Part shown: piece by piece, positions 1 to 64,000 of the stretch | How positions within the stretch are numbered: the first letter of the stretch is position 1 | Layout: every line of letters begins with the position of its first letter | Source of the DNA: Synoicihabitans lomoniglobus | GTDB taxonomy: Bacteria > Verrucomicrobiota > Verrucomicrobiia > Opitutales > Opitutaceae | Reading direction: 5' to 3' | DNA length: 64,000 bases | NCBI RefSeq assembly: GCF_029023725.1 | Contig: NZ_CP119075.1 | Location: 1,235,501 to 1,299,500, forward strand | The notes under the pieces: model-generated | What the model was told of the DNA's origin: nothing | The model's input: the letters and a program-made list of their open reading frames with translations, nothing else | Database searches by the model: none | Made by a program: the position numbers and the translations under genes

Positions 1-1
1 G

Positions 2-208
2 GCCGAGGCGTTGTCGGTCATCATTCAGGTGGGCTATTTCAAATCTACTCGACGCCGATTTGGGGAAGGCCGGCGGTTTTTCCGCATGGCTCCGATACAC
101 CATCATTTTCAAAAACGAGGCTGGCCGGAAACCAAAGTCGTGCTGAGGTTTTGGATACTTTCTTTGATGTGCGCCCTGGCCGGACTCGGCACGCTGAAAC
201 TGCGCTAG
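2..208 (+). CDS. mraY: MraY, phospho-MurNAc-pentapeptide transferase (C-terminal part only)
   Basis: MraY is the integral membrane enzyme that joins phospho-MurNAc-pentapeptide to undecaprenyl phosphate, giving lipid I. Only the last ~68 codons lie in the window. They contain the family's C-terminal signature: [10 protein letters not shown], then RMAPIHHHF (the conserved His triplet near the active site), [13 protein letters not shown], and a final membrane helix ending GLGTLKLR. Between the [10 protein letters not shown] part and RMAPIHHHF sits a short Arg-rich stretch, slightly longer than in many MraY proteins. murD follows after 15 bases, so this is the upstream end of the dcw operon. Confidence 0.95.
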
Positions 209-223
209 GATATATCTAGGTTT

Positions 224-1513
224 ATGCTCAACTCACCGCCATTTATCACTCCCTTGATCTCCGCTCCCGTGGCGGTGCTGGGAGCCGGGGTGAGCGGTCG
301 GGCCGCCGCGAACCTCGTGGCGCACCTCGGGGGCACGGCGGTGATTTACGACGAGCAGGGCACCGGCGAGATCCGCAGCAACTTTCGGCCCGGCGACCAC
401 CGGATGGTGATCGTCTCACCGGGTTTCGCGCCCCGCCATGCGTGGGTGGTGGAGGCCCGTTCGGCCGGGCTCGTGTGTTTGGCGGAAGTGGATTTTGCGT
501 CGTTGTTCTGGCGGGGCGCGGTGGTCGCGATCACCGGCACCAACGGTAAGACCACGTTGACGGAGCTGCTTACGTATGCGCTCAACGCGGCGGGAGTCGA
601 CGCGTGGTCGGTCGGCAACATCGGCGCGGCCTTCAGCCAGATCGTGGTCGATCGTGATGGCGGGGCGCCGGATTCCATCGCGGTGTGCGAGATCAGTTCA
701 TTCCAGGCGGAAATGTTGCGACACTTCCGGGCCGATGCCGCGATTTGGACGAACTTCGCGGAGGACCATCTGGAGCGTCATGGTTCCATGCAGGCGTATT
801 TCGAGGCCAAGTGGCGATTGTTTGAACGGGCGGTAGGCGGAGAGGTTTTCGCGGGTTCGAGTGTGCAGCGCGCTGCAGCGCGGTTTGGTCAAAGTCTGCC
901 GGACAGCGCCGTGATCGATACAGAGGATCCGGCCGGTGACGTGTTGTTGCGGGGCACGGTTTTCGAGGATCAGCCGCAGCGGGAAAACTTTTTGCTCGCG
1001 GCGGCCTGGTGGCGGGCGGCGGGTTTGCGGGAACCCGTGCTTTATGCCGCCGCCCAGTCGTTTACCATCGGCCCCCATCGCTTGGCCAATGTAGCGGAGA
1101 ATGCCGGGGTGACGTGGTGGAATGATTCCAAGGCGACCAATTTCCATGCCGTCGAAGCGGCGCTGACGAAGTTTGGCAGTCAGGTTATTTTGATCGCGGG
1201 TGGCCGGGCCAAAGGGGGCGACATGGCCGGGTTCGTCGAAAGAATCTCCCCTCGAATCAAACAGGTCTTGTTGATCGGGGAAACGCGTAATATCTTGGCT
1301 ACGTTCCTGGGCGCGGCAGCCGTGCCGCACCGGGTGTGCGTTGACCTGGCCGACGCGGTCAACGCCGCTGCAAACTTAGCCACCGCCGGTGACCACGTGT
1401 TACTGAGTCCGGGCTTCTCGAGTCTGGACGCCTTTCGCGGCTACGCCGATCGCGGTCAGCAGTTTGAAACTTTGGTCCGCGCCCTGGCGGCAGCGGATCC
1501 CGTCTCGCTTTAA
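224..1513 (+). CDS. murD: MurD, UDP-MurNAc-L-alanine:D-glutamate ligase
   Basis: MurD is the cytoplasmic ATP-dependent ligase that adds D-glutamate to UDP-MurNAc-L-Ala. The 429-residue product has the normal Mur ligase order: an N-terminal Rossmann-like domain starting with a glycine loop (GAGVSG, ~20-25), the central ATPase domain with P-loop GTNGKTT (~105-111) and an EISSFQ segment, and the C-terminal domain with NDSKATN and a LSPG-SS-D ending. Its length is a little under E. coli MurD (438). ATG at 224 is 15 bases after mraY; an ATG lower in the same frame would remove the glycine loop. It belongs to the dcw operon and is surely co-transcribed with mraY. Confidence 0.97.
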   Translation: MLNSPPFITPLISAPVAVLGAGVSGRAAANLVAHLGGTAVIYDEQGTGEIRSNFRPGDHRMVIVSPGFAPRHAWVVEARSAGLVCLAEVDFASLFWRGAVVAITGTNGKTTLTELLTYALNAAGVDAWSVGNIGAAFSQIVVDRDGGAPDSIAVCEISSFQAEMLRHFRADAAIWTNFAEDHLERHGSMQAYFEAKWRLFERAVGGEVFAGSSVQRAAARFGQSLPDSAVIDTEDPAGDVLLRGTVFEDQPQRENFLLAAAWWRAAGLREPVLYAAAQSFTIGPHRLANVAENAGVTWWNDSKATNFHAVEAALTKFGSQVILIAGGRAKGGDMAGFVERISPRIKQVLLIGETRNILATFLGAAAVPHRVCVDLADAVNAAANLATAGDHVLLSPGFSSLDAFRGYADRGQQFETLVRALAAADPVSL

Positions 1514-1542
1514 TTCTCCAACCCTCAGCACCGTTTCCCATC

Positions 1543-2727
1543 ATGAAACTTCTCAACATCCTCGGAGCCGTCGTGGCGTTGCACATCGCCGTGCTTGTGC
1601 TCGCGATCGCCATTCCGGGCTGCCGCACCACCGATCACGCCAACTCCACGACCACCGCCGTCAATGACGGGGCCCCGGAGGGCGATGCCTACCCGGCCAG
1701 CTCGACCCCCGGTGGCACGTTCTCGGCCGCTCCCGAACTGACCGACCGCGATCTCAACCCGCCGCTGGCGACCGCATCGCAACCCACGTTTGATCCCAAC
1801 GCTCCCGCCGTCGCCGCCAACTCCCTGTCTACGGGCGGCACGCGTTATTCGCCGACTCGTCCCGGTTCGACGGTTGCCACCGCCATGCAACCGACGGCGA
1901 GCGTGGACGTGATGCCCGCCGCCACTTACACGGTGAAGCGCGGTGACAGCCTGTGGGCACTGGCCAAAAAGAACAACGTGTCGGTGCGCGAACTCGCGGC
2001 GGCCAACAACCTGGCCCCCGATGCCGGTCTGCGCTTGGATCAGGTCATTGTCATCCCCGGCAAGGTCGCCGCTCCGGTGCCGCCTAGTCGGGAATCCGGC
2101 AGCAAGGCTTCGTCCGCGCCGGAGACGATTTACGTGATCAAGTCCGGCGATACGCTGGGCAAGATCGCCCGCCTCAACGGCACCACCGTGGCGAAGCTCA
2201 AGGCGTTCAATAATCTCTCCAGTGACCTCGTGCGGGTGGGGGATCGCTTGGTCATCCCGGACGCGCCCGCTTCGGCCACCTCGTCGGCGAGTGCGACCAC
2301 GGCGGAGTCCACCGCGTCCACTCCGGCCGCCCCCCCACCGGCGAAAGGTTCCTACAAACATGTCGTCGCGTCGGGCGAAAGTCTGACCGTGATTGCGCGC
2401 CGTTACGGCGTGAAAATGGGGGACGTCGCCTTGGCCAATCAGATTCGTGATCCGTCGTTGATCCGTCCGGGGCAGGAGTTGGTCATTCCCGGCTGGGACG
2501 CGCCTCCTCCCGCGGCCAAACCCACGACGTCCGCCGCGACGACCACCAGTCGTCCGACGACCAGCAGTGTGAGCGACGACACCGACCTCGATGACGGCTT
2601 GGAAACGATGTCGCTCGACGAGGTGCCGGTCATCCAGGTGCAGAGCGTGCCGGAGGAGGACGAAGAGCCCATCCGCACGATCAATGTGGGCGGTCAGAAC
2701 ACGGACGGTCCGCCTGAGTTTCGCTGA
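1543..2727 (+). CDS. Triple-LysM probable lipoprotein in the dcw cluster
   Basis: This 394-residue protein has a hydrophobic N-terminus ending in IPGC (Cys27), a plausible though not ideal lipobox, so it is probably an envelope lipoprotein. A Ser/Thr/Pro/Ala-rich linker runs to ~125. Three LysM peptidoglycan-binding domains follow at ~128-172, 196-239 and 271-316, each starting Y-x-V-x-x-G-(D/E)-(S/T)-L and ending VIP. The tail is acidic and low-complexity. There is no peptidase or amidase domain, so it likely binds or organises peptidoglycan rather than cutting it. It sits between murD (29 bases) and ftsW (48 bases), which suggests a role in septal wall synthesis, but that is inference from position. 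Confidence 0.85.
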   Translation: MKLLNILGAVVALHIAVLVLAIAIPGCRTTDHANSTTTAVNDGAPEGDAYPASSTPGGTFSAAPELTDRDLNPPLATASQPTFDPNAPAVAANSLSTGGTRYSPTRPGSTVATAMQPTASVDVMPAATYTVKRGDSLWALAKKNNVSVRELAAANNLAPDAGLRLDQVIVIPGKVAAPVPPSRESGSKASSAPETIYVIKSGDTLGKIARLNGTTVAKLKAFNNLSSDLVRVGDRLVIPDAPASATSSASATTAESTASTPAAPPPAKGSYKHVVASGESLTVIARRYGVKMGDVALANQIRDPSLIRPGQELVIPGWDAPPPAAKPTTSAATTTSRPTTSSVSDDTDLDDGLETMSLDEVPVIQVQSVPEEDEEPIRTINVGGQNTDGPPEFR

Positions 2728-2775
2728 GTCTCGCCGAACGAGTTAACCCACCATTTCTTCGTAACCGAACCCATC

Positions 2776-3930
2776 GTGTCTGAATCTCCCCGTTCTTCCT
2801 CCGGTTTCGCCCAGAGCCCGGCCGCGCTGATTGTGATCTGTGTGGTGGGATTGTTGATTGTTGGCCTGCCGGTATTGTTCAGCGCCACGACTTCGTTTGA
2901 ACAGGGACCATTTTACTATCTCATCAAGCAAGCGATCGGCATCGGTGCCGCCGTGGTGCTCTGCTTGGTGGTAAGCCGACTCGATCTCGAAGGCATGCGC
3001 CGGCATGTGTGGATTCTGGGCATCGCCGCCGTTGTGGCGCTGGTGCTGACCGCGATCCCGGGCGTGGGTGTTTCCGTCAATGGCAGTCGTCGTTGGCTCG
3101 GGTTGGGGCCGGTGCGCGTGCAGGCGTCGGAGTTCGCCAAACTGGCGATGGTATTCTGTCTGGCCCATTACCTCGCCATTAACCAAACCCGCATCACCGA
3201 GTTCAAACGCGGCTACGTGTTACCGTTGGGGTTGATCGGATTGTTTGCGGGCTTGGTTTTGCTGCAACCCGACTTTGGCACGGCCGCGCTCACGGTGGCG
3301 GTGGGGCTTATCCTCCTGTTTTTGGCCGGAGCCCGTTGGCTTTACATTCTGCCCACGGTCGGGGCGGCCGTGGCGGGTTTTGCCGTGTTGGTGATGAACA
3401 ATGCCAATCGCCTGCATCGGTTCACCGCCTTTTTGGATGTCGAAGGCAACAAGCTCGACGGCACCTACCAACTTTATCAATCGCTGGCCGCGTTCGCAGT
3501 GGGCGGCGTGCATGGCGCCGGCATTGGCCAGGGAAGGCAACAGATCAACTTCCTGCCCGAAGCGCACACGGACTTCATTTTCGCGGTGATGGGAGAAGAG
3601 ATGGGATTGTGGTTCACGCTCGGAGTGGTGGTCACGTTCGCAGTCATTTTCCTGCTGGGCCTGTTGCATCTGCGGCGCGCCCCCAACCTGTTCCAATTTC
3701 TGCTCGTGGCGGGCGCGGTCCTGCTCGTCACCATGCAGGCGATGATCAATCTCGGCGTGGTGACGGGGCTGTTGCCCACCAAGGGAATGTCGCTGCCGTT
3801 CATCAGCGCCGGTCTGTCGAATTTGCTGCTGATGGGACTGCTCGTCGGGGTGATCATCAACAGCGCTCGCAACTGGGCGAAACCGGCGTTGCACCGTCGC
3901 AAACGCACCATGGAGGAGGTCGTCGCGTGA
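2776..3930 (+). CDS. ftsW: FtsW, SEDS-family peptidoglycan polymerase
   Basis: FtsW is the divisome SEDS glycosyltransferase that polymerises lipid II together with a class B penicillin-binding protein. The 384-residue product has about ten membrane helices and the SEDS landmarks: NGSRRWLGLGPVRVQASEFAKLA, DFGTAA, and EAHTDFIFAVMGEE, followed by a C-terminal LPFIS segment. That last motif reads LPFISAGLSNLL where most SEDS proteins have a YGGSS-like version, a local deviation. The start is GTG at 2776. Its stop overlaps the murG start as GTGA. No ftsI or ftsL is seen in the visible part of the cluster; they may lie upstream of mraY. Confidence 0.95.
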   Translation: MSESPRSSSGFAQSPAALIVICVVGLLIVGLPVLFSATTSFEQGPFYYLIKQAIGIGAAVVLCLVVSRLDLEGMRRHVWILGIAAVVALVLTAIPGVGVSVNGSRRWLGLGPVRVQASEFAKLAMVFCLAHYLAINQTRITEFKRGYVLPLGLIGLFAGLVLLQPDFGTAALTVAVGLILLFLAGARWLYILPTVGAAVAGFAVLVMNNANRLHRFTAFLDVEGNKLDGTYQLYQSLAAFAVGGVHGAGIGQGRQQINFLPEAHTDFIFAVMGEEMGLWFTLGVVVTFAVIFLLGLLHLRRAPNLFQFLLVAGAVLLVTMQAMINLGVVTGLLPTKGMSLPFISAGLSNLLLMGLLVGVIINSARNWAKPALHRRKRTMEEVVA

Positions 3931-5057
3931 GTAAGTTCGTGATCGCATGCGGCGGGACCGGCGGTCACCTCGCGCCGGGAGTGGCGTTGGCGGAGCGGCT
4001 GCGGGATCGCGGCCACGAAACCCTGTTGCTGATATCGGAGAAGCAGATCGACCGGCAGCTCACGGCGAAGTATCCGAATTTTCGATTCAGCCGGATTCCG
4101 GGCGCGCCGTTGATCATGACGCCGACGGGGTTGTTGGGTTTTGCGCTGCATCAAACCCGGGGGCTGCTGTTCTCAATCCGGTTGGTGCGGCATGAGCGAC
4201 CGGACATGATTGTAGGTTTCGGAGGATTCACGACCGCCGCCATCATCGTGGCCGGGTGGATGATGCGGGTGCCGGTGGCATTGCACGAAGCCAATCGCGT
4301 GCCGGGTCGCGCGGTGCGAGCTTTGGCCCGGTTTGCGCGACGCGTCTATTTGCCGCGCGAAGTGACGCTGGAAGAAGTCAATCATGAGAAACTGCGTCAC
4401 GCCGGATTGCCGGTGCGACAGGAAATCATGCGCCTGCCGCGTCCGGACGGCGCGGAACATTTCGGACTCGATCCCAACAAGATTACCGTGGCCGTGCTCG
4501 GGGGAAGCCAGGGGGCCCGGGCTCTGAATACGTGGGCGGAAAAAAGTGCGCCATTGCTCGCCGCCAACGGGGTGCAGATGCTGGTGGTGACCGGGCCGGG
4601 CAAGAGCGAAGGTCGGGTTGATGCGTTCAAGGGACCGAACGGTGAGACGATCAAGTCGGTCTCGATTCCGTTTTGTGATCGTATGGCCGAGCTGTTTTCC
4701 GCCAGCGATCTGGTGGTGTCCCGATCCGGCGCCGGCACGATTGCCGAACTGGTGGCGTGCGGTGTGCCCGCGGTGTTGGTGCCGTATCCCACCGCTGCGG
4801 ACAATCACCAGGCGGCCAACGCCGCCGAGTTTGCGCATCAGGGCGGGGGCATCATGGTCGAGGAAAGTGACATCGATCAGCTGCAAGGCGTGGTGGAGCA
4901 GTTGGTGGCGGATGAAGAGCGGCGATCCGAGTTACGCGCCAATATTTCCCGCATGAACATGGCGAGCACGCTCGATCTCATGTTTGAAGACATGGAAAAT
5001 CTGGCTTCACCGCCGCGCCACGATTCGTCGTCACCGACCCAATTAGCGCGCTCATGA
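3927..5057 (+). CDS. murG: MurG, lipid I GlcNAc transferase
   Basis: MurG adds GlcNAc to lipid I at the inner face of the membrane, making lipid II. The 376-residue protein opens with the family glycine loop CGGTGGHLAPG (~8-18), continues with VGFGGF, LHEANRVPGRA, GGSQGA, and the donor-binding SRSGAGTIAEL followed by PYPTAADNHQ. The start is GTG at 3927, overlapping the ftsW stop by 4 bases, with a purine-rich ribosome site (ggaggagg, 3912-3919). The open frame extends far upstream inside ftsW, but nothing there resembles MurG. Its stop overlaps the next start (ATGA), so translation is probably coupled. Confidence 0.97.
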   Translation: MSKFVIACGGTGGHLAPGVALAERLRDRGHETLLLISEKQIDRQLTAKYPNFRFSRIPGAPLIMTPTGLLGFALHQTRGLLFSIRLVRHERPDMIVGFGGFTTAAIIVAGWMMRVPVALHEANRVPGRAVRALARFARRVYLPREVTLEEVNHEKLRHAGLPVRQEIMRLPRPDGAEHFGLDPNKITVAVLGGSQGARALNTWAEKSAPLLAANGVQMLVVTGPGKSEGRVDAFKGPNGETIKSVSIPFCDRMAELFSASDLVVSRSGAGTIAELVACGVPAVLVPYPTAADNHQAANAAEFAHQGGGIMVEESDIDQLQGVVEQLVADEERRSELRANISRMNMASTLDLMFEDMENLASPPRHDSSSPTQLARS

Positions 5058-7396
5058 AAGACGACGCGACTCCTTTGCTCAAAGGCCGGACCGTGCGCCA
5101 CATCCATGCCGTGGGCGTGGGCGGAATGGGGCTCGGGCCGTTGGCCATTTATCTGGCCCGACGCGGGTGGACGGTGAGCGGCGAGGACGACCATCTGAAT
5201 CCGGGCATGGCCGCGCAGCTTACCCGCGCCGGAGTGGAGCTCGAATCGAGCGGTAAACTGCCCGCGGAGACCGACCTGCTGGTTTATTCCGCCGCCATCT
5301 CCCCGGAACATGCCACGCGTCAAGCAGCGCGAACGGCCGAAATCCCCAGTATGCGGCGGGGGGAACTGTTGGCGGCGGTGGCCCGGGAGCGTCGACTGGT
5401 CGGGGTGTGCGGTTCGCACGGCAAGACCACGGTGACGGCCATGTTGGTCAGCGCGTTGCGGACGGCGGGCTGGGATGTGAGTTATGTGCTGGGTGGCTTG
5501 TGGGGAAACGACGCGTGGGCACCGGCGGCCGTGGGAGAAAGTGAATGGTTGGTGGCCGAAATCGACGAGAGTGACGGCACCATCGCCCATTTCGCCCCCG
5601 CATTTACGTTGGTCGTCAATCTGGATTGGGATCATGCCGATCATTACACGGAACAACGGACGCTCGAAGCGGCGTTTGCCGGTTTGATGGCGCGAACCAC
5701 GGAAGTCGTGATGGGTTCCGACGCCTGCGCCACCACGATGCGTCTGTTTGCGAGCAAGCCGTCATCGGCGCGGATGGTGACCTTTGGTCGCACGGGCGAA
5801 TTTCAGATGATTGAAGCCACGGTCCAGGGCGGCAGCTTGGAGTTGGCGTGGGCCGGTGCGTTTGCCATCTCAGCTCAAACGGTTGCGGCCCGGGGGGAAT
5901 TCAACGCGCTGAACGCCAGTGGGGCGGTCGCGGCGGCGCAGCTGATGGGGGCGCCGTTGAACGCAAATCTGCTGGCGGATTTTCCGGGCGTGCGTCGGCG
6001 GCAGACCGTGCTGCGGCACGGTCATGATCTGACGGTGATTGAAGACTATGCGCATCACCCCGCCGAGATTCGGGCGCTCTTGCACAGCTTGCGCCGGGAC
6101 CTGGTGGAAGGGGAGCGTCTGGTGGTGGTCTTTCAGCCGCATCGATTCAGTCGCACCCGGCAGTTCAAGGCCGAGTTTGCGGCGGCTCTGGGGGTGGCTG
6201 ATTCCCTGCATTTGCTCGATGTTTACGCGGCCGGCGAAGCACCCCTGACCGGCGGCACGACCGCTGATCTGTATGCCGAGCTCATGCGGCTTTCGCCGCG
6301 CCTGCCGGTGAACTACCTGCCGGGGGATGCGGCCGGCGTATTGGAATTGTTAAGACAATCACGTCGCCCGGGTGACTGCGTGGTTTTTGTCGGCGCGGGT
6401 GACATCGAATTGCGAGCGCGGGAGTGGCTGGCGGTGTTGGACGACGAAGCCGCCCGCGTCGAACAATGGGACCAATTGGCGGCGGAATTGCGCGCGGTGG
6501 TTTCAGCCGCGGGCAAGGTGGCGCGGGAGGAACCCTTGGCGAACAAGACGACGCTGCGGGTGGGGGGCGCGGCCCGGGTGTATGTGGAGCCGGCCGACGC
6601 CGCCGAATTGCAGGAAGTCGTGCGGCGGGTGCATGCGCGGGGGCTGCCGCTGCGGATGTTGGGACGGGGCTCGAATCTGTTGGTGCCCGATGCGGGGGTG
6701 GACGGCGTGGTGGTTTCGCTGCGACGGGCGGGGTGGGAAACCTTCACGCCGTTGGAGGACGGGCGGGTGCGCGTGGGGGCCGGGTTGCGGTTGAAAAATC
6801 TTTGCGGTCTCGCGGCCAAGGCGGGATTGCAGGGGTTCGAATTTTTGGAAGGCATTCCCGGCAATTTGGGCGGCGCTCTACGCATGAACGCCGGCGCCAT
6901 GGGCGGCTGGATGTTCGACGTGGTGGACGCATTGGAACTGCTGACATTGGCCGGAGAGCGCATGACATTGCGGCGCGACGAACTGCACGTCGGTTACCGG
7001 CATTGTCGGGAACTGGAGCAGGCCATCGCGATCGGCGCGGTGTTGCGGCCGGCCACCGTAAGTGAGGCGACGAAAATCAGCCGCCAAATCGATGTTTACC
7101 GCAGCAAGCGGCAAGAGTCCCAACCGCGGGAGCCGAGTGCGGGATGTATTTTCAAGAATCCGGGCGACGATTCGGCGGGACGGTTGATCGATATGTGTGG
7201 GTTGAAAGGCGAACGCATCGGCGACGCCGAAGTATCCACGGTGCATGGGAATTTCATCATCAACCGCGGCCATGCCACCAGTGCGGAAGTCATCGAACTC
7301 GTCCGGCGGGTGCGGGCGGAGGTGCAGCGTCAGACCGGCACGGAACTTCAGCCCGAAGTGCTGCTCTACGGCAGCGAGTGGGAGGACGTGTTGTGA
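5054..7396 (+). CDS. murC-murB: MurC-MurB fusion: UDP-MurNAc-L-Ala ligase plus UDP-MurNAc dehydrogenase
   Basis: One 780-residue frame encodes two successive cytoplasmic steps. Residues ~1-455 are MurC: Rossmann start with GVGGMG (~21-26), P-loop GSHGKTT (~120-126), an EIDESDG segment and the C-terminal EDYAHHPAEI. Residues ~475-780 are MurB, which reduces UDP-GlcNAc-enolpyruvate with NADPH and FAD: NKTTLRVGGAA, GRGSNLLVPD, EFLEGIPGNLGG, and a C-terminal IDMCGLKG. The MurB half looks like the short (type II) form. Where E. coli MurB has its catalytic Ser (AGSFFKNP), this protein has Cys698 (AGCIFKNP), an exchange I believe is seen in other MurBs. ATG at 5054 overlaps murG by 4 bases and the stop overlaps ddl by 4. 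Confidence 0.95.
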   Translation: MKDDATPLLKGRTVRHIHAVGVGGMGLGPLAIYLARRGWTVSGEDDHLNPGMAAQLTRAGVELESSGKLPAETDLLVYSAAISPEHATRQAARTAEIPSMRRGELLAAVARERRLVGVCGSHGKTTVTAMLVSALRTAGWDVSYVLGGLWGNDAWAPAAVGESEWLVAEIDESDGTIAHFAPAFTLVVNLDWDHADHYTEQRTLEAAFAGLMARTTEVVMGSDACATTMRLFASKPSSARMVTFGRTGEFQMIEATVQGGSLELAWAGAFAISAQTVAARGEFNALNASGAVAAAQLMGAPLNANLLADFPGVRRRQTVLRHGHDLTVIEDYAHHPAEIRALLHSLRRDLVEGERLVVVFQPHRFSRTRQFKAEFAAALGVADSLHLLDVYAAGEAPLTGGTTADLYAELMRLSPRLPVNYLPGDAAGVLELLRQSRRPGDCVVFVGAGDIELRAREWLAVLDDEAARVEQWDQLAAELRAVVSAAGKVAREEPLANKTTLRVGGAARVYVEPADAAELQEVVRRVHARGLPLRMLGRGSNLLVPDAGVDGVVVSLRRAGWETFTPLEDGRVRVGAGLRLKNLCGLAAKAGLQGFEFLEGIPGNLGGALRMNAGAMGGWMFDVVDALELLTLAGERMTLRRDELHVGYRHCRELEQAIAIGAVLRPATVSEATKISRQIDVYRSKRQESQPREPSAGCIFKNPGDDSAGRLIDMCGLKGERIGDAEVSTVHGNFIINRGHATSAEVIELVRRVRAEVQRQTGTELQPEVLLYGSEWEDVL

Positions 7397-8343
7397 AGGC
7401 GGATTTGAACACCCCTCGCATCGTGGTGTTGGCCGGGGGCACGTCGCCGGAGCGCGAGGTTTCGTTGGGATCGGGCAAAGCCTGCGCCATCGCGTTGGCG
7501 CGGCTATTCCCGACCGTATTCATCGATGTCACCGTCGAAGCGGTGCCGCCGGGAATCGATCCGCGACGGGATGTGGTGTTCTCCACCTTGCACGGCACGT
7601 TTGGTGAAGACGGCGCCATGCAGCAGCTCCTGGACGATGCGGGAATCAGTTACGCCGGGTGTGACCGTATCAGTAGTGAACTTACGTTCGACAAGGAACG
7701 CACCAAGCGCGCCGTGGCGGCGGCGGGTGGGGTGGTTCCGGCCGGAGTTTCTTTCACCGGGGACCGCAAGCCGAATTGCGCCGAGCTGATCAGGGCGTTG
7801 GGCGGAGGCATCGTTTTTAAGCCGAAGTGCGGTGGCAGCAGCGTGGGGCTGGCGATTTGTCACGGAGTGGAGGCGATCGACACCAAACTTAACAATATCA
7901 CCAGCGGGGATTGGTTGGCGGAGCAATGCATCACGGGGCGCGAAGTCACGGTGGGCATCCTCCATGGCCGGGCGTTGCCCGTGGTGGAGATCGTGCCGAG
8001 GTCGGGGGTTTTCGACTACCAATCCAAGTATACCAAGGGTTTGACGGAGTATCTGGCGCCGGCGCCGTTGTCGTCGGAAATGACGCGCGAACTGCAAGAA
8101 TCCGCGGAACGAGCGTTCGCCGTCTGCGGGTGTCGGGACTATGCTCGTATTGATTTTATGATTACGGCGAAAAACGAGTGCTTTTTGCTCGAAATCAACA
8201 CGCTTCCCGGCATGAAAGAAACGAGTCTTTTGCCGATGGGAGCAAAGTGTGCAGGAGTGGATTTTACGGCGCTGGTTGGAGAACTGGTGAAGTCCGCCTG
8301 TGAACGTTTTTCAAACCATCGAAAATTGGCAACCGAGGCATGA
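7393..8343 (+). CDS. ddl: D-alanine--D-alanine ligase
   Basis: Ddl makes the D-Ala-D-Ala dipeptide later added by MurF. This ATP-grasp protein of 316 residues begins IVVLAGGTSPEREVSL, has STLHGTFGEDGAMQQLLD and the ATP-grasp lid and metal-site region ending LEINTLPGMKETSLLP. The start is GTG at 7393, overlapping the murB stop (GTGA); the open frame continues upstream inside murB but without family similarity. The stop overlaps the ftsQ ATG by 4 bases. The murC-murB-ddl-ftsQ order matches dcw clusters generally. Confidence 0.96.
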   Translation: MKADLNTPRIVVLAGGTSPEREVSLGSGKACAIALARLFPTVFIDVTVEAVPPGIDPRRDVVFSTLHGTFGEDGAMQQLLDDAGISYAGCDRISSELTFDKERTKRAVAAAGGVVPAGVSFTGDRKPNCAELIRALGGGIVFKPKCGGSSVGLAICHGVEAIDTKLNNITSGDWLAEQCITGREVTVGILHGRALPVVEIVPRSGVFDYQSKYTKGLTEYLAPAPLSSEMTRELQESAERAFAVCGCRDYARIDFMITAKNECFLLEINTLPGMKETSLLPMGAKCAGVDFTALVGELVKSACERFSNHRKLATEA

Positions 8344-9296
8344 GCGATTCACCCACCACCACTCCCACGGCGCGCAGTTGGCGCGATATCCCGCAGCAGA
8401 TCACGCCGCGGGCCATGTCGCGTGAAGGTCGTCGGCGACTGACCGCACGCACCCTGCGCAACATCGCGCTCGTCGTGACGGGCGTCAGTCTGGCGTGCGG
8501 CAGTTGGCTGGTCTGGAATGTATTGCAGGACGACCCCAACCGCTGGGCCGCCGCCGCCAACAGTCGTCCGGTGGAACACATCGTGGTCGAGACCGATGGG
8601 GTGCTGGACCAGGCATGGGTGGAGGCGACGCTGCAGATTCCGCGGGACGTCGGTTTGATGGAACTCGACCTGTATGCGCTGCGCGAACGATTGCTGGCGC
8701 ACCGGCAGGTCAAGTCCGCGGTGTTGAAGCGGGAGTATCCGGACACGCTGCGCGTGGTGTTGGAAGAACGCACCGCCGTGGTAAAACTCAAAGCCCAATT
8801 AGCGGGCGCGGAGTTGAGAGACTTTCTCGTGGCCCGTGACGGCACGGTTTTTGCCGGCCACGGGTCTTTGGCGCAGGAGCAAACGGACCTGCCGTGGTTG
8901 GCCGGAGTGCGACTGGTTCCCGCCGGGGACGGATTTGAACCGTTGGGGCACATCGACCGGTTGGCGGATCTGCTCGCGACGGCGCGCACCGATGCGCCGC
9001 TGCTTTACGCGGATTGGCGGATTGTTTCACTCGAGCATATTGCCCGCGATGGGCACATCGTGGTGCGTTCCGCCCGGGTTCCCGAGATCATCTTTGGCTT
9101 ACGGGAAGACTTCTATACGCAGATCGCACGACTCGACTACATTTTGGACGAGATTCGCGGCCGGGCCGTAGCGCCCATGCGATCGATCAACTTGGCGATC
9201 GGGCCCGCTCAAGTGCCGGTCGCCATGGATCTTCCCCCGCCTGTCAGCGGTGCCGACCGCGGCGTCCCTTCCGTTCGATTCCCCCTCCACAATTGA
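8340..9296 (+). CDS. ftsQ: FtsQ/DivIB-type cell division protein
   Basis: FtsQ is a single-pass divisome protein linking early cytoplasmic parts to periplasmic ones. The 318-residue product has a basic cytoplasmic tail (~1-40), one membrane helix (~40-62), then a POTRA-like domain (VEHIVVETDGVLDQAWVE on to RVVLEERTAVV, ~78-150) and a beta domain reaching ~300. Sequence similarity is weak, as is usual for FtsQ; the identification relies on topology, the POTRA-like segment and the position between ddl and ftsA. ATG overlaps the ddl stop (ATGA). Confidence 0.88.
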   Translation: MSDSPTTTPTARSWRDIPQQITPRAMSREGRRRLTARTLRNIALVVTGVSLACGSWLVWNVLQDDPNRWAAAANSRPVEHIVVETDGVLDQAWVEATLQIPRDVGLMELDLYALRERLLAHRQVKSAVLKREYPDTLRVVLEERTAVVKLKAQLAGAELRDFLVARDGTVFAGHGSLAQEQTDLPWLAGVRLVPAGDGFEPLGHIDRLADLLATARTDAPLLYADWRIVSLEHIARDGHIVVRSARVPEIIFGLREDFYTQIARLDYILDEIRGRAVAPMRSINLAIGPAQVPVAMDLPPPVSGADRGVPSVRFPLHN

Positions 9297-9309
9297 CCGT
9301 TTACCTATC

Positions 9310-10524
9310 GTGAGTTCCAAATCCCGCTTCATTGGTGCCGTCGAAATTGGCACATCCAAAGTTGCCGTTCTCATCGGTGAAATCGTCAACGGCAAGAGCA
9401 TCAATTTGATCGGCTTCGGCGAATGCCAGTCGCACGGGGTCATCAAGGGCGTCGTGACGGATTTCAAGGCGGCCAGTGATGCGGCGCACACGGCGCTGAT
9501 CACGGCGGAGCAGAGTGCCGGAGTGAAGATCGATGAAGTTTACCTGGCCCAGACCGGTGGTCATCTCGAAGGGTTCTACAATCAAGCCTCGGCGAGCGTG
9601 AGCGCGGCCGACAACACGGTGAGCCAACTCGACATCGATACGGTGTGTCGTCTCGCCAAAGCCAAGGCGCTGCCCGAAGGCCGCATGGTGGTGCATCACA
9701 TCCGACGTCCGTTTCAATTGGACGGCAAAATGGTGGGCACGAATCCCGAGCACTTGAATGGCAAGCGACTCGAGGTCGGTTACTGGACCGTGCACGGGCA
9801 GGAAGCCCAGATCGCCAACAGCATCCATGTGATTCGTGGTTTTGACGTGCGCGTGGGTGACATGATTTTGTCGAGTCTCGGCGCGGGAACCATGGTGACG
9901 ACGCTGCAGGATCGGCAGCACGGGGTGCTCGTGCTCGATATCGGCGCCGGCACCACGGACTATGTGCTCTACCGCGATGGCAGTCCCTTCATGACCGGGG
10001 TGCTGCCGGTCGGCGGCACGCACATCACCAACGACCTCACGCTGGGTCTGCGGGTGACGGAGAGTCAGGCCGAGAAACTGAAGATTCGCCACGGCCGCGC
10101 GAATCAGATCACGCGTGAGAAGAGCGATCGCGTGTGGCTGAACGGCGACTTCGCCATCGGTGACCGTCAGTTCCCGCGGCAGACGATCGAGATGATTACG
10201 TCGGCACGCGTTTGGGAACTGCTTGAAATCGTGAAAAAGAAACTCGGCGCTGCGCTCAATCCCGAGCACTGCCCGGTCGGCGTCGTGCTTACTGGTGGCA
10301 CGTCGAAGCTTCCCGGCATCGCGGAGACGGCGGCAAAAGTCTTCGATCTCCCGGCCCAACTGGGAGAGTTGCCGCCGGGGGTGGATGAAAAACTTCAGGA
10401 TCCGTCGCACACCGCGGTGTTGGGTCTGTTGCACTTCGGCTTGCAAGGTCGCGCGGACGGACCCGCGACCCGTCGGACCAAACCGGGCGGACTGTTCCGC
10501 AAACTCTTCACGGTCGGATCCTGA
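9310..10524 (+). CDS. ftsA: FtsA, actin-like divisome protein
   Basis: FtsA is the actin-fold ATPase that tethers FtsZ to the membrane. The product shows GAVEIGTSKVAVLIGE (phosphate 1), a VLDIGAGTTDYVLYRDG phosphate-2 loop, VLTGGTSKLPG (adenosine site), and a C-terminal amphipathic stretch GLFRKLFTVG, the expected membrane-targeting helix. I chose GTG at 9310 (404 residues) because the family homology begins within ten residues of it and it avoids a 47-base overlap with ftsQ. An ATG at 9250 in the same frame would add 20 non-conserved residues. Neither start has a clear ribosome site. Confidence 0.95.
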   Translation: MSSKSRFIGAVEIGTSKVAVLIGEIVNGKSINLIGFGECQSHGVIKGVVTDFKAASDAAHTALITAEQSAGVKIDEVYLAQTGGHLEGFYNQASASVSAADNTVSQLDIDTVCRLAKAKALPEGRMVVHHIRRPFQLDGKMVGTNPEHLNGKRLEVGYWTVHGQEAQIANSIHVIRGFDVRVGDMILSSLGAGTMVTTLQDRQHGVLVLDIGAGTTDYVLYRDGSPFMTGVLPVGGTHITNDLTLGLRVTESQAEKLKIRHGRANQITREKSDRVWLNGDFAIGDRQFPRQTIEMITSARVWELLEIVKKKLGAALNPEHCPVGVVLTGGTSKLPGIAETAAKVFDLPAQLGELPPGVDEKLQDPSHTAVLGLLHFGLQGRADGPATRRTKPGGLFRKLFTVGS

Positions 10525-10534
10525 CCTCCACGCC

Positions 10535-11830
10535 ATGAACGCCAACGAACTTCCCCTTACGCCTTCCGCGGACGCGCTCGCCGACCGTGATGTCTCGATC
10601 AAAGTCATTGGGTTGGGGGGCGCCGGCGGCAACGCGGTCGACCGGCTCAAAATGGACAATCTCGATCGCCTGCGATTGGCTGCGATCAACACCGACCTGC
10701 AGGCGCTCAACGCCTCTCCGGTGGAGGAAAAGGTGCTTATCGGTTCGGCCGTGACGCGCGGACTGGGCGCGGGAGGCGATCCGGACTTGGGATACGAAGC
10801 CGCGGAATCGGATCGGGAAAAAATCGCGGAAGTGGTGCGCGATACGGATTTGGTTTTTCTCATCGCCGGCATGGGCGGGGGCACCGGTAGTGGCGCGGCG
10901 CCCACAGTGGCGGAGATTGCCATCGAAGCCGGCGCGCTGGTCATCGCGTTTGTCACCACGCCGTTCAGTTTCGAAGGTGGTCGGCGCACGAAACAAGCCG
11001 AGGACGGATTGTTGGCCCTGCGCCGCAGCTGCGACGCGGTGATTCCGTTGCCCAACGACATTTTGCTGCAGGAAGCCGCAGAAGGCGAAACGGCCCTCGA
11101 TTCGTTTGCCCGGGCGGATGAGTGGATCGGTCGAGCGGTGCGATCGGTTTGGGCGATGATGTATCGCACCGGTCTCATCAATCTGGACTTCGCCACGTTG
11201 CGGCAGGCGTTTCACACGCGGGGCGGGAAAACCCTGTTCGGTCTCGGCAGTGGCTCCGGCGAGACCTCGACGGCCGACGCCATCGCCAGTCTCGAGATGT
11301 GCCCGCTCCTGGCGACGCCGGAGTTTTCGCGCAAGGCCGATCGACTCCTGGTCAATATCGTGGGAGGAACCGATCTCACGCTGGCCAAGGTGAATGAAAT
11401 CATGAGTGCGGTGACCGAACGCTACGGTCGTGAATCGCATGTCATCATGGGGGCGGTCATCGACGAAGACCTGCAGGGGAGCGTGGAAATATGTGTGATC
11501 GGGACCAGCGATATTGGGGGCCGTCTGCCGCCGCGCCGTCCGGTGCCGGTGCGAGCGAAACAGGCCGCCGGCGCGCCACCCACGCCGCCGGAACCCATGC
11601 GGTCGGCCGGGGCCGAGCCGGAGGAAGTGCTGGCGGGCAAACCGTCCGCCCCAACGCGAGCGGCGGTGAAGCCCAAGCCCTCGAACGATCCGACGGCGCA
11701 GAACGAATTCTTCTTTCAAACCTTGGCCGAAAATCGCGGTCACTTTGAGCGCACCGATCGGAATCTGTTCGAGGGGCAGGATCTGGATGTGCCGACCTAC
11801 TTTCGTAAAGGTCTGAAAATCAGCCTCTAA
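10535..11830 (+). CDS. ftsZ: FtsZ, tubulin-like GTPase of the Z ring
   Basis: FtsZ polymerises into the Z ring. The 431-residue protein has the N-terminal IKVIGLGGAGGNAV, NTDLQAL, the GTP signature GMGGGTGSGAAP (~112-123), the C-terminal domain to ~325, a Pro/Ala-rich linker (~330-395) and a C-terminal tail DVPTYFRKGLKISL that fits the conserved FtsA-binding peptide. In the T7 loop, E. coli has NVDFAD with catalytic Asp209 and Asp212; here it is N216-L-D218-F-A-T221, so the second Asp is Thr. ATG at 10535 is 10 bases after ftsA. The frame is open upstream inside ftsA but only as a shadow. Confidence 0.97.
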   Translation: MNANELPLTPSADALADRDVSIKVIGLGGAGGNAVDRLKMDNLDRLRLAAINTDLQALNASPVEEKVLIGSAVTRGLGAGGDPDLGYEAAESDREKIAEVVRDTDLVFLIAGMGGGTGSGAAPTVAEIAIEAGALVIAFVTTPFSFEGGRRTKQAEDGLLALRRSCDAVIPLPNDILLQEAAEGETALDSFARADEWIGRAVRSVWAMMYRTGLINLDFATLRQAFHTRGGKTLFGLGSGSGETSTADAIASLEMCPLLATPEFSRKADRLLVNIVGGTDLTLAKVNEIMSAVTERYGRESHVIMGAVIDEDLQGSVEICVIGTSDIGGRLPPRRPVPVRAKQAAGAPPTPPEPMRSAGAEPEEVLAGKPSAPTRAAVKPKPSNDPTAQNEFFFQTLAENRGHFERTDRNLFEGQDLDVPTYFRKGLKISL

Positions 11831-11876
11831 AGGACGGCGGATTTTCGGGTAAAGTTTACTCGTGCTTAACAAAGCC

Positions 11877-11894
11877 TCCCCTTGGCAACGGGGA
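11877..11894 (+). other. Small hairpin in the ftsZ-obgE gap
   Basis: tcccc (11877-11881) pairs with gggga (11890-11894) around an 8-base loop, just ahead of obgE. An 11-base palindrome, gtaaagtttac, lies at 11849-11859. There is no T-run, so it is not a typical terminator; it could affect obgE translation or mark the end of the dcw transcript. Confidence 0.35.
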
Positions 11895-11916
11895 TTGAAT
11901 GTGCACGATCGGCGGC

Positions 11917-12939
11917 ATGTTTATCGATGAATGCGTGATCAAAGCTGCAGCAGGCGACGGAGGTCGGGGCTGTATCAGTTTTCGGCGCGAAAAATTTGAA
12001 CCCTTCGGCGGACCCAACGGCGGTGATGGCGGCAAAGGCGGCGACGTCGTGCTGCGCGGGGACGACAACACCAACAACCTGATCGACTATAAATACAAAC
12101 CGCATTGGCGCGGCGAGCGAGGCGAGCACGGTTTGGGCAAGGATTGCAACGGGCGCGAAGGCAAACCCGCGATCCTGCGCGTTCCTCTGGGCACGATTGT
12201 GACCGATGAGGAAACGGGGCAAGTCGTGGCCGAAGTCATCACGCACGGTCAGGATGTCGTCCTGCGCAAAGGGGGCAACGGCGGTTGGGGAAACACCCAT
12301 TTCAAGTCATCGGTCAATCGTGCGCCGCGCCGCGCCAACCCGGGCGACGAGGGTGAAACGGGCGTCTATCGGCTCGTGTTGAAGAGTATCGCCGATGTGG
12401 GACTCGTGGGGTTTCCCAACGCGGGAAAGTCCTCGCTCACCACCCGCATCACGCAGGCGCGTCCCCGCACCGCGGCTTATCCGTTCACCACGCTGCATCC
12501 GCAGATCGGCGTGATTCACTACCCCGATGAATACGATCGTCTGCTGTTGGCGGACGTGCCGGGATTGATTGAGGGGGCCAGTGACAATCGCGGCCTGGGC
12601 CATCGTTTTCTCCGTCACATCGAGCGCTGCGCCGTCCTGATGTTCATGATTGATATGGCCGCGGTCGACGGGCGCGATCCCCGTGACGACTACGCCACTT
12701 TGCTGGGCGAACTCGAAGCCTATGACGCCAAGTTGATGGACAAGCCCCGCGTGGTGGTGGCCAACAAAATGGACCTGCCGGAAGCGAAGGCCTGGCTGAC
12801 GAAGTTCAAGCGTCGGCACAAAGTCGAAGTCGTGCCCATTTCGTGCGAGTCCGGTGATGGATTGGACCAGTTGAAAACCACGTTGCGCGATCGGGTGCGT
12901 GCTCCGGCCGCGGCCGCCGACACGGCCAGCGCGACTTGA
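11917..12939 (+). CDS. obgE: Obg/CgtA ribosome-associated GTPase
   Basis: Obg GTPases assist large-subunit assembly and link it to growth state. The protein starts with the glycine-rich Obg fold (MFIDECVIKAAAGDGGRG, SFRREKFEPFGGPNGG, to ~155), then the G domain: G1 GFPNAGKSS, a YPFTTLHP switch, G3 DVPGLIEGA, G4 NKMDL and a G5-like region. There is no long C-terminal extension. I chose ATG 11917 because Obg proteins begin MF(I/V)D; an ATG at 11899 (6 residues longer) is preceded by a better purine-rich site (gggg) and cannot be excluded. It follows ftsZ by under 90 bases. Confidence 0.95.
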   Translation: MFIDECVIKAAAGDGGRGCISFRREKFEPFGGPNGGDGGKGGDVVLRGDDNTNNLIDYKYKPHWRGERGEHGLGKDCNGREGKPAILRVPLGTIVTDEETGQVVAEVITHGQDVVLRKGGNGGWGNTHFKSSVNRAPRRANPGDEGETGVYRLVLKSIADVGLVGFPNAGKSSLTTRITQARPRTAAYPFTTLHPQIGVIHYPDEYDRLLLADVPGLIEGASDNRGLGHRFLRHIERCAVLMFMIDMAAVDGRDPRDDYATLLGELEAYDAKLMDKPRVVVANKMDLPEAKAWLTKFKRRHKVEVVPISCESGDGLDQLKTTLRDRVRAPAAAADTASAT

Positions 12940-12961
12940 ATCACCGCCCCTGTTCCAGCGT

Positions 12962-13531
12962 ATGAAACCTGCTACCCGTTCTTTGTTGATGCGTGCCAAC
13001 CGGCTGCTGGGCGCGCAATTGGTGGAGTATAATCTCATCAAGATCGATGACCTTGAAGCCGCCAATGAGAAGTTGCTCGAGTTGATCAACACCGCTCCGG
13101 TGCGGCAGCGCTCGGTGTTGGCCATTCTGGCCTACGACTTGAAGTCGGTGCGCGAGGAGGAGGTGCTGATGCATCAACGTGAGTCCGACGGCATCGGGAT
13201 CGTGGACCTGCGCCATTACGATGTGAACGAGGAGCTCAAGAACGCGCTCGATACCGAACCCTGCTGGGCGACGTGGTCGGTGCCGTTCGATGTCGAGGAG
13301 GACATGACCTTCATCGCCACGGCCTATTACCTGAGTCCGGCCGTGCGCAAGTATTGGGAGGACCAATACAATGGCAAAGTGATCTGGTATGGCACCACGA
13401 TGGAGGGATTGGCCGATTATCTGGAAGCCGCCGAAAGTGAAGCCGAAGCGAAGAAACCCGCGCCACCCAAGCCGGTCTCGCCGCCCATCGACGACGTTGC
13501 GCCGATCGCCAACCCGGAAAAGAAAGACTGA
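12962..13531 (+). CDS. Small MshEN-like (type II/IV secretion ATPase N-domain-like) protein
   Basis: This 189-residue protein has no catalytic motif. Its first ~150 residues follow the pattern of N-terminal domains of PilB/GspE/MshE ATPases: [21 protein letters not shown], then [36 protein letters not shown], and a later [15 protein letters not shown]. The tail is Glu/Lys/Pro-rich and disordered-looking. MshEN domains in known proteins bind c-di-GMP or mediate partner contacts; whether this one does is unknown. It ends 5 bases before the pilB-like gene, so it is probably a dedicated partner of that ATPase. The domain assignment is my inference from pattern. Confidence 0.6.
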
Positions 13532-13536
13532 CCGCC

Positions 13537-15246
13537 ATGCCGCTCGGGAAAATTCAAACTCAAATCGTGGACGCCCTGCTGGAGGCGGAGCGACTCACGG
13601 CGGAGCAACGCCAGACCATCGCCGAAAATCCGGAGGAGTTGACCGGCGAACAACTCGACAAGCTGCTGCTCGAAGAGTTTAAGGTCACCCCGTTTCAGTT
13701 GCAGGTGGCCAAGAGCCGGGCCTTCAATTTGCCGCCGTTCAATGTCGCGCGTTACAAGTTGCACGCCGGGACGTTTGAGCGCGTGCCGGAGGATTTCTGT
13801 TTGGAGAATCGCGTGCTGCCGGTGGGCGAGGTCGGGGATCTTTTGCTGATCGCGATCTCCAATCCGTTCGAGGTAACGCTGGCGCAGAAAATTCACGAGA
13901 TGACGGGCAAGCAGGTCGTGCGCATGCTCGGCCGGGAGAGTGACATCCGGGACAAGTTCAAAAAGGACGACAGCGGTCCGACGGATTTTGCCGACGTCGT
14001 CAATGCCATCGGCATGGAGTTCGGCAGCGACGGGGAAGTCGGGGAGGACGAACTCACCGACGAGGAGTCCGGCCCGATCATCGATCTCGCCAACAAGATC
14101 ATCGAGGACGCTTATTACGCCGGCACGTCGGACATCCACGTCGAACCGTGGGAGCTCGAAGTCATTGTGCGATACCGCATTGACGGGGTGTGTCAGGAGA
14201 AACTGCGTCTGCCGGGCAAGGTGGGACCGGCGCTGATTGCGCGGCTCAAGATCATGTGCAACCTCGACATCGCCGAGCGCCGCATGCCCCAGGACGGTCG
14301 TATCGTTTTCAAACAATACACGCGCAAGGGACTCGACGTCGATTTGCGCGTTTCGACCGCCCCGCTCAATCATGGCGAGGGCGTGGTCATGCGTATTCTG
14401 GACAAACAAAAGTCGACGCTGCCGATGAACGCACTCGGGTTTTCGCCGGGCAATCTCGTCCGTTACCGCGAGTCGATCGAGCAACCCTATGGCATGATCC
14501 TGCACTGCGGTCCGACCGGCTCGGGCAAGTCGATGACCCTATATTCGGCACTCAACGAAATCAATGCGCCGGATATCGTCATCCGCACCGCCGAGGATCC
14601 GATCGAGTATACGCTTGAGGGCATCAACCAGATGCAGATGCACCGCCAGATCGGCCTGACCTTTGCGACCGCGCTGCGCGCGTTTTTGCGGCAGGACCCC
14701 GACATCATTCTGGTGGGTGAAATTCGTGACAAGGAAACGGCCAACATCGCGGTGGAGGCCGCGTTGACCGGTCACTTGTTGATCTCCACGCTCCACACCA
14801 ACGATGCGCCTTCCACGGTCGCTCGTCTCACGGACATGGGCGTGGAACCGTTCATGATTTCGTCGTCCCTGGTCTGCGTGTGCGCGCAGCGGCTCATGCG
14901 TCGCGTGTGCAAACAGTGCCGCCAACCGATCGAACCGGAGGGGCGCATCAAGGACATTCTCGAAACCGCCATCGGGTGGAGCGGCCAGATTTACAAGGCC
15001 AACCCGACGGGCTGTCCGAAGTGCAACGGATCGGGTTACAAAGGCCGCGTGGGTATCCACGAACTGATGACGATGAGCCCGGAGCTGATTGATGGCATCA
15101 ACAAGGAGGCCGAAACCGCGACGCTCAAGAAGCTCGCGATCGCCGCGGGCATGCAGACGTTGCACCAAGACTCCATGTTGAAGGTCAAAGAGGGCATTTC
15201 CACCATCGAGGAGGCGCTGTCGCACGTGCCTCCGGACATGGCGTAA
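13537..15246 (+). CDS. pilB: PilB/GspE-type assembly ATPase
   Basis: Hexameric ATPase driving type IV pilus or type II secretion pseudopilus assembly. Of its 569 residues, ~1-150 form the N-terminal MshEN-like region. The core has [15 protein letters not shown] (Walker A), an Asp box [31 protein letters not shown] (Walker B), and the His box ISTLHTNDA. Near the C-terminus the zinc four-Cys motif is complete: CKQC then [12 protein letters not shown]. No pilin, PilC or PilT genes lie nearby, so pilus versus type II secretion cannot be decided. It starts 5 bases after the MshEN-like gene. Confidence 0.9.
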
Positions 15247-15260
15247 CCGCCGTCGTTGTC

Positions 15261-15902
15261 GTGAGCACCCTTGGGTGGGAGTTTGGCGCGGTGACCTTGG
15301 CCCATGCCCTGGCGGTTGCCAGTCCCGGTCCGGATTTTGCGTTGGTGTTGCGGCAAAGCATGCGGCATGGGCGGACCACCGCCCTGGCCAGCGCGAGTGG
15401 CATCGGGGCGGGGATTTTGGTGCACGCCACCTATTCGGTGCTGGGGATCGGACTCATGGTGCAGAAAACGCCCACGCTGTTCGCGACCTTAAAATATGTG
15501 AGCGCGGCGTATTTTTTGTGGTTGGGGTGGGGCGCGTGGCGTGCGAGCTTCCAACCGGGCGGAGGAGACGGGGCCGCGAGCGTCGCGCCGCCGCATCCGC
15601 GCAAGGCGTGGTGGCGCGGATTTTTCACCAACGTGCTCAACCTGAAAGCGTCGTTGTTTTTTGTCGCACTGTTTTCCGTCGTGGTTGATCCCGCCACGCC
15701 CCGCTGGGTGCAAGGTGCCTACGGGGTGTGGATGGCGCTCACCACCACCGCCTGGTTTTCATTGGTGGCGATCGTGTTTACCCGACCGGCCGTGAATCGC
15801 GGATATCACCGCCTGCAGCCCGTGATTGATCGGGCGATGGGCACGATTTTTATTCTCTTCGCCATGAACTTGTGGCTCAGCGAGTTGATTGTTTCCGGCT
15901 GA
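15261..15902 (+). CDS. LysE/RhtB-family amino acid exporter
   Basis: A 213-residue inner-membrane protein with about six helices. It starts in the family manner: LAHALAVASPGPDFALVLRQSMRHGR, then GIGAGILVHATYSVLGIG, and YFLWLGWGAWRA. Family members export amino acids or their derivatives (lysine, homoserine, threonine); the substrate here cannot be read. The start is GTG at 15261, 14 bases after the pilB-like gene. Confidence 0.88.
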   Translation: MSTLGWEFGAVTLAHALAVASPGPDFALVLRQSMRHGRTTALASASGIGAGILVHATYSVLGIGLMVQKTPTLFATLKYVSAAYFLWLGWGAWRASFQPGGGDGAASVAPPHPRKAWWRGFFTNVLNLKASLFFVALFSVVVDPATPRWVQGAYGVWMALTTTAWFSLVAIVFTRPAVNRGYHRLQPVIDRAMGTIFILFAMNLWLSELIVSG

Positions 15903-16127
15903 GGCAGTAATATATTTCATTCGCTGAAATGGCTGAATTCGTTGACCTCGGGAATCGAGGCTCTACACCGTTCGGCCTTTGACAAACCCCCATCGACCGT
16001 TCGCGCGGCGACGTCACCAGAATTTGGTGACAACCCCTCACCCCGTTTTGCCGCGCCCCGCCGATTGCTGATAGTCGACCTCCGGGTCGTCGAGGTGAGC
16101 GGCTTGGTCACTGCCCGCAACCGTGCC
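15903..16127. other. Intergenic region upstream of the symporter/carbamoyl operon
   Basis: These 225 bases carry no coding sequence that I can support, though an open frame runs through from 15942. A perfect -35-like TTGACA at 15979-15984 has no good -10 partner at 16-18 bases. An AT-rich patch at ~15909-15921 is another place to look for the promoter. Confidence 0.3.
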
Positions 16128-16631
16128 ATGTTATTATTCAACGCTCCGACGCCGCGGAGCTTCCTGTTCGCAGTGCTTTGCTGCGCGGGAGGCTTTTCGC
16201 TGGGCGCCGCTCCCCGTCCCATTGATTTCCTTGATCGTCCCGTCGAGGGCACGCCGATGGCGTCCTCCGACGGCACCATCACGCTGACGTGGCCTGAGCC
16301 CGCGCCGGCCCACCGGGTCGAATTGGAGCAGGCGCCGACCGTAAGTTTTGTGGCTCCGTTCGTGCGCTATCGGGGCCGGGACACCGGCTCGGTGCTCACC
16401 GGTTTGGCGGAAGGTTCGCACTACTTTCGGCTGCGCCTGGTGGATGCAGCAGGGGAAGCCGGCGCATGGTCGGAACCCATCGCGGCTGAGGTCGTGTTCA
16501 TGGATCGCGGCCACCTCTTCTGGCTGCTTTCACTGGGTGGAATCGTGGCAACGATGACGATGGGGGCCATTGTGATCGGCCATTTCCGCGCTCCGGCTGC
16601 AGGGTCCAACAAAACGGAGGTGTCGGCATGA
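16128..16631 (+). CDS. FN3-like protein with signal peptide and C-terminal membrane anchor
   Basis: The 167-residue product has a signal peptide (~1-28, LLF...FLFAVLCCAGGFSLGAA), a ~90-residue extracytoplasmic part of fibronectin type III pattern (ITLTWPEPAPAHRVELEQ, then GLAEGSHYFRLRLVDAAGEAGAWSEP), and one membrane helix (~130-152) with a short tail. Its stop overlaps the symporter ATG by 4 bases, which points to coupled translation and a shared complex. The ATG at 16128 was chosen because it opens directly on the signal peptide; the frame is open further up without meaning. I infer a substrate-presenting or accessory subunit of the symporter; no homolog of known function is recognised. Confidence 0.75.
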   Translation: MLLFNAPTPRSFLFAVLCCAGGFSLGAAPRPIDFLDRPVEGTPMASSDGTITLTWPEPAPAHRVELEQAPTVSFVAPFVRYRGRDTGSVLTGLAEGSHYFRLRLVDAAGEAGAWSEPIAAEVVFMDRGHLFWLLSLGGIVATMTMGAIVIGHFRAPAAGSNKTEVSA

Positions 16632-18052
16632 TCGCGGCCTCGATTTCAGCTTCCACCGGTTGGGCGATCGTGATCGGACTCGGCGTGATCTGGGTGCTGC
16701 TGGGTCTCTATTGGGGACGCAAGGCGCAGACTTCCGAAGGCTTCATTTTGGCCGGCCGCAACGTAGGGCTGTCGCTGGGATCGGCGACCGCCATGGCAAC
16801 CTGGGTGACCTCCAACACCACGATGCTGGCGCCGGTGCTGGCCCTGACGCTCGGGGTGTGGGGCATGGTGGCCTATTCGACGGCGAGTTTTGGCCTGCTG
16901 TTGTTCGCGCCGATGGCGGTGCGCATTTGCAAGCTGTTGCCCGCGGGACACACGGCGGGAGATTTCTTCCGGCTGCGTTACGGTCGGGTCGGGTGGACGT
17001 TGTTCCTGCTGATCACGATGCTGTATTCGCTGTCGTGGTTGGTGAGCATGGCGATCGCGGGCGGTGACCTGTTGGAGGCACTGGCAGGCATTCCTTATCT
17101 CCAAGGCATGACGCTGATTCTGGTGGTTTGTGTGCTCTACACGTTGTTTGGCGGACTCTACGCGGTGATCGGCACCGACTTCATCCAAAGTCTGATCATT
17201 CTGGTGGGCATCGTTTTCATCGGCGGACTGGTGGCCGCCCAGCTCGATTTCGATCTGGCGTATGAACACATCCGCACGCAGCAGCCGTCGCTGCTGAAGT
17301 TTGTGATGCCGGCGGCGCTGCTGGCGGTGTTCAACAACATGTTGTTCGGCTTCGGCGAGGTGTTTCACAACAACGTGTGGTGGTCGCGGGCATTTGCGAT
17401 GCGGCCGGGCGTTGCCCCGAAGGCATTTTTCCTGTCGGGCTTGTTGTGGTTCCCGATTCCGATTGCGGCCGGTTTCATCGCGTTGGCGGCGGGACCGCTC
17501 GGCATTAACATCGCGGAGAGTAATCAGACGGGTCCGCTGGTCGCCACCACCGTGATGGAAAACGCGGGATTGGGCGCGTTCGCCGGGGTAGTGATTCTGA
17601 TCGTTTTGTTCTGCTCGATGGCCTCCTCCATCGACTCCCTGTTGGCGGCGACATCCGACCTGTTGCTCAAGGACGTGCACGGTGGATTGCTCAAACGTGA
17701 ATTGCCGGAGCGCGGCTTTCGCAAGATCACCGGCACGGTAATTCTGATCGTCGGCGCCCTGACCTGGCTGCTCGCGGCCCCGCATTGGCCGATTATCGAG
17801 GCGCTGTTTATTTCCGGTCCGCTCGTCGCCAGTTTGATCTGGCCCGTCATCGGCGGCCTTTTTTGGCGCGGACTCAATCGTCCGCTGGTCCTCACCGGCA
17901 TCGTGCTCGGCTGCACGTTGGGGGTGACCGCCTACTTCACGTTGGGATGGTTCACGGCCTCTTTGGTCGGCGCGGCCGTTTCCATGTTGTTCACCATCGC
18001 GGCGCGTTACATCGCGCCGAAACCGTTCGCCGAAAACGCGGTCAGTGTCTGA
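16628..18052 (+). CDS. Sodium:solute symporter (SSS family)
   Basis: A 474-residue inner-membrane transporter with ~13 helices of the LeuT-type SSS fold. Diagnostic parts are SEGFILAGRNVGLSLGSATAMATW near the N-terminus, YTLFGGLYAVIGTDFIQSLIIL in the middle, and CSMASSIDSLLAATSDLLLKD toward the Na2 site (Ser/Ser/Asp). Within SSS, the ATW-type second-helix segment reminds me of urea/polyamine (DUR3-like) members more than of proline or glucose ones; this is a weak impression. Upstream is the FN3-like protein (4-base overlap), downstream a 39-residue membrane peptide and genes for carbamoyl/amide chemistry, so a ureido or amide substrate is plausible. Confidence 0.9.
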   Translation: MIAASISASTGWAIVIGLGVIWVLLGLYWGRKAQTSEGFILAGRNVGLSLGSATAMATWVTSNTTMLAPVLALTLGVWGMVAYSTASFGLLLFAPMAVRICKLLPAGHTAGDFFRLRYGRVGWTLFLLITMLYSLSWLVSMAIAGGDLLEALAGIPYLQGMTLILVVCVLYTLFGGLYAVIGTDFIQSLIILVGIVFIGGLVAAQLDFDLAYEHIRTQQPSLLKFVMPAALLAVFNNMLFGFGEVFHNNVWWSRAFAMRPGVAPKAFFLSGLLWFPIPIAAGFIALAAGPLGINIAESNQTGPLVATTVMENAGLGAFAGVVILIVLFCSMASSIDSLLAATSDLLLKDVHGGLLKRELPERGFRKITGTVILIVGALTWLLAAPHWPIIEALFISGPLVASLIWPVIGGLFWRGLNRPLVLTGIVLGCTLGVTAYFTLGWFTASLVGAAVSMLFTIAARYIAPKPFAENAVSV

Positions 18053-18074
18053 TTCGTCCACCCTTCATCCGACC

Positions 18075-18194
18075 ATGTTCCCTCAAGCATTCCTTCATTT
18101 TCTCATCACCCTGTCGCTGATCTGGACGGCGGCCGGAGCCGTGACCCTCGTGGTCCTGCTGATCCTCGACTACAAGCAGGGGAAGCTCTGGTAG
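18075..18194 (+). CDS. 39-residue single-helix membrane peptide after the symporter
   Basis: The frame begins MFPQAFLHFLITLSLIWT, forms one hydrophobic helix of ~25 residues, and ends LDYKQGKLW with a positively charged tail. It lies 22 bases after the symporter stop and 21 bases before the carbamoyltransferase start. Many SSS symporters have a tiny single-helix companion encoded next to them, so this is probably a symporter accessory subunit. It is too short for ordinary ORF cut-offs. The evidence is topology and position only. Confidence 0.7.
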   Translation: MFPQAFLHFLITLSLIWTAAGAVTLVVLLILDYKQGKLW

Positions 18195-18215
18195 CGCCAT
18201 CAACTCCGTATTCCC

Positions 18216-19334
18216 ATGACTCACTCGACGAAGGCTCCCGCCGTGGAACAAAACAAAATCTCGGCGGTGTTGGAACCGCCGAAAGGCTCGCAGGCGATCC
18301 GCCCGGAACCGGCGGACCTGTTTCGCGCCAACCCGGTGCAGCTCAAAGTTCTGCGGCAACTGGAAGGCAAGAACGTGCTCAATGCCGGGCAATTCACCTT
18401 CGAACAGGTGGTCGAGCTTTGTAAGCTCGCGGCGATTCTCGAAAAGATCGAGGTCTGGCCGTTTCATCCGCTCGACGGCAAGATCGCGGTGACGGCTTTC
18501 TTCGAGGCCTCCACCCGCACCCGCACCAGTTTCGAAAGCGCGATCCTGCGTCTGGATGGTAAAATCATTTCCATCGCCGACGGCTCCACCACGGGGCAGG
18601 CGAAGGGGGAGTCGCTGGGTGACATTGGTGAGATGTTCAACGCCTACGCCGATGTGGTCATCATGCGGCACACCGAAACCTCGGCGCCGGAGCAGATTCT
18701 CAACAACCTTCGCGTTCCGCTCATCAATGCCGGCAACGGCAGTGGGGAGCACCCAACCCAGGCGCTGGCCGACTGGTATGCCCTGTTGAAGTGGAATCCG
18801 CGCCTCGCGGAGCCTTATCGCCGCGGCATGTCCAAGCTTAAACTGGGCATCCTCGGCACGCCCGGTTCCATGCGGGCGGTCAAATCGTTTCTGTTGATGG
18901 CCCTGTTGTTCAAGGACCACATCAGCAAGGTGACGGTGATTTCCGAAATGGCCGATCCCTTTGGCGAGGATGTCACCGCGCAACTCACGGCGGCCGGCAT
19001 TGCGTATCAGGTTTCCAATGATGTGCGCGAGCAGCTGCCCACCCTCGACGTGATCTACATGAACTCCATCGCGTTCCTGGGCGATTCCTACAAGACGATG
19101 GATGACCGCTTCAAACTCAACGCCGCCAGTCCGCTGAAGGCGGATGCCGTCATTCTGCACCCGCTGGCGCGTCGCGATGAACTGGATACGTCGTTGGACA
19201 AGACGCCGCACAACCTTTATTTTTCTCAAGCTCACGGCGCGATCTTCGTGCGCCAGGCACTCTTGATGTCGGTTCTCGGGCGACTCAAGGCGCTGCCCAG
19301 TTTCGTCAACCTGGAACAACCCGAGTCCTCCTGA
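18216..19334 (+). CDS. Divergent aspartate/ornithine-type carbamoyltransferase
   Basis: The 372-residue protein matches the ATCase fold, with ~45 extra N-terminal residues. The carbamoyl phosphate site is intact: STRTRT (99-104), K130 in GQAKGES, R151 in IMRH, and HPTQ (179-182). The C-terminal half keeps R220 (E. coli R167) and LDKTPHNLYFSQAHGAIFVRQALL. The loop that binds aspartate is changed: E. coli YMTRVQKER (R229, Q231) reads YMNSIAFLG here, with Ser284 and Ala286, and HPLPR reads HPLAR. It would usually be annotated pyrB. I think the acceptor may not be aspartate, because those residues are kept in every ATCase I recall. No pyrI or pyrC is nearby. Confidence 0.85.
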   Translation: MTHSTKAPAVEQNKISAVLEPPKGSQAIRPEPADLFRANPVQLKVLRQLEGKNVLNAGQFTFEQVVELCKLAAILEKIEVWPFHPLDGKIAVTAFFEASTRTRTSFESAILRLDGKIISIADGSTTGQAKGESLGDIGEMFNAYADVVIMRHTETSAPEQILNNLRVPLINAGNGSGEHPTQALADWYALLKWNPRLAEPYRRGMSKLKLGILGTPGSMRAVKSFLLMALLFKDHISKVTVISEMADPFGEDVTAQLTAAGIAYQVSNDVREQLPTLDVIYMNSIAFLGDSYKTMDDRFKLNAASPLKADAVILHPLARRDELDTSLDKTPHNLYFSQAHGAIFVRQALLMSVLGRLKALPSFVNLEQPESS

Positions 19335-19337
19335 ATC

Positions 19338-21299
19338 ATGTGTGGTATCGCCGGCTTTTTCGCCGCCCGTCCTCTTCCTTCCGCCGCCCCGAAATTTCTC
19401 GCCGACCAGCTCGTGACCATCCGTCACCGCGGTCCGGACGCAACCGGTGAGTTTATCGATCCCGCGCGCGGGGTCGCGCTGGGACACACCCGGCTTTCGA
19501 TCAACGATCTCGCGGGCGGCCGCCAGCCGATCCATGCCCGCGATGGGAGCTGCGTCCTCACCATCAACGGGGAGTTCTACGATTTTAAACGACACCGTTC
19601 GACGCTCATGGCGGAGGGCGATCGCTTCACGACGAAGTCAGATTCCGAAATCGCGATCGGTTTATATCGGAAGTTCGGGCTGAGCTTCACCGAGCATTTG
19701 CGCGGGGAGTTCGCGTTTGCGCTCTACGACAAAACCAAGGACGAGCTGATTCTGATCCGGGATCGATTCGGGGTGCGTCCGCTGTTTTATTGGGTCTCGG
19801 GTGATGGTTCCACGCTGGTCTATGGCTCCGAAGTCAAGGCGGTCATCGCCCATCCCGACGTGGAGGCGAGACTCGATCCCAAAGCGGCGCTGCACCAGCT
19901 CATGCAGACGATCGCCCCGGGCATGAGTGCGTTCGCAGGGGTGCATTCGCTGGCGCCGGGACACCTGTTGCGCATTCGCAAACGCGACGGGCGACTCGAT
20001 GTGTCGACCCATCGTTACTGGGATTTCGACTTTCCCCACGAAGAGGAACGCCCGCAGGAATTTGATGAACAAGAGCATGTCGAACGTGTGCGTGAAGAGC
20101 TGATCCGCGCGATCGTTTTGCGGCTCGAGGCGGATGTGCCGGTCGGGTGTTATCTGTCCGGCGGCATCGACTCCTGTTGTATCCTCGGACTGGCCAGCGG
20201 GGCGATGCAGTCACCGGTGAAGGCCTACACGATTTCGTTCGACGACGACCAGTATGACGAAGCGCCGATTGCCCGGCAGATGGCCGAGTCGATGGGGGCG
20301 GATCAGGAAGTCATCAACCTCAAGGCGGAAGATCTCTACGGGGAGAACTACATCAAAACGGTCTGGCACGCGGAGCGCACATTTTACAACACGCTGGGGG
20401 TCGCGAAAAATCTCATGTCCAAGCGGGTGTGGGATTCTGGTTACCGCTGTGTGATCACCGGCGAGGGCGCGGACGAATTGTTTGCCGGTTATCCTGCGCT
20501 CAAACGCGACATGTTCCGGCACGGCCTGTCCCATGAACCGCCCGAAGTCCGGGCCGAGTATCAGGCCGCACTCGACAAGACCAACGCCTTGTTCAAAGGC
20601 GCCATCATCGCCGAAAACGAGCGCCACCATGCGGATTGGGAAAGCCTGTGCGGATTCACGCCGTCGTGGATTCAGCCGTGGATGGATACGCTCGATTTGG
20701 CCCGGCCGTTATTGGCCGACGACGTGGCTCACGAGTTGCGTGATTATGATCCGATCGCGGCGATCGCGGGACCAATCGACCGGTCGATGTTGGAAGGCCG
20801 TCACCCGCTCGATATCGCGCAATACACGTGGTCCAAGTGCCAGTTGGAAGGGCAGATTCTTAATTGGGGTGGTGATCGCGTTGACATGGCCAATTCGATG
20901 GAATCGCGCCCCGCGTTTCTCGATCATCATCTCGCGGCGGCGGCGGTGCAGGTGCCGCCATCGTTGCGCATCAAGGGAAACATTGAGAAATACGTGCTGC
21001 GCGAGGCGGTGAAGGGCGTCCTGCCCGAGGTGCTGTATCGGCGCGAGAAATTCGCCTTCATGGCGCCCCCCGCCCACACCGACGAGTCGAAGCGTAACAA
21101 AGTCGGCGAACTCATCTCCTCGTTTCTCAATGTCGATACGATCAAGGACGCCGGGATCTGTTCCCCGGAGCGCGTCACCGCTTTCTTGAACGCTTACCGG
21201 GCCGACACCGATCCGACTTCGCTCGTGCGCAAGGACACGTTGCTCAATCATCTGCTCACGCTGCACATTCTACATCATCAGTTCGTGGCTTCGCACTGA
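19338..21299 (+). CDS. asnB: Asparagine synthase-like glutamine amidotransferase
   Basis: The 653-residue protein has an N-terminal class II glutaminase domain (MCGIAGFF with nucleophile Cys2, RHRGPDATG, LTINGEFYD) and a C-terminal synthetase domain with the ATP PP-loop SGGIDSC and GEGADELFAGY. Such enzymes activate a carboxylate with ATP and transfer glutamine-derived ammonia to make an amide. It begins 3 bases after the carbamoyltransferase, so the two are co-transcribed. It could be ordinary asparagine synthetase, but the AsnB family also amidates peptides and metabolites, and the neighbourhood makes a specialised role possible. Confidence 0.88.
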   Translation: MCGIAGFFAARPLPSAAPKFLADQLVTIRHRGPDATGEFIDPARGVALGHTRLSINDLAGGRQPIHARDGSCVLTINGEFYDFKRHRSTLMAEGDRFTTKSDSEIAIGLYRKFGLSFTEHLRGEFAFALYDKTKDELILIRDRFGVRPLFYWVSGDGSTLVYGSEVKAVIAHPDVEARLDPKAALHQLMQTIAPGMSAFAGVHSLAPGHLLRIRKRDGRLDVSTHRYWDFDFPHEEERPQEFDEQEHVERVREELIRAIVLRLEADVPVGCYLSGGIDSCCILGLASGAMQSPVKAYTISFDDDQYDEAPIARQMAESMGADQEVINLKAEDLYGENYIKTVWHAERTFYNTLGVAKNLMSKRVWDSGYRCVITGEGADELFAGYPALKRDMFRHGLSHEPPEVRAEYQAALDKTNALFKGAIIAENERHHADWESLCGFTPSWIQPWMDTLDLARPLLADDVAHELRDYDPIAAIAGPIDRSMLEGRHPLDIAQYTWSKCQLEGQILNWGGDRVDMANSMESRPAFLDHHLAAAAVQVPPSLRIKGNIEKYVLREAVKGVLPEVLYRREKFAFMAPPAHTDESKRNKVGELISSFLNVDTIKDAGICSPERVTAFLNAYRADTDPTSLVRKDTLLNHLLTLHILHHQFVASH

Positions 21300-21323
21300 G
21301 TCCGCCGTTGCCCGCTCATCGCT

Positions 21324-22607
21324 TTGTCCGCCACCAACACATCCGTCAGCCCCGACCTCGTCGTCGATCTCGAACGCATCAAGCGCGACATCAACACGCT
21401 GGCGGCGATCGGTTTCAATGACGCTGATCGCGGCATCTACCGTCAGGCATTTACGGATGCCGATATGGCGGGCAAACATTGGCTGCTGCACCGCATCGAG
21501 GAAAACGATCTCGAACCCGCTTCGGATGGCGCGGCCAATATTTCCGGGGTGCTGCCGGGCAAATCCGATGCGTCGCGCGTCTACGTGGGGTCGCACATCG
21601 ATACGGTGCCGTGCGCGGGTATGCTCGACGGCACGCTGGGCGTCGTCATCGGCCTGGAATGTCTGCGCGTGTTGAAGGCAGCCGGACTGGAGCTGGAGCG
21701 CACCATCGAGTTGATCGCGTTCAGTGATGAGGAGGGGAGGTTCGGTGGCATGTTCGGTTCCGAAGCTTTCACCGGAGCGCTGACGCCGGAGAAATTGCTC
21801 AGTGCCAAAGATCTGGGCCAGACCTTGCTCACTGACGCGATGCTCGCGCAGGGACTCGACCCGAAGCGCGCACTCGAGGCCCGACGCGATCCGGCTCGCA
21901 TTGCGGCCTATCTCGAACTGCACATCGAGCAAGGGCCGGTGCTCGATCAAAACCTGCTGCAGGTCGGCATTGTCGAGCAGATCACCGGGCTGCAATCCTG
22001 GTCGCTCAAACTCATGGGTGAGGCCAACCACGCCGGCACGACGCCCATGGATTACCGCAAGGACGCGCTGATGGGGTTGGCCGATTTTGCTCATGAGATT
22101 CCACGCATTTTGGCCGAGAACGGGGGCGAACATAGCCGGGCCACCATTGGCCAGGCCGAGGTGCAACCGGGGGCGCCGAACTCGGTGCCGGGCTTGGTCG
22201 TGTTCTCTTTGGACTTCCGTGATCCGTCGACCGATACGCTCGAGTCCCTGTCGCAGGCTTTTCAAAAAGCCCTCGCCGCCATCTCGCGGCGGCGCGGGCT
22301 CAAATTCGAAGTCAAGGTGCAAGGCGACATCCAGCCGGTGCCATGCGCGCCGCATTTGAAGGACGTGCTCGAAGCCGAGGCGCAGCGCCTGAATTTGCGC
22401 TATCAACGCATGCTCAGCGGTGCCGCCCACGACGCGCAAATGGTCGGCCGGGTGGCCCCCATGGCGATGATCTTCGTGCCCAGTCGCGGCGGTATGAGTC
22501 ACTCCCCGGCGGAGTGGACCGCGTGGGAGGACATCCGCGCCGGGGCGAATCTCATGCTCGGAACACTGCTCAAACTCGCCACCTCGCCGGACGAGGTTTC
22601 ATCTTAA
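21324..22607 (+). CDS. M20-family N-carbamoyl-amino acid / allantoate-type amidohydrolase
   Basis: A 427-residue zinc amidohydrolase of the HyuC/AllC type. The metal-binding pattern is complete: GSHIDTVPCAGMLDGTLG (His and bridging Asp), SDEEGRFGGMFGSEAF (Glu), LELHIEQGP (His), and a final GGMSHSPAEWT (His). The dimerisation lid has GEANHAGTTPMDYRKDA. Family members hydrolyse the ureido group of N-carbamoyl amino acids, ureidopropionate or allantoate, releasing CO2 and ammonia. The start is TTG at 21324, 24 bases after asnB. It complements the carbamoyltransferase two genes upstream. Confidence 0.88.
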   Translation: MSATNTSVSPDLVVDLERIKRDINTLAAIGFNDADRGIYRQAFTDADMAGKHWLLHRIEENDLEPASDGAANISGVLPGKSDASRVYVGSHIDTVPCAGMLDGTLGVVIGLECLRVLKAAGLELERTIELIAFSDEEGRFGGMFGSEAFTGALTPEKLLSAKDLGQTLLTDAMLAQGLDPKRALEARRDPARIAAYLELHIEQGPVLDQNLLQVGIVEQITGLQSWSLKLMGEANHAGTTPMDYRKDALMGLADFAHEIPRILAENGGEHSRATIGQAEVQPGAPNSVPGLVVFSLDFRDPSTDTLESLSQAFQKALAAISRRRGLKFEVKVQGDIQPVPCAPHLKDVLEAEAQRLNLRYQRMLSGAAHDAQMVGRVAPMAMIFVPSRGGMSHSPAEWTAWEDIRAGANLMLGTLLKLATSPDEVSS

Positions 22608-22619
22608 CCAGGCTGTCGC

Positions 22620-23372
22620 ATGGAAACTCCCACCCCCACGCCCGATCCGCTTCGCCCGATCTATCGCAAGTCGTTCGTTCAGACAGCGGATCATTTTCAG
22701 AATCTCGCGCACCATCATACGGCACTGCTGTGCATCGACATGCAGTATCTCGATGCGGCCGACGGATACGGTTTGTTTAAAAACGATGGTTCGTCGCCGG
22801 TATCCGCGGAAGGTCGCGACTATTACTTCAAGCAGCTCAACGAACGCGTGCTGCCCAACGTGCACCAGTTGCAAAACTGTTTCCGTCGCCACGCACTCGA
22901 AGTGATCCACGTGCGCATCCAAGCGCTGACCCGGGACGGTCGCGACCGTTCCAAGGGGCACAAGCGACTCAATTTGCTGGCTGCCCCGGGGTCGGGCGAC
23001 GCGTGTTTTCTCGAAGCGGTCGCGCCCCGTGGCGACGAGATCATCATCAACAAAACCGCGAGTGGCGTGTTCTCCTCCACCAACCTGCACTACGTGCTGA
23101 ACAACATGGGTATCGAGGCGCTTTTTGTCGTCGGCGTCTACACCAACGAATGCGTGGAGACGACGGTGCGCGACGCCTGTGACCTGGGTTACCTCGTCAC
23201 CATGGTGGAAGACGGCTGCACCACCGTGACTCCGGAATTGCATCAAGCCAGCATCGCCACGCTCCGAAATCGGTATTGTCGGATTGTCACCACCGACGAA
23301 GCCATCGCGGATATCGAACGCTACGCCGAACCATCAGGCCCGGACACCGGGGCCGACGTAGACGCGATCTGA
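22620..23372 (+). CDS. Isochorismatase-fold cysteine amidohydrolase
   Basis: The 250-residue protein carries the catalytic triad of the family: D40 (LCIDMQ), K145 (INKTASGVF) and C178 (VGVYTNECVETTVRDA). This triad marks the hydrolases acting on amides or ureides (N-carbamoylsarcosine, ureidoacrylate, biuret, nicotinamide) rather than true isochorismatase, which lacks the Cys. It follows the M20 enzyme by 12 bases and is the last gene of the run. Its substrate is probably a ureido or amide product of the same pathway; I cannot name it. Confidence 0.88.
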   Translation: METPTPTPDPLRPIYRKSFVQTADHFQNLAHHHTALLCIDMQYLDAADGYGLFKNDGSSPVSAEGRDYYFKQLNERVLPNVHQLQNCFRRHALEVIHVRIQALTRDGRDRSKGHKRLNLLAAPGSGDACFLEAVAPRGDEIIINKTASGVFSSTNLHYVLNNMGIEALFVVGVYTNECVETTVRDACDLGYLVTMVEDGCTTVTPELHQASIATLRNRYCRIVTTDEAIADIERYAEPSGPDTGADVDAI

Positions 23373-23422
23373 CGCGGCGGCCTCGTTATGCATTGTGCGC
23401 GGGGGCGGAGGTTTGCAGATTG

Positions 23423-23434
23423 CGCGATATCGCG
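23423..23434. promoter_or_regulatory. Perfect palindrome in the gap before the PRC-barrel gene
   Basis: cgcgatatcgcg is a perfect 12-base palindrome in the 272-base gap 23373-23644; a second short one (cccataatggg) lies at 23471-23481. They may be operators or part of the promoter for the PRC-barrel gene. No terminator for the operon ending at 23372 is visible. Confidence 0.3.
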
Positions 23435-23644
23435 AAAGCAGCTGACGAAGCAGTATCGGTAAGTTAATACCCCATAATGGGATAGAGGGTGAGTCTGCTT
23501 ACTGGCATGTGCTATGCGACAGAGAGGGAGCAGCACGCAGGACGTGGTGCATTCATCAATCAGCCCGCCACTGGGGTGTGACCATCACACGTATTGGTCT
23601 CTCCGGCGGCGGCCTCGAACCCAACCCTATCGAAAGGCCCTCCC

Positions 23645-24466
23645 ATGTTGTTCAATGCCCAAAAAATCGAAAACTTTTCGCTGCGCGCCCACGACGGCGA
23701 AATCGGTAAAGTCACCGATCTGTATTTTGACGATCGCCAGTGGCGCATCCGTTATCTCGTGGTGAAAACCGGAGGCTGGCTCTCCAGCCGCCAAGTATTG
23801 ATTTCGCCCGCGAGCGTTGACGATCCCGACTTTGAAAATGAGTCGATCCCGGTGCGGTTGACGCGCGATCAGATCGAATCGAGTCCCAGCATCGATGAGG
23901 ACAAACCCATCACGCGGGAGTATGAGGAATCGTTGCACCGTCACTATGACTGGCCCGTTTACTGGATGGGACCGGGTTACTTCGCCGGCGCGCACGGTGG
24001 CGTCGCGGTCGGAGCCTTGCCCTTCGCCCCGGAAGCCGGGGGCACCACGGTCGTGCCGCAAACCGGGGGCGTCGCGGCCGAGCATACCGCCGCTGCCGCC
24101 GCCGCCGCGAACGAACCGTTGCGCCACGCTGACCACCATCTGCAGAGCGTGAAAACCGTGCGAGGCTGGGACATTGATGCCGAAGACGGTGGCATGGGTC
24201 ACGTCGAAGACCTCATCATCGGCTCGCAGGATTGGGGAGTTCATCAAATCGTGGTCGACACGCGCAACTGGTGGCCGGGTCGCAAGGTCCTGGTCTTTCC
24301 CGGCTGGATCAAAGACGTCGATTGGGTCGACCGTCACGTGAGCATCAACCTCGACAAGGACACGATTAAGAGTGGTCCGGAATTTGACCCCGATGCCATC
24401 GTCTCGGAAAAGCACGAGCAGGCGCTGCTGCGACACTACAACGACGTTTATCTGGCCCGACGGTAA
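23645..24466 (+). CDS. Double PRC-barrel domain protein
   Basis: The 273-residue protein contains two PRC-barrel-like domains, ~1-80 (LRAHDGEIGKVTDLYFDD...YLVVKTGGWL) and ~160-245 (DIDAEDGGMGHVEDLIIG...IVVDTRNWWPGRKVLV). An Ala/Gly-rich linker of ~50 residues joins them. PRC barrels occur in ribosome maturation (RimM), photosystem assembly and stress-related proteins; the form with YLVV...GGW is the stress/sporulation type. It seems to be monocistronic and is followed by a strong terminator. ATG 23645 opens on the domain; earlier in-frame codons add nothing conserved. Confidence 0.85.
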   Translation: MLFNAQKIENFSLRAHDGEIGKVTDLYFDDRQWRIRYLVVKTGGWLSSRQVLISPASVDDPDFENESIPVRLTRDQIESSPSIDEDKPITREYEESLHRHYDWPVYWMGPGYFAGAHGGVAVGALPFAPEAGGTTVVPQTGGVAAEHTAAAAAAANEPLRHADHHLQSVKTVRGWDIDAEDGGMGHVEDLIIGSQDWGVHQIVVDTRNWWPGRKVLVFPGWIKDVDWVDRHVSINLDKDTIKSGPEFDPDAIVSEKHEQALLRHYNDVYLARR

Positions 24467-24485
24467 AAACGGGCCGCCCTTCGCG

Positions 24486-24516
24486 CCCGGTGTCAGCCTG
24501 TTGGCACCGGGTTTTT
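24486..24516 (+). terminator. Rho-independent terminator
   Basis: cccggtg (24486-24492) pairs perfectly with caccggg (24505-24511), followed by ttttt. It lies 20 bases after the PRC-barrel gene and just past the end of the convergent gene at 24527. Confidence 0.85.
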
Positions 24517-24526
24517 CGTGTCGGGA

Positions 24527-25126
24527 TTAGATCCGGGACTCAGTCTTGTTCCCCATCGGGAATGGCGCGTGAGTGGCGTTGGCCCAGTAGGAGTTGGCAT
24601 CGACCCATTTGATGGCGTGCCGATACCACGCCGCGGAAATCAAGGCGGCGGTGCCGAGAAATCCGATGGGATTGATAAAACTGGCGGCAATGGAAACCAA
24701 GGCGAGCAGCACCGAAAGCCACATGTAGCGCACCGCGGCACCGCGCGAGCCCACGCCCCACAGCGCCCAATAAACCGAACGCGGCATCTCGGCGGGGCGC
24801 ACGGCGAAGAGTTTGTTGCGCATGGTTTGCCCGGCATACATCGCGAGCGGCAGCGTCATGACGATGGCAAACAATGTGTAGAATGAGTGCAGTTTCACGC
24901 GTTCGTCGGCGATGCGTTCGCTCGACTCGATCAGAGAAATGTAGGCGCCCATGCGCTGGCGGGCTTGCTCAATGGTGGTGACGTCTTCGAACCCTTCGCG
25001 CATGCGTTGAAAACTCCCGGGGGCAAACGAAGTGGACTCCACGGATTGGTTCGCGAAAGCGATATACGCGATCGAGCCCATTAAAAAAACGATATACAAG
25101 ACCAGGAGGGGGATCTGGGTTTTCAT
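24527..25126 (-). CDS. Uncharacterised membrane protein
   Basis: The 199-residue product has an N-terminal helix (~5-25), an extracytoplasmic-looking helical segment with SFQRMREGFEDVTTIEQARQ, and three further membrane helices (~80-98, 130-148 and 150-170). I recognise no family. The start is ATG at 25126. It is convergent with the PRC-barrel gene and in the same direction as the permease ending at 25358, from which it is 231 bases away. Confidence 0.65.
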   Translation of the reverse strand: MKTQIPLLVLYIVFLMGSIAYIAFANQSVESTSFAPGSFQRMREGFEDVTTIEQARQRMGAYISLIESSERIADERVKLHSFYTLFAIVMTLPLAMYAGQTMRNKLFAVRPAEMPRSVYWALWGVGSRGAAVRYMWLSVLLALVSIAASFINPIGFLGTAALISAAWYRHAIKWVDANSYWANATHAPFPMGNKTESRI

Positions 25127-25357
25127 GGCTTAAGAAGCTGGAGTTTCGGGGGAGCGCGGGGGCCGCGGATGCTGTAACCAATGGCGAGAAAATGCTAGAA
25201 TCCCACCGGAGGCAAAACCTTATGTGGGACCGAAAGGTGCGGGCTTGGCGGGAGGAAGTCGGGCATATGTTCATGCCAAATCGGCGGTGCAGATCCGGGG
25301 GGCTTTCCCCCAGAAGTTAAGACAGACGCGAGGAGGTCGACGGCGATGCCCAGGCGA

Positions 25358-27754
25358 CTATTCGGCCCGAATCGCCACGAGGGGATCAACCCGGGTGGCT
25401 TGGCGAGCGGGCATCAAACAGGCGACGATACTGACGATGGCCATGAGCACGGCCACCGCGATGAATACCAACGGATCGTGACCGGAGGTGGCGTGCAGTT
25501 GCGAACCAAGGATGTATCCGAGACCCATCGACGCGACCGACCCCACCACCAGTCCCATGGCGACGAGGTGTAGACCACGACGAAACACCACGCGCAGCAC
25601 TTGGGCGGGACGGGCTCCCAGCGCCATGCGAACCCCGATTTCCCGGGTGCGCGTCGCCACGCTGAAGGAGATCACGCCGTAAACTCCGCAACAGGCGAGC
25701 ACCAGGGCGATCGCCGAGAACACTCCCAGCAGCACCAAGGCGAAACGGCGCCTCGCGGTGGAATCTCCGATGAGGTCGTTGATGGGGCGGATCGAAAACA
25801 CCGGTTGATCGGGATCGACCGCGAGGACGGCGCGGCGAATGTCTTCGCCCAAGCCGGTCGACGTTCGCGCCGCGCGCACCACAAACGCGAGTCGGGTTCC
25901 CGGCGTCTGGGCAAAGGGTTCGTAGATTTGCACGGACTCGGTTTGTTCGAGACCGAACTGTTTCACATCCCGGACGACACCCACGATGATGCGCCATTGC
26001 GGCTCGGGGGTGTTGGTGATGTGAACGCGTTGGTTGAGGGGGTCGGTGTCGCCGTAAAACTTGCGGGCAAAGGATTCGCTCACGAGCGCCACTCGCGGGG
26101 CGTCCCCGTCGTCCGCGGCGTCGAAGTTGCGGCCGGCCATCAGCGGAATCTGCATGGCCCGCAAGTAGTCGGGGCTGATCGCGAAGTAGTAGGCGGATGC
26201 ATCCATACCGGCGTTGTCGAACCGGTCTGGAAATTGCACGCGCATCACCTGGTTGTTGCGCGTGAATGGTAAAACCGAACTGTAGCCCGTGACGGTGACC
26301 TGATCAATTCGATCGAGACGGGCGGACAATTTTTCCGCGATCGCGGCGAGTTTTTCCGGAGAGTCGTAACGCTCCGCCGGCACCTCGAGGCTGACCGACC
26401 ACGCGCCCGTGGCATTGAAGCCGGGGTCCGTTCTGACGAGGCGAAGAAAGCTCCGGCCCAGCAGCCCGGCGGTATTGAGGAGGACCAGGGCGAGGGCGAT
26501 TTCCGTGACGATGAGCCACTGCCGAATGGTGTGATGGCGCAGATCGTCAACGGTGCCGCGCGGTCCGGACTTGAGTGAGGCGACGAGGTTGTGGGCGTTG
26601 GTTCGACCAACCGGAGCCAATCCGAAAATTACACCGACGAGTAACGACAGTAGCACGGTGAATCCCACCACGCGGTGGTCGAGTTGGATCTCGTTGGCCC
26701 GGGGAATGTGTTCGCCGCCGAACGCGACCAGGGCGTCGAGACTCCAATGCGCCAGCAACAAGCCGACTGCTCCGCCGAGGATGCCCAGCACTAAACTCTC
26801 CGCCAGCAACATGCGGGTGAGTTGCCACCGACTCGCTCCAAGCGCGATGCGAATGGAGATTTCGTGATGGCGACCGGTGGCGCGGACGAGCACGAGGTTG
26901 CCGACATTGGCGCAGGCGATGAGCAGCAGAAAGGCCACGGCCCCCAACAACGTATACAGCGTCGTGCCCACATCGCGGGTGTGCCATTGGAGCAACGGAA
27001 TCGCGAAGGCACTCCATCCGCCGTTGTCCACGGGATAATCCCGGGCGAGCTGATTCGCGATCGCGACCAGTTGAGAGTTGGCGGTGGCGACGGATGTGTT
27101 GGTCCGCAAGCGGGCGACCACCTGGATGTGGTGAATCCCGCGTTCCGCGGATTCCTCCGCGGTGAAGGCCATCGGGGTGATCATGTCGCTGGTCGGCTCG
27201 GTTTGAAATCCGGGTGGCATGATTCCGATGATCGTCACCGGTTGCCCGTTCAGTTGCAGCGTTTGTCCCACCGCCCCGGGACGTCCGCCCAGGTGGGATT
27301 GCCAGAAATCGTGCAACACCACTAACACGCGGGGAGCGCCGGGGCGGTCATCGATGGCGGTGAAGGCGCGACCTTGCGCGGGCATGACGCGCAGGGTGTC
27401 AAAGATGCCGGCCGTGGCGCGCAGGGCGCGCACGCGGCTGGGCTCGCCGCGACCGGTGAGGATGAGACTGTCTCCGCGCGCCGCATACATCTCGTCGAAG
27501 CAATCACTGCCGGTGCGAAAATCGAAATAGTCGGCGGGGCAGACACTGAGGGAGGGAAACTCCGGGAGGCGGGATTGGCGAATCGCGACGAGGGCATCGG
27601 ATGCGGGATAATCGATCGGCCGCAGCAGCACCGAGTTGACGAGGGTGAGGATGGCGCTCGTGGCTCCGATGCCCACCGCCAGCAGTGCGAGTGAGAGCAG
27701 ACTAAAACCGGGAGACTTGGCCAACTGGCCGAGAGCGTGACGCAGAACGGACAT
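25358..27754 (-). CDS. ADOP-type FtsX/MacB-like orphan permease
   Basis: About 798 residues with two MacB/FtsX permease modules. The N-terminus has a MacB-like helix (GFSLLSLALLAVGIGATSAI) and a large periplasmic domain. The first FtsX core is ~265-350 (ACANVGNLVLVRATGRHHEI, IALGASRWQL), then a second periplasmic domain, then the second core ~675-800 (TRTREIGVRMALGARPAQVL, ending ATRVDPLVAIRAE). This fits the acidobacterial duplicated orphan permease group, which usually has no ATPase gene next to it; none is seen here. Start ATG 27754 was preferred to a TTG four codons upstream. Confidence 0.88.
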   Translation of the reverse strand: MSVLRHALGQLAKSPGFSLLSLALLAVGIGATSAILTLVNSVLLRPIDYPASDALVAIRQSRLPEFPSLSVCPADYFDFRTGSDCFDEMYAARGDSLILTGRGEPSRVRALRATAGIFDTLRVMPAQGRAFTAIDDRPGAPRVLVVLHDFWQSHLGGRPGAVGQTLQLNGQPVTIIGIMPPGFQTEPTSDMITPMAFTAEESAERGIHHIQVVARLRTNTSVATANSQLVAIANQLARDYPVDNGGWSAFAIPLLQWHTRDVGTTLYTLLGAVAFLLLIACANVGNLVLVRATGRHHEISIRIALGASRWQLTRMLLAESLVLGILGGAVGLLLAHWSLDALVAFGGEHIPRANEIQLDHRVVGFTVLLSLLVGVIFGLAPVGRTNAHNLVASLKSGPRGTVDDLRHHTIRQWLIVTEIALALVLLNTAGLLGRSFLRLVRTDPGFNATGAWSVSLEVPAERYDSPEKLAAIAEKLSARLDRIDQVTVTGYSSVLPFTRNNQVMRVQFPDRFDNAGMDASAYYFAISPDYLRAMQIPLMAGRNFDAADDGDAPRVALVSESFARKFYGDTDPLNQRVHITNTPEPQWRIIVGVVRDVKQFGLEQTESVQIYEPFAQTPGTRLAFVVRAARTSTGLGEDIRRAVLAVDPDQPVFSIRPINDLIGDSTARRRFALVLLGVFSAIALVLACCGVYGVISFSVATRTREIGVRMALGARPAQVLRVVFRRGLHLVAMGLVVGSVASMGLGYILGSQLHATSGHDPLVFIAVAVLMAIVSIVACLMPARQATRVDPLVAIRAE

Positions 27755-27902
27755 GACAACTTGCAATCCAAGGATGAGCGCAGCGGGTTGCCCAAAACGG
27801 TGGCGCCGACCGCAACCGCACGGAGTCGGGCAGGGGCGAAAGTGGGAGCGCTCCGAAAAGGGGGGACGGGAAAGGGCGGGAGTGGCGCGGGAACGGAGCG
27901 GT

Positions 27903-27929
27903 GCGGCGGCATCAAAACAATGCCGCCGC
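27903..27929 (-). terminator. Strong hairpin downstream of the secreted repeat protein
   Basis: gcggcggcat (27903-27912) and atgccgccgc (27920-27929) form a perfect 10-base stem with a 7-base loop, about 41 bases past the stop of the minus-strand gene at 27971. There is no T-run, so it may stop or protect the transcript rather than be a classical terminator. Confidence 0.5.
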
Positions 27930-27970
27930 CCGCCGTTGGCAATGCGCGCGATGAGGCGCGCAGAGATTTC

Positions 27971-30133
27971 TTACATGGCGTCGTAGACTTCGATGAGCGC
28001 GGTGCCGGAGCCGTTGGCGGGAATCGCGGAGGTCAGGTGCGCGGTGTAAACGCCCGGAGCCAACGTGATCTTGATCGCCGCATCCGGCGAGCCGACGGGG
28101 AGCGGAAAGGCGCCGAGCGATCGACCGTCGTCGTCGGACCAGTAGTCGTTGGTGGCCAGGGGCGCGCCATCGGACCGGAACAACGTCAGCCGCGGATTGC
28201 TCAGCGGGTGGGTCACGCCGTGCAAGGCAAGAGCCGGACCCACGCCGCGCAGGATCACGGGAAGCGGGTGATTGCCTTCAATGACGAATCCGATGACCAA
28301 TGCGCCGCCGGCCGGCAGGTGGGCGCGGGCGGAGAGGTTGGACAGGCGGTTTTCACCATCGTTGAGGTGGTTGTCATAGACTTCGGTCAAGACGCGACCC
28401 ACGCCGTGGTCGGGACTGTCGATCACCACGGAATAGGGGCCCGGGGTGAGGTTGGCCGGAAGCACGGCGTCGAGTGAGCCGGGCGGCAGCGGGAACCCGC
28501 CGAGATCGCTCCCGTCGAACAACCCCCAATTGTCATTGTAGCCCCGCACCGTGCCTTGACGCATGAGGGTGAGGTTGGGATCGGCCAGGAAATCCGGCAC
28601 GTTGAACTGCGCCAGCGTCGGACCAATACCGCGGACGATGACAGGTTTGAGGGCGTCGCCATGGACCACGAAACCCACATTGATCGGCTCGCCCCCGGAA
28701 CCGTTGATGGCGTTCACGGAGAGGTTGGTCAATCGACTGCCCAATGCCGGGTCGATGACGGTGATCTGGGCTTCCTCGGAGGCGACGGTGCCATAGTCAT
28801 TGGTGATCAGGGCGCGATAGGAACCGGTGTTAGCCATGGCGATCTTGTCGATACTGAGGGTGGCGCTGGTTTCGCCAAAGAGCACTAAACCGTCCTTTAA
28901 CCAACGATACGTGACCGGTTGCGTGGAGTCTTCCAGCGTCACGCTCAAACGCACGCGTCGGGACTGCGCCACCCGGGTGGATGCGGGATTCTGGCGAATC
29001 ACCGGCGGGGCGGCTTGAACGGACGTCATGAAGAAGGGTTGCATCGTCTGGTGGGCGTTTAAGTAAGCGCTGCCCACGGCGACGAACTGACCTTGACCAT
29101 AGGCGACCCCGGCCAGGGCGTTCACGCGAGGGAATGGCAACGCACCGAGGTCGCGCCAATACAGGCCTTCGACCGATCCGTAGAGGGTGTTGCTCTCCCC
29201 GATGGAACGCGTGACGAAGAGGCCGCCCGCGAACTGGATGTTCGGGTCGAAGTTGGTGGGCAAATCGTTCACGTAACGCACGAACGAGATGCCGTTGGTG
29301 CTGCGATAAATATTGCGCGTCGGTGTGACGCCGAAGAACCAACCGTTGCCGTAGAGCAGTCGCACGGACTCGTATTCGCCTTCCATCGTTCCGCGGGTCC
29401 ACGTGGATCCGTTGTCCGTCGTGCAGGCGATGATCGAGCGGGAGTAAGCCGTCGGATTGTCGAGATCGCTCACCCGATAGTTGATGACGCAACGGCCGTT
29501 TGCGCCGACCATACTTTGCACGCTGACGCTGGAGCGCGGACCCGTGCCTGGCAGCGGGGCGGCGGGTTGCCAGGTGCGCAGGTCGGACGAACGGAACAGT
29601 TCAACCGCGCCATAGATCGCGCCCGGGATCTGTATCATTCGGTTCCGCGCCACCAAGGCGGTGGAGCCGTCCGTGGCCCACCAGTCATGAGCGGAAGTCG
29701 ATTGCTCCACGCCGTTCGTTGGCGCGGTGCGGGCGGGCAGAGTGAAGATATCCTGCCAGAAAATACCGTTCGGGCTCGCGTAAATACGGTCGCCATTGGC
29801 GTGGTAAAACATGCCGTTGGCCACCCGTAGATCGCGCAGGCTGGGATCGGCGTGGGGAGCGGGATGCCAGGCGAGACCGTCGGTCGAGTGGTGCAAGCGA
29901 TTGTTCGCGATAGCCACAAAGCGACCGTGGTTAAACACGACACCGCGCATGGTGTGCGTCGGGTCCGATCCATACGACGGCACAGGACGGTTGATCCAGG
30001 GGACGGCGGTCAGCGAGGTGACGGCGGCGAGAAACGCCAGAATAAGCAACGAACGCCGACGAGACCGGCGAGGTGTCGAAGGCGGTGAAGGCGGCTCGGG
30101 AATGAGCCAGGGACGTGGGATCATGGTGATCAT
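27971..30133 (-). CDS. Secreted or anchored propeller/Ig-like/tandem-repeat protein
   Basis: The 720-residue protein starts with a basic segment (TPRRSRRRS) and one hydrophobic helix, a membrane anchor or long signal. Residues up to ~370 have repeated photosensor/BNR-like strands (TMRGVVFNHGRFVAIANN, GNGWFFGVTPT, VAYGQGQFVAVGS) typical of a beta-propeller. An Ig-like domain follows (YRWLKDGLVLFGETSATLSI, MANTGSYRALITNDYGTV). The C-terminus is a tandem ~120-residue repeat, each copy beginning (R)LSNLS/LTNLSV, with VILRGVGPALA or VIVRGIGPTLA, LxLF/LMR, and ending EVYD. I chose ATG 30133; earlier in-frame codons precede the anchor. Function unknown; probably a surface protein. Confidence 0.75.
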   Translation of the reverse strand: MITMIPRPWLIPEPPSPPSTPRRSRRRSLLILAFLAAVTSLTAVPWINRPVPSYGSDPTHTMRGVVFNHGRFVAIANNRLHHSTDGLAWHPAPHADPSLRDLRVANGMFYHANGDRIYASPNGIFWQDIFTLPARTAPTNGVEQSTSAHDWWATDGSTALVARNRMIQIPGAIYGAVELFRSSDLRTWQPAAPLPGTGPRSSVSVQSMVGANGRCVINYRVSDLDNPTAYSRSIIACTTDNGSTWTRGTMEGEYESVRLLYGNGWFFGVTPTRNIYRSTNGISFVRYVNDLPTNFDPNIQFAGGLFVTRSIGESNTLYGSVEGLYWRDLGALPFPRVNALAGVAYGQGQFVAVGSAYLNAHQTMQPFFMTSVQAAPPVIRQNPASTRVAQSRRVRLSVTLEDSTQPVTYRWLKDGLVLFGETSATLSIDKIAMANTGSYRALITNDYGTVASEEAQITVIDPALGSRLTNLSVNAINGSGGEPINVGFVVHGDALKPVIVRGIGPTLAQFNVPDFLADPNLTLMRQGTVRGYNDNWGLFDGSDLGGFPLPPGSLDAVLPANLTPGPYSVVIDSPDHGVGRVLTEVYDNHLNDGENRLSNLSARAHLPAGGALVIGFVIEGNHPLPVILRGVGPALALHGVTHPLSNPRLTLFRSDGAPLATNDYWSDDDGRSLGAFPLPVGSPDAAIKITLAPGVYTAHLTSAIPANGSGTALIEVYDAM

Positions 30134-30659
30134 GGTGGATGGGATTTTTACTGACGATGTGGGTTGGGTTGGTTCACGCGGTGCGTATTCAATATGTGGC
30201 GACGCGAGAAAAATTAAACCGGTGCGAATGGCGCCGGATGAGCAGACACAAGCAGGCCCGGGGTCGGTCCGATATCGGTCGGCCGAAAGGAAGCGGGCGC
30301 GGGTCGGGTTCCGGCGGATCGGCGTCAAGCGCCGGGGCAAAGCCGGGAAGGGAGGGGAGTCCGGATTATCCGGAGAACCAGGCGATAATCGGCTGGCGCA
30401 GATGGTTCACCGTCAACGAGACGGTGCTGACTTTTAGAGGAGAGATGATCGTGAAGGACACGGCAAAGGAATTGGTTGGTGCCGAGCCAGATTGCAGTCA
30501 CCGTGCCAAGATAAATGGAAAATCGTAAGTCGCACGTAACCAATAGATAGATAAATCAAATGAGCATTGGTCGAAAGCGCCACAGCACGACTGCGGGATA
30601 GTTCCGTCCCATTTTTGGGAGCAAAGTATCCATTTCGCGGGCACGTGGTTCGCCGCCGA
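30134..30659. other. Gene-free region upstream of the secreted protein and GNAT remnant
   Basis: About 520 bases between the minus-strand secreted protein and the GNAT remnant. Open frames exist but lack any recognised domain or good start. Near 30501-30560 the sequence turns AT-rich (gataaatggaaaatcg, aatagatagataaatcaaatg), unlike the surrounding DNA; otherwise I see nothing definite. Confidence 0.4.
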
Positions 30660-30851
30660 TCAGTCGGTGGGTGCAGCGGGCCGGGGCAGTGTGATCCAGT
30701 AGCGCTGCACCATGCCTTGGTAGTGCTCCGAATGGACCTCGGACTCCAGCACTCCGCCGTTGCGCTGAATCGCCCGGGCGGAGCCAAGGTTGTCTCGGAG
30801 ACACGTCACCAGGCAGCGTTTCAGGCCGAGTTGGGCAGCGGCAGTTGTTTT
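30660..30851 (-). pseudogene. C-terminal remnant of a GNAT-family acetyltransferase
   Basis: Read on the minus strand, 63 codons run from an in-frame stop (30854-30852) to a TGA at 30662-30660. They encode AAQLGLKRCLVTCL, RDNLGSARAIQRNGGVLES and QRYWITL, the classic end of a GNAT acetyltransferase (acetyl-CoA pyrophosphate loop region, then N-x-x-S-x-x-x-I-x-K/R-N-G-G). The first ~100 residues of a normal GNAT protein are missing, and no start codon is left. Homology stops exactly where the AT-rich hipBA promoter begins, suggesting that arrival of hipBA deleted the front part. Confidence 0.75.
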
Positions 30852-30925
30852 TTAAACGACTATAAAAGCGAATATAAGCGGAATAATTGGTTGAAAACGA
30901 AATAAAACAGGATAATGCCGTAAAT
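30852..30925 (+). promoter_or_regulatory. AT-rich promoter/operator region of hipBA
   Basis: This stretch is far richer in A and T than its surroundings. It contains an imperfect direct repeat, tataaaagcgaa (30861-30872) and tataagcggaa (30873-30883), and a -35-like ttgaaa followed by a weak -10 region (gataat). HipB proteins repress their own operon, so the repeats are candidate HipB sites; this is not shown. Confidence 0.45.
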
Positions 30926-31195
30926 ATGAATCAACTTGTGGAGCTCGGGCAGCGGGTGCGGCAGCAACGGGTATCTCAGGCGCTGAAGCAGCGAGACCTC
31001 GCGGCCAAGGCGGCGGTGAGCATCGATGTGCTGTCGGCTTTGGAAAACGGTCGGTCGGTGACGGTCGAGTCATTGTCCCGGGTTTTGGCGGCCTTGGGAT
31101 TTGCTGACGCGTTGGTCGACCTGTTGCCCGCGCCGGTGCCCAGCCCGATCGAACTGCAAAAACTGGCCGGCAAGGAGCGGCAACGCGTGCGCTGA
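30926..31195 (+). CDS. hipB: HipB-type antitoxin, XRE-family DNA-binding protein
   Basis: The 89-residue protein has one helix-turn-helix domain of Cro/C1 type (~5-62: LGQRVRQQRVSQALKQRDLAAKAAVSID, LSALENGRSVTVESLSRVLAALG). In HipBA systems HipB binds and neutralises HipA and represses the operon. The start is ATG 30926; an in-frame TTG at 30887 would add 13 residues without conserved character. Its TGA overlaps the hipA ATG (TGATG), coupling translation. Confidence 0.9.
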   Translation: MNQLVELGQRVRQQRVSQALKQRDLAAKAAVSIDVLSALENGRSVTVESLSRVLAALGFADALVDLLPAPVPSPIELQKLAGKERQRVR

Positions 31196-32511
31196 TGGCC
31201 AATCCCTTTGTCGATGTCTATTACGGCGGCACCAAGGCCGGGGTGGCGTATTGGGATGTCGCCCGACGCGCGGCGGCGTTTGAATATACGCCGAAGTTTG
31301 TGCGCAGTGGAGTGGAGCTGGCCCCGTTGATGATGCCGCTGCGGACGGGGCCGTATCAGTTCACCAATCTGCCCGAGTCTTTCGGCGGGCTGCCGGGACT
31401 GCTGGCCGATAGTTTACCCGACACCTATGGCAACGCGTTGATCGACGACTGGCTGCGTTCCGAAGGTCGCTCGCCGACCGATTTTTCGCCGGTCGAGCGA
31501 CTGTGCTACATCGGTAATCGGGGTATGGGGGCACTGGAATTTCGACCGTCGTTGCGGGAGCGAAATTCCAAATCGGAACGACTGGAAGTCGACCGGTTGG
31601 TGGAATTGGCGTCGGCGGCGCTGGCGCGTCGGGAAGGTCTGAGCGTCGGTTTGGGCAACGATGAAGATTTGAACGAAATTTTGCGCGTCGGCACCTCGGC
31701 GGGCGGCGCGCGAGCCAAGGCGGTGGTGGCGCTGAATCCGAGCACGGGCGAGGTGCGTTCGGGTCAGGCCAAGGTGCCGGCGGGTTTCGAGCATTGGCTG
31801 ATGAAGTTTGACGGCGTGACCGCTTCGTTCGACGGCGTGCGCGATCCGCAAGGGTATGGAAGGATTGAATACGCCTATCATCTCATGGCGCGGCAGGCCG
31901 GTATTGCCATGGCGGCCTGCCGACTCTTCGAGGAAGGCGGGCGGGCTCATTTCATGACCCGTCGGTTCGATCGTCCCGATGCCACCGGCAAGCGGCATTT
32001 CGCGTCGCTCTTCGGCGTCGCGCACATGGCTTATGCGGCTCCGGGAGCGCACGGTCACGCCTACGAGGATTATTTCGATGTGATCGAAAAACTGCACCTC
32101 GCTCCGGTAGCCAAATTGGAAGGATTTCGTCGCATGGTGTTCAACGTGCTCGGTTGCAACCGCGACGACCACACCAAGAACTTTGGTTTCATGCTCAATG
32201 GCGACGATGCGTGGGAATTGTCACCCGCCTACGATGTGTCCTACGCGCACAATCCACAGCCAGGCAAATGGACCGCGACCCAGCAGATGAGTGTCGCCGG
32301 TAAACGGGAAAACATCACGCGGGCGGACTTCATCACGATCGGTCGCAACTGCCGCGTGGCCACCGTGCCTAAACTCAACGCGGTAATCGACGAGGTTGCC
32401 GCCGCGCTGGAGCAATGGGAACGCTTTGCCGACCAGGCCGGAGTGGCGCCGCAGTCCACTGCCAAAATTGATCGAGTTCTGCGGGCGGTGCGTGATGCCG
32501 CGATGAGCTAA
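31195..32511 (+). CDS. hipA: HipA-type serine/threonine kinase toxin
   Basis: A 438-residue kinase; E. coli HipA phosphorylates glutamyl-tRNA synthetase and causes growth arrest. All active-site elements can be matched: the loop VGTSAGGARAKA with autophosphorylation-type Ser168, ATP-binding Lys204 (WLMKFD), catalytic D324 and N329 (NRDDHTKNFG), and the metal-binding D347 (LSPAYDVSY). The toxin therefore looks intact. It overlaps hipB by 1 base. Downstream, at 32581, is a REP-like palindrome, and upstream a broken GNAT gene, so the pair looks like a mobile island. The exact target cannot be read. Confidence 0.93.
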   Translation: MANPFVDVYYGGTKAGVAYWDVARRAAAFEYTPKFVRSGVELAPLMMPLRTGPYQFTNLPESFGGLPGLLADSLPDTYGNALIDDWLRSEGRSPTDFSPVERLCYIGNRGMGALEFRPSLRERNSKSERLEVDRLVELASAALARREGLSVGLGNDEDLNEILRVGTSAGGARAKAVVALNPSTGEVRSGQAKVPAGFEHWLMKFDGVTASFDGVRDPQGYGRIEYAYHLMARQAGIAMAACRLFEEGGRAHFMTRRFDRPDATGKRHFASLFGVAHMAYAAPGAHGHAYEDYFDVIEKLHLAPVAKLEGFRRMVFNVLGCNRDDHTKNFGFMLNGDDAWELSPAYDVSYAHNPQPGKWTATQQMSVAGKRENITRADFITIGRNCRVATVPKLNAVIDEVAAALEQWERFADQAGVAPQSTAKIDRVLRAVRDAAMS

Positions 32512-32580
32512 ACAGACGGTTGGAAAGGGGCGTGCTTGCGCGCGATGACCGCGGTGCGCTGGCGGCGAGAGACGATGTTT

Positions 32581-32603
32581 TCGCGAGCAAGCTCGCTCCT
32601 AAC
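32581..32603. repeat. REP-like palindrome, single copy
   Basis: tcgcgagcaagctcgctcctaac: the arms gcgagc and gctcgc flank a 2-base centre and are followed by a CCTA(A)C tail. Related copies lie at 39843-39865 and, inverted, at 39915-39943. The form matches the REP elements best known from pseudomonads. Confidence 0.65.
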
Positions 32604-32638
32604 CAAATGAGTTGAAACCAGCGGTATGCTCCGATTTG

Positions 32639-33730
32639 TCACAAATACACGCCGCCGCCGAGCAGGCGGGGGCCGTCGTAGAGGGCGAGGATTTGGCCGG
32701 AGGCGAGGCCGCGTTGCGGGGTTTCGAACTGCACGGTGGCGGCGGTGGGGTCGGTGGGGTCGGGGGTGAACGTGAGTGCCACGCGGGGGTCGCGGTAGCG
32801 GACTTTTCCCTCCAGTGCAGTCGACGTGGTGGGCGGGGCGGATGTGTTCCAGCGCAGCGAATGAATTTTGGCTGCGGTGGTGTGGAGGCCGGGCGCGGTG
32901 GGACCGTCGAACGCGACAAGCAACGCGCGATCGGAGGCGCGTTTGCCGACCACCACATAGGCCTCACCATCCGTGTTTGAGGGCACGCCGATGCCTTTGC
33001 GTTGGCCGAGGGTGAAGAAGTGCAGGCCGTGGTGTTGGCCGAGGATTTTATCGTCGGTCGCCCGCACGATGGGGCCGGGATCGTCGGGCACGTATTCGCG
33101 CAGGAAATCGGCCATCTTGACCTGGCCGATGAAACAGATGCCCTGACTATCCTTCTTGGCCGCGTTGGGCAATCCGGCGGCGGCGGCGAGACGGCGTAGT
33201 TCGGGTTTGGCCAGGTGACCAATGGGAAAGCGGGCGGCGGCGAGTTGTTCCTGTTGGAGGAGCGCGAGGAAGTAGGTTTGGTCCTTGTTGGGGTCGGCCC
33301 CTTCGATGAGCGCGAAGGTGCCGTCGTCAAGCCGGGTGCGTTGCGCGTAATGACCGGTGGCGACGGCGTCGAAATCGTGGTCTCGTGCCCATTGCGCGAA
33401 TACACCGAATTTAATGTCGCGGTTGCACATCACGTCGGGGTTGGGGGTCTGGCCGCGTTGGTAGCCGTCGAGCAGGTAGGCCACGACGCGTTCGCGGTAT
33501 TCCTCCATGAGGTTGACGACCCGAAATGGAATGCCGAGGTGATCGGCCACGGCGCGAGCGTCGACGATGTCCTGTTCCCACGGACAGTCGCCGATGATTT
33601 CATCCTCGTTGATCCAGTTCTTCATGTAAGCCGCTTCGACGTCGTGGCCGGCCTCTTTGAGCACGAGCGCGGCCACGGCGCTGTCGACGCCGCCGGAGAG
33701 GGCGACCAGAATTCGCTCGGAGGATTTCAT
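32639..33730 (-). CDS. mnmA: MnmA, tRNA U34 2-thiouridylase
   Basis: MnmA puts sulfur on wobble uridine 34 of Lys, Glu and Gln tRNAs using ATP and a relayed persulfide. The 363-residue protein has the PP-loop LSGGVDSAV (~11-19), the catalytic Cys102 in [13 protein letters not shown], and the second Cys199 in DSQGICFIG, the pair essential for sulfur transfer. The GHYAQR segment and [11 protein letters not shown] are also typical. It reads opposite to hipA (convergent) and divergently from the GH13 gene. Confidence 0.97.
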
Positions 33731-33897
33731 GAAGGCGCAGGGTTAATCATGAATCGGGGCGGGCGTCACCACGCTATTTGTGTGATTCGCGGATGTGGAG
33801 GCCGTCGGTATGGCTTGTGCACTGCGCGATAGTTTTTTCGACATCATGATTTGTCTTTGTCCTTTTGCGGGTTTCTTGCGGCTAATGCTTCTTACTG

Positions 33898-36339
33898 ATG
33901 TCTAATCGCGCGAACCGGATTCTCCAAGCTTGGTTGACCACGCCCACCAGCGGCGTGCTGGAACTGGCCAAAGATTGGCGGGCGCGCCAGTCGCCGCCCA
34001 TCAAACTCTCCGGTGGGTTGCGGGTGAGGGCGCTGACGCGGCAAGCCGATCGCACTTACGGCGAGCGGAGCGGCTATTACGTTTCCAAGGACGGTAAGAT
34101 GGTTTTCATGCTGCCGAAATCGGCGCATCCCAAGCCATTTGCCCGACGCACGCCGGTTTACGTCGCGGGAGATTTCAATGGTTGGGGGGAGGCGATCGGC
34201 CAGGAAGCCTGGCGCTTGACCGAGTCGTCCCTGGGGGATGATACCGTGCTGATGTGGACCGGTGACGCCGAGCCGTTCCTCAAAAACCCGGCGCTGGGGT
34301 TTAAATTTGTCACCGAAGATGGACACTGGTTCGACGTGCCGGCCGACGCGCCCAACGTCAGCGCGCCGGATTCGGGCAATCGCAACCGTCTCATCGATGC
34401 CGATCGCACGGGGCTGCACCTGTTTGCCTTCGAGCTCAATCAGCCCGTCGACCTCACGCAGGCATGGCGGGCTCATTGGGTCGGGGGAGAAGGGGACAAC
34501 TCCGTGCCGCTTCGTCCGGGCACCTTTTTTAATCAGCTGAAGACCAACCTCGCTCTCGGCGCCACGGTGGATGCGGGCTGCACTACGTTTCGCTTGTTCG
34601 CGCCGCGGGCCCAACAGGTTGATCTCGTGCTGGCGCCCCCGGAGGAAGGGGTGGAGCCCGAGCGGGTGGCCTTGGAGCGCAGCGCGGACGACACGACGGT
34701 ATGGGAGGTCGCTCTCGAAGGTAATCTGCACGGTTGGTCGTATTCCTACCGGCTCAGCGGACCGCGTGATGAGTTCGGCCTGTTTGATCCGGAGCAACCC
34801 GTGCTCGATCCTTATGCGCGGGCGGCGCTCGGACGCGAAGGGCCGGGCTTGGTCGTGGATGCGGCCAAAACTCGTCGTCGGCCGGACGGTTTCAAAGCCC
34901 CGGCATGGCAGGACTTGATCATCTGCGAGGCCCATGTGCGGGATTTGGTCGCCATGGCACCAATCGCCATGGATGAAGCCGAGCGTCGCACGTTTGCCGG
35001 GTTGACCAAGTGGGTGGAGAGTCCGGGGTTTTACCTTTCCCAGCTCGGCGTGAACTGCGTCGAGCTCCAGCCGATCCAGGAATTCGATAACGTCACGCCC
35101 GAGGAGTATCACTGGGGTTACATGACCAACAACTTCTTCGCGCCGGAGAGCAGCTACGCGTTGGACCCGGCGACGGGCTCGGGCATGGCTGAGTTCCAGC
35201 AATTGGTGTCGGCGTTTCACCGTCGGGGCATCGCGGTGGTATTGGACGTCGTTTACAACCATGTGGGCGTGCCGGGACACCTGATGTTCATCGACAAGCT
35301 CTACTATTTCAACGTCACCAAGGACGGTGATCTCATGAACTGGAGCGGCTGCGGTAATGACCTGCGGGCCGATGCCGCCATGGCGAAGCAGTTGATCATC
35401 GATAGCTGCACGCATCTGCTCGAAACCTACGGCGTGGATGGTTTCCGCTTCGACCTGGCGGAATTGCTCGGGGCCGACGTATTGAAGGACATCGAGTTCT
35501 CCCTCAAGCGGGTGAAACCCGACGTCATCCTCATCGCTGAACCGTGGAGTTTCCGCGGCCACATCGCGGGGGCCTTGGCCGATTCCGGATGGGCCTCGTG
35601 GAACGACGGCTACCGCCGTTTCCTCAAGGACTATATCAAAGGCCACAGTTCCCGCGAAGCGTTTGAGTATCACCTCAAAGGCTCCCCGTGGCACTTCGCG
35701 AAATGGCCGGCCCAGACGGTCAACTACGTCGAGTCCCACGATGATCGCACCTGGATCGACGAGATCTCGGAGAACGAAGATGGCAGCGGCCACCTGCCGA
35801 CGGCCAACGATCGACGCCGCACGCACCTCATGGCGGCGGTGCTGTTTTCCTCGATCGGCATTCCCATGATCTCGGCCGGTCAGGATTTCCTGCGTTCCAA
35901 GCACGGCATCAACAACACGTATCAACGCGGCGACCTCAACGCGCTCGATTACCGCCGCCTGGAACGATTCTCCGGCACCCACGCCTATTTTGCTGAATGG
36001 ATCGCCTTTCGTCGCTCGTCCACCGGCCGGTTGCTCCGTCATTTCACCCGGGCATCGGAGGGGTTCTTCCAATTTTGGTGGGCCGAGGACAGCATCGCGG
36101 GCGCCGTCCTGTATAACGCCGACTTATCGCAGGGGCGGGAGCAGTTGCTCTTCGCCATCAACCCCACGATGCACGACGTTTCGATCACGATCCCGGAGGT
36201 GTTGGCGGCTGAGGAATGGACCCGGGTCGCTGACCACGAACGATTTATGCGTCCTGACGTTCCGGCCTGGAGTGGTCCCCTGGAGGCTTCGCTGTGGTTG
36301 CCCGCGCTGGGGTGCGGATTATGGCGCACGAGCTGCTGA
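33898..36339 (+). CDS. GH13 alpha-glucan hydrolase/debranching-type enzyme
   Basis: The 813-residue protein has a CBM-like part at ~70-170 (YVAGDFNGWGE), a CBM48-like domain at ~220-310 (FRLFAPRAQQVDLVL...WSYSYRLSGP), then the GH13 barrel. Its conserved regions are VVYNHVG, GFRFDLAEL (nucleophile D519), LIAEPW (acid/base E548) and VESHDD (stabiliser D615). There is no signal peptide, so it acts in the cytoplasm, most likely on glycogen or other alpha-glucans (pullulanase/isoamylase-like subgroup). GAPDH follows after 151 bases, so it could feed glycolysis. Exact bond specificity cannot be read. Confidence 0.88.
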   Translation: MSNRANRILQAWLTTPTSGVLELAKDWRARQSPPIKLSGGLRVRALTRQADRTYGERSGYYVSKDGKMVFMLPKSAHPKPFARRTPVYVAGDFNGWGEAIGQEAWRLTESSLGDDTVLMWTGDAEPFLKNPALGFKFVTEDGHWFDVPADAPNVSAPDSGNRNRLIDADRTGLHLFAFELNQPVDLTQAWRAHWVGGEGDNSVPLRPGTFFNQLKTNLALGATVDAGCTTFRLFAPRAQQVDLVLAPPEEGVEPERVALERSADDTTVWEVALEGNLHGWSYSYRLSGPRDEFGLFDPEQPVLDPYARAALGREGPGLVVDAAKTRRRPDGFKAPAWQDLIICEAHVRDLVAMAPIAMDEAERRTFAGLTKWVESPGFYLSQLGVNCVELQPIQEFDNVTPEEYHWGYMTNNFFAPESSYALDPATGSGMAEFQQLVSAFHRRGIAVVLDVVYNHVGVPGHLMFIDKLYYFNVTKDGDLMNWSGCGNDLRADAAMAKQLIIDSCTHLLETYGVDGFRFDLAELLGADVLKDIEFSLKRVKPDVILIAEPWSFRGHIAGALADSGWASWNDGYRRFLKDYIKGHSSREAFEYHLKGSPWHFAKWPAQTVNYVESHDDRTWIDEISENEDGSGHLPTANDRRRTHLMAAVLFSSIGIPMISAGQDFLRSKHGINNTYQRGDLNALDYRRLERFSGTHAYFAEWIAFRRSSTGRLLRHFTRASEGFFQFWWAEDSIAGAVLYNADLSQGREQLLFAINPTMHDVSITIPEVLAAEEWTRVADHERFMRPDVPAWSGPLEASLWLPALGCGLWRTSC

Positions 36340-36487
36340 TACAGTGCCCATGCTTCGTTTACGTGACAGCAAGGATTGCGCAGGAAAACCCCTTGCCAAC
36401 CTCGTTGGCGCGGATTTCGCTCCCTTTTCCCCGCGTCCACACGGACCGGTTCACCTGATTAAGCACATAACTCATACATTGGAGTAA

Positions 36488-37540
<1,053 letters not shown>

Positions 37541-37560
37541 GTCTCGCTTTTAACTGTTCC

Positions 37561-37643
37561 GGCCCACGGAACACACCGAACACACGGACTCATCCAGCTC
37601 ATTCGCTTCCCGTGTCTTCCGTGTGTTCCGTGGGCCCTTTTTT
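37561..37643 (+). terminator. Long inverted repeat with T-run between gap and pgk
   Basis: The left arm 37561-37587 (starting ggcccacggaacacac) and the right arm 37610-37636 (ending gtgtgttccgtgggcc) are near-perfect complements, with 16 matching bases at the base of the stem and three mismatches above. The sequence continues ctttttttat. It can act as a rho-independent terminator or as a processing barrier between gap and pgk. A partial relative of the right arm (gtgtcttccgtgggccc) occurs at ~47173-47190. Confidence 0.7.
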
Positions 37644-37656
37644 TATCTAAACCTCC

Positions 37657-38901
<1,245 letters not shown>

Positions 38902-38921
38902 CCTTCCATTTGTCTCCTCTC

Positions 38922-39689
38922 ATGATCCGCAAAAAACTCATCGCCGGTAACTGGAAGATGAACAACACCTCCAGCGACGCTGCCGACCTCGTGTCGGGCA
39001 TCGTTTCGGAAGTGGGTCGCGCCAACGACGTCGACGTCGTGGTGTGTCCGCCGTTCACCTCCATCGAGTCCGTCGGCAAGGCTCTCGCCGATTCCAGCGT
39101 CAAACTCGGCGCCCAAAACATGCACCCCGAGCGCAGCGGCGCCTACACGGGTGAAATCTCCGCCGGCATGCTGCGTTCGCTGTTCGCCAGCTACGTCATT
39201 CTCGGCCACAGCGAACGTCGCGCCTTGTTCGGCGAGACCGACGCGTTCATCAATCAAAAGGTTCTCGCGGCGATCAAGTCCGAGCTCAAGCCGATCCTCT
39301 GCGTGGGTGAAACCCTCGAAGAACGTGAAGCCGGAACGACCCTCAAGGTCGTGCAAACCCAGCTTGAAGCCGGCCTCGTCGGCGTGTCCAAAGAGCAGGC
39401 TACCAGCGTAGTGATCGCCTACGAACCTGTCTGGGCCATTGGCACCGGCAAGGTCGCGACCAGCGATCAAGCGCAAGAAGTTCACGCCTTTATCCGCGAC
39501 TTGCTCAACAAGCTCTTCACCCCGGCCGTGGGCGGCAAGATCCGCATCCTCTACGGCGGTTCCATGAAGCCCGCCAACGCGCCCGAACTGCTCGCGCAGC
39601 CTGACATCGACGGCGGTCTCATCGGCGGTGCGGCGCTCGAAGCCCGCAGCTTTGTCGACCTCGTCAAAGCGGCTTCCGCCGCGAGCTGA
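38922..39689 (+). CDS. tpiA: Triosephosphate isomerase
   Basis: The 255-residue TIM barrel starts IAGNWKMNN (Asn and Lys of the active site), has the electrophile His in ILGHSERR and the catalytic Glu in AYEPVWAIGTGKVAT, and the phosphate-binding ILYGGSM and GGAALE. It interconverts dihydroxyacetone phosphate and glyceraldehyde-3-phosphate. ATG 38922 was chosen as the family start; the frame is open upstream within pgk. A strong terminator follows. Confidence 0.98.
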   Translation: MIRKKLIAGNWKMNNTSSDAADLVSGIVSEVGRANDVDVVVCPPFTSIESVGKALADSSVKLGAQNMHPERSGAYTGEISAGMLRSLFASYVILGHSERRALFGETDAFINQKVLAAIKSELKPILCVGETLEEREAGTTLKVVQTQLEAGLVGVSKEQATSVVIAYEPVWAIGTGKVATSDQAQEVHAFIRDLLNKLFTPAVGGKIRILYGGSMKPANAPELLAQPDIDGGLIGGAALEARSFVDLVKAASAAS

Positions 39690-39716
39690 ACCGCGAAACC
39701 GATTCGCAAAATTTCA

Positions 39717-39747
39717 AAGCCCGGTCGTGACTGACCGGGCTTTTTTT
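39717..39747 (+). terminator. Rho-independent terminator after tpiA
   Basis: aagcccggtc (39717-39726) pairs perfectly with gaccgggctt (39733-39742) over a 6-base loop, followed by more T bases. It ends the gap-pgk-tpiA transcript. Confidence 0.92.
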
Positions 39748-40198
39748 GGTTTAACGCCAAGGCGAGGGGACGCGGAGCGGAGGGGGCAGGCGTGCCACCC
39801 ACGGGAATGGTCGTTACCGAGGGCAGGATAAGGCAAAAGGGAGCGCGAGCGAGCTCGCGGCCTACGGTGTAATGGGATCGAAGGGGCGATTGCGGTGTGC
39901 GGTGGACGGGTAGGCTGTAGGCTGCGAGCTTGTTCGCGCTACGCGGTGGCGAGGCAGATACGGATGACCTGGAAACAAATGATAGCGTTTAACGCGAAGG
40001 CGCTGGAACGCGAGGGACGCAATATCGGTGGGCGCGGAGGAGCAGGCCTAGGCACCTCACGCGTCTTTGCGTTAAAGCTGTCATCGTAGTGGTGAACCGT
40101 GAGCGGTGCTCCTCCCGAAAAATACGGGCGAATGGATCTGTGCTCATCGGTGAAATCTGTGGTTAAAAATCAAAACTCCGCCGACCACGCCGTGGAAA
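39748..40198. repeat. Repeat-filled intergenic region with an inverted REP pair
   Basis: 450 bases without a gene. 39843-39865 (gcgcgagcgagctcgcggcctac) and 39915-39943, in the opposite orientation, are REP-like palindromes forming an inverted pair (BIME-like). A looser inverted repeat (tttaacgcgaaggcg at ~39988 versus cgtctttgcgttaaa at ~40061) surrounds another stretch. At 40134-40171 is an inverted copy of the ACCACAG-type repeat seen at 47, 57, 59 and 60 kb. Confidence 0.6.
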
Positions 40199-40825
40199 TC
40201 ACCGCCGCTCCAATACATCAGTGACGGCGCGGCGCGGTTTCTGCGGCCAGTTCCCCGACGCGGGATATCCGACCGTCACCAACATCACCGGAACGTCGTG
40301 GGAGGAGAGCTGAAAGGACTCGGCCAGCGCCTGCGGATCGAAACCGCTGAGCGCGCCCGCGGCGAGTCCCATGCTGTTGGCGGCAAGCATCAACACCATC
40401 GCGGCCAACGAGGCCGAACGGAAAGCCTCGTCGCGTTGCAAACCGGGATTGTCGGTGTGCAGCCCGCCTGCCATGTCGGTCCAGCCTTGTTGCAGGGCGG
40501 CGGGCAGGATGCCTTGGTCGACGGCCGGTTGCAGGCGGGCGAAGAGGTGCCGGTGCGATTCGAGTTCGCCACAAACGATGAAGGTCACGGCGGCGTCGAC
40601 CACCTGTTGTTGGCCGAACGCGACGGCTTTCAACTGCGCTTTGGCAGGCGTGGATTCGAGCGCGATGAAACGCCAGTTTTGGAGATTGAAGGCCGAAGGC
40701 GCGCGCGTGGCGAGGTGTATCAGTTTTTCGACGACACCGTCAGGCAGAGTCCGGGTGGAATCAAAGCGGCCGGCGGTGGAACGGGTTTCGAGCATAGACT
40801 CGAGCGGGGGATTCATGATGAGCAT
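40199..40825 (-). CDS. Nitroreductase-family FMN oxidoreductase
   Basis: The 208-residue protein follows the nitroreductase pattern: RSTAGRFD near the start, RAPSAFNLQNWRFIAL (FMN-binding loop), a MAAMVLML-type helix with SLAAMVLMLAANSMGLAAGALSGFD, and VMLVTVGYP near the end. Such enzymes use FMN and NAD(P)H to reduce nitro compounds, quinones or enones. It lies 46 bases downstream of the EamA transporter on the same strand and is probably co-transcribed with it. The start may be three codons further in (MNPPLES). Confidence 0.88.
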   Translation of the reverse strand: MLIMNPPLESMLETRSTAGRFDSTRTLPDGVVEKLIHLATRAPSAFNLQNWRFIALESTPAKAQLKAVAFGQQQVVDAAVTFIVCGELESHRHLFARLQPAVDQGILPAALQQGWTDMAGGLHTDNPGLQRDEAFRSASLAAMVLMLAANSMGLAAGALSGFDPQALAESFQLSSHDVPVMLVTVGYPASGNWPQKPRRAVTDVLERR

Positions 40826-40871
40826 GGTGTGAGTGGTGGGTTGGGTTGAGGTGGAAGAGAGGGGGAGCGCG

Positions 40872-41792
40872 TCACCGACGCGGACGATGGGCCCACTGCA
40901 ACAGGAGGACTGCGCCCAATACGATGGATGCGCCGATCACCTCGCGTGGCGCGAGGCCTTCGTCCAGCACCGCCCATCCGAGCAGGATGGCGGTGAGCGG
41001 ACTCAGCTGCCCCAGCGCGGCGACCGCGCCGGGGGACAGTTTGGCGATGCCGCGAAACCAGATCGGGTAGCCCAGCAAGGCGCCGAATACGCTGAGGTAG
41101 ATGTATCCTGCAATATGCGACGTTTGCAGCGCGGGCAGCGGCGGTTCCATCACGAGCGCCAACGGGGCCAGCACCGCTCCGCCGACAACCAATTGCCAGC
41201 CGGTAAAGGACAGCAGCGGCACGTTGCTTTGCCAACGTCGCGCCAGCGTGGTGCCGAGGGCGAGGCAGGAGGTTCCCGTCACCGCTGCCGCGATGCCGAT
41301 CGGGTCGAGACCGGAGGGAGGCCGGGCGAAGATCAACGCCATGCCTCCGATCGCCGTGACCGCTGCCCCGGTGGCGACGGAGCCCGGCCGTTGACGGTCG
41401 AGAATCCAGGCGAAGCCCAAGACCAACAACGGCATGGTGGCACCGACCATGGCGGCGATGCCCCCGGGCAACCGATAGGCGGCGGTGAACAACAAAGCTT
41501 GAAACAACCCGATGTTGAGCAGGGACAAGATCAACAAACGGAGCCACTGCGAGCGTGGCACCCGCGCCCGTTCCCAGAGTAACAACAGGATGCCGGCGGG
41601 CAGGGTGCGAATGCAGGCGGCGGTGAAGGGACGGTCCGGGGGCAGCAGCTCCGTGGTAACGAGATAGGTCGATCCCCAGATGATCGGCGTGAGCGCGGTG
41701 GTCAATGTATGGGCAACGAGCCGACCCACCGGTTGCGGTGATGAAACCGCCACCAGACCGGCGGCGGGGGATGAGGAGACAGAAACGGACAT
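40872..41792 (-). CDS. EamA/DMT-family transporter
   Basis: The 306-residue protein has ten predicted helices in two EamA repeats (start IIWGSTYLVTTELLPPDRP; second half TGWQLVVGGAVLAPLAL with GYPIWFRGIAKLSPGAVAALGQLSPL). DMT proteins usually export amino acids, metabolites or drugs; the substrate is unknown. The divergent lysR gene at 41906 is its likely regulator, in the common arrangement of LysR next to its target. Confidence 0.88.
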   Translation of the reverse strand: MSVSVSSSPAAGLVAVSSPQPVGRLVAHTLTTALTPIIWGSTYLVTTELLPPDRPFTAACIRTLPAGILLLLWERARVPRSQWLRLLILSLLNIGLFQALLFTAAYRLPGGIAAMVGATMPLLVLGFAWILDRQRPGSVATGAAVTAIGGMALIFARPPSGLDPIGIAAAVTGTSCLALGTTLARRWQSNVPLLSFTGWQLVVGGAVLAPLALVMEPPLPALQTSHIAGYIYLSVFGALLGYPIWFRGIAKLSPGAVAALGQLSPLTAILLGWAVLDEGLAPREVIGASIVLGAVLLLQWAHRPRR

Positions 41793-41878
41793 GGCGACGA
41801 ATGGGGACAGCGTGGGAGTGACGCTGACATCCTATCGGATCGCCGCCGCCTCGGCTAATACGTCGATGTTGCCATCGG

Positions 41879-41895
41879 TATGTTAATTTTGCATA
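41879..41895. promoter_or_regulatory. Candidate LysR-type operator
   Basis: tatgttaattttgcata is a near-perfect inverted repeat in the 113-base gap between the EamA gene and the divergent lysR gene. It fits the T-N11-A style of LysR binding sites and overlaps where either promoter would lie. Confidence 0.5.
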
Positions 41896-41905
41896 ACCCT
41901 TCGGC

Positions 41906-42781
41906 ATGAAGCTGCTGCGCACATTTTTGGCCGTGATCGACGAGGGCAGTGTGAACCGGGCGGCAGCGCGGTTGGGCGTGGCGCAGCCGACGCTGTCGCG
42001 ACAGATTCAGGCGCTTGAAGCCGAAGTGGGCGGGCAGCTGTTTGAGCGAGGGTCGTGGGGGGTGCGACCCACCGATTTGGGTTTCAAGTTGCGCGAGTCC
42101 ATGGCACCGGTGGTCAAGGCGCACGATCAAGCCTGGGCTGATGTCACAGCGTATGCGCACGGCCGTCACACTCAGTTACGCGTGGGCTACCTTGGTCTGG
42201 CGGCGACGCGCTTTCTCACGCCGGCGCTGACTCACTTGCGTCAGGAATTTCCCGATTTGAAACTATGGCTCTTCGATCAGACTCCGATGGAGCAATTGGC
42301 GGCGCTACGCGCGGGCGAACTCGATGTTGCGCTGATCGGTCAGGAAGGCGCGGCGCTGGCCGACGATTTCTATCGCCGCAAGGTGTGTCGACTGGGCGCG
42401 TGCGTGGCGTTGCCGGCGGGGCATGCGGGTGCGACGGAAACAACGATTGCACTCAAATCCCTGCACACCGCGGGGTTCATCGGCGTGGCGGAGTCGGTGG
42501 TGCCCGGGCGCAATGCGTGGGTGAAAGCGCTGTGCGCCCGCGCGGGATTCAAACCGCGCTGGGTGGCCAACTCGACGGATATCAGCGAAACGTTTGCGCG
42601 GATTGGGGGGGATGAGGCGGTGGCCCTGCTGCCCGATTACATGGAAGGCACGCCCCCGCCCGGAGTCGTGTTTCGTCCGGTGCGGGATCGATGGGTGACG
42701 TGGGATTTTTATGTGCTGCGACAGCGTGGCCGCGGCAGTGCCGCCGCCCGGCGACTGGTCGAACTCGTGGGGGCGCACTGA
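41906..42781 (+). CDS. LysR-family transcriptional regulator
   Basis: The 291-residue protein has the N-terminal winged helix (MKLLRTFLAVIDEGSVNRAA, GVAQPTLSRQIQALE, ~1-60) and a LysR substrate-binding domain (~90-290; VGYLG, LRAGELDVALIG). The second domain normally binds a small effector. Transcribed away from the EamA-nitroreductase pair, which it probably controls. The start is ATG 41906. Confidence 0.92.
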   Translation: MKLLRTFLAVIDEGSVNRAAARLGVAQPTLSRQIQALEAEVGGQLFERGSWGVRPTDLGFKLRESMAPVVKAHDQAWADVTAYAHGRHTQLRVGYLGLAATRFLTPALTHLRQEFPDLKLWLFDQTPMEQLAALRAGELDVALIGQEGAALADDFYRRKVCRLGACVALPAGHAGATETTIALKSLHTAGFIGVAESVVPGRNAWVKALCARAGFKPRWVANSTDISETFARIGGDEAVALLPDYMEGTPPPGVVFRPVRDRWVTWDFYVLRQRGRGSAAARRLVELVGAH

Positions 42782-42789
42782 TGGTCGGC

Positions 42790-43143
42790 TTAGACGTCGA
42801 AAAACCGGATTGTGAGCGGGTAGCGGTAAAGCTCGTCGTTGGCGGCCTTGATGATCGCGATAATGGCGAGCACGACGGTGGCGATGGTGAGGGCGCCGAT
42901 CAAAAGGAAGCCGATGCCGATGAAGGTGAGCGGGATGCACAACAGCGCCCAGAGCGTGAAACTGAGGTGGAAGTTGAATGCCTCCGCGGAGTGGGCCGTG
43001 ACGATGTTCCCGTCCCGTTTGGTCACCAGATAGATGATCAGGGGAATAAGAATCGGTGCGCCCAAAAACCACGCGCCGTGGCTTAGAATATTGAGTAGAC
43101 GATGGCTGGTGTCGACGGGAGTGACGTTGGTTTCGTAGTCCAT
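42790..43143 (-). CDS. DUF4870-family small membrane protein
   Basis: The 117-residue protein has three to four helices and the DUF4870/Tic20-like pattern: LLNILSHGAWFLGAPILIPLIIYLV, then HSAEAFNFHLSFTLWALLC and a final RYPLTIRFF. The function of the family is unknown. It converges with lysR, leaving 8 bases between the stops. Confidence 0.85.
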   Translation of the reverse strand: MDYETNVTPVDTSHRLLNILSHGAWFLGAPILIPLIIYLVTKRDGNIVTAHSAEAFNFHLSFTLWALLCIPLTFIGIGFLLIGALTIATVVLAIIAIIKAANDELYRYPLTIRFFDV

Positions 43144-43249
43144 GTGTTAAAGTGTGTCGGGCGGATAAAGATTGCGTCCGGTCTGTTGGTAATCACCCGC
43201 GAGTGTAGCGAAAAGTCGCAGAAATTTGTCCTACAATATGTGGGTAATT

Positions 43250-44155
43250 ATGGAATCCGGTGACGGGGAGGGGACACGGGCGATGCTCCGCGGTAAGCGA
43301 ACGCACTTGCTGTCACGAGGTGGCTTGCGACACAGTATCCGGCGTTTGAGTGATTCATCGCTGCCACCACCGCCTCCCTTGCAGGATCCTGGGTTGATCG
43401 AGCGGATCCACTGTCTTTGGGACGAGCTGGCGGCCATCGAAGCATCGGAGAACGAGTCGGCGTTGATGCATCTGCTCAGAACCGTGGCGGAGATGATTGA
43501 TGCGCAAAACGCCTACTGGATGGAGGCTGTGCAAATGACTCGGGCGATGGCGGATCCGCTGTGCGGTTGGCGACCGATGGTCATCCGGTATTTGCAGCCG
43601 CTGCCCATGGACGAGCGATTCACGCAGCGCCGCATGCGTGCGATCCGCAGTGGTGAGATCGATGAGTCCACGGTGGCGCAGGCGCGCCTGGCGGGCACAT
43701 TTCGGGCGCATCGTCTGCGAGACATCGTGCCCGCGGCTTGGTATAAAACTGAATTTTACCAGAGTTACCGCGATCGCGGTATCCACGATTCACTGACAGT
43801 CGGCGTGCCGATCAACGCCATGACGGAGGGGTATTACGGATTCCTGCGCATGCGCGAGGGTGAGCCGTTCACGGAAAAGCAGTTGCAGGTGGCCCACTAC
43901 GCGATGCGTGGTTTGACGTGGTTTCACCGGCAGGTGCTCCTGGCCCATGGCGTGACCGTTGCCGGCACTCCGCTCACGCCGCGGGAGCGCGAATTGTTGG
44001 CCCTGCTCCTGACCGACCGACCGGAAAAACTCATCGCGGAGGAATTGGGCGTCACCACGGCGACGGTTCATACCTATGTTCGTCAGTTGCTGCGCAAACT
44101 TGGAGTCAGTGGGCGAAACGGGTTGATTTCTCTTTGGTTGGGTCGACCGGCCTGA
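43250..44155 (+). CDS. LuxR-type helix-turn-helix regulator
   Basis: The C-terminus (~235-295 of ~301) is a LuxR/FixJ DNA-binding domain: LTPRERELLALLL, then EELGVTTATVHTYVRQLLRKLGVSGRNGL. The first ~230 residues look alpha/beta and GAF-like but match no named domain I know; they contain an AWYKTEFYQSYRDRG segment. No REC-type phosphoacceptor is visible. The start is uncertain: ATG 43250 follows a -10-like tacaat (43232-43237), while ATG 43238 and TTG 43226 are also in frame. No partner gene is obvious. Confidence 0.82.
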   Translation: MESGDGEGTRAMLRGKRTHLLSRGGLRHSIRRLSDSSLPPPPPLQDPGLIERIHCLWDELAAIEASENESALMHLLRTVAEMIDAQNAYWMEAVQMTRAMADPLCGWRPMVIRYLQPLPMDERFTQRRMRAIRSGEIDESTVAQARLAGTFRAHRLRDIVPAAWYKTEFYQSYRDRGIHDSLTVGVPINAMTEGYYGFLRMREGEPFTEKQLQVAHYAMRGLTWFHRQVLLAHGVTVAGTPLTPRERELLALLLTDRPEKLIAEELGVTTATVHTYVRQLLRKLGVSGRNGLISLWLGRPA

Positions 44156-44170
44156 GGCAGTCACCGTCAC

Positions 44171-44187
44171 CCTCCCTGCTAGGGAGG
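44171..44187 (+). terminator. Short hairpin after the LuxR-type gene
   Basis: cctccc (44171-44176) pairs with gggagg (44182-44187) around tgcta, 15 bases after the stop. There is no T-run, so its strength as a terminator is doubtful. Confidence 0.4.
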
Positions 44188-44538
44188 TATGCAAGCACCG
44201 CGGGAACCGCCACGGTTCAACGGCATCGATCAACGGCGGCGTGGATGAGGTTCTGGGTTCGAACTCGCACCCCCATTTTGTCGACAACTCGAATGGGCCA
44301 TTGGGCGTTATCGAGTTCGACGATGCGGTTTTTGCCACGGCGATAGGTCTCTCGAATACACCGTATTCGTTTACCAACGGCGAAACGGTGGTATTGCGCG
44401 CCCAGACCTTCTCATTTGCAGCCGTTGCCGATTTTAATCCCGGAGTCGTGGTGGGAATGACGATCTGGCGTCGCCGCGGGCGCTCCGTGCCTCGTGGCTC
44501 GGACACGCGTTCCGGTCTCGGAAGCCCGAACGGTCCCG
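44188..44538. other. Unexplained gene-free stretch
   Basis: About 350 bases between the LuxR-type gene and ispA, both ends facing in. Long frames are open on both strands (for instance from 44241 on +), and none has a recognised domain, start site or ribosome site. Its composition is less GC-biased than its neighbours. It may be decayed coding DNA. Confidence 0.4.
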
Positions 44539-45423
44539 TCAATTCGCGCGGGCGGCCATGCTGCGAGCGAGGGTTTGCAGGAATTCGGTGTTGCCGGGCA
44601 ATGATGCCAATGCGGTCACCGCGACGTTGGTCTGTTCAGTGATGAAACCGCGGGAAGCCTCCAGGCCGAAGAGTCGCACGTAGGTCGTTTTTTCGGTCGC
44701 GGCGTCCTTGCCCACGGTTTTGCCCATGGTGGCGGTGTCGGACGTCTCATCGAGCACGTCGTCGACGATTTGAAAGGCGAGGCCGAGGTGGCGGCCGGCG
44801 CGGCGCAGCGTTTCGACCTGTGCGCTCGTCATACCGGCAACATGTCCGCCGAGCACGAGGGACGTTTCGATCATCGCGGCGGTTTTGTTGAGGTGAATGA
44901 ATTCCAGGTCCGCGGCGGTGGCATCGCCTTTGGCTTCGCCGAGCAGATCGGCCATTTGGCCTCCGATGAGGCGCCGACTACCGGCGGTTTCGGCCAATTC
45001 GCGGATTAACGCATGCGCGAGGGCGGGGCGGTCGGCGTAGGCCTCGGCGAGCAGGGCGAAGGCGTGGGTGAGGAGGGCATCGCCGGCCAGCAGGGCCGTC
45101 GCTTCGTCGTAGGCCTTGTGCACGGTGGGGCGGCCGCGGCGCAGGTCGTCGTTGTCGATGCACGGCAGGTCGTCGTGAATGAGCGAGTAGGTGTGCAGGC
45201 ATTCCACGGCCACGGCGGCGGGCAGGGCATCGTCGTCGGTCACACCTCCGGTTTCGGCGGCGGCGAGCACCAACGCCGGGCGCAGGCGTTTGCCACCGGC
45301 CTCCAAACTATAGCGCATGGCGGCGTGCAGCTGGGCGGGCGGCGTGGCGGCGGCGGGAACGTGTTGATCGAGGCCCGCTTCGATGCGTGCGACCAGAGAG
45401 TTTAATTTGTTTGTGACTTCCAT
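44539..45423 (-). CDS. ispA: Polyprenyl diphosphate synthase, farnesyl/geranylgeranyl type
   Basis: The 294-residue all-alpha prenyltransferase condenses isopentenyl diphosphate with allylic diphosphates. It has the first Asp-rich motif LIHDDLPCIDNDDLRRG, the chain-length region before it (ECLHTYS), the conserved GGKRLRP, and the second Asp-rich motif FQIVDDVLD. The two-residue insertion in the first motif (DDLPCID) and the length fit type II FPP synthase. The product may be farnesyl diphosphate for undecaprenyl phosphate and quinone side chains. It is divergent from the DUF4013 gene. Confidence 0.92.
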   Translation of the reverse strand: MEVTNKLNSLVARIEAGLDQHVPAAATPPAQLHAAMRYSLEAGGKRLRPALVLAAAETGGVTDDDALPAAVAVECLHTYSLIHDDLPCIDNDDLRRGRPTVHKAYDEATALLAGDALLTHAFALLAEAYADRPALAHALIRELAETAGSRRLIGGQMADLLGEAKGDATAADLEFIHLNKTAAMIETSLVLGGHVAGMTSAQVETLRRAGRHLGLAFQIVDDVLDETSDTATMGKTVGKDAATEKTTYVRLFGLEASRGFITEQTNVAVTALASLPGNTEFLQTLARSMAARAN

Positions 45424-45465
45424 CAGGGCGCCGCTACGGTCCGGCCAACTTTCCTTTTAGCCGAG

Positions 45466-46071
45466 ATGCCCACCCTAGAACTTGTTTGCAAACGCCTTTT
45501 CGCCGACTCGTCGTGGTTCATCAAATGCATCGTTGGCGCGCTGCTCTTGGTGGTCCCCGTCGCGCATTTTTTGGCCTTTGGCTATTTGTATGCGCTGATC
45601 GAGCGTTCCCGGCGCGGTGACGCGGTCATGTTGCCCGAATGGGGCGAGTGGCGGCGGATGTTTTTCGACGGGATCGCCGCTTTCGTGATTTTCTTCGCCC
45701 TCGGGGTGATTCCGCTAGCGATCGCCTGGCTGATGACGCTGCCCCTGCGGTGGCTGGAGTGGGGGGCGATTGTTTACCTGCCCATGGTGCCGGTCGTGAT
45801 GCTGGTCGGCCCCTTGGTAGTCGCGGGCATTTACCAATACCAGAAGCGCGAGGAATACCGGGATGCGTTTCGCTTGGTCGTGCTGGGTTCCATGCTGCGT
45901 TCGACGCGGGGGCGGCTCGTGCTGCCGACGCTGGCGTTTATCGGATTTTTGATCGCGGGCTACCCGCTGATGACGTTCACCGTGTTCGTGGCCCTGGCCG
46001 CGAGTTGGACTTACTACGCCGCTTCCTTCCGCATGATCGAAGAAGCGCGCCGTGGTGGGGTGAAAGTTTGA
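45466..46071 (+). CDS. DUF4013-family membrane protein
   Basis: The 201-residue protein has about five helices and the DUF4013 pattern: GALLLVVPVAHFLAFGYLYALI followed by a LPEWGEWRRMFFDG segment. The family's function is unknown; members are common in archaea and in Verrucomicrobiota-like bacteria. It is divergent from ispA, with 42 bases between them, and 31 bases upstream of the FmdB gene. Confidence 0.78.
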   Translation: MPTLELVCKRLFADSSWFIKCIVGALLLVVPVAHFLAFGYLYALIERSRRGDAVMLPEWGEWRRMFFDGIAAFVIFFALGVIPLAIAWLMTLPLRWLEWGAIVYLPMVPVVMLVGPLVVAGIYQYQKREEYRDAFRLVVLGSMLRSTRGRLVLPTLAFIGFLIAGYPLMTFTVFVALAASWTYYAASFRMIEEARRGGVKV

Positions 46072-46102
46072 TTTTTTGGTTTTGTTAGACACCTAAGCCA
46101 CC

Positions 46103-46357
46103 ATGCCGAATTACGATTACGCCTGCCCGAAATGTGGTCACGAATGGGAAGTTTTTCAGTCCATGAAGGACGACCCCATCAAGACGTGCCCGTCCTGTAA
46201 AAAACGCTCCGCCAAACGCCTCGTCGGTGGTGGAGCCGGGTTGATTTTTAAGGGTTCCGGTTTCTATATCACCGACTATAAGAACAAGTCCGGAGGAGAC
46301 AGCGCCAAACCGGCCGCCCCGTCTGCTCCCGCCGCCGCCAAGAAATCCGCCGATTAA
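46103..46357 (+). CDS. FmdB-family zinc ribbon protein
   Basis: An 84-residue protein with the FmdB signature: MPNYDYACPKCGHEWEVFQ, a second CPSC (four-Cys zinc site, ~8-35), and GGAGLIFKGSGFYITDY. The C-terminal ~20 residues are Ala/Pro/Lys-rich. FmdB was named as a putative regulator of formamidase expression, but the family role is unclear. It lies between a DUF4013 gene and a membrane-anchored unknown, spaced 23-31 bases, so it is probably in the same transcript. Confidence 0.92.
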   Translation: MPNYDYACPKCGHEWEVFQSMKDDPIKTCPSCKKRSAKRLVGGGAGLIFKGSGFYITDYKNKSGGDSAKPAAPSAPAAAKKSAD

Positions 46358-46380
46358 CGCCCGCTCAACCCGCTTCCGCC

Positions 46381-47037
46381 ATGTCCCGTGCATCCAAAGG
46401 TCCCAAACCACCCAGTATCGTTGAAGTGACCTTGGGGGCGGTGATCAGCTTGGTCATTGGGGCGACCTTGGCCGCAGGATACCTGATCGCCCAGCCGGTG
46501 GAAACGGTGCGCGTCATGCCGAAGGAGCCCGATCCTGATAAAGTGTATTATCAGGCGGGGTCCGCGCGCAGTTCGTTGGGGGGACAGTGGCTGCGTAAGA
46601 AACAGATGCTGATCGAGGGTGGAGCGGTTGAAATCCAGCTGACCGAGGACGAACTCAACACCTGGATGGCGTCGTCCACGGCCAAGCCCGATGCCGAAGC
46701 CGAAACCGGCGCCTTCGTGGCCAAGAACATTAATTTTCGGGTTCGCGACGGCGTGATGCAGATCGGTCTGCCGTGTTCGATCAAATTGCCGGGCTTCACC
46801 AAGGACGTGATCGTGCAGGCCAAAGGCGACTTCAAGGTGCAGGGCACCACCCATGTTTTCGTGCCTGAGTCGGTGATGGTCGGCACTCTGGCGGTCGATA
46901 AATTACCGGTGGTCGGAGATTTTATTTTGGACCGTCTCAGGGCCTCCCAGGAATACCCGGAAGAGCTCACCAAAGCGTGGTCGACCCTGAGCGAAGTCGC
47001 AGTCGAGGACAATTTCCTGAAGCTCGCCCGCCGCTAA
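46381..47037 (+). CDS. Membrane-anchored protein of unknown function
   Basis: The 218-residue product has one N-terminal helix (~15-37, EVTLGAVISLVIGATLAAGYLI) and an extracytoplasmic part with beta-strand pattern. The segment VEIQLTEDELNTWMASS is followed by a VKNINFRV/IQIGLPCSIKLPGF type of alternating strands, similar in feel to lipid-binding YpmS-like or tubular folds. I cannot name the family. It follows fmdB by 23 bases and precedes the 47-kb repeat cluster. Confidence 0.7.
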   Translation: MSRASKGPKPPSIVEVTLGAVISLVIGATLAAGYLIAQPVETVRVMPKEPDPDKVYYQAGSARSSLGGQWLRKKQMLIEGGAVEIQLTEDELNTWMASSTAKPDAEAETGAFVAKNINFRVRDGVMQIGLPCSIKLPGFTKDVIVQAKGDFKVQGTTHVFVPESVMVGTLAVDKLPVVGDFILDRLRASQEYPEELTKAWSTLSEVAVEDNFLKLARR

Positions 47038-47060
47038 GACCGGACATTTCAATCGGGGAG

Positions 47061-47513
47061 GGACGACTTCCACGTCGTCCGCACCGGAGTGGCTTCGCGC
47101 CCTTTGCGATCTTCTGTAGAAAACCAATGCTGCCACCCCGCCGCCATCACTGTAGCGTCATGCTGATGGTTTCGTGTCTTCCGTGGGCCCTAACCATTCT
47201 GCCTCTCACGCACGGGAGCGGCCAACGGGTTTAACCACAAACTTCACCGATCAACACAGATCTCTCAGCCGGCATTTTTTACAGGAGGAAACGGAGGTTA
47301 ACAGAGCTGGGACTCTGCGATGTTGAGTGATGAGCTGAAACCTTCGAGAAACGACTTCCATGTCGTCCGCACCGGAGTGGCTTCGCGCCCTTTGCGATCT
47401 TCTGTAAAAATCAATCCAGTCTCTGACGCACCGGAGTGGAAGGTAGTTTAACCACAGCTTTCACCGATCTGTCAGCCTGGTTGCTTTTCACAGAAGATCG
47501 CCAAGATCGCTAA
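47061..47513. repeat. Cluster of dispersed intergenic repeats
   Basis: The gene-free region 47038-47654 carries two copies of repeat A (47061-47123 and 47351-47410; gacttcca(c/t)gtcgtccgc, caccggagtggcttcgcgcc, tttgcgatcttctgta) and two of repeat B (47231-47300 and 47446-47513; ttaaccaca, cttcaccgatc, cagcc). In repeat A, ggacgac and gtcgtcc make a 7-base stem around ttccac. Similar copies occur at 57.0, 59.1 and 60.3 kb. No open frame here looks real. Confidence 0.75.
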
Positions 47514-47654
47514 GCAATGTTGCGCCGGTGTATCCGTTCCCGGTCGACCTTCGTTTGCTTCGTTTCCGTCTGTTGAGAAACAGTTCGGCCCCTCGTCTTG
47601 GAGTGATTCCACGCTCGGTGTTTCCTCCGGCAAACGGCATCATCCCGTCGACCG

Positions 47655-48836
47655 TCAGCCGATGGCGGCGAGCAGGTTTTCCATGCCAACGTGCTCTTGA
47701 ATGAGCTTCTTGATGACGGGAATTTTGTCCGAATCTCCCGGCTGGGTTTTAACCGTCATGCTATTGATCTTGGATGTCACGGTGTAGCTCTCGCCGGCCG
47801 CCATCATGATCGGGATATCCGTCTGCGTGAGCAACTCCCGCAGCTTGGCGTGCGGCTCGATGTCGTTGGTTAAAATAATGCCGGCCACACGGCTGTCGGG
47901 GGAAAGTTGCGCGCTCGAAATCGCCGCCAACAGGATGTCGTCGCGGTCGCCGGGAGTGATGATGACGGTGCCGGCGCGCAGGTGCTCGACAATGCCTTTC
48001 GCGGCCATGGCGCCGACGACCAAGCGACCCACGCGAACATTCTTGGCGTTCGCGCTCGCGTTGAGCCAGCGGCCGTCGATGTGTTCGGCGATTTGCGCGA
48101 GATTGGGGCGGGCCAGCACTTGCTGAATGGGTAACACGCCGAGCAACGGCACCCCGAGGCGCTTGAGCCCGCGCCCGGCGTATTCGGTGATCATATCCAT
48201 CTTGTCGGCTTCGACCTTGTTGAGGATCGCACCCACGACTTCCACGCCGACTTGGTCAAACAATGCCTTGTTCAGCGCAATCTCGTCGATGGGGCGACCG
48301 ATGCCGCCCGGGCACACGATGATGGCCTTGGCCTTGAGCAGTTTGGCAACGCGGGCGTTGGAGAGGTCGAACACACTGCCGACTCCGGCGTGACCGGTGC
48401 CTTCGATGAGCGTGAAATCTTTTTCCCACGAAACGCGGTCAAACGCCCGGCAGATTTGGTCTTCCAACTTCGGCAACATGTCGGCCGGGTTCTTCAGGTA
48501 GCGGCGGGTGAAGGAACCGTCGATGGCCACGGGGCTCATGCTTTCGATGGGCACGCGGACCTTGTAGATGGTGTCGAGGAGCACCGAGTCTTCGTCGACC
48601 TTGTGTCCCTGCACTTCGACGAAGCGTTGGCCGATGGGCTTGATGAACCCCACGCGCGGAAACGCGGCCTGCAGGGCGGCGAACAACCCGAGGCAAGTCG
48701 TCGTCTTGCCGTCATTCATGCGCGTGGCGGCGACGAACAGGCGCTTGTTTTCCGTATTGGTCGGGGCTTTGAGCAGCGGGAGCGCCGGCAGCGTGAAGGG
48801 ATTGGTCGAGGGCAGGTTCAGGTCAGATTGCGTCAT
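47655..48836 (-). CDS. P-loop/DRTGG regulatory-type partner of phosphotransacetylase
   Basis: The 393-residue protein is like the N-terminal half of long Pta proteins: a BioD-like P-loop domain (FVAATRMNDGKTTTCLG, ~33-48; FTLIEGTGHAGVGS) and a DRTGG domain (AGTVIITPGDRDDILLAAI, AGIILTNDIEPHAKL). The catalytic phosphotransacetylase domain is absent here and lies in the upstream gene, which it overlaps by 14 bases. ATG 48836 was chosen; the longer open frame upstream is a shadow of pta. In known long Pta proteins this region affects allosteric control. Whether this protein binds the catalytic one is untested. Confidence 0.85.
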   Translation of the reverse strand: MTQSDLNLPSTNPFTLPALPLLKAPTNTENKRLFVAATRMNDGKTTTCLGLFAALQAAFPRVGFIKPIGQRFVEVQGHKVDEDSVLLDTIYKVRVPIESMSPVAIDGSFTRRYLKNPADMLPKLEDQICRAFDRVSWEKDFTLIEGTGHAGVGSVFDLSNARVAKLLKAKAIIVCPGGIGRPIDEIALNKALFDQVGVEVVGAILNKVEADKMDMITEYAGRGLKRLGVPLLGVLPIQQVLARPNLAQIAEHIDGRWLNASANAKNVRVGRLVVGAMAAKGIVEHLRAGTVIITPGDRDDILLAAISSAQLSPDSRVAGIILTNDIEPHAKLRELLTQTDIPIMMAAGESYTVTSKINSMTVKTQPGDSDKIPVIKKLIQEHVGMENLLAAIG

Positions 48837-49863
48837 GGCTACCAAAGAGAAGATCGCGATCAATCGCCTGCACGCCGCATACCACCGCCGCCCCGAAAAC
48901 GTCGTGGGCGCTCGAACCCCGACTGATCTCGGCGGCGGGTTTGCTGAGTCCCGTGACGATCTGGCCGTAGGAATTGGCCCCGGCGATGTGTTGCACGAGT
49001 TTGAAGCCGATGTTGCCACTGTTGAGGTCGGGGAAAATCAGCACGTTGGCGCGGCCCGCCACGGGTGATTCGATGCGCTTGGCTCCGGCCACATACGCAT
49101 CGAGGGCGGCGTCGACCTGCATCTCCCCGTCGATTTCGAAATCGAGGTTGGCGGCGTTCGCCTGTTCCCGGGCGAGCTGGGTGGCCTGACGCATTTTGAG
49201 CACACTCGGATCCGCGGAAGTGTCGCGCGAAGCAAAGCTGAGCATGGCGATGTGCGGCTTGGTATTGGTGAGGTGGCTTGCGATGATGCCGGTCGAGATC
49301 GCGATGTCGGCCAGTTGTTCGGCGGTCGGGTGGGGGATGACGCCGCAATCCGCCATGAAGAGGCTGCCGCCGCTGCCGATCTGTTTCTCGTCAAAATCGA
49401 GGATCATGAGCGACGACGCGGTGTGCACGCCGGGCAAGCGCGGGATGATCTGAAACAACGGGCGCAGCGCGCTCGCGGCCGACTGCGTGGCCCCGCCGAC
49501 GAGGGCGTCGGCCTGCGCCGCCTGCAGCATCATGGTGGCGTAGGTGCTGTTTTCGCGAAGGGCTTCGCGCGCTTCGTCGAGGGTGAGACCTTTGTGGGCG
49601 CGGAGTTGGTGCAATGCGGTGGCAAAAGTATCCACATCGTCGCTGCGGGCGGGGTCGAGCAACCGCATGCCTTTCGTGTTGATATCGAGCTGCGTCGCGA
49701 GGCGTTTGAGTTCGGTGCGATCGCCGAGCAGAATCGGCACACCGAGGCGGCGGGTCACCCATTGGCGAGCCGCTTGTAGGATACGCGGATCAGCTCCCTC
49801 CGGAAACACGATGCGTTTCGGATGACGTTGGAGTTTGGCCGTGAGACGATCGAGCAGTGGCAT
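48823..49863 (-). CDS. pta: Phosphate acetyltransferase, catalytic (short) form
   Basis: The 346-residue enzyme converts acetyl-CoA and phosphate to acetyl phosphate. It matches the PTA catalytic domain: KRIVFPEGADPRILQAA, VGGATQSAASALRP, LMILDF, ADCGVIPHPTAEQLADIAI, MLSFASR, EIDGEMQVDAA, ANVLIFPDLNSGNI and GPxxQ-like SYGQIVTGLSKPAAEISRGSS. No acetate kinase gene is in the window. It is the first gene of a pair on the minus strand, upstream of the P-loop/DRTGG partner, and divergent from murJ. Confidence 0.94.
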   Translation of the reverse strand: MPLLDRLTAKLQRHPKRIVFPEGADPRILQAARQWVTRRLGVPILLGDRTELKRLATQLDINTKGMRLLDPARSDDVDTFATALHQLRAHKGLTLDEAREALRENSTYATMMLQAAQADALVGGATQSAASALRPLFQIIPRLPGVHTASSLMILDFDEKQIGSGGSLFMADCGVIPHPTAEQLADIAISTGIIASHLTNTKPHIAMLSFASRDTSADPSVLKMRQATQLAREQANAANLDFEIDGEMQVDAALDAYVAGAKRIESPVAGRANVLIFPDLNSGNIGFKLVQHIAGANSYGQIVTGLSKPAAEISRGSSAHDVFGAAVVCGVQAIDRDLLFGSHDAI

Positions 49864-49995
49864 GCGTGGCGGAGACGGTGTTGGGACTGTTCGGCGTCGT
49901 CAATGCCGTGACAAGGATTCACGTTTTGTAAACGAGGGCCGCGGCTGCCGGTCTTCACTCTTGTAAGCGGTTGCAGGGGAGGCGAGAACAGCGCG

Positions 49996-51594
49996 GTGTC
50001 TCGCAGCCTCAAGAACATCGGTATCGTCTCCGCCGCGACCATGCTCTCGCGCGTGTTGGGGCTGGGACGCGATATGCTGGTCACCACCGTGTTTGGCGCG
50101 GGCCCGCTGGCGTCGGCGTTTGTGACCGCGTTCACACTGCCCAATCTCTTCCGACGGTTGCTGGGCGAGGGCGCGCTGACGGCCGCGCTCGTGCCGACGC
50201 TCAACGACGAACTGGCTCAACGGCAGCGGTCGGGGGCGTTCGTTTTGGTCAATCAAGTGGCGAGCTGGCTCGGTGCGGTGACGCTCGTGATCGTGGCGCT
50301 CGCGATGGTGAGTCTCGCCGGTTTGGCGGAAGCGGGCTGGTTGGAAACATGGTCTGGTAAACCGGCTCAGGTCGCCCGGTGGCGCGAGGCCGCGGAACTC
50401 GCGGTCGTGCTGTTTCCCTATCTCGTCTTCGTATGTTTGTCCGCCGCGTTCAGTGCGGCGCTGCAGACGCTTGATCGTTTCCTGGAACCGGCGCTTTCCC
50501 CGATCTGGCTCAATTTGGCCATGATTGGCATGTTGGGCGGCGCGGTGTGGTGGGGCGACGTGACGCTCGACGACGCGCGCATGCGCTGGTTGTGCGGTGG
50601 CGTGCTGATTGGCGGTTTTTTGCAAATGGTGGTGCCGGCCGTGGCGTTGATGACGGAGGGCTGGCGGCCCCGCCCGGATTTCAGTCTCAGTCCGGCGGTG
50701 AAATCCATGTTGGTGCTGATGGGGCCGACCGTGCTCGGATCGGCCGTTTATCTGATCAACCTGTCGGTTTCGCGCATCATCGGGCTATCACTCAACGATT
50801 CGGCGGCTGCGATTCTCAATCTGGCAACGCGATTGATCGAGCTCCCCATCGGGGTGTTTGCGATCGCGGTGTCGACCGTCGTGTTTCCACTTATCTCGCG
50901 TTACGCGGCAAAGGGCGACTGGCCCAATCTGGCGCGCTCCTACCATCGTGGCATGCGGCTGGTGCTCGCCATCAATGTGCCGGCGGCGGTGGGCATGGTC
51001 GTCTTGGCGGCTCCAATTATTCGGGTGCTGTTTCAGCGGGGCGAATTTCGGCCCGAGGACACGCTGGCGACCGTGCCCGTGCTGATGGTATTCGCGGCGG
51101 GACTACCGGTCTTTGCCTACGTGAATCTGATGCTGCGGGCGTTCTACGCGCAGAAGGATACCCGGACGCCCGTGCGCGCCGCCGTGATGAGTTTCGTGGT
51201 CAATGTCAGCCTGAGTCTCGCTCTAATGGGACCGCTTTCGACCATGGGTCTGGCATTGGCGAGCAACGTGGCGGTGGTGGCGCAGGCGGTGTATCTGCAA
51301 CGTGCGCTCACGCGGCAGCGGGCGGAGTTGGGCGTCGGTCCCATGGTGGTGAATACGGTAAAAATTCTCATCGCGAGTGTCGGCATGGGACTCGCGGTGG
51401 GGGCGGGCGCGCGGTTGTTCGCCACCATGCCGACGACCTGGGCCTGGGATCTTGCCCGTTTGGCGGTGCTCGTGCCGGTGGGTATCGCCGTGTATGGCGG
51501 ATTGGTGTGGTTCCTGCGGTTGGAGGGGCGGGAAGAAATCGCCGCCCTGTTGCGCGGGCGCAGACCCATCGCTCCCGGATCTAAAAACTCATGA
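49996..51594 (+). CDS. murJ: MurJ, lipid II flippase
   Basis: The 532-residue polytopic membrane protein of the MOP superfamily has ~14 helices and the MurJ signature: SAATMLSRVLGLGRDMLVT, FGAGPLASAFVTAF, NLFRRLLGEGALTAALVPT, then LNLATRLIELPIGVFAIAVSTVVFPLISRY. It moves lipid II to the periplasmic face, completing the pathway served by the dcw genes in the first 10 kb. The start is GTG 49996. The stop overlaps the next ATG by 4 bases. Confidence 0.95.
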   Translation: MSRSLKNIGIVSAATMLSRVLGLGRDMLVTTVFGAGPLASAFVTAFTLPNLFRRLLGEGALTAALVPTLNDELAQRQRSGAFVLVNQVASWLGAVTLVIVALAMVSLAGLAEAGWLETWSGKPAQVARWREAAELAVVLFPYLVFVCLSAAFSAALQTLDRFLEPALSPIWLNLAMIGMLGGAVWWGDVTLDDARMRWLCGGVLIGGFLQMVVPAVALMTEGWRPRPDFSLSPAVKSMLVLMGPTVLGSAVYLINLSVSRIIGLSLNDSAAAILNLATRLIELPIGVFAIAVSTVVFPLISRYAAKGDWPNLARSYHRGMRLVLAINVPAAVGMVVLAAPIIRVLFQRGEFRPEDTLATVPVLMVFAAGLPVFAYVNLMLRAFYAQKDTRTPVRAAVMSFVVNVSLSLALMGPLSTMGLALASNVAVVAQAVYLQRALTRQRAELGVGPMVVNTVKILIASVGMGLAVGAGARLFATMPTTWAWDLARLAVLVPVGIAVYGGLVWFLRLEGREEIAALLRGRRPIAPGSKNS

Positions 51595-52577
51595 TAGCTT
51601 GGCTGAAGAAAAACTGGTTCATGGTCGGCATGCCCGTCGCGGTGGGTTTGGCGTGGTTGTTCCCCGATGTCGGGGCCAAGGGCGGTCTGCTGCGCACGGA
51701 GATTTCGACCAAATTTGCCGTCGCGTTCGTATTTTTTGCGCAAGGCCTCACCTTGCCAGCGAAGGCATTGCGTGATGGGGCCAGCCAATGGAAGCTGCAC
51801 CTCGGCGTGCAGGGTTTTGGGTTCCTGGCGTTTCCGTTGCTGGGCATCGTGTTTGATGCCGTCGTCGGCGGGCGACTCGCGCCGGATCTGCGCATGGGCT
51901 TTCTCTTTCTGTGCGTGCTGCCGTCGACCATCGTGATGGCGGTGGCGTTGGCGACGGTCGCGGGCGGCAATGTCCCGGCCGCCATTTTCAACGCCGTTTT
52001 GTCCAATGTGATCGGCGTGTTCCTCACGCCCGTGTGGGTGGCGTGGCTGATGCAGGCGAGTGGCACGACCCAACCGCTGAGCGCTGTTTTCCAAGAGGTC
52101 ACGTTGCTGCTCATCCTGCCGCTCGTGGTGGGGCAAATCGTGCGTCGGTTCGGCGTCGAGGTGTGGGCCGATGCGAAGCGCAAAAAACTCAATAATTTCA
52201 GCAACGGCATCATCCTTGTGATCGTCTACGCCGCCTTCTGCAATTCGGTGAAAGCCAACCTGTGGTCGTCGCACGGGTGGGGGCTGTTCTTGGGCAGCCT
52301 GATCGGGGTGATCGTCCTGATGGCCATCGCGCTCGTCGGCACATCGTTGCTGGCCAAGGCCCTGCGCCTGCGCCCGGCAGAGGCCGTCGTGCTCGTGATC
52401 AGCGGGGCTCAGAAGAGTCTGGCCACGGGAGTGCCTCTCGCGAAAGTCGTCTTCGGGGCGCACCCCGGGCTCGGACTCATTTTGTTGCCCATCATGCTCT
52501 ACCATCCGCTCCAGTTGTTTGTGTGCGGGACGTTGGGGGCGCGGCACTTGCGACAGCATCCGGTTACAAATGGGTGA
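51591..52577 (+). CDS. SBF-like (bile acid:sodium symporter-type) transporter
   Basis: The 328-residue protein has about ten helices and the pattern of the SBF-like/YfeH group: LLRTEISTKFAVAFVFFAQGLTLP, LPSTIVMAVALATVAGGNVPAAIFNAVLSN (a crossover motif), and VISGAQKSLATGVPLAK near the end (second crossover). Despite the name, substrates in bacteria are mostly unknown. The murJ stop overlaps its start by 4 bases (ATGA), so co-expression with murJ is likely. A TetR gene follows. Confidence 0.85.
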   Translation: MIAWLKKNWFMVGMPVAVGLAWLFPDVGAKGGLLRTEISTKFAVAFVFFAQGLTLPAKALRDGASQWKLHLGVQGFGFLAFPLLGIVFDAVVGGRLAPDLRMGFLFLCVLPSTIVMAVALATVAGGNVPAAIFNAVLSNVIGVFLTPVWVAWLMQASGTTQPLSAVFQEVTLLLILPLVVGQIVRRFGVEVWADAKRKKLNNFSNGIILVIVYAAFCNSVKANLWSSHGWGLFLGSLIGVIVLMAIALVGTSLLAKALRLRPAEAVVLVISGAQKSLATGVPLAKVVFGAHPGLGLILLPIMLYHPLQLFVCGTLGARHLRQHPVTNG

Positions 52578-52633
52578 ACTAAAAGTAATCCGTGGGCTTG
52601 CTCGTCGCGCCAACCCGCCTACGGTCTCGGCTA

Positions 52634-53242
52634 ATGGGACGCACCAGTGACGCTGATCAACGCTTGATGGATGCCGCGCTCTCTCTCATGTGGGAGGAGA
52701 GCTACGGTGCCATGTCTGTGGACGATATCTGCCGTCGCGCCGATGTGCGCAAAGGCAGTTTTTACTACTACTTCACGTCCAAGGAGGAACTCGCGGTGAA
52801 GGCCTTGGACCGGATGTGGCAGGATCACAAAAAGCAGCTCGACGAAGTTTTCTCCCCGTCCATTCCGCCCATCGATCGCATCCGGGCCCGCTGCGCCGCC
52901 GTTTACGAATTTCAGTCCCAAATGAAGGCCGAGCACGGCCACGTTTTGGGTTGTCCGCTCTGTTCGCTCGGCTCGGAAATCTGCAATCTTCACGAAGCGA
53001 TTCGCGACAAGGTGCGCTCCATCTTGGAAATCAAAACCCAATATTGGGAGGCCGCGATTCGCGACGGCCAGGCTGCCGGTCTCATCGAGCCCGGCGATCC
53101 CGTGTGCAAGGCGCGGTGCGCCATGGCGTTTTTTGAAGGCATGATCGCCCAGGCTCGTCTGCACGACGATGTCGAGCGGTTGAGTGACTTTGCCGACCGC
53201 ATGTGCGACCACCTCGGGGTGCGTCTGCCGGTTACCGCCTGA
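52634..53242 (+). CDS. TetR-family regulator with a cysteine cluster (NemR-like)
   Basis: The 202-residue protein has an N-terminal TetR helix-turn-helix (SVDDICRRADVRKGSFYYYFTSKEELA, ~28-54) and an effector domain carrying C107, C110 and C117 in GCPLCSLGSEIC. In E. coli NemR a redox-sensing Cys at about this place (Cys106) reacts with electrophiles and quinones and derepresses nemRA. The three genes after it (thioredoxin, OYE, nitroreductase) fit that scheme. ATG 52634 was chosen; the frame opens slightly earlier at a TTG/GTG-type codon. Confidence 0.85.
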   Translation: MGRTSDADQRLMDAALSLMWEESYGAMSVDDICRRADVRKGSFYYYFTSKEELAVKALDRMWQDHKKQLDEVFSPSIPPIDRIRARCAAVYEFQSQMKAEHGHVLGCPLCSLGSEICNLHEAIRDKVRSILEIKTQYWEAAIRDGQAAGLIEPGDPVCKARCAMAFFEGMIAQARLHDDVERLSDFADRMCDHLGVRLPVTA

Positions 53243-53324
53243 CCCCATTGGGTTGGCCCCGACCGGGGCGAACAGGCCGGGAATTTAGAGAAAAGTTCGG
53301 CGGTGGGTTGCGTTCCGTAGAAAC

Positions 53325-53339
53325 TAGACGATCAGTCAA
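53325..53339 (+). promoter_or_regulatory. TetR-type operator candidate before the thioredoxin gene
   Basis: tagac-gatca-gtcaa is an imperfect inverted repeat of the TAGAC-N-GTCTA type that I recall for NemR-like TetR regulators. It ends 5 bases before the thioredoxin ATG, where repressor binding would block transcription or early elongation. No ribosome site is visible there, so the message may have a very short leader. Confidence 0.45.
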
Positions 53340-53344
53340 CTATT

Positions 53345-53683
53345 ATGGAAAGCACCTCTTCTCTCGTTTCTCACGCCACCGTGGCCGACTTCGCATCGGT
53401 CGCGCTCGACGCCTCCGCCGACCGGTTGGTGCTCGTCGATTTTTGGGCCGGATGGTGCGGTCCCTGCAAGGCGATGTCGCCGGTGCTCGATGAAATTGCG
53501 TCGACTCACCCAGATACCGTCAAAGTCGTCAAGGTCGACGTCGACAGTGAGCAAAAGCTCGCGCTCGACCACGGTATCCGTGCGCTGCCTACACTGCTCC
53601 TGATCAAGGACCGGGCCGTCGTTAAGCAGCTCGTCGGGTTGCAATCGGCCGCCGCGATCTCCGAGGCTGTCGCCGCCGCCTGA
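53345..53683 (+). CDS. trxA: Thioredoxin
   Basis: The 112-residue protein has the standard thioredoxin fold: VDFWAGWCGPCKAMSPVLDEI with redox pair C38/C41, a VKVVKVDVDSEQKLALDHGIRALPTLLL segment with the cis-proline (ALPT), and a final VGLQSAAAI helix. It reduces protein disulfides in the cytoplasm. It stands between the TetR gene and OYE (29 bases), so it probably serves the electrophile-response set here rather than, or besides, the general pool. Confidence 0.95.
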   Translation: MESTSSLVSHATVADFASVALDASADRLVLVDFWAGWCGPCKAMSPVLDEIASTHPDTVKVVKVDVDSEQKLALDHGIRALPTLLLIKDRAVVKQLVGLQSAAAISEAVAAA

Positions 53684-53711
53684 TTTTTCCTTCCAACGTC
53701 CGTTCCGCTTC

Positions 53712-54785
53712 ATGTCCTCGTCCTCGTCTCCTCTCGCCGCGCCGATTCGTATCGGTGATCTCGAATTGCCCAACCGCGTCATCATGGCGCCGCTCACCCG
53801 GTGTCGCTCCGGTCCCGGTCGCGTGCCGACCGATTTGATGGGCACGTATTACGAGCAACGTGCGTCGGCCGGTCTCATTCTCACCGAAGCCACCGCCGTT
53901 TCCCCCATGGGTGTGGGATATCCGGATACGCCCGGCATCTGGTCCGACGAGCAGGTTGAGGCGTGGAAAAAAATCACCGCCCGTGTGCACGCCGCCGGCG
54001 GCCGCATTTTTCTGCAGCTTTGGCATGTTGGACGCATCTCCGATCCGATTTATCTCGACGGTCAACTGCCCGAAGCACCGTCCGCCATCCGGCCCGCCGG
54101 TCATGTGTCCGGCATTCGTCCGGAGAAAGCCTTCGTCACGCCGCGCGCTCTCACTACCGCCGAGGTCAAGGCGGTGGTGGAGCAATATCGTCAGGGAGCC
54201 GTCAACGCCAAGATTGCCGGTTTCGACGGCGTCGAAGTCCACGGCGCCAACGGTTACTTGATCGACCAGTTCCTGCAGACGTCGACCAATCACCGCACCG
54301 ACGAATATGGCGGTTCGCTCGAGAACCGCGCCCGGTTCGCGTTGGAGATTACCGACGCCGTGATTTCCGTCTGGGGAGCCGATCGGGTGGGCATGCACAT
54401 CGCGCCGCGTTGCGACGCGTCCGACATGGGGGATGACAATCCCGCCGAAACCTTCGGTTATCTGGCGCGTGAACTCGGCCAACGAAAGATCGCCTTCTTG
54501 TTTGCCCGCGAGTCGCTCGAAGCACCGCGTCTCGGGCCCGATCTCAAAGCGGCCTTTCGCGGACCGTTCATCGCCAACCAACAACTCTCGCGCGACGATG
54601 CGCTGGGTCTCCTCGAACGCGGGGAGGCCGATGCGATCTCCTGGGGCCAGCAGTTTATCGCCAACCCCGACCTGCCGCGCCGCATGATCGAGGGACTCGA
54701 GCTCAACACGCCCAATCCGGAAACGTTTTACGGCGGGGACGAAGCGGGTTACACCGACTATCCCGCGTTGGCCTCCGTCGCCTGA
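53712..54785 (+). CDS. nemA: Old Yellow Enzyme-type ene-reductase (NemA-like)
   Basis: The 357-residue FMN TIM barrel reduces activated C=C bonds of enones, maleimides and nitroaromatics. Diagnostic parts are LPNRVIMAPLTRCRS, a LQLWHVGR segment, the substrate-anchoring pair H177/N180 in EVHGANGYLIDQFLQTS, TDEYGGSLENRARF, and GEADAISWGQQFIANPDLP. The N-terminal and HGANGY motifs fit classical OYE (NemA/PETN reductase). It is 28 bases after trx and 28 before the nitroreductase, in one transcript. Confidence 0.93.
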   Translation: MSSSSSPLAAPIRIGDLELPNRVIMAPLTRCRSGPGRVPTDLMGTYYEQRASAGLILTEATAVSPMGVGYPDTPGIWSDEQVEAWKKITARVHAAGGRIFLQLWHVGRISDPIYLDGQLPEAPSAIRPAGHVSGIRPEKAFVTPRALTTAEVKAVVEQYRQGAVNAKIAGFDGVEVHGANGYLIDQFLQTSTNHRTDEYGGSLENRARFALEITDAVISVWGADRVGMHIAPRCDASDMGDDNPAETFGYLARELGQRKIAFLFARESLEAPRLGPDLKAAFRGPFIANQQLSRDDALGLLERGEADAISWGQQFIANPDLPRRMIEGLELNTPNPETFYGGDEAGYTDYPALASVA

Positions 54786-54813
54786 ATCGTCCCTCTTTTC
54801 GACACCAACGCAG

Positions 54814-55464
54814 ATGTCTTCCGGTTCCCTCTCCACGTTGTCGGACGCCCTCAACTGGCGCTATGCCACCAAGGTGTTCGATGCCTCGCGGTCCATCGAC
54901 GGCGCCACTTGGCAAGCGCTCGAACAGGCGCTGGTTTTGGCCCCGTCGTCCTTCGGCTTGCAGCCGTGGAAATTCATCGTGGTGCGAAACTCCGCAATCC
55001 GGGAAAAACTGGTCGAAGCGTCATGGGGCCAGACGCAACCGCGCGACGCGTCACATTTCGTGGTGTTCGCGGTGAAGGAAAACCTCGGCGACGATCATCT
55101 GGACCGCTACATGGCGCGCACCGCCGAGGTCCGTGGTGTGCCGATGGAAACGCTCGACGGTTTCCGCAAAGTCATCGCCCAAAGTTTGGAGGGCGCGCGC
55201 GCCGAAGGACGGCTCGACGCGTGGCAAACGCGGCAGCTCTACATCGCGCTGGGTCAATTCATGACCGCCGCCGCGTTGCTCGGGGTCGACACCTGCCCGA
55301 TGGAAGGCCTCGTTCCCGCCCGATACGACACGGCGCTCGGCCTCGCCGGCACGGGCTGGAAATCGGTTTTTGCCTGCGCCGCCGGCTACCGTTCGCCCGA
55401 CGACAAGTATGCGACCGTGCCGAAAGTTCGTTTTGAAACGCACGAGGTGATCGAGCATCGGTGA
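54814..55464 (+). CDS. NfsB-like NAD(P)H nitroreductase
   Basis: The 216-residue FMN protein has the NfsB pattern: LNWRYATKVFD near the start, LAPSSFGLQPWKFIVV (FMN-binding loop), a WGQTQPRDASHFVVF segment, ARQLYIALG-type QTRQLYIALGQFMTAAALLGVDTCPMEG and a final GYRSPDDKYA. It reduces nitro groups and quinones by two-electron steps, complementing the OYE upstream. It is likely the last gene of the TetR-controlled run. Confidence 0.9.
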   Translation: MSSGSLSTLSDALNWRYATKVFDASRSIDGATWQALEQALVLAPSSFGLQPWKFIVVRNSAIREKLVEASWGQTQPRDASHFVVFAVKENLGDDHLDRYMARTAEVRGVPMETLDGFRKVIAQSLEGARAEGRLDAWQTRQLYIALGQFMTAAALLGVDTCPMEGLVPARYDTALGLAGTGWKSVFACAAGYRSPDDKYATVPKVRFETHEVIEHR

Positions 55465-55548
55465 CGCGCGGGTGACAATGTGCACGGGACGGCTCGGTAA
55501 GTTCGGCGAAGCTTTGACTTATGAGGAACTCACCCCACGTTCCGACGC

Positions 55549-56931
55549 GTGAGATCTCGTCGTGAGTTCATTCGTTCAGCCGGGGTATATTCGGCTGCCT
55601 TTCTGGGGCTGCGTGCCTTGGTCAACAGTCCCTTGGCGGCGGCCAGTGGTGCGACCGGCGTGCGCGGTTTTGGACCGCTCCTCGACGACCCTGACAATTT
55701 GATCAAGGTCGCCTCGGGATTTCGCTACCGGGCGTTCTCCTTCCGCGGTGAGGAAATGGACGACGGGCTTCTCGTTCCCGGCATGCACGACGGCATGGCC
55801 GCGTTTGCGGGTTCCGACGGTCGCACGTTGTTGGTCCGCAACCACGAAAACGAGAGTGCCTGGCTGCACCAGAGTCCGTTTGGGCCACAGTCGGAGCGTT
55901 TCGGAGCGGTCGACAAATCCCGCGTTTACGACACCGGCAGCGGGGTGCTGCCGTGTATCGGCGGCACCACGACGCTCGTGTTCAATACGCAGACGCAGCA
56001 GCTCGAAAAACATTTTCAGTCCCTGCTCGGCACGCAGCGCAACTGTGCGGGCGGCCCGACCCCCTGGGGCACGTGGGTCACCTGTGAAGAGGTCAATGCC
56101 GAGCGCGAGCCTGACGAAGAGCAATGGCACGGCTACAATTTCGAAGTGAAGCCGTCGACCGAGCCCGGCTTGGTCGTGCCGGTGCCGCTCAAAGCTATGG
56201 GGCGTTTTCGCCATGAAGCGATCGCCGTCCATCCCGCGTCCGGGGTGGTTTACCAGACCGAGGATCTCGGCGATGGTTTGCTCTACCGCTTTGTCCCGAC
56301 CGAACCCGGCAACCTCGCCGCCGGCGGGCGTTTGCAGGCCCTGGTCGTGGTGGGACAGCCGCAGGCCGACACCCGCAACTGGCCGACCGGCCCCACGTTT
56401 CCCATCGGCCAGCCGCTCGCCGTCGAATGGATTGATTTGGATAACGTCGACAGCCCTGTGCTCGACCTGCGCTATCGTGGCCGGGCCGCCGGTGCGGCGG
56501 TCTTTGCGCGCGGGGAAGGTGCCTGGTGGGGCGACAACGAAGCCTATTTTGCCATGACCAACGGGGGCGCCAACACCCTTGGCCAGATCTTTCGGTATCA
56601 GCCCAGCCCCTACGAAGGCACCGCCCGCGAGTCCGAGGCCCCCGGCACCATCGAACTCTTCGCCGAGCCCAACGACAGCGCGCTGCTGCGCAACTGCGAC
56701 AACCTCACCATCGCCCCCTGGGGCGACCTCATCGTGTGCGAGGATACCAAGGGATATTGCCGTATCATCGGCATCACCCCCGCCGGGGAGTATTACATCA
56801 TCGCCGCCAACCCCACGATCGACCGCGAAATGGCGGGAGCCTGCTTCTCGCCTGATGGCACGACGCTGTTTGTCAACGTGCAGAACCCCGGCTACACCGT
56901 CGCCATCACCGGCCCCTGGCCCAAGGCCTGA
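55549..56931 (+). CDS. Tat-exported PhoX-like (DUF839) protein
   Basis: The 460-residue protein starts at GTG 55549 with a twin-arginine signal (RSRREFIRSAGVYSAAFLGLR). The mature part is a PhoX-type propeller: GTQRNCAGGPTPWGTWVTCEEVN, RHEAIAVHPASGVVYQTED, and CDNLTIAPWGDLIVCEDTKG. PhoX proteins are calcium/iron-dependent phosphatases, but DUF839 homologs without proven activity are common. It is exported folded and acts outside the cytoplasm. It follows the nitroreductase by 84 bases, with no evident functional link. Confidence 0.88.
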   Translation: MRSRREFIRSAGVYSAAFLGLRALVNSPLAAASGATGVRGFGPLLDDPDNLIKVASGFRYRAFSFRGEEMDDGLLVPGMHDGMAAFAGSDGRTLLVRNHENESAWLHQSPFGPQSERFGAVDKSRVYDTGSGVLPCIGGTTTLVFNTQTQQLEKHFQSLLGTQRNCAGGPTPWGTWVTCEEVNAEREPDEEQWHGYNFEVKPSTEPGLVVPVPLKAMGRFRHEAIAVHPASGVVYQTEDLGDGLLYRFVPTEPGNLAAGGRLQALVVVGQPQADTRNWPTGPTFPIGQPLAVEWIDLDNVDSPVLDLRYRGRAAGAAVFARGEGAWWGDNEAYFAMTNGGANTLGQIFRYQPSPYEGTARESEAPGTIELFAEPNDSALLRNCDNLTIAPWGDLIVCEDTKGYCRIIGITPAGEYYIIAANPTIDREMAGACFSPDGTTLFVNVQNPGYTVAITGPWPKA

Positions 56932-57353
56932 CCAAATACATCACCGCCAAAAGGTAGGGCGATCTCGCCGAGAGCGCCGCTGCGGTTGCAGAGCCACACC
57001 TCCGCTATCGATAGATGGAATCCCTCCCCGGAGGGGCGACTTTCACGTCGTCCGCATAGGAGTGGAAAACGAAGTTTGACCACAGATTTCGCAGATTAGC
57101 ACAGATCCATCAGCCGGTATGTTTACGGATGGAAACGAAGGTAACCAAGGAAGGCAGAAGTCAGGTCCTAGCGCGGTGATGGAAGTGGGTCTCCGGAGTG
57201 GCTTCGCGTCCTTCCGTTAAAATCTTCGCACCCCAGCCACCACCAGCTGACGGCTTCGTTCCTTCTGCGAAATCGGCGCAACCTGTGGTCAAAATCAAGC
57301 GCCCTGCGCGCCATGGTCTCGGCAACGGTATGCGCGCGATAATCGACGTCGCC
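56932..57353. repeat. Repeat-containing intergenic region
   Basis: 422 bases without a gene, with a composite repeat copy at about 57034-57150 (gactttcacgtcgtccgca, then gaccacagatttcgcagatt, catcagcc, and aaacgaaggtaacc) and a shorter fragment at ~57195-57240 (ccggagtggcttcgcgtcc). Short open frames cross the region but none is credible. Confidence 0.6.
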
Positions 57354-57929
57354 TTACACCTCGAAAACCATCGCACGCTGCTGCGCGTTCAACTCGCACC
57401 ATGCGCCCGGTAGGAGGTTCAGTTCGGCGAGCTTCAATCGACCCATCGTCGCACGGTGCAAGCGCAGGGTGGGGTGGCCCACGGCGGCGGTCATGCGGCG
57501 CACTTGGCGGTTTTTGCCTTCAGTCAGCGTCAACTCCAGCCAAGCGTCGGGCACGTTTTTGCGGAACCGCACGGGCGGATCACGGGGCGGCAGATCGGGC
57601 GCGCCGTCGAAAAGCTGCACCGTGCACGGCCGGGTGTGGTGCCCTTTGATATCCACGCCCGCCGCCAGTTGCTTGAGCGCCGTGGCGTCCGGCACCCGTT
57701 CGACCTGGGTCCAGTAAGTGCGCGGGTGGCCGCGAGCGGGATTAAGCAGTCGCGTGTTGAGTCCCGGCTCATCACTGAGTAGGAGCAGCCCCTCCGAGTC
57801 GGCGTCGAGGCGGCCCAACGGATACACGCGTGGCGGCAGACCAAACTCGGCCAATGTTCGCCAGCGCGAGCCGGGCTCCGGCGTAAATTGCGAGAGCACG
57901 CCGTAGGGTTTGTAGATCGCGCACAGCAC
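57354..57929 (-). CDS. RluE/RsuA-family rRNA pseudouridine synthase
   Basis: The 191-residue protein lacks an S4 domain and carries the core of the family: LCAIYKPYGVLSQFT at the start, catalytic Asp in GRLDADSEGLLLLS, and LTEGKNRQVRRMTAAVGHPTLRLHR. It converts a uridine in 23S rRNA to pseudouridine; the short S4-less form resembles RluE (U2457 in E. coli), but the site cannot be proven. Divergent from the MDR dehydrogenase gene. Confidence 0.9.
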   Translation of the reverse strand: MLCAIYKPYGVLSQFTPEPGSRWRTLAEFGLPPRVYPLGRLDADSEGLLLLSDEPGLNTRLLNPARGHPRTYWTQVERVPDATALKQLAAGVDIKGHHTRPCTVQLFDGAPDLPPRDPPVRFRKNVPDAWLELTLTEGKNRQVRRMTAAVGHPTLRLHRATMGRLKLAELNLLPGAWCELNAQQRAMVFEV

Positions 57930-57994
57930 GGGGTGACGAAGTGAATCGATCGAAGGATTTGCGAGATCGAACGAATCGCCTCATGAATGACGTC

Positions 57995-58984
57995 ATGCAA
58001 GCCGTTCAATTTCCCGCTGCCCGTCAGATTCATGTCACCACGGTCGCCGACCCCGTTCCCGCCGCCGACGAAGTTGTCGTCACGGTGCGCGCCGCCGCTC
58101 TCAATCACCGCGATCTTTGGATCAAGCTCGGTCAATATGCCGGGCTCAAGTATCCTTGTATTCCGGGCTCGGATGGCGCGGGCGTCGTGGCCGCCGATTC
58201 GGCCGACGGCACCTTCAAGGCCGGCGACGAAGTCATCATCTATCCCGGCTACGATTGGGGCGACAATCCCCGGGCGCAGGCGTCGACGTTTTCCATTCTC
58301 GGCCTCCCGCGCGACGGCACCTTGGCTCAAAAAATCGCCGTGCCGACCAAACAACTCGCCCCCAAGCCGGTGCACCTGACGTGGACGGAAGCTGCCGCGT
58401 TGCCTCTGGCCGGACTCACCGCCTACCGTGCGCTGTTCGCGCGGTCCCATCTGCGGACCGGAGAGAAGGTGCTGATCACGGGGATTGGCGGCGGTGTTGC
58501 GTTGTTTGCCCTGCAATTTGCGGTCGCCGACGGGGCCGAGGTTTGGGTGACATCGAGCAGCGAAGCCAAAATCGCGCAAGCCGTCGCCCTGGGCGCCAAA
58601 AGCGGATTTAATTACACGACAGACGGGTGGGCCGAGGCCGCCGCCACGGAAATCGGTGGAGCCGACGTCATCGTCGACAGCGCGGGCGGTGCCGGTTTTG
58701 CCTCGCTCGTGGATATCGCCAAGCCCGGTGGCCGCATCGTGTTCTTCGGGGCGACTCGTGGTGATCCCGACGTGTTACCCGCACGCAAAGTATTTTGGAA
58801 GCAGCTCTCCATCCTCGGCACGACCATGGGCAACGCCGACGACTGGGCGGCGATGCTGGCCTTTACCGCCGAGCACCAAATCAAGCCGGTGGTGAGCGAC
58901 ACCTTTGCCGTGGCCGACGCCCCCGCTGCGTTTGACCTAATGGAGCAAGGCGGCCAATTCGGCAAAATCGTGGTCACCATGTAG
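57995..58984 (+). CDS. MDR-family (zinc-type alcohol/quinone) dehydrogenase
   Basis: The protein (329 residues from ATG 57995) has the GroES-like N-terminal part (AALNHRDLWIKLGQYAGLKYPCIPGSDGAG), a TAYRALFARSHLRTGEKVLITGIGGGVALFALQFA NADPH-binding Rossmann domain and a DVIVDSAGG segment. The usual structural-zinc Cys cluster is absent, so it is closer to quinone oxidoreductase-like members. The frame opens earlier (ATG 57941), but that would leave only 11 bases to the divergent gene; ATG 57983 is also possible. Its substrate is unknown. Confidence 0.85.
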   Translation: MQAVQFPAARQIHVTTVADPVPAADEVVVTVRAAALNHRDLWIKLGQYAGLKYPCIPGSDGAGVVAADSADGTFKAGDEVIIYPGYDWGDNPRAQASTFSILGLPRDGTLAQKIAVPTKQLAPKPVHLTWTEAAALPLAGLTAYRALFARSHLRTGEKVLITGIGGGVALFALQFAVADGAEVWVTSSSEAKIAQAVALGAKSGFNYTTDGWAEAAATEIGGADVIVDSAGGAGFASLVDIAKPGGRIVFFGATRGDPDVLPARKVFWKQLSILGTTMGNADDWAAMLAFTAEHQIKPVVSDTFAVADAPAAFDLMEQGGQFGKIVVTM

Positions 58985-59062
58985 CGCGATCAGCCCATGA
59001 ATGGATCGCCCCACAGGGCTCGGAAAAAAACACGGGAACTGTCCTTTCCGAGGGACCACGGA

Positions 59063-59190
59063 ATTAAACCGAAGATTCCGCCGATCATCACAGATCCATC
59101 AGCCTGATGTATTTCACAGAAGATCGCCAAGACCGCCAAGGAAACCAAGCCGATGGATGGCTTCGCGTCCTTCGCGCTCTTCTGTAAACG
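59063..59190. repeat. Composite intergenic repeat copy
   Basis: Within the 258-base gap 58985-59242: ttaaaccgaagattccgccgat, cacagatccatcagcc, a ttcacagaagatcgccaaga stretch and ggcttcgcgtcc(t)ttcgcgctcttctgtaaa. These are the same words as at 47.2-47.5 and 60.3 kb. No gene. Confidence 0.65.
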
Positions 59191-59242
59191 AACAATCCTG
59201 CCTCCGGCATCGGAGTGGTTTCGTTCTCTTTGGTAAACCGAT

Positions 59243-60115
59243 TCAGCTCGCGGGCTTCGCCGTAGGCGCGACGACCAATCCAGTGCCCGCCAGCATGACA
59301 GCGCAGCCGATTAACATGCCGCCGGTGATCACTTCGCCGAGAAAGAGCGCGCCCCACAACATGCCGAAGACCGGGATCACGAACGTGATTGTGGTCACCT
59401 TGGTCGGGCCGATGTCGGCCATGAGCCGGTAGAAAATCAGATACGCCACGGCGCTGCACAAGAGCGCCAGAGTGACCAACGCAGCCACCGCGCCGGGGGA
59501 CGGCAAACCCGAGGGCGGGGCCAGTGGGATACCCAATGCGACCACCGGCGCAATCATGAGTTGACTGAACGCGGCGTTGCCCTGCGCGGGCAGATGACTG
59601 GCCCGCAGTTTGATGTAGATGCCAGCCAGAGCGTAGCAGAGTGGGGCGAGGATTGTGATGCCGATGGCCAGCAATGTAACTGGAGTGAACTCAATCGGGC
59701 TGAGCCCGTTGGCCAGCGTCACCCCGGTGATGCCCAGCGCTACACCCAATGCACGTTTCCACCCGAAGCCCTCGCCCAACCAGATGGCGGCAAAGATCGC
59801 CGCAAACAGTGGCGTGCAGGCATTGAGAATCGAAAGCAACGACGCCGGCAACTTCAGCGCCCCGACCGCGAAACAAATGAATGGCGCGCCGCTCGCGAGC
59901 ACGCCGACCTTCAAATAGTCCCAACGGTAACGCGTCCATTGCGCATCGAATCGCACCACGCGTAGATAAACCACCAACGCGATACCCGCCAACCCCAGCC
60001 GTCCACTCGCGGTGAGAAACGGTCCAAACACCGGCGCACACATGCGAATGAACACAAACGACGATCCCCAGATCGCGCTGAGCAATAGAAACCGAGCCCA
60101 GTCCTGCCCCCTCAT
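59243..60115 (-). CDS. EamA/DMT-family transporter (second copy type)
   Basis: The 290-residue ten-helix protein starts LLLSAIWGSSFVFIRMCAPVFGPFLT and has the two EamA repeats, the second ending VFGMLWGALFLGEVITGGMLIGCAVMLAGTGLVV. It differs from the EamA gene at 40872 and has no adjacent regulator. The likely role is export of a small metabolite; substrate unknown. It is flanked on both sides by repeat-filled gaps. Confidence 0.88.
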   Translation of the reverse strand: MRGQDWARFLLLSAIWGSSFVFIRMCAPVFGPFLTASGRLGLAGIALVVYLRVVRFDAQWTRYRWDYLKVGVLASGAPFICFAVGALKLPASLLSILNACTPLFAAIFAAIWLGEGFGWKRALGVALGITGVTLANGLSPIEFTPVTLLAIGITILAPLCYALAGIYIKLRASHLPAQGNAAFSQLMIAPVVALGIPLAPPSGLPSPGAVAALVTLALLCSAVAYLIFYRLMADIGPTKVTTITFVIPVFGMLWGALFLGEVITGGMLIGCAVMLAGTGLVVAPTAKPAS

Positions 60116-60148
60116 CGTGGTAGACTATTCAGCATGATGTTTTAATTT

Positions 60149-60427
60149 TTTAACCACAGATGGACACACATTAACACGGATAAGAATCGAGCCTGCGCAA
60201 GGCGAAGGTCTATGCGTTCGTGAACCACCGACTACGAGTTTCAGCGACAGGGGATCCCTCCCAGCCAACTACCGGAGGAACGACTTCCATGTCGGCCGCG
60301 GTGGAGTGGACGACGGAAGTTGATCGCAGATTTCGCAGATCCATCGGCCTTATGTTTTTACAGAAGATCGCAAAGATCGCCGAGAAAACCGAACCGAGGA
60401 GTAGCTACGCGCCCTTCTGCTAAAAAC
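60149..60427. repeat. Composite intergenic repeats, two units
   Basis: The gap 60116-60436 carries one unit at 60149-60189 (ttttaaccacagatggacac, attaacacggataag) and another at 60274-60427 (ccggaggaacgacttccatg, ggagtggac, gatcgcagatttcgcagatc, acagaagatcgcaaagatcg, tctgctaaaaacc). They are the fullest relatives of the 47-kb copies. Confidence 0.65.
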
Positions 60428-60436
60428 CATCCTTCC

Positions 60437-61579
60437 TCATCGCTTTGTTCCCTTCGGCGAGATCCGTTCCGAAGTCCCGGTCGGCGGGACGACGGCCGAT
60501 TCATGATTCAACAGCCATTGTTTGCGCCAGAGGCCGCCGCCGTAGCCGGTGAGGTCGCCGTTGGCCGCGATGACGCGGTGGCAGGGGATGATGATCGACA
60601 GAAAATTCATGCCGTTGGCGCGACCCACCGCGCGCGATGCGCCCGGACGCCCCAGCGCCGCCGCCATGTCGCTATAACTTTGCGTCGTGCCCGGCGGGAT
60701 GGAGCGCAGATGCCGCCACGCCGCGTTCTCGAACTCCGTGCCCAACGGCACCAGCGGCAGATCAAACGTTACCCGCCGACCGGCGAAGTATTCACTTATT
60801 TGTGACGCCGCCGCCGTCAGCACCGGATGCGTGCCGGGAATCACCGTCACTTTCAGCCGTTGGCGCAACGTGATGAGTTTGCGCTCCAACCCGCGCCGAT
60901 CGACGAAATCCAAAATGTGCAAGCCCGCGTCATCGGCCACGGCCAACATGCGGCCGAGGGGCGTGTTGATCCGTTCGGCGTAGAGCAGACGCCCCGCCTT
61001 GGCGGCATCGCGCGGCGCAGCGCCGAACAACCGTTTCACTGCCTCGCGGAACCCACTGGCCGATTCAAATCCTTGCGCAAATTGCGCCTCGGTCACGGTG
61101 CCGCCGTCGCCGACCTCGCGCAGGGCGAGACCCATGCGCCGCGCGCGGGTGTAGGCCTGGAATGTCATGCCGTAGTAGCGCTGAAACTGACGCCGCGCGG
61201 TCGACGGATCGATGCCCCGATCGGACAACTCCTTGTCCGTGATACGTCCGGTGGGATCGGCCTCGACCGCGTCGCGCAGTTGTTCCACCAGACTCGGAAT
61301 ATTCGGCGTGGCATTGAGCGGTTTGCACAGCTTGCAAGGCCGAAAACCATCGTGCAGTGCGGCGGAAGCATCGACGTAAAATTCAATGTTCTCCGGCTTG
61401 GGTTTACGCGCTCCACACGTGGGTCGGCAAAAAATTCCGGTCGTGCGCACCCCCACAAGAAAGATCCCCTCAGCCGCGGCATCACGGGCGTAAAACGCGC
61501 GCATCATGTCATCACGGGAGGGGAGAGAGTCAGCAGCGCGAGGTGAAGGCATCGGCGAAGGCGCGAGATGTAAGGTCAT
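60437..61579 (-). CDS. ada: Ada, DNA alkylation repair protein and methyl-sensing activator
   Basis: The protein has the complete Ada order: the N-terminal zinc/methyl-acceptor domain (VRTTGIFCRPTCGARKPKPENI...FRPCKLCKP, four Cys, the first being the phosphotriester acceptor), an AraC-type DNA-binding domain (IDPSTARRQFQRYYGMTFQAYTRARRMG, FESASGFREAVKRLFG), and the C-terminal O6-methylguanine transferase (SIIIPCHRVIAANGDLTGYGGGLWRK). It repairs O6-methylguanine and, when methylated, activates its own regulon. I chose the ATG at 61579; the frame opens 9 codons earlier. Confidence 0.95.
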   Translation of the reverse strand: MTLHLAPSPMPSPRAADSLPSRDDMMRAFYARDAAAEGIFLVGVRTTGIFCRPTCGARKPKPENIEFYVDASAALHDGFRPCKLCKPLNATPNIPSLVEQLRDAVEADPTGRITDKELSDRGIDPSTARRQFQRYYGMTFQAYTRARRMGLALREVGDGGTVTEAQFAQGFESASGFREAVKRLFGAAPRDAAKAGRLLYAERINTPLGRMLAVADDAGLHILDFVDRRGLERKLITLRQRLKVTVIPGTHPVLTAAASQISEYFAGRRVTFDLPLVPLGTEFENAAWRHLRSIPPGTTQSYSDMAAALGRPGASRAVGRANGMNFLSIIIPCHRVIAANGDLTGYGGGLWRKQWLLNHESAVVPPTGTSERISPKGTKR

Positions 61580-61771
61580 GCTCCCCACCATAGCAAATCG
61601 AGTCACGCCCCTGCCGCCGATTTTCAGGCAGAGATGTGGGAACCGGAAATCCCTGAAATTGTTTTCCGGCGGATGGTTTCGACATTGCGCCGACCGACGA
61701 TCGAAAGGAGGGTCCGTAGCTTTCTACCCCGAGACTGACTGGCCCGCCGGTTTTGGAGTCCATGCATCGTT

Positions 61772-63043
61772 ATGTTTCGTCTTCTCCATTCGGCAGATTG
61801 GCAGTTGGGTGCCCGCTTCTCCCAATTCGGGGGCAAGGGCGTGCGTTTGCGCGAAGCGCGTCTCGAGGCGCTCGAACGCACGCTGCAGTTGGCGGAAAAA
61901 CACACCGTCGACGCCTTCCTCATCGCGGGCGACCTCTTCGAGGACAATCAGGTCGAGGATGCGCTGGTTGAGCGGGTGCTGACTCTTTTCGGAACGCACC
62001 CGCAGCTACCCATCTACATCCTCCCCGGTAACCACGACGCCGCCTCAGGCCCCGATTCCGTCTGGCAGCGCAAAGCCTTCCTCAACGCTCCGGCCCACGT
62101 GCACGTCCTCCGGGAAGCCGGCGTCACGGATCTCGGCGCAGGCACCTTCCTGCTCGCGTCCCCGCTGCACCAAAAGCTCTCGACGACCGACCCGAGCCTG
62201 AAGCTCGTTGATCTCGCCGCCGATCTTCCGGCCGACGCCATCAAGATCGGCCTCACCCACGGTGCCCTCGCCATCGAGGCCAAGCACCAGCCCAACGATT
62301 TCCCCATCGCCCTCAACGCCGCCTCCCGCGCCGGGCTCGACTACCTCGCCGTCGGCCACTGGCACAACTGGCTGCCCGACACCGACGGCGGTCGCATTGT
62401 CATGCCGGGCTCCCCCGAGCCCGACCGTTTCATCAACGACGCCAGCGGCCACGTCGCCCTCGTGGAAATTCCGGGTGCCGGCCAAGCCCCGCAGGTCAAA
62501 CGCTTGCGCGTGGCGACGCTCGACTGGCGGGAGATACTCTTCGATTTCCACGCCGCCGAGGCCTCCCGAGCCAGCCTTGCCGCCACCCTCGCCGAACTCA
62601 CGCCCCAGGCCGCGCACACTGTGCTGCGGGTGAAACTCACCGGCACGGCCACGCCGACCGCCGTCGCCGAACTCCGCGCGTGGCTGGACACCGTGCTCAC
62701 GCCCTTCCTTATCAGCCAACTCGTGGATAAGTCGCGCATTGCCCTCAGCGCGATCGAGCAAGCCGACCTCCAGGCCCGTCACCCGATCCTCGCCCAAGTC
62801 CTGGCCGACATCGACCGCCTCGAAACCTTCGCCGGCGGCACCGTCGCCACGGCCGAATCTCAAATCTCAAATTCGAAATCTGAAATCGCCGAGCTGGAGG
62901 CCGACGGCGTCGCCGCCCTCCAGCTCGCCGACGCCCAGGCCCTGCTCGGCACCGCCAAGATCGCCCTTACCCAGCTCACGCCCGAGTTCTTCGCCCAACT
63001 GCGCCAAACCGTCTTTCAAACCCTGCAGGAGGTGTCGGCGTGA
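61772..63043 (+). CDS. SbcD/YhaO-like DNA repair metallophosphoesterase
   Basis: The 423-residue protein has the calcineurin-like phosphoesterase motifs: HSADWQLG (motif I, D9 with Gln11 where many have His), IAGDLFED (D54), LPGNHD (N87, D89), LTHGA, and VGHWHNW. A C-terminal region follows. With an SbcC-like ATPase it would form a nuclease that processes DNA ends or hairpins. The next gene overlaps by 4 bases (GTGA), so the two are made together. No ribosome site is distinct upstream of 61772. Confidence 0.88.
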   Translation: MFRLLHSADWQLGARFSQFGGKGVRLREARLEALERTLQLAEKHTVDAFLIAGDLFEDNQVEDALVERVLTLFGTHPQLPIYILPGNHDAASGPDSVWQRKAFLNAPAHVHVLREAGVTDLGAGTFLLASPLHQKLSTTDPSLKLVDLAADLPADAIKIGLTHGALAIEAKHQPNDFPIALNAASRAGLDYLAVGHWHNWLPDTDGGRIVMPGSPEPDRFINDASGHVALVEIPGAGQAPQVKRLRVATLDWREILFDFHAAEASRASLAATLAELTPQAAHTVLRVKLTGTATPTAVAELRAWLDTVLTPFLISQLVDKSRIALSAIEQADLQARHPILAQVLADIDRLETFAGGTVATAESQISNSKSEIAELEADGVAALQLADAQALLGTAKIALTQLTPEFFAQLRQTVFQTLQEVSA

Positions 63044-64000
63044 TCCTGCACGCTATCGAGCTGCACCACGTCGGCCGCTTCCGCGAGTCGGTCCGCCTCG
63101 GCCCCTTCGCGCCGGGTCTCAACGTGCTCTCGGCCCCCAACGAGTCCGGCAAATCCACCTCGCTCCACGCCGCCGCCCGCGCCCTGTTCGATCGCCACAC
63201 CACCAAGGGCGAGGAACTCAAATCCCTGCAACCCGTCGGCACCGACCTCGCGCCACGCATCGCCGTCGAGTTCGAGACCGCCGCCGGTCGTTTCCGTATC
63301 GAGAAGACTTTTCTGCAAAAGCCCACCAGCGAGCTGCGCGCGTGGCAGTCCGCGTCGTGGCAACTCATCGCCGAGTCCGACCAGGCCGACCAACGCGTGC
63401 AGGCGCTCCTGCACTCGTCCCTACCCGGACGCGGTGCCACCAAATCCGAGCACTGGGGCTTTCTCGGCTTCCTCTGGGCCCGCCAAGGCGAACCCGCCGT
63501 CTGGCCTGGGTTCAACGACGAAGGGGTGGGGCAGAACATCCGTGCGCAACTCGTGCAACTGGAGCTCGATCCCGTCATCGAACGCCTGCGCGAGCGCCTC
63601 GCCGCGACGTTCGGCTCGATCCTGACCGCCACCGGCCAGCCCCGCACCGGCGGCCCACTCCGCACCGCCGAGGATGACCTCACGCGCCTCGACGAGGAAC
63701 TCACGCAACTTCACGCCACCCGCACGAAATTGGAGGACGCCTTGGTGCGTTACCAACAGGCCGCCTCCGGCGTGACCCAGTTGGCCAAGGAACACGCCGA
63801 ACGCACCGCCGCCGCCGCGACCCTGCACGAGTCGGCGCAAGCCGCCGAGCGCCTGAGCGCCGAGCTCAAAACCCATCAACACGCCCTGCTCACCGCGCAG
63901 GAGAAACTCGACACCGTCGCGGCCGACGCCACCAAACTCGCCCACCTGCGCCAACTCACCGCCGAGGCCCAAACCGCGATCACCGCCGCCGAGCACACCG
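63040..64000 (+). CDS. SbcC/YhaN-like AAA ATPase (N-terminal part; cut by window end)
   Basis: The reading frame starts at GTG 63040 and is open to the last base, ~320 codons. It begins LHAIELHHVGRFRESVRLGPF, with Walker A APNESGKST and a TFLQKPTSELRAWQ segment. From ~220 on the sequence is a long coiled coil rich in Ala, Glu, Leu and Gln (heptads such as LDEELTQLHATRTKLEDAL). That is the start of an SMC/Rad50-like ATPase, partner of the SbcD-like nuclease. The Walker B end lies outside the window. Confidence 0.87.
   Translation, partial: MILHAIELHHVGRFRESVRLGPFAPGLNVLSAPNESGKSTSLHAAARALFDRHTTKGEELKSLQPVGTDLAPRIAVEFETAAGRFRIEKTFLQKPTSELRAWQSASWQLIAESDQADQRVQALLHSSLPGRGATKSEHWGFLGFLWARQGEPAVWPGFNDEGVGQNIRAQLVQLELDPVIERLRERLAATFGSILTATGQPRTGGPLRTAEDDLTRLDEELTQLHATRTKLEDALVRYQQAASGVTQLAKEHAERTAAAATLHESAQAAERLSAELKTHQHALLTAQEKLDTVAADATKLAHLRQLTAEAQTAITAAEHT

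Follow-up and report, generated by a model that had tools for sequence, protein, structure and literature searches.

A single-aspartate T7 loop in the division protein FtsZ of Synoicihabitans lomoniglobus and the loss of T7 aspartates across sampled Verrucomicrobiota

With NLDFAT as its T7 loop, the FtsZ of Synoicihabitans lomoniglobus carries Thr221 in place of the second of two aspartates that are described as conserved catalytic residues and whose changes are crippling in model bacteria (PMC8936486, PMC7320174, PMC5405962; these and all other papers are cited here from parts of their text). In the phylum Verrucomicrobiota, as sampled, an intact two-aspartate loop is the exception: 177 of 201 FtsZ loci lack at least one of the two acids, and 196 keep at least one. 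On balance, we lean towards a working FtsZ that uses one T7 carboxylate (Asp218) together with Arg151, and whose GTP turnover is probably slower or differently tuned. The gene lies in a stretch of 64,000 nucleotides of contig NZ_CP119075.1 (positions 1,235,501 to 1,299,500 of the forward strand), hereafter the window, from whose first letter all coordinates are counted (Table 1).

Table 1. The ftsZ gene of the window, its neighbours and the active-site features of its product
Feature	Position	Strand	Basis or remark
murC-murB fusion gene	5054-7396		Upstream of the POTRA/FtsQ-type gene
POTRA/FtsQ-type gene	8340-9296		Upstream of ftsA
ftsA	9250..10524	+	TIGR01174, 290.1 bits against a cut-off of 175.85; directly upstream of ftsZ
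ftsZ, 431 aa	10535..11830	+	Translation, TIGR00065, PF00091, PF12327, structure model
T2 residues N52-T-D54-L-Q56 (S. aureus N44, D46, Q48)	10688..10702	+	
T3 loop G76-G86 (GLGAGGDPDLG)	10760..10792	+	Gly81 and Asp82 in the phylum-wide T3 signature
T4 GTP-binding motif GMGGGTGSG	10868..10894	+	Ser119 where controls carry Thr
Arg151 (S. aureus R143), catalytic-site Arg on the nucleotide side	10985..10987	+	Arg in 55/55 Opitutaceae loci
T7 loop N216-L-D218-F-A-T221	11180..11197	+	Codons aat ctg gac ttc gcc acg
Asp218, first T7 Asp, kept (S. aureus D210)	11186..11188	+	Asp in 55/55 Opitutaceae loci
Thr221, replacing the second catalytic Asp (B. subtilis/S. aureus D213)	11195..11197	+	Codon ACG
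C-terminal conserved peptide DVPTYFRKGL	11786..11815	+	Translation
Obg GTPase gene	11899-12939		Downstream of ftsZ

The protein scored above the curated threshold of TIGR00065 (309.5 bits against a cut-off of 295.2), and PF00091 (Tubulin/FtsZ GTPase, 144.5 bits) and PF12327 (FtsZ_C, 57.9 bits) were both over their cut-offs. In an AlphaFold model based on 26 aligned sequences, pLDDT values of the core, taken in blocks of ten, were mostly 80-97. The 50 PDB matches listed for this model are FtsZ entries with TM-scores on the target of 0.85-0.94, the first among them being S. aureus FtsZ (0.91, 40% identity), and the nearest named relative by FtsZ is Candidatus Synoicihabitans palmerolidicus (77% identity). 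A search of the whole genome, which is a single contig, returned this gene as the one FtsZ match, so that an additional FtsZ of the normal type can be rejected. As the sole match, set in a division and cell wall cluster beside ftsA, an FtsQ-type POTRA gene and murC-murB, the gene most likely encodes the division FtsZ and not a spare copy. The true start of ftsA may fall later within its frame. The murC-murB fusion has also been reported for Verrucomicrobium spinosum (PMC12283558). An open frame of 631 codons (9301-11196, minus strand) runs antisense to ftsA and ftsZ and is probably a by-product of base composition.

A first-pass annotation of the window had read the T7 loop as NLDFAT, with Thr for the second catalytic Asp. 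Codons and alignment agree with this reading: T221 falls on the last Asp of NLDFAD in B. subtilis and of NVDFAD in M. tuberculosis, with D218 on D210, N216 on N208, R151 on R143 and D54/Q56 on D46/Q48. We take E. coli D212 to be the same residue as D213 of B. subtilis and S. aureus. The annotation had also described the remaining GTP-binding motifs as normal, which holds for N52, D54, Q56, Gly80 and Arg151 but not for T4 (GGGTGSG) or T3 (GAG-G-D), since Ser119 of T4 stands where 115 of 116 control FtsZ have Thr, and Gly81 of T3 where 93 of 116 have Ala. The C-terminal peptide that it had reported was found in the translation and is presumably the contact with FtsA. The T2 residues are kept in Opitutaceae at 50 (N), 55 (D) and 46 (Q) of 55 loci. 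The T7 GTP hydrolysis motif has been given as NxDxx[D/E] and the GTP-binding signature as GGGTG[T/S]G (PMC12583498); the latter is present at residues 114-120 as GGGTGSG, and the former is incomplete, its last position being Thr. In the active site formed between two subunits, D210 was described as swinging so as to position the attacking water, while D213 and G72 hold their position and supply the environment; R143 is linked through a water to D213 and the gamma-phosphate, and S. aureus G72, the equivalent of Gly80 here, holds the precatalytic water (PMC8936486).

The alignment across Opitutales and other Verrucomicrobiota that had been proposed along with the first reading was carried out on 55 Opitutaceae loci (from 116 genomes with a match) and, for the remainder of the order, on 77 loci that represent 76 of its 123 matching genomes; 76 of these 77 loci have a residue at the T221 column. 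No Opitutaceae locus has an acid there (Thr 37, Ala 7, Ser 5, Gln 5, Gly 1). Elsewhere in the order, an acid occurs in 6 of 76 loci, and His, Met, Ile, Val and Asn are also found. One of the six, L167 (G185:C5:60407-61609), is a second FtsZ of the type that has lost the first Asp (GLINVGLDD), in an Opitutales genome that also has a Thr-type FtsZ (L046); its origin is transfer or contamination.

Beyond the order, 20 loci from the rest of the class and 20 from elsewhere in the phylum were picked among the matches listed, down to about E 3e-50, and a further phylum sample consisted of the best 30 TIGR00065 matches from a set of 50 chosen genomes, 46 of which gave a match. Because of these limits, both samples are weighted towards less diverged FtsZ. 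In the rest of the class it is the first Asp that was lost (18 of 20 loci, with Gly at this site in 13 of 20), the second site being Asp or Glu. Once a fragment (L182) had been set aside, the 201 phylum loci, from 69 families, divided into 144 with the first acid only, 28 with the second only, 24 with both and five with neither, all five having Asn at the first T7 site; the complete NxDxx[D/E] motif occurs in only 14. A separate set of 55 named loci, partly from the same genomes, comprised 54 with the first acid only and one fragment (L121). The 116 controls were drawn from two other phyla (each with 30 best and 20 weak-end matches) and from 16 named outgroup loci; both T7 acids are kept in 116/116, with Asp at the T221 column in every one. 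This figure covers main copies only, since the second control phylum also has additional FtsZ-like copies that score under the FtsZ cut-off and lie outside the sample; two of its genomes (G784, G795) each have three FtsZ-like copies, two of them below the cut-off. Set against these controls, the acid counts of Opitutaceae (0 of 55) and of the other Opitutales (6 of 76) at the T221 column are well beyond what chance would give.

To follow the history of the two sites, we built a tree from 216 FtsZ rows, namely the 201 phylum loci, 14 controls and the protein of the window, with the T7 columns removed; the search was quick and used a single model (LG+G4), and support is weak at several deep nodes. 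On this tree, the state changed 15 times at the first T7 site and 14 times at the second. All Opitutales rows except L167 form one clade (131 rows with the window protein, SH-aLRT 95), of which 122 have the first acid only, four neither, one the second only and four both. Loss of the second Asp thus looks ancestral to Opitutales, as judged from this distribution, and would date from the common ancestor of the order or from earlier. Three of the both-acid rows (L140, L147 and L148 of family f24, support 100) are nested in a 60-row group that otherwise has the first acid only (support 95), and are most readily interpreted as having regained Asp at the second site; the placement of the fourth, L154, is weakly supported. 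Seventeen rows from the rest of the class and L167 make up an 18-row clade (support 98), in which every member has the second acid only. Across Opitutaceae, every one of the four Thr codons is used for Thr221 (ACG 22, ACC 11, ACT 3, ACA 1), and dN/dS was 0.07-0.22 in five close pairs, defined by dS under 0.5 together with dN under 0.1; more distant pairs, many at 0.4-0.7, were set aside because we judged them to be distorted by saturation and base composition. The low ratios and the use of all four codons indicate a constrained gene in which Thr is old and has been kept through synonymous turnover.

Loss of both acids is rare, being seen in five of the 201 loci against 24.5 expected under independence. 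By family majority, it was found in 1 of 69 families (a tie in a two-row family) against 8.5 expected (Fisher p 1e-5), although Fisher tests ignore relatedness and common descent confounds this rarity. A pair test of mutual exclusion made on the tree, with 10 informative pairs, was not significant (median p 0.69). The pattern is as if one T7 carboxylate were needed and enough. Together with the retention of Asp218, Arg151, Gly80 and the T2 residues, the rarity of double loss is most simply explained if one carboxylate suffices and hydrolysis is slower or retuned. The active site between two subunits would then contain Asp218 as its single T7 carboxylate, the second Asp having presumably gone in or before the ancestor of Opitutales, where Thr, Ala, Ser, Gln, Met or other residues now stand. 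Asp218 would place the attacking water, Arg151 and a metal ion would stabilise the transition state, and hydrolysis would continue, though more slowly than in a two-aspartate FtsZ or with a different tuning, with filaments probably turning over more slowly. The lower or differently tuned GTPase, already suggested by the first-pass annotation, fits by analogy with what has been published on changes of this residue, D212G in E. coli and D213N in S. aureus. In S. aureus, D210N and D213N each suppress assembly (PMC8936486). The GTPase of E. coli D212G was almost tenfold down in one assay, with static vortices (PMC7320174), and under 1% in work cited by that paper, and the mutant complements an ftsZ null only when a suppressor is present (PMC5405962). 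With single mutants this severe in model FtsZ, the natural Verrucomicrobiota proteins must have other adaptations.

Among the alternatives, a sequencing or alignment error has a negligible probability: the genome is a single contig, no acid was seen in the 55 Opitutaceae loci, and adding 30 sequences and realigning left both T7 columns as before. Because the loss is common to the sampled members of Opitutaceae and Opitutales, Thr221 is no sequencing error, and a strain-specific error is ruled out; Asp in close relatives, which the first-pass annotation had named as refuting its reading, was seen in none of the Opitutaceae loci. We consider a full compensation, in which another residue, perhaps Asp82/Gly81 of the neighbouring T3 loop, restores a normal GTPase rate, to be quite unlikely. 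The T3 signature of Gly81 and an acidic residue 82 (10775-10780) adjoins Gly80, whose S. aureus equivalent holds the precatalytic water (PMC8936486), and it is frequent in FtsZ with the first acid only (Gly81 in 137 of 144, an acid at 82 in 132 of 144) as against controls (5/116 and 29%). It does not track the loss, however: Gly81 is equally found in 24 of 24 both-acid and 25 of 28 second-acid-only FtsZ of the phylum, and the acid at 82 amounts to about 90% in all three groups, with Asp82 itself in 22 of the 24 both-acid proteins. As a specific compensator the signature is therefore unsupported, and the compensating residue from the neighbouring subunit that the first-pass annotation had envisaged is reduced, for T3, to a permissive role at most. 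Since the signature also occurs where neither acid has been lost, it is a candidate permissive change that could predate the T7 losses, and is not a one-for-one replacement. No substitute acid is common at residues 214-232 besides 218, the most frequent being Glu224 (9 of 144 first-acid-only FtsZ), which speaks against compensation within T7/H8. The segment RGGKT, likewise considered, is unsupported as L140, with Asp at its second site, has it too.

It is also unlikely, in our view, that hydrolysis is essentially off, with T221 acting like Lys254 of beta-tubulin and GTP-bound filaments being turned over by partner proteins. We take the position of Lys254 to be equivalent to FtsZ D212/D213. This Lys gives a non-hydrolysing site, leaving the GTP of alpha-tubulin unhydrolysed (PMC13394414), in vitro treadmilling was abolished in E. 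coli D212G (PMC7320174), and the mixed chemistry at position 221 (T, A, S, Q and G in the family; H, M, I, V and N elsewhere in the order) is as if its role were lost. Yet none of the 55 Opitutaceae loci departs from Asp54, Arg151 or Asp218, which would be odd had hydrolysis gone. Neutral decay, with FtsZ losing importance in the phylum and its T7 loop drifting ahead of gene loss, appears very improbable. The repeated state changes at both T7 sites would agree with it, as would the absence of FtsZ from Planctomycetota and Chlamydiota (PMC12283558) and several reduced-genome Opitutales families in which neither an FtsZ match nor an FtsA match over the cut-off was found. The low dN/dS of the five close pairs and the single copy beside ftsA argue against decay, and ftsZ is essential in V. 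spinosum (PMC12283558), whose own T7 loop lies outside our sample.

Searches for a tubulin/FtsZ domain gave no match in 19 genomes. Fifteen of these belong to the Opitutales families f7 and f25-f28 and measure 0.8-1.0 Mb (G125, G143, G147, G152, G160, G161, G174, G177, G188, G190, G192, G201, G202, G211, G214); the remaining four are G136, G153, G194 and G195. In 12 of the 19, a very diverged FtsZ used as query gave no match either, and the same 12 had no FtsA match over a cut-off that the FtsA model passes in only 7 of 14 control genomes. Both ftsZ and ftsA are kept in two f26 genomes (G144, G231), and G219 has an FtsZ match with FtsA only below the cut-off. Reduced genomes thus look as if they had lost FtsZ and FtsA together, a reading tempered by these FtsA results and by a genome completeness that ranges from 68 to 98.

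Returning to the single-carboxylate FtsZ that we favour, the phylum provides many natural experiments on the coupling of GTP hydrolysis, treadmilling and division, since it has both kinds of single loss as well as an apparent natural return to Asp, the f24 trio being the natural counterpart to a T221D change. These proteins may also be relevant to the way in which the related Planctomycetota and Chlamydiota came to dispense with FtsZ. A wider scenario, which we put forward tentatively and think rather doubtful as a whole, is that Verrucomicrobiota mostly divide with a single-carboxylate FtsZ, the permissive T3 change having come before one or the other T7 Asp was dropped, depending on the lineage. 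GTP-driven treadmilling would then be slow or absent, a step towards the FtsZ-free division of the sister phyla and, apparently, of some reduced-genome Opitutales.

Verrucomicrobiota FtsZ have been placed among the most divergent (PMC9871819). The available text of PMC9871819 and PMC12283558 makes no use of the term "T7 loop", nor that of PMC1845146 of the word "loop", and the portions of PMC7203096, PMC4603965 and PMC9939409 in which statements on T7 or Opitutales were sought contained none on point. No report of T7 aspartate loss in Verrucomicrobiota was found among the matches listed in the full-text literature, a search with subscription papers mostly outside it. A bona fide FtsZ with a non-canonical active-site design at the level of a phylum appears new on this basis, although such a search is no proof of novelty.

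Compared with the canonical FtsZ of B. subtilis, S. aureus and E. coli, the window protein shares the fold, the GTP-binding loops, Arg151, the first T7 Asp, the gene neighbourhood and the C-terminal peptide; it differs in Thr for the second T7 Asp, in Gly81-Asp82 of T3 and Ser119 of T4, in Trp197 of H7 and in RGGKT at residues 229-233. The same T7 Asp is lost in E. coli D212G, the allele ftsZ2. Whereas D212G is a lone laboratory mutation that supports division only with a suppressor, the loss described here is natural, old and set in a different protein background. Beta-tubulin, too, has a non-acidic residue at this position of its T7 loop, Lys254 (PMC13394414), but tubulin is a heterodimer with a second, active interface, while the single FtsZ of the window organism must use this interface everywhere. 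Naturally low GTPase activity is tolerated by the FtsZ of Spiroplasma eriocheiris and Ca. Thiosymbion oneisti (PMC11987601, PMC8953583), in which the catalytic residues are described as conserved, whereas the window FtsZ has lost one. Within the phylum, the FtsZ of V. spinosum has been called "canonical", with a Ser noted in the tubulin signature (PMC1845146); in contrast, it is the first Asp that is missing from 18 of 20 FtsZ in the rest of the class, a sample to which V. spinosum itself does not belong.
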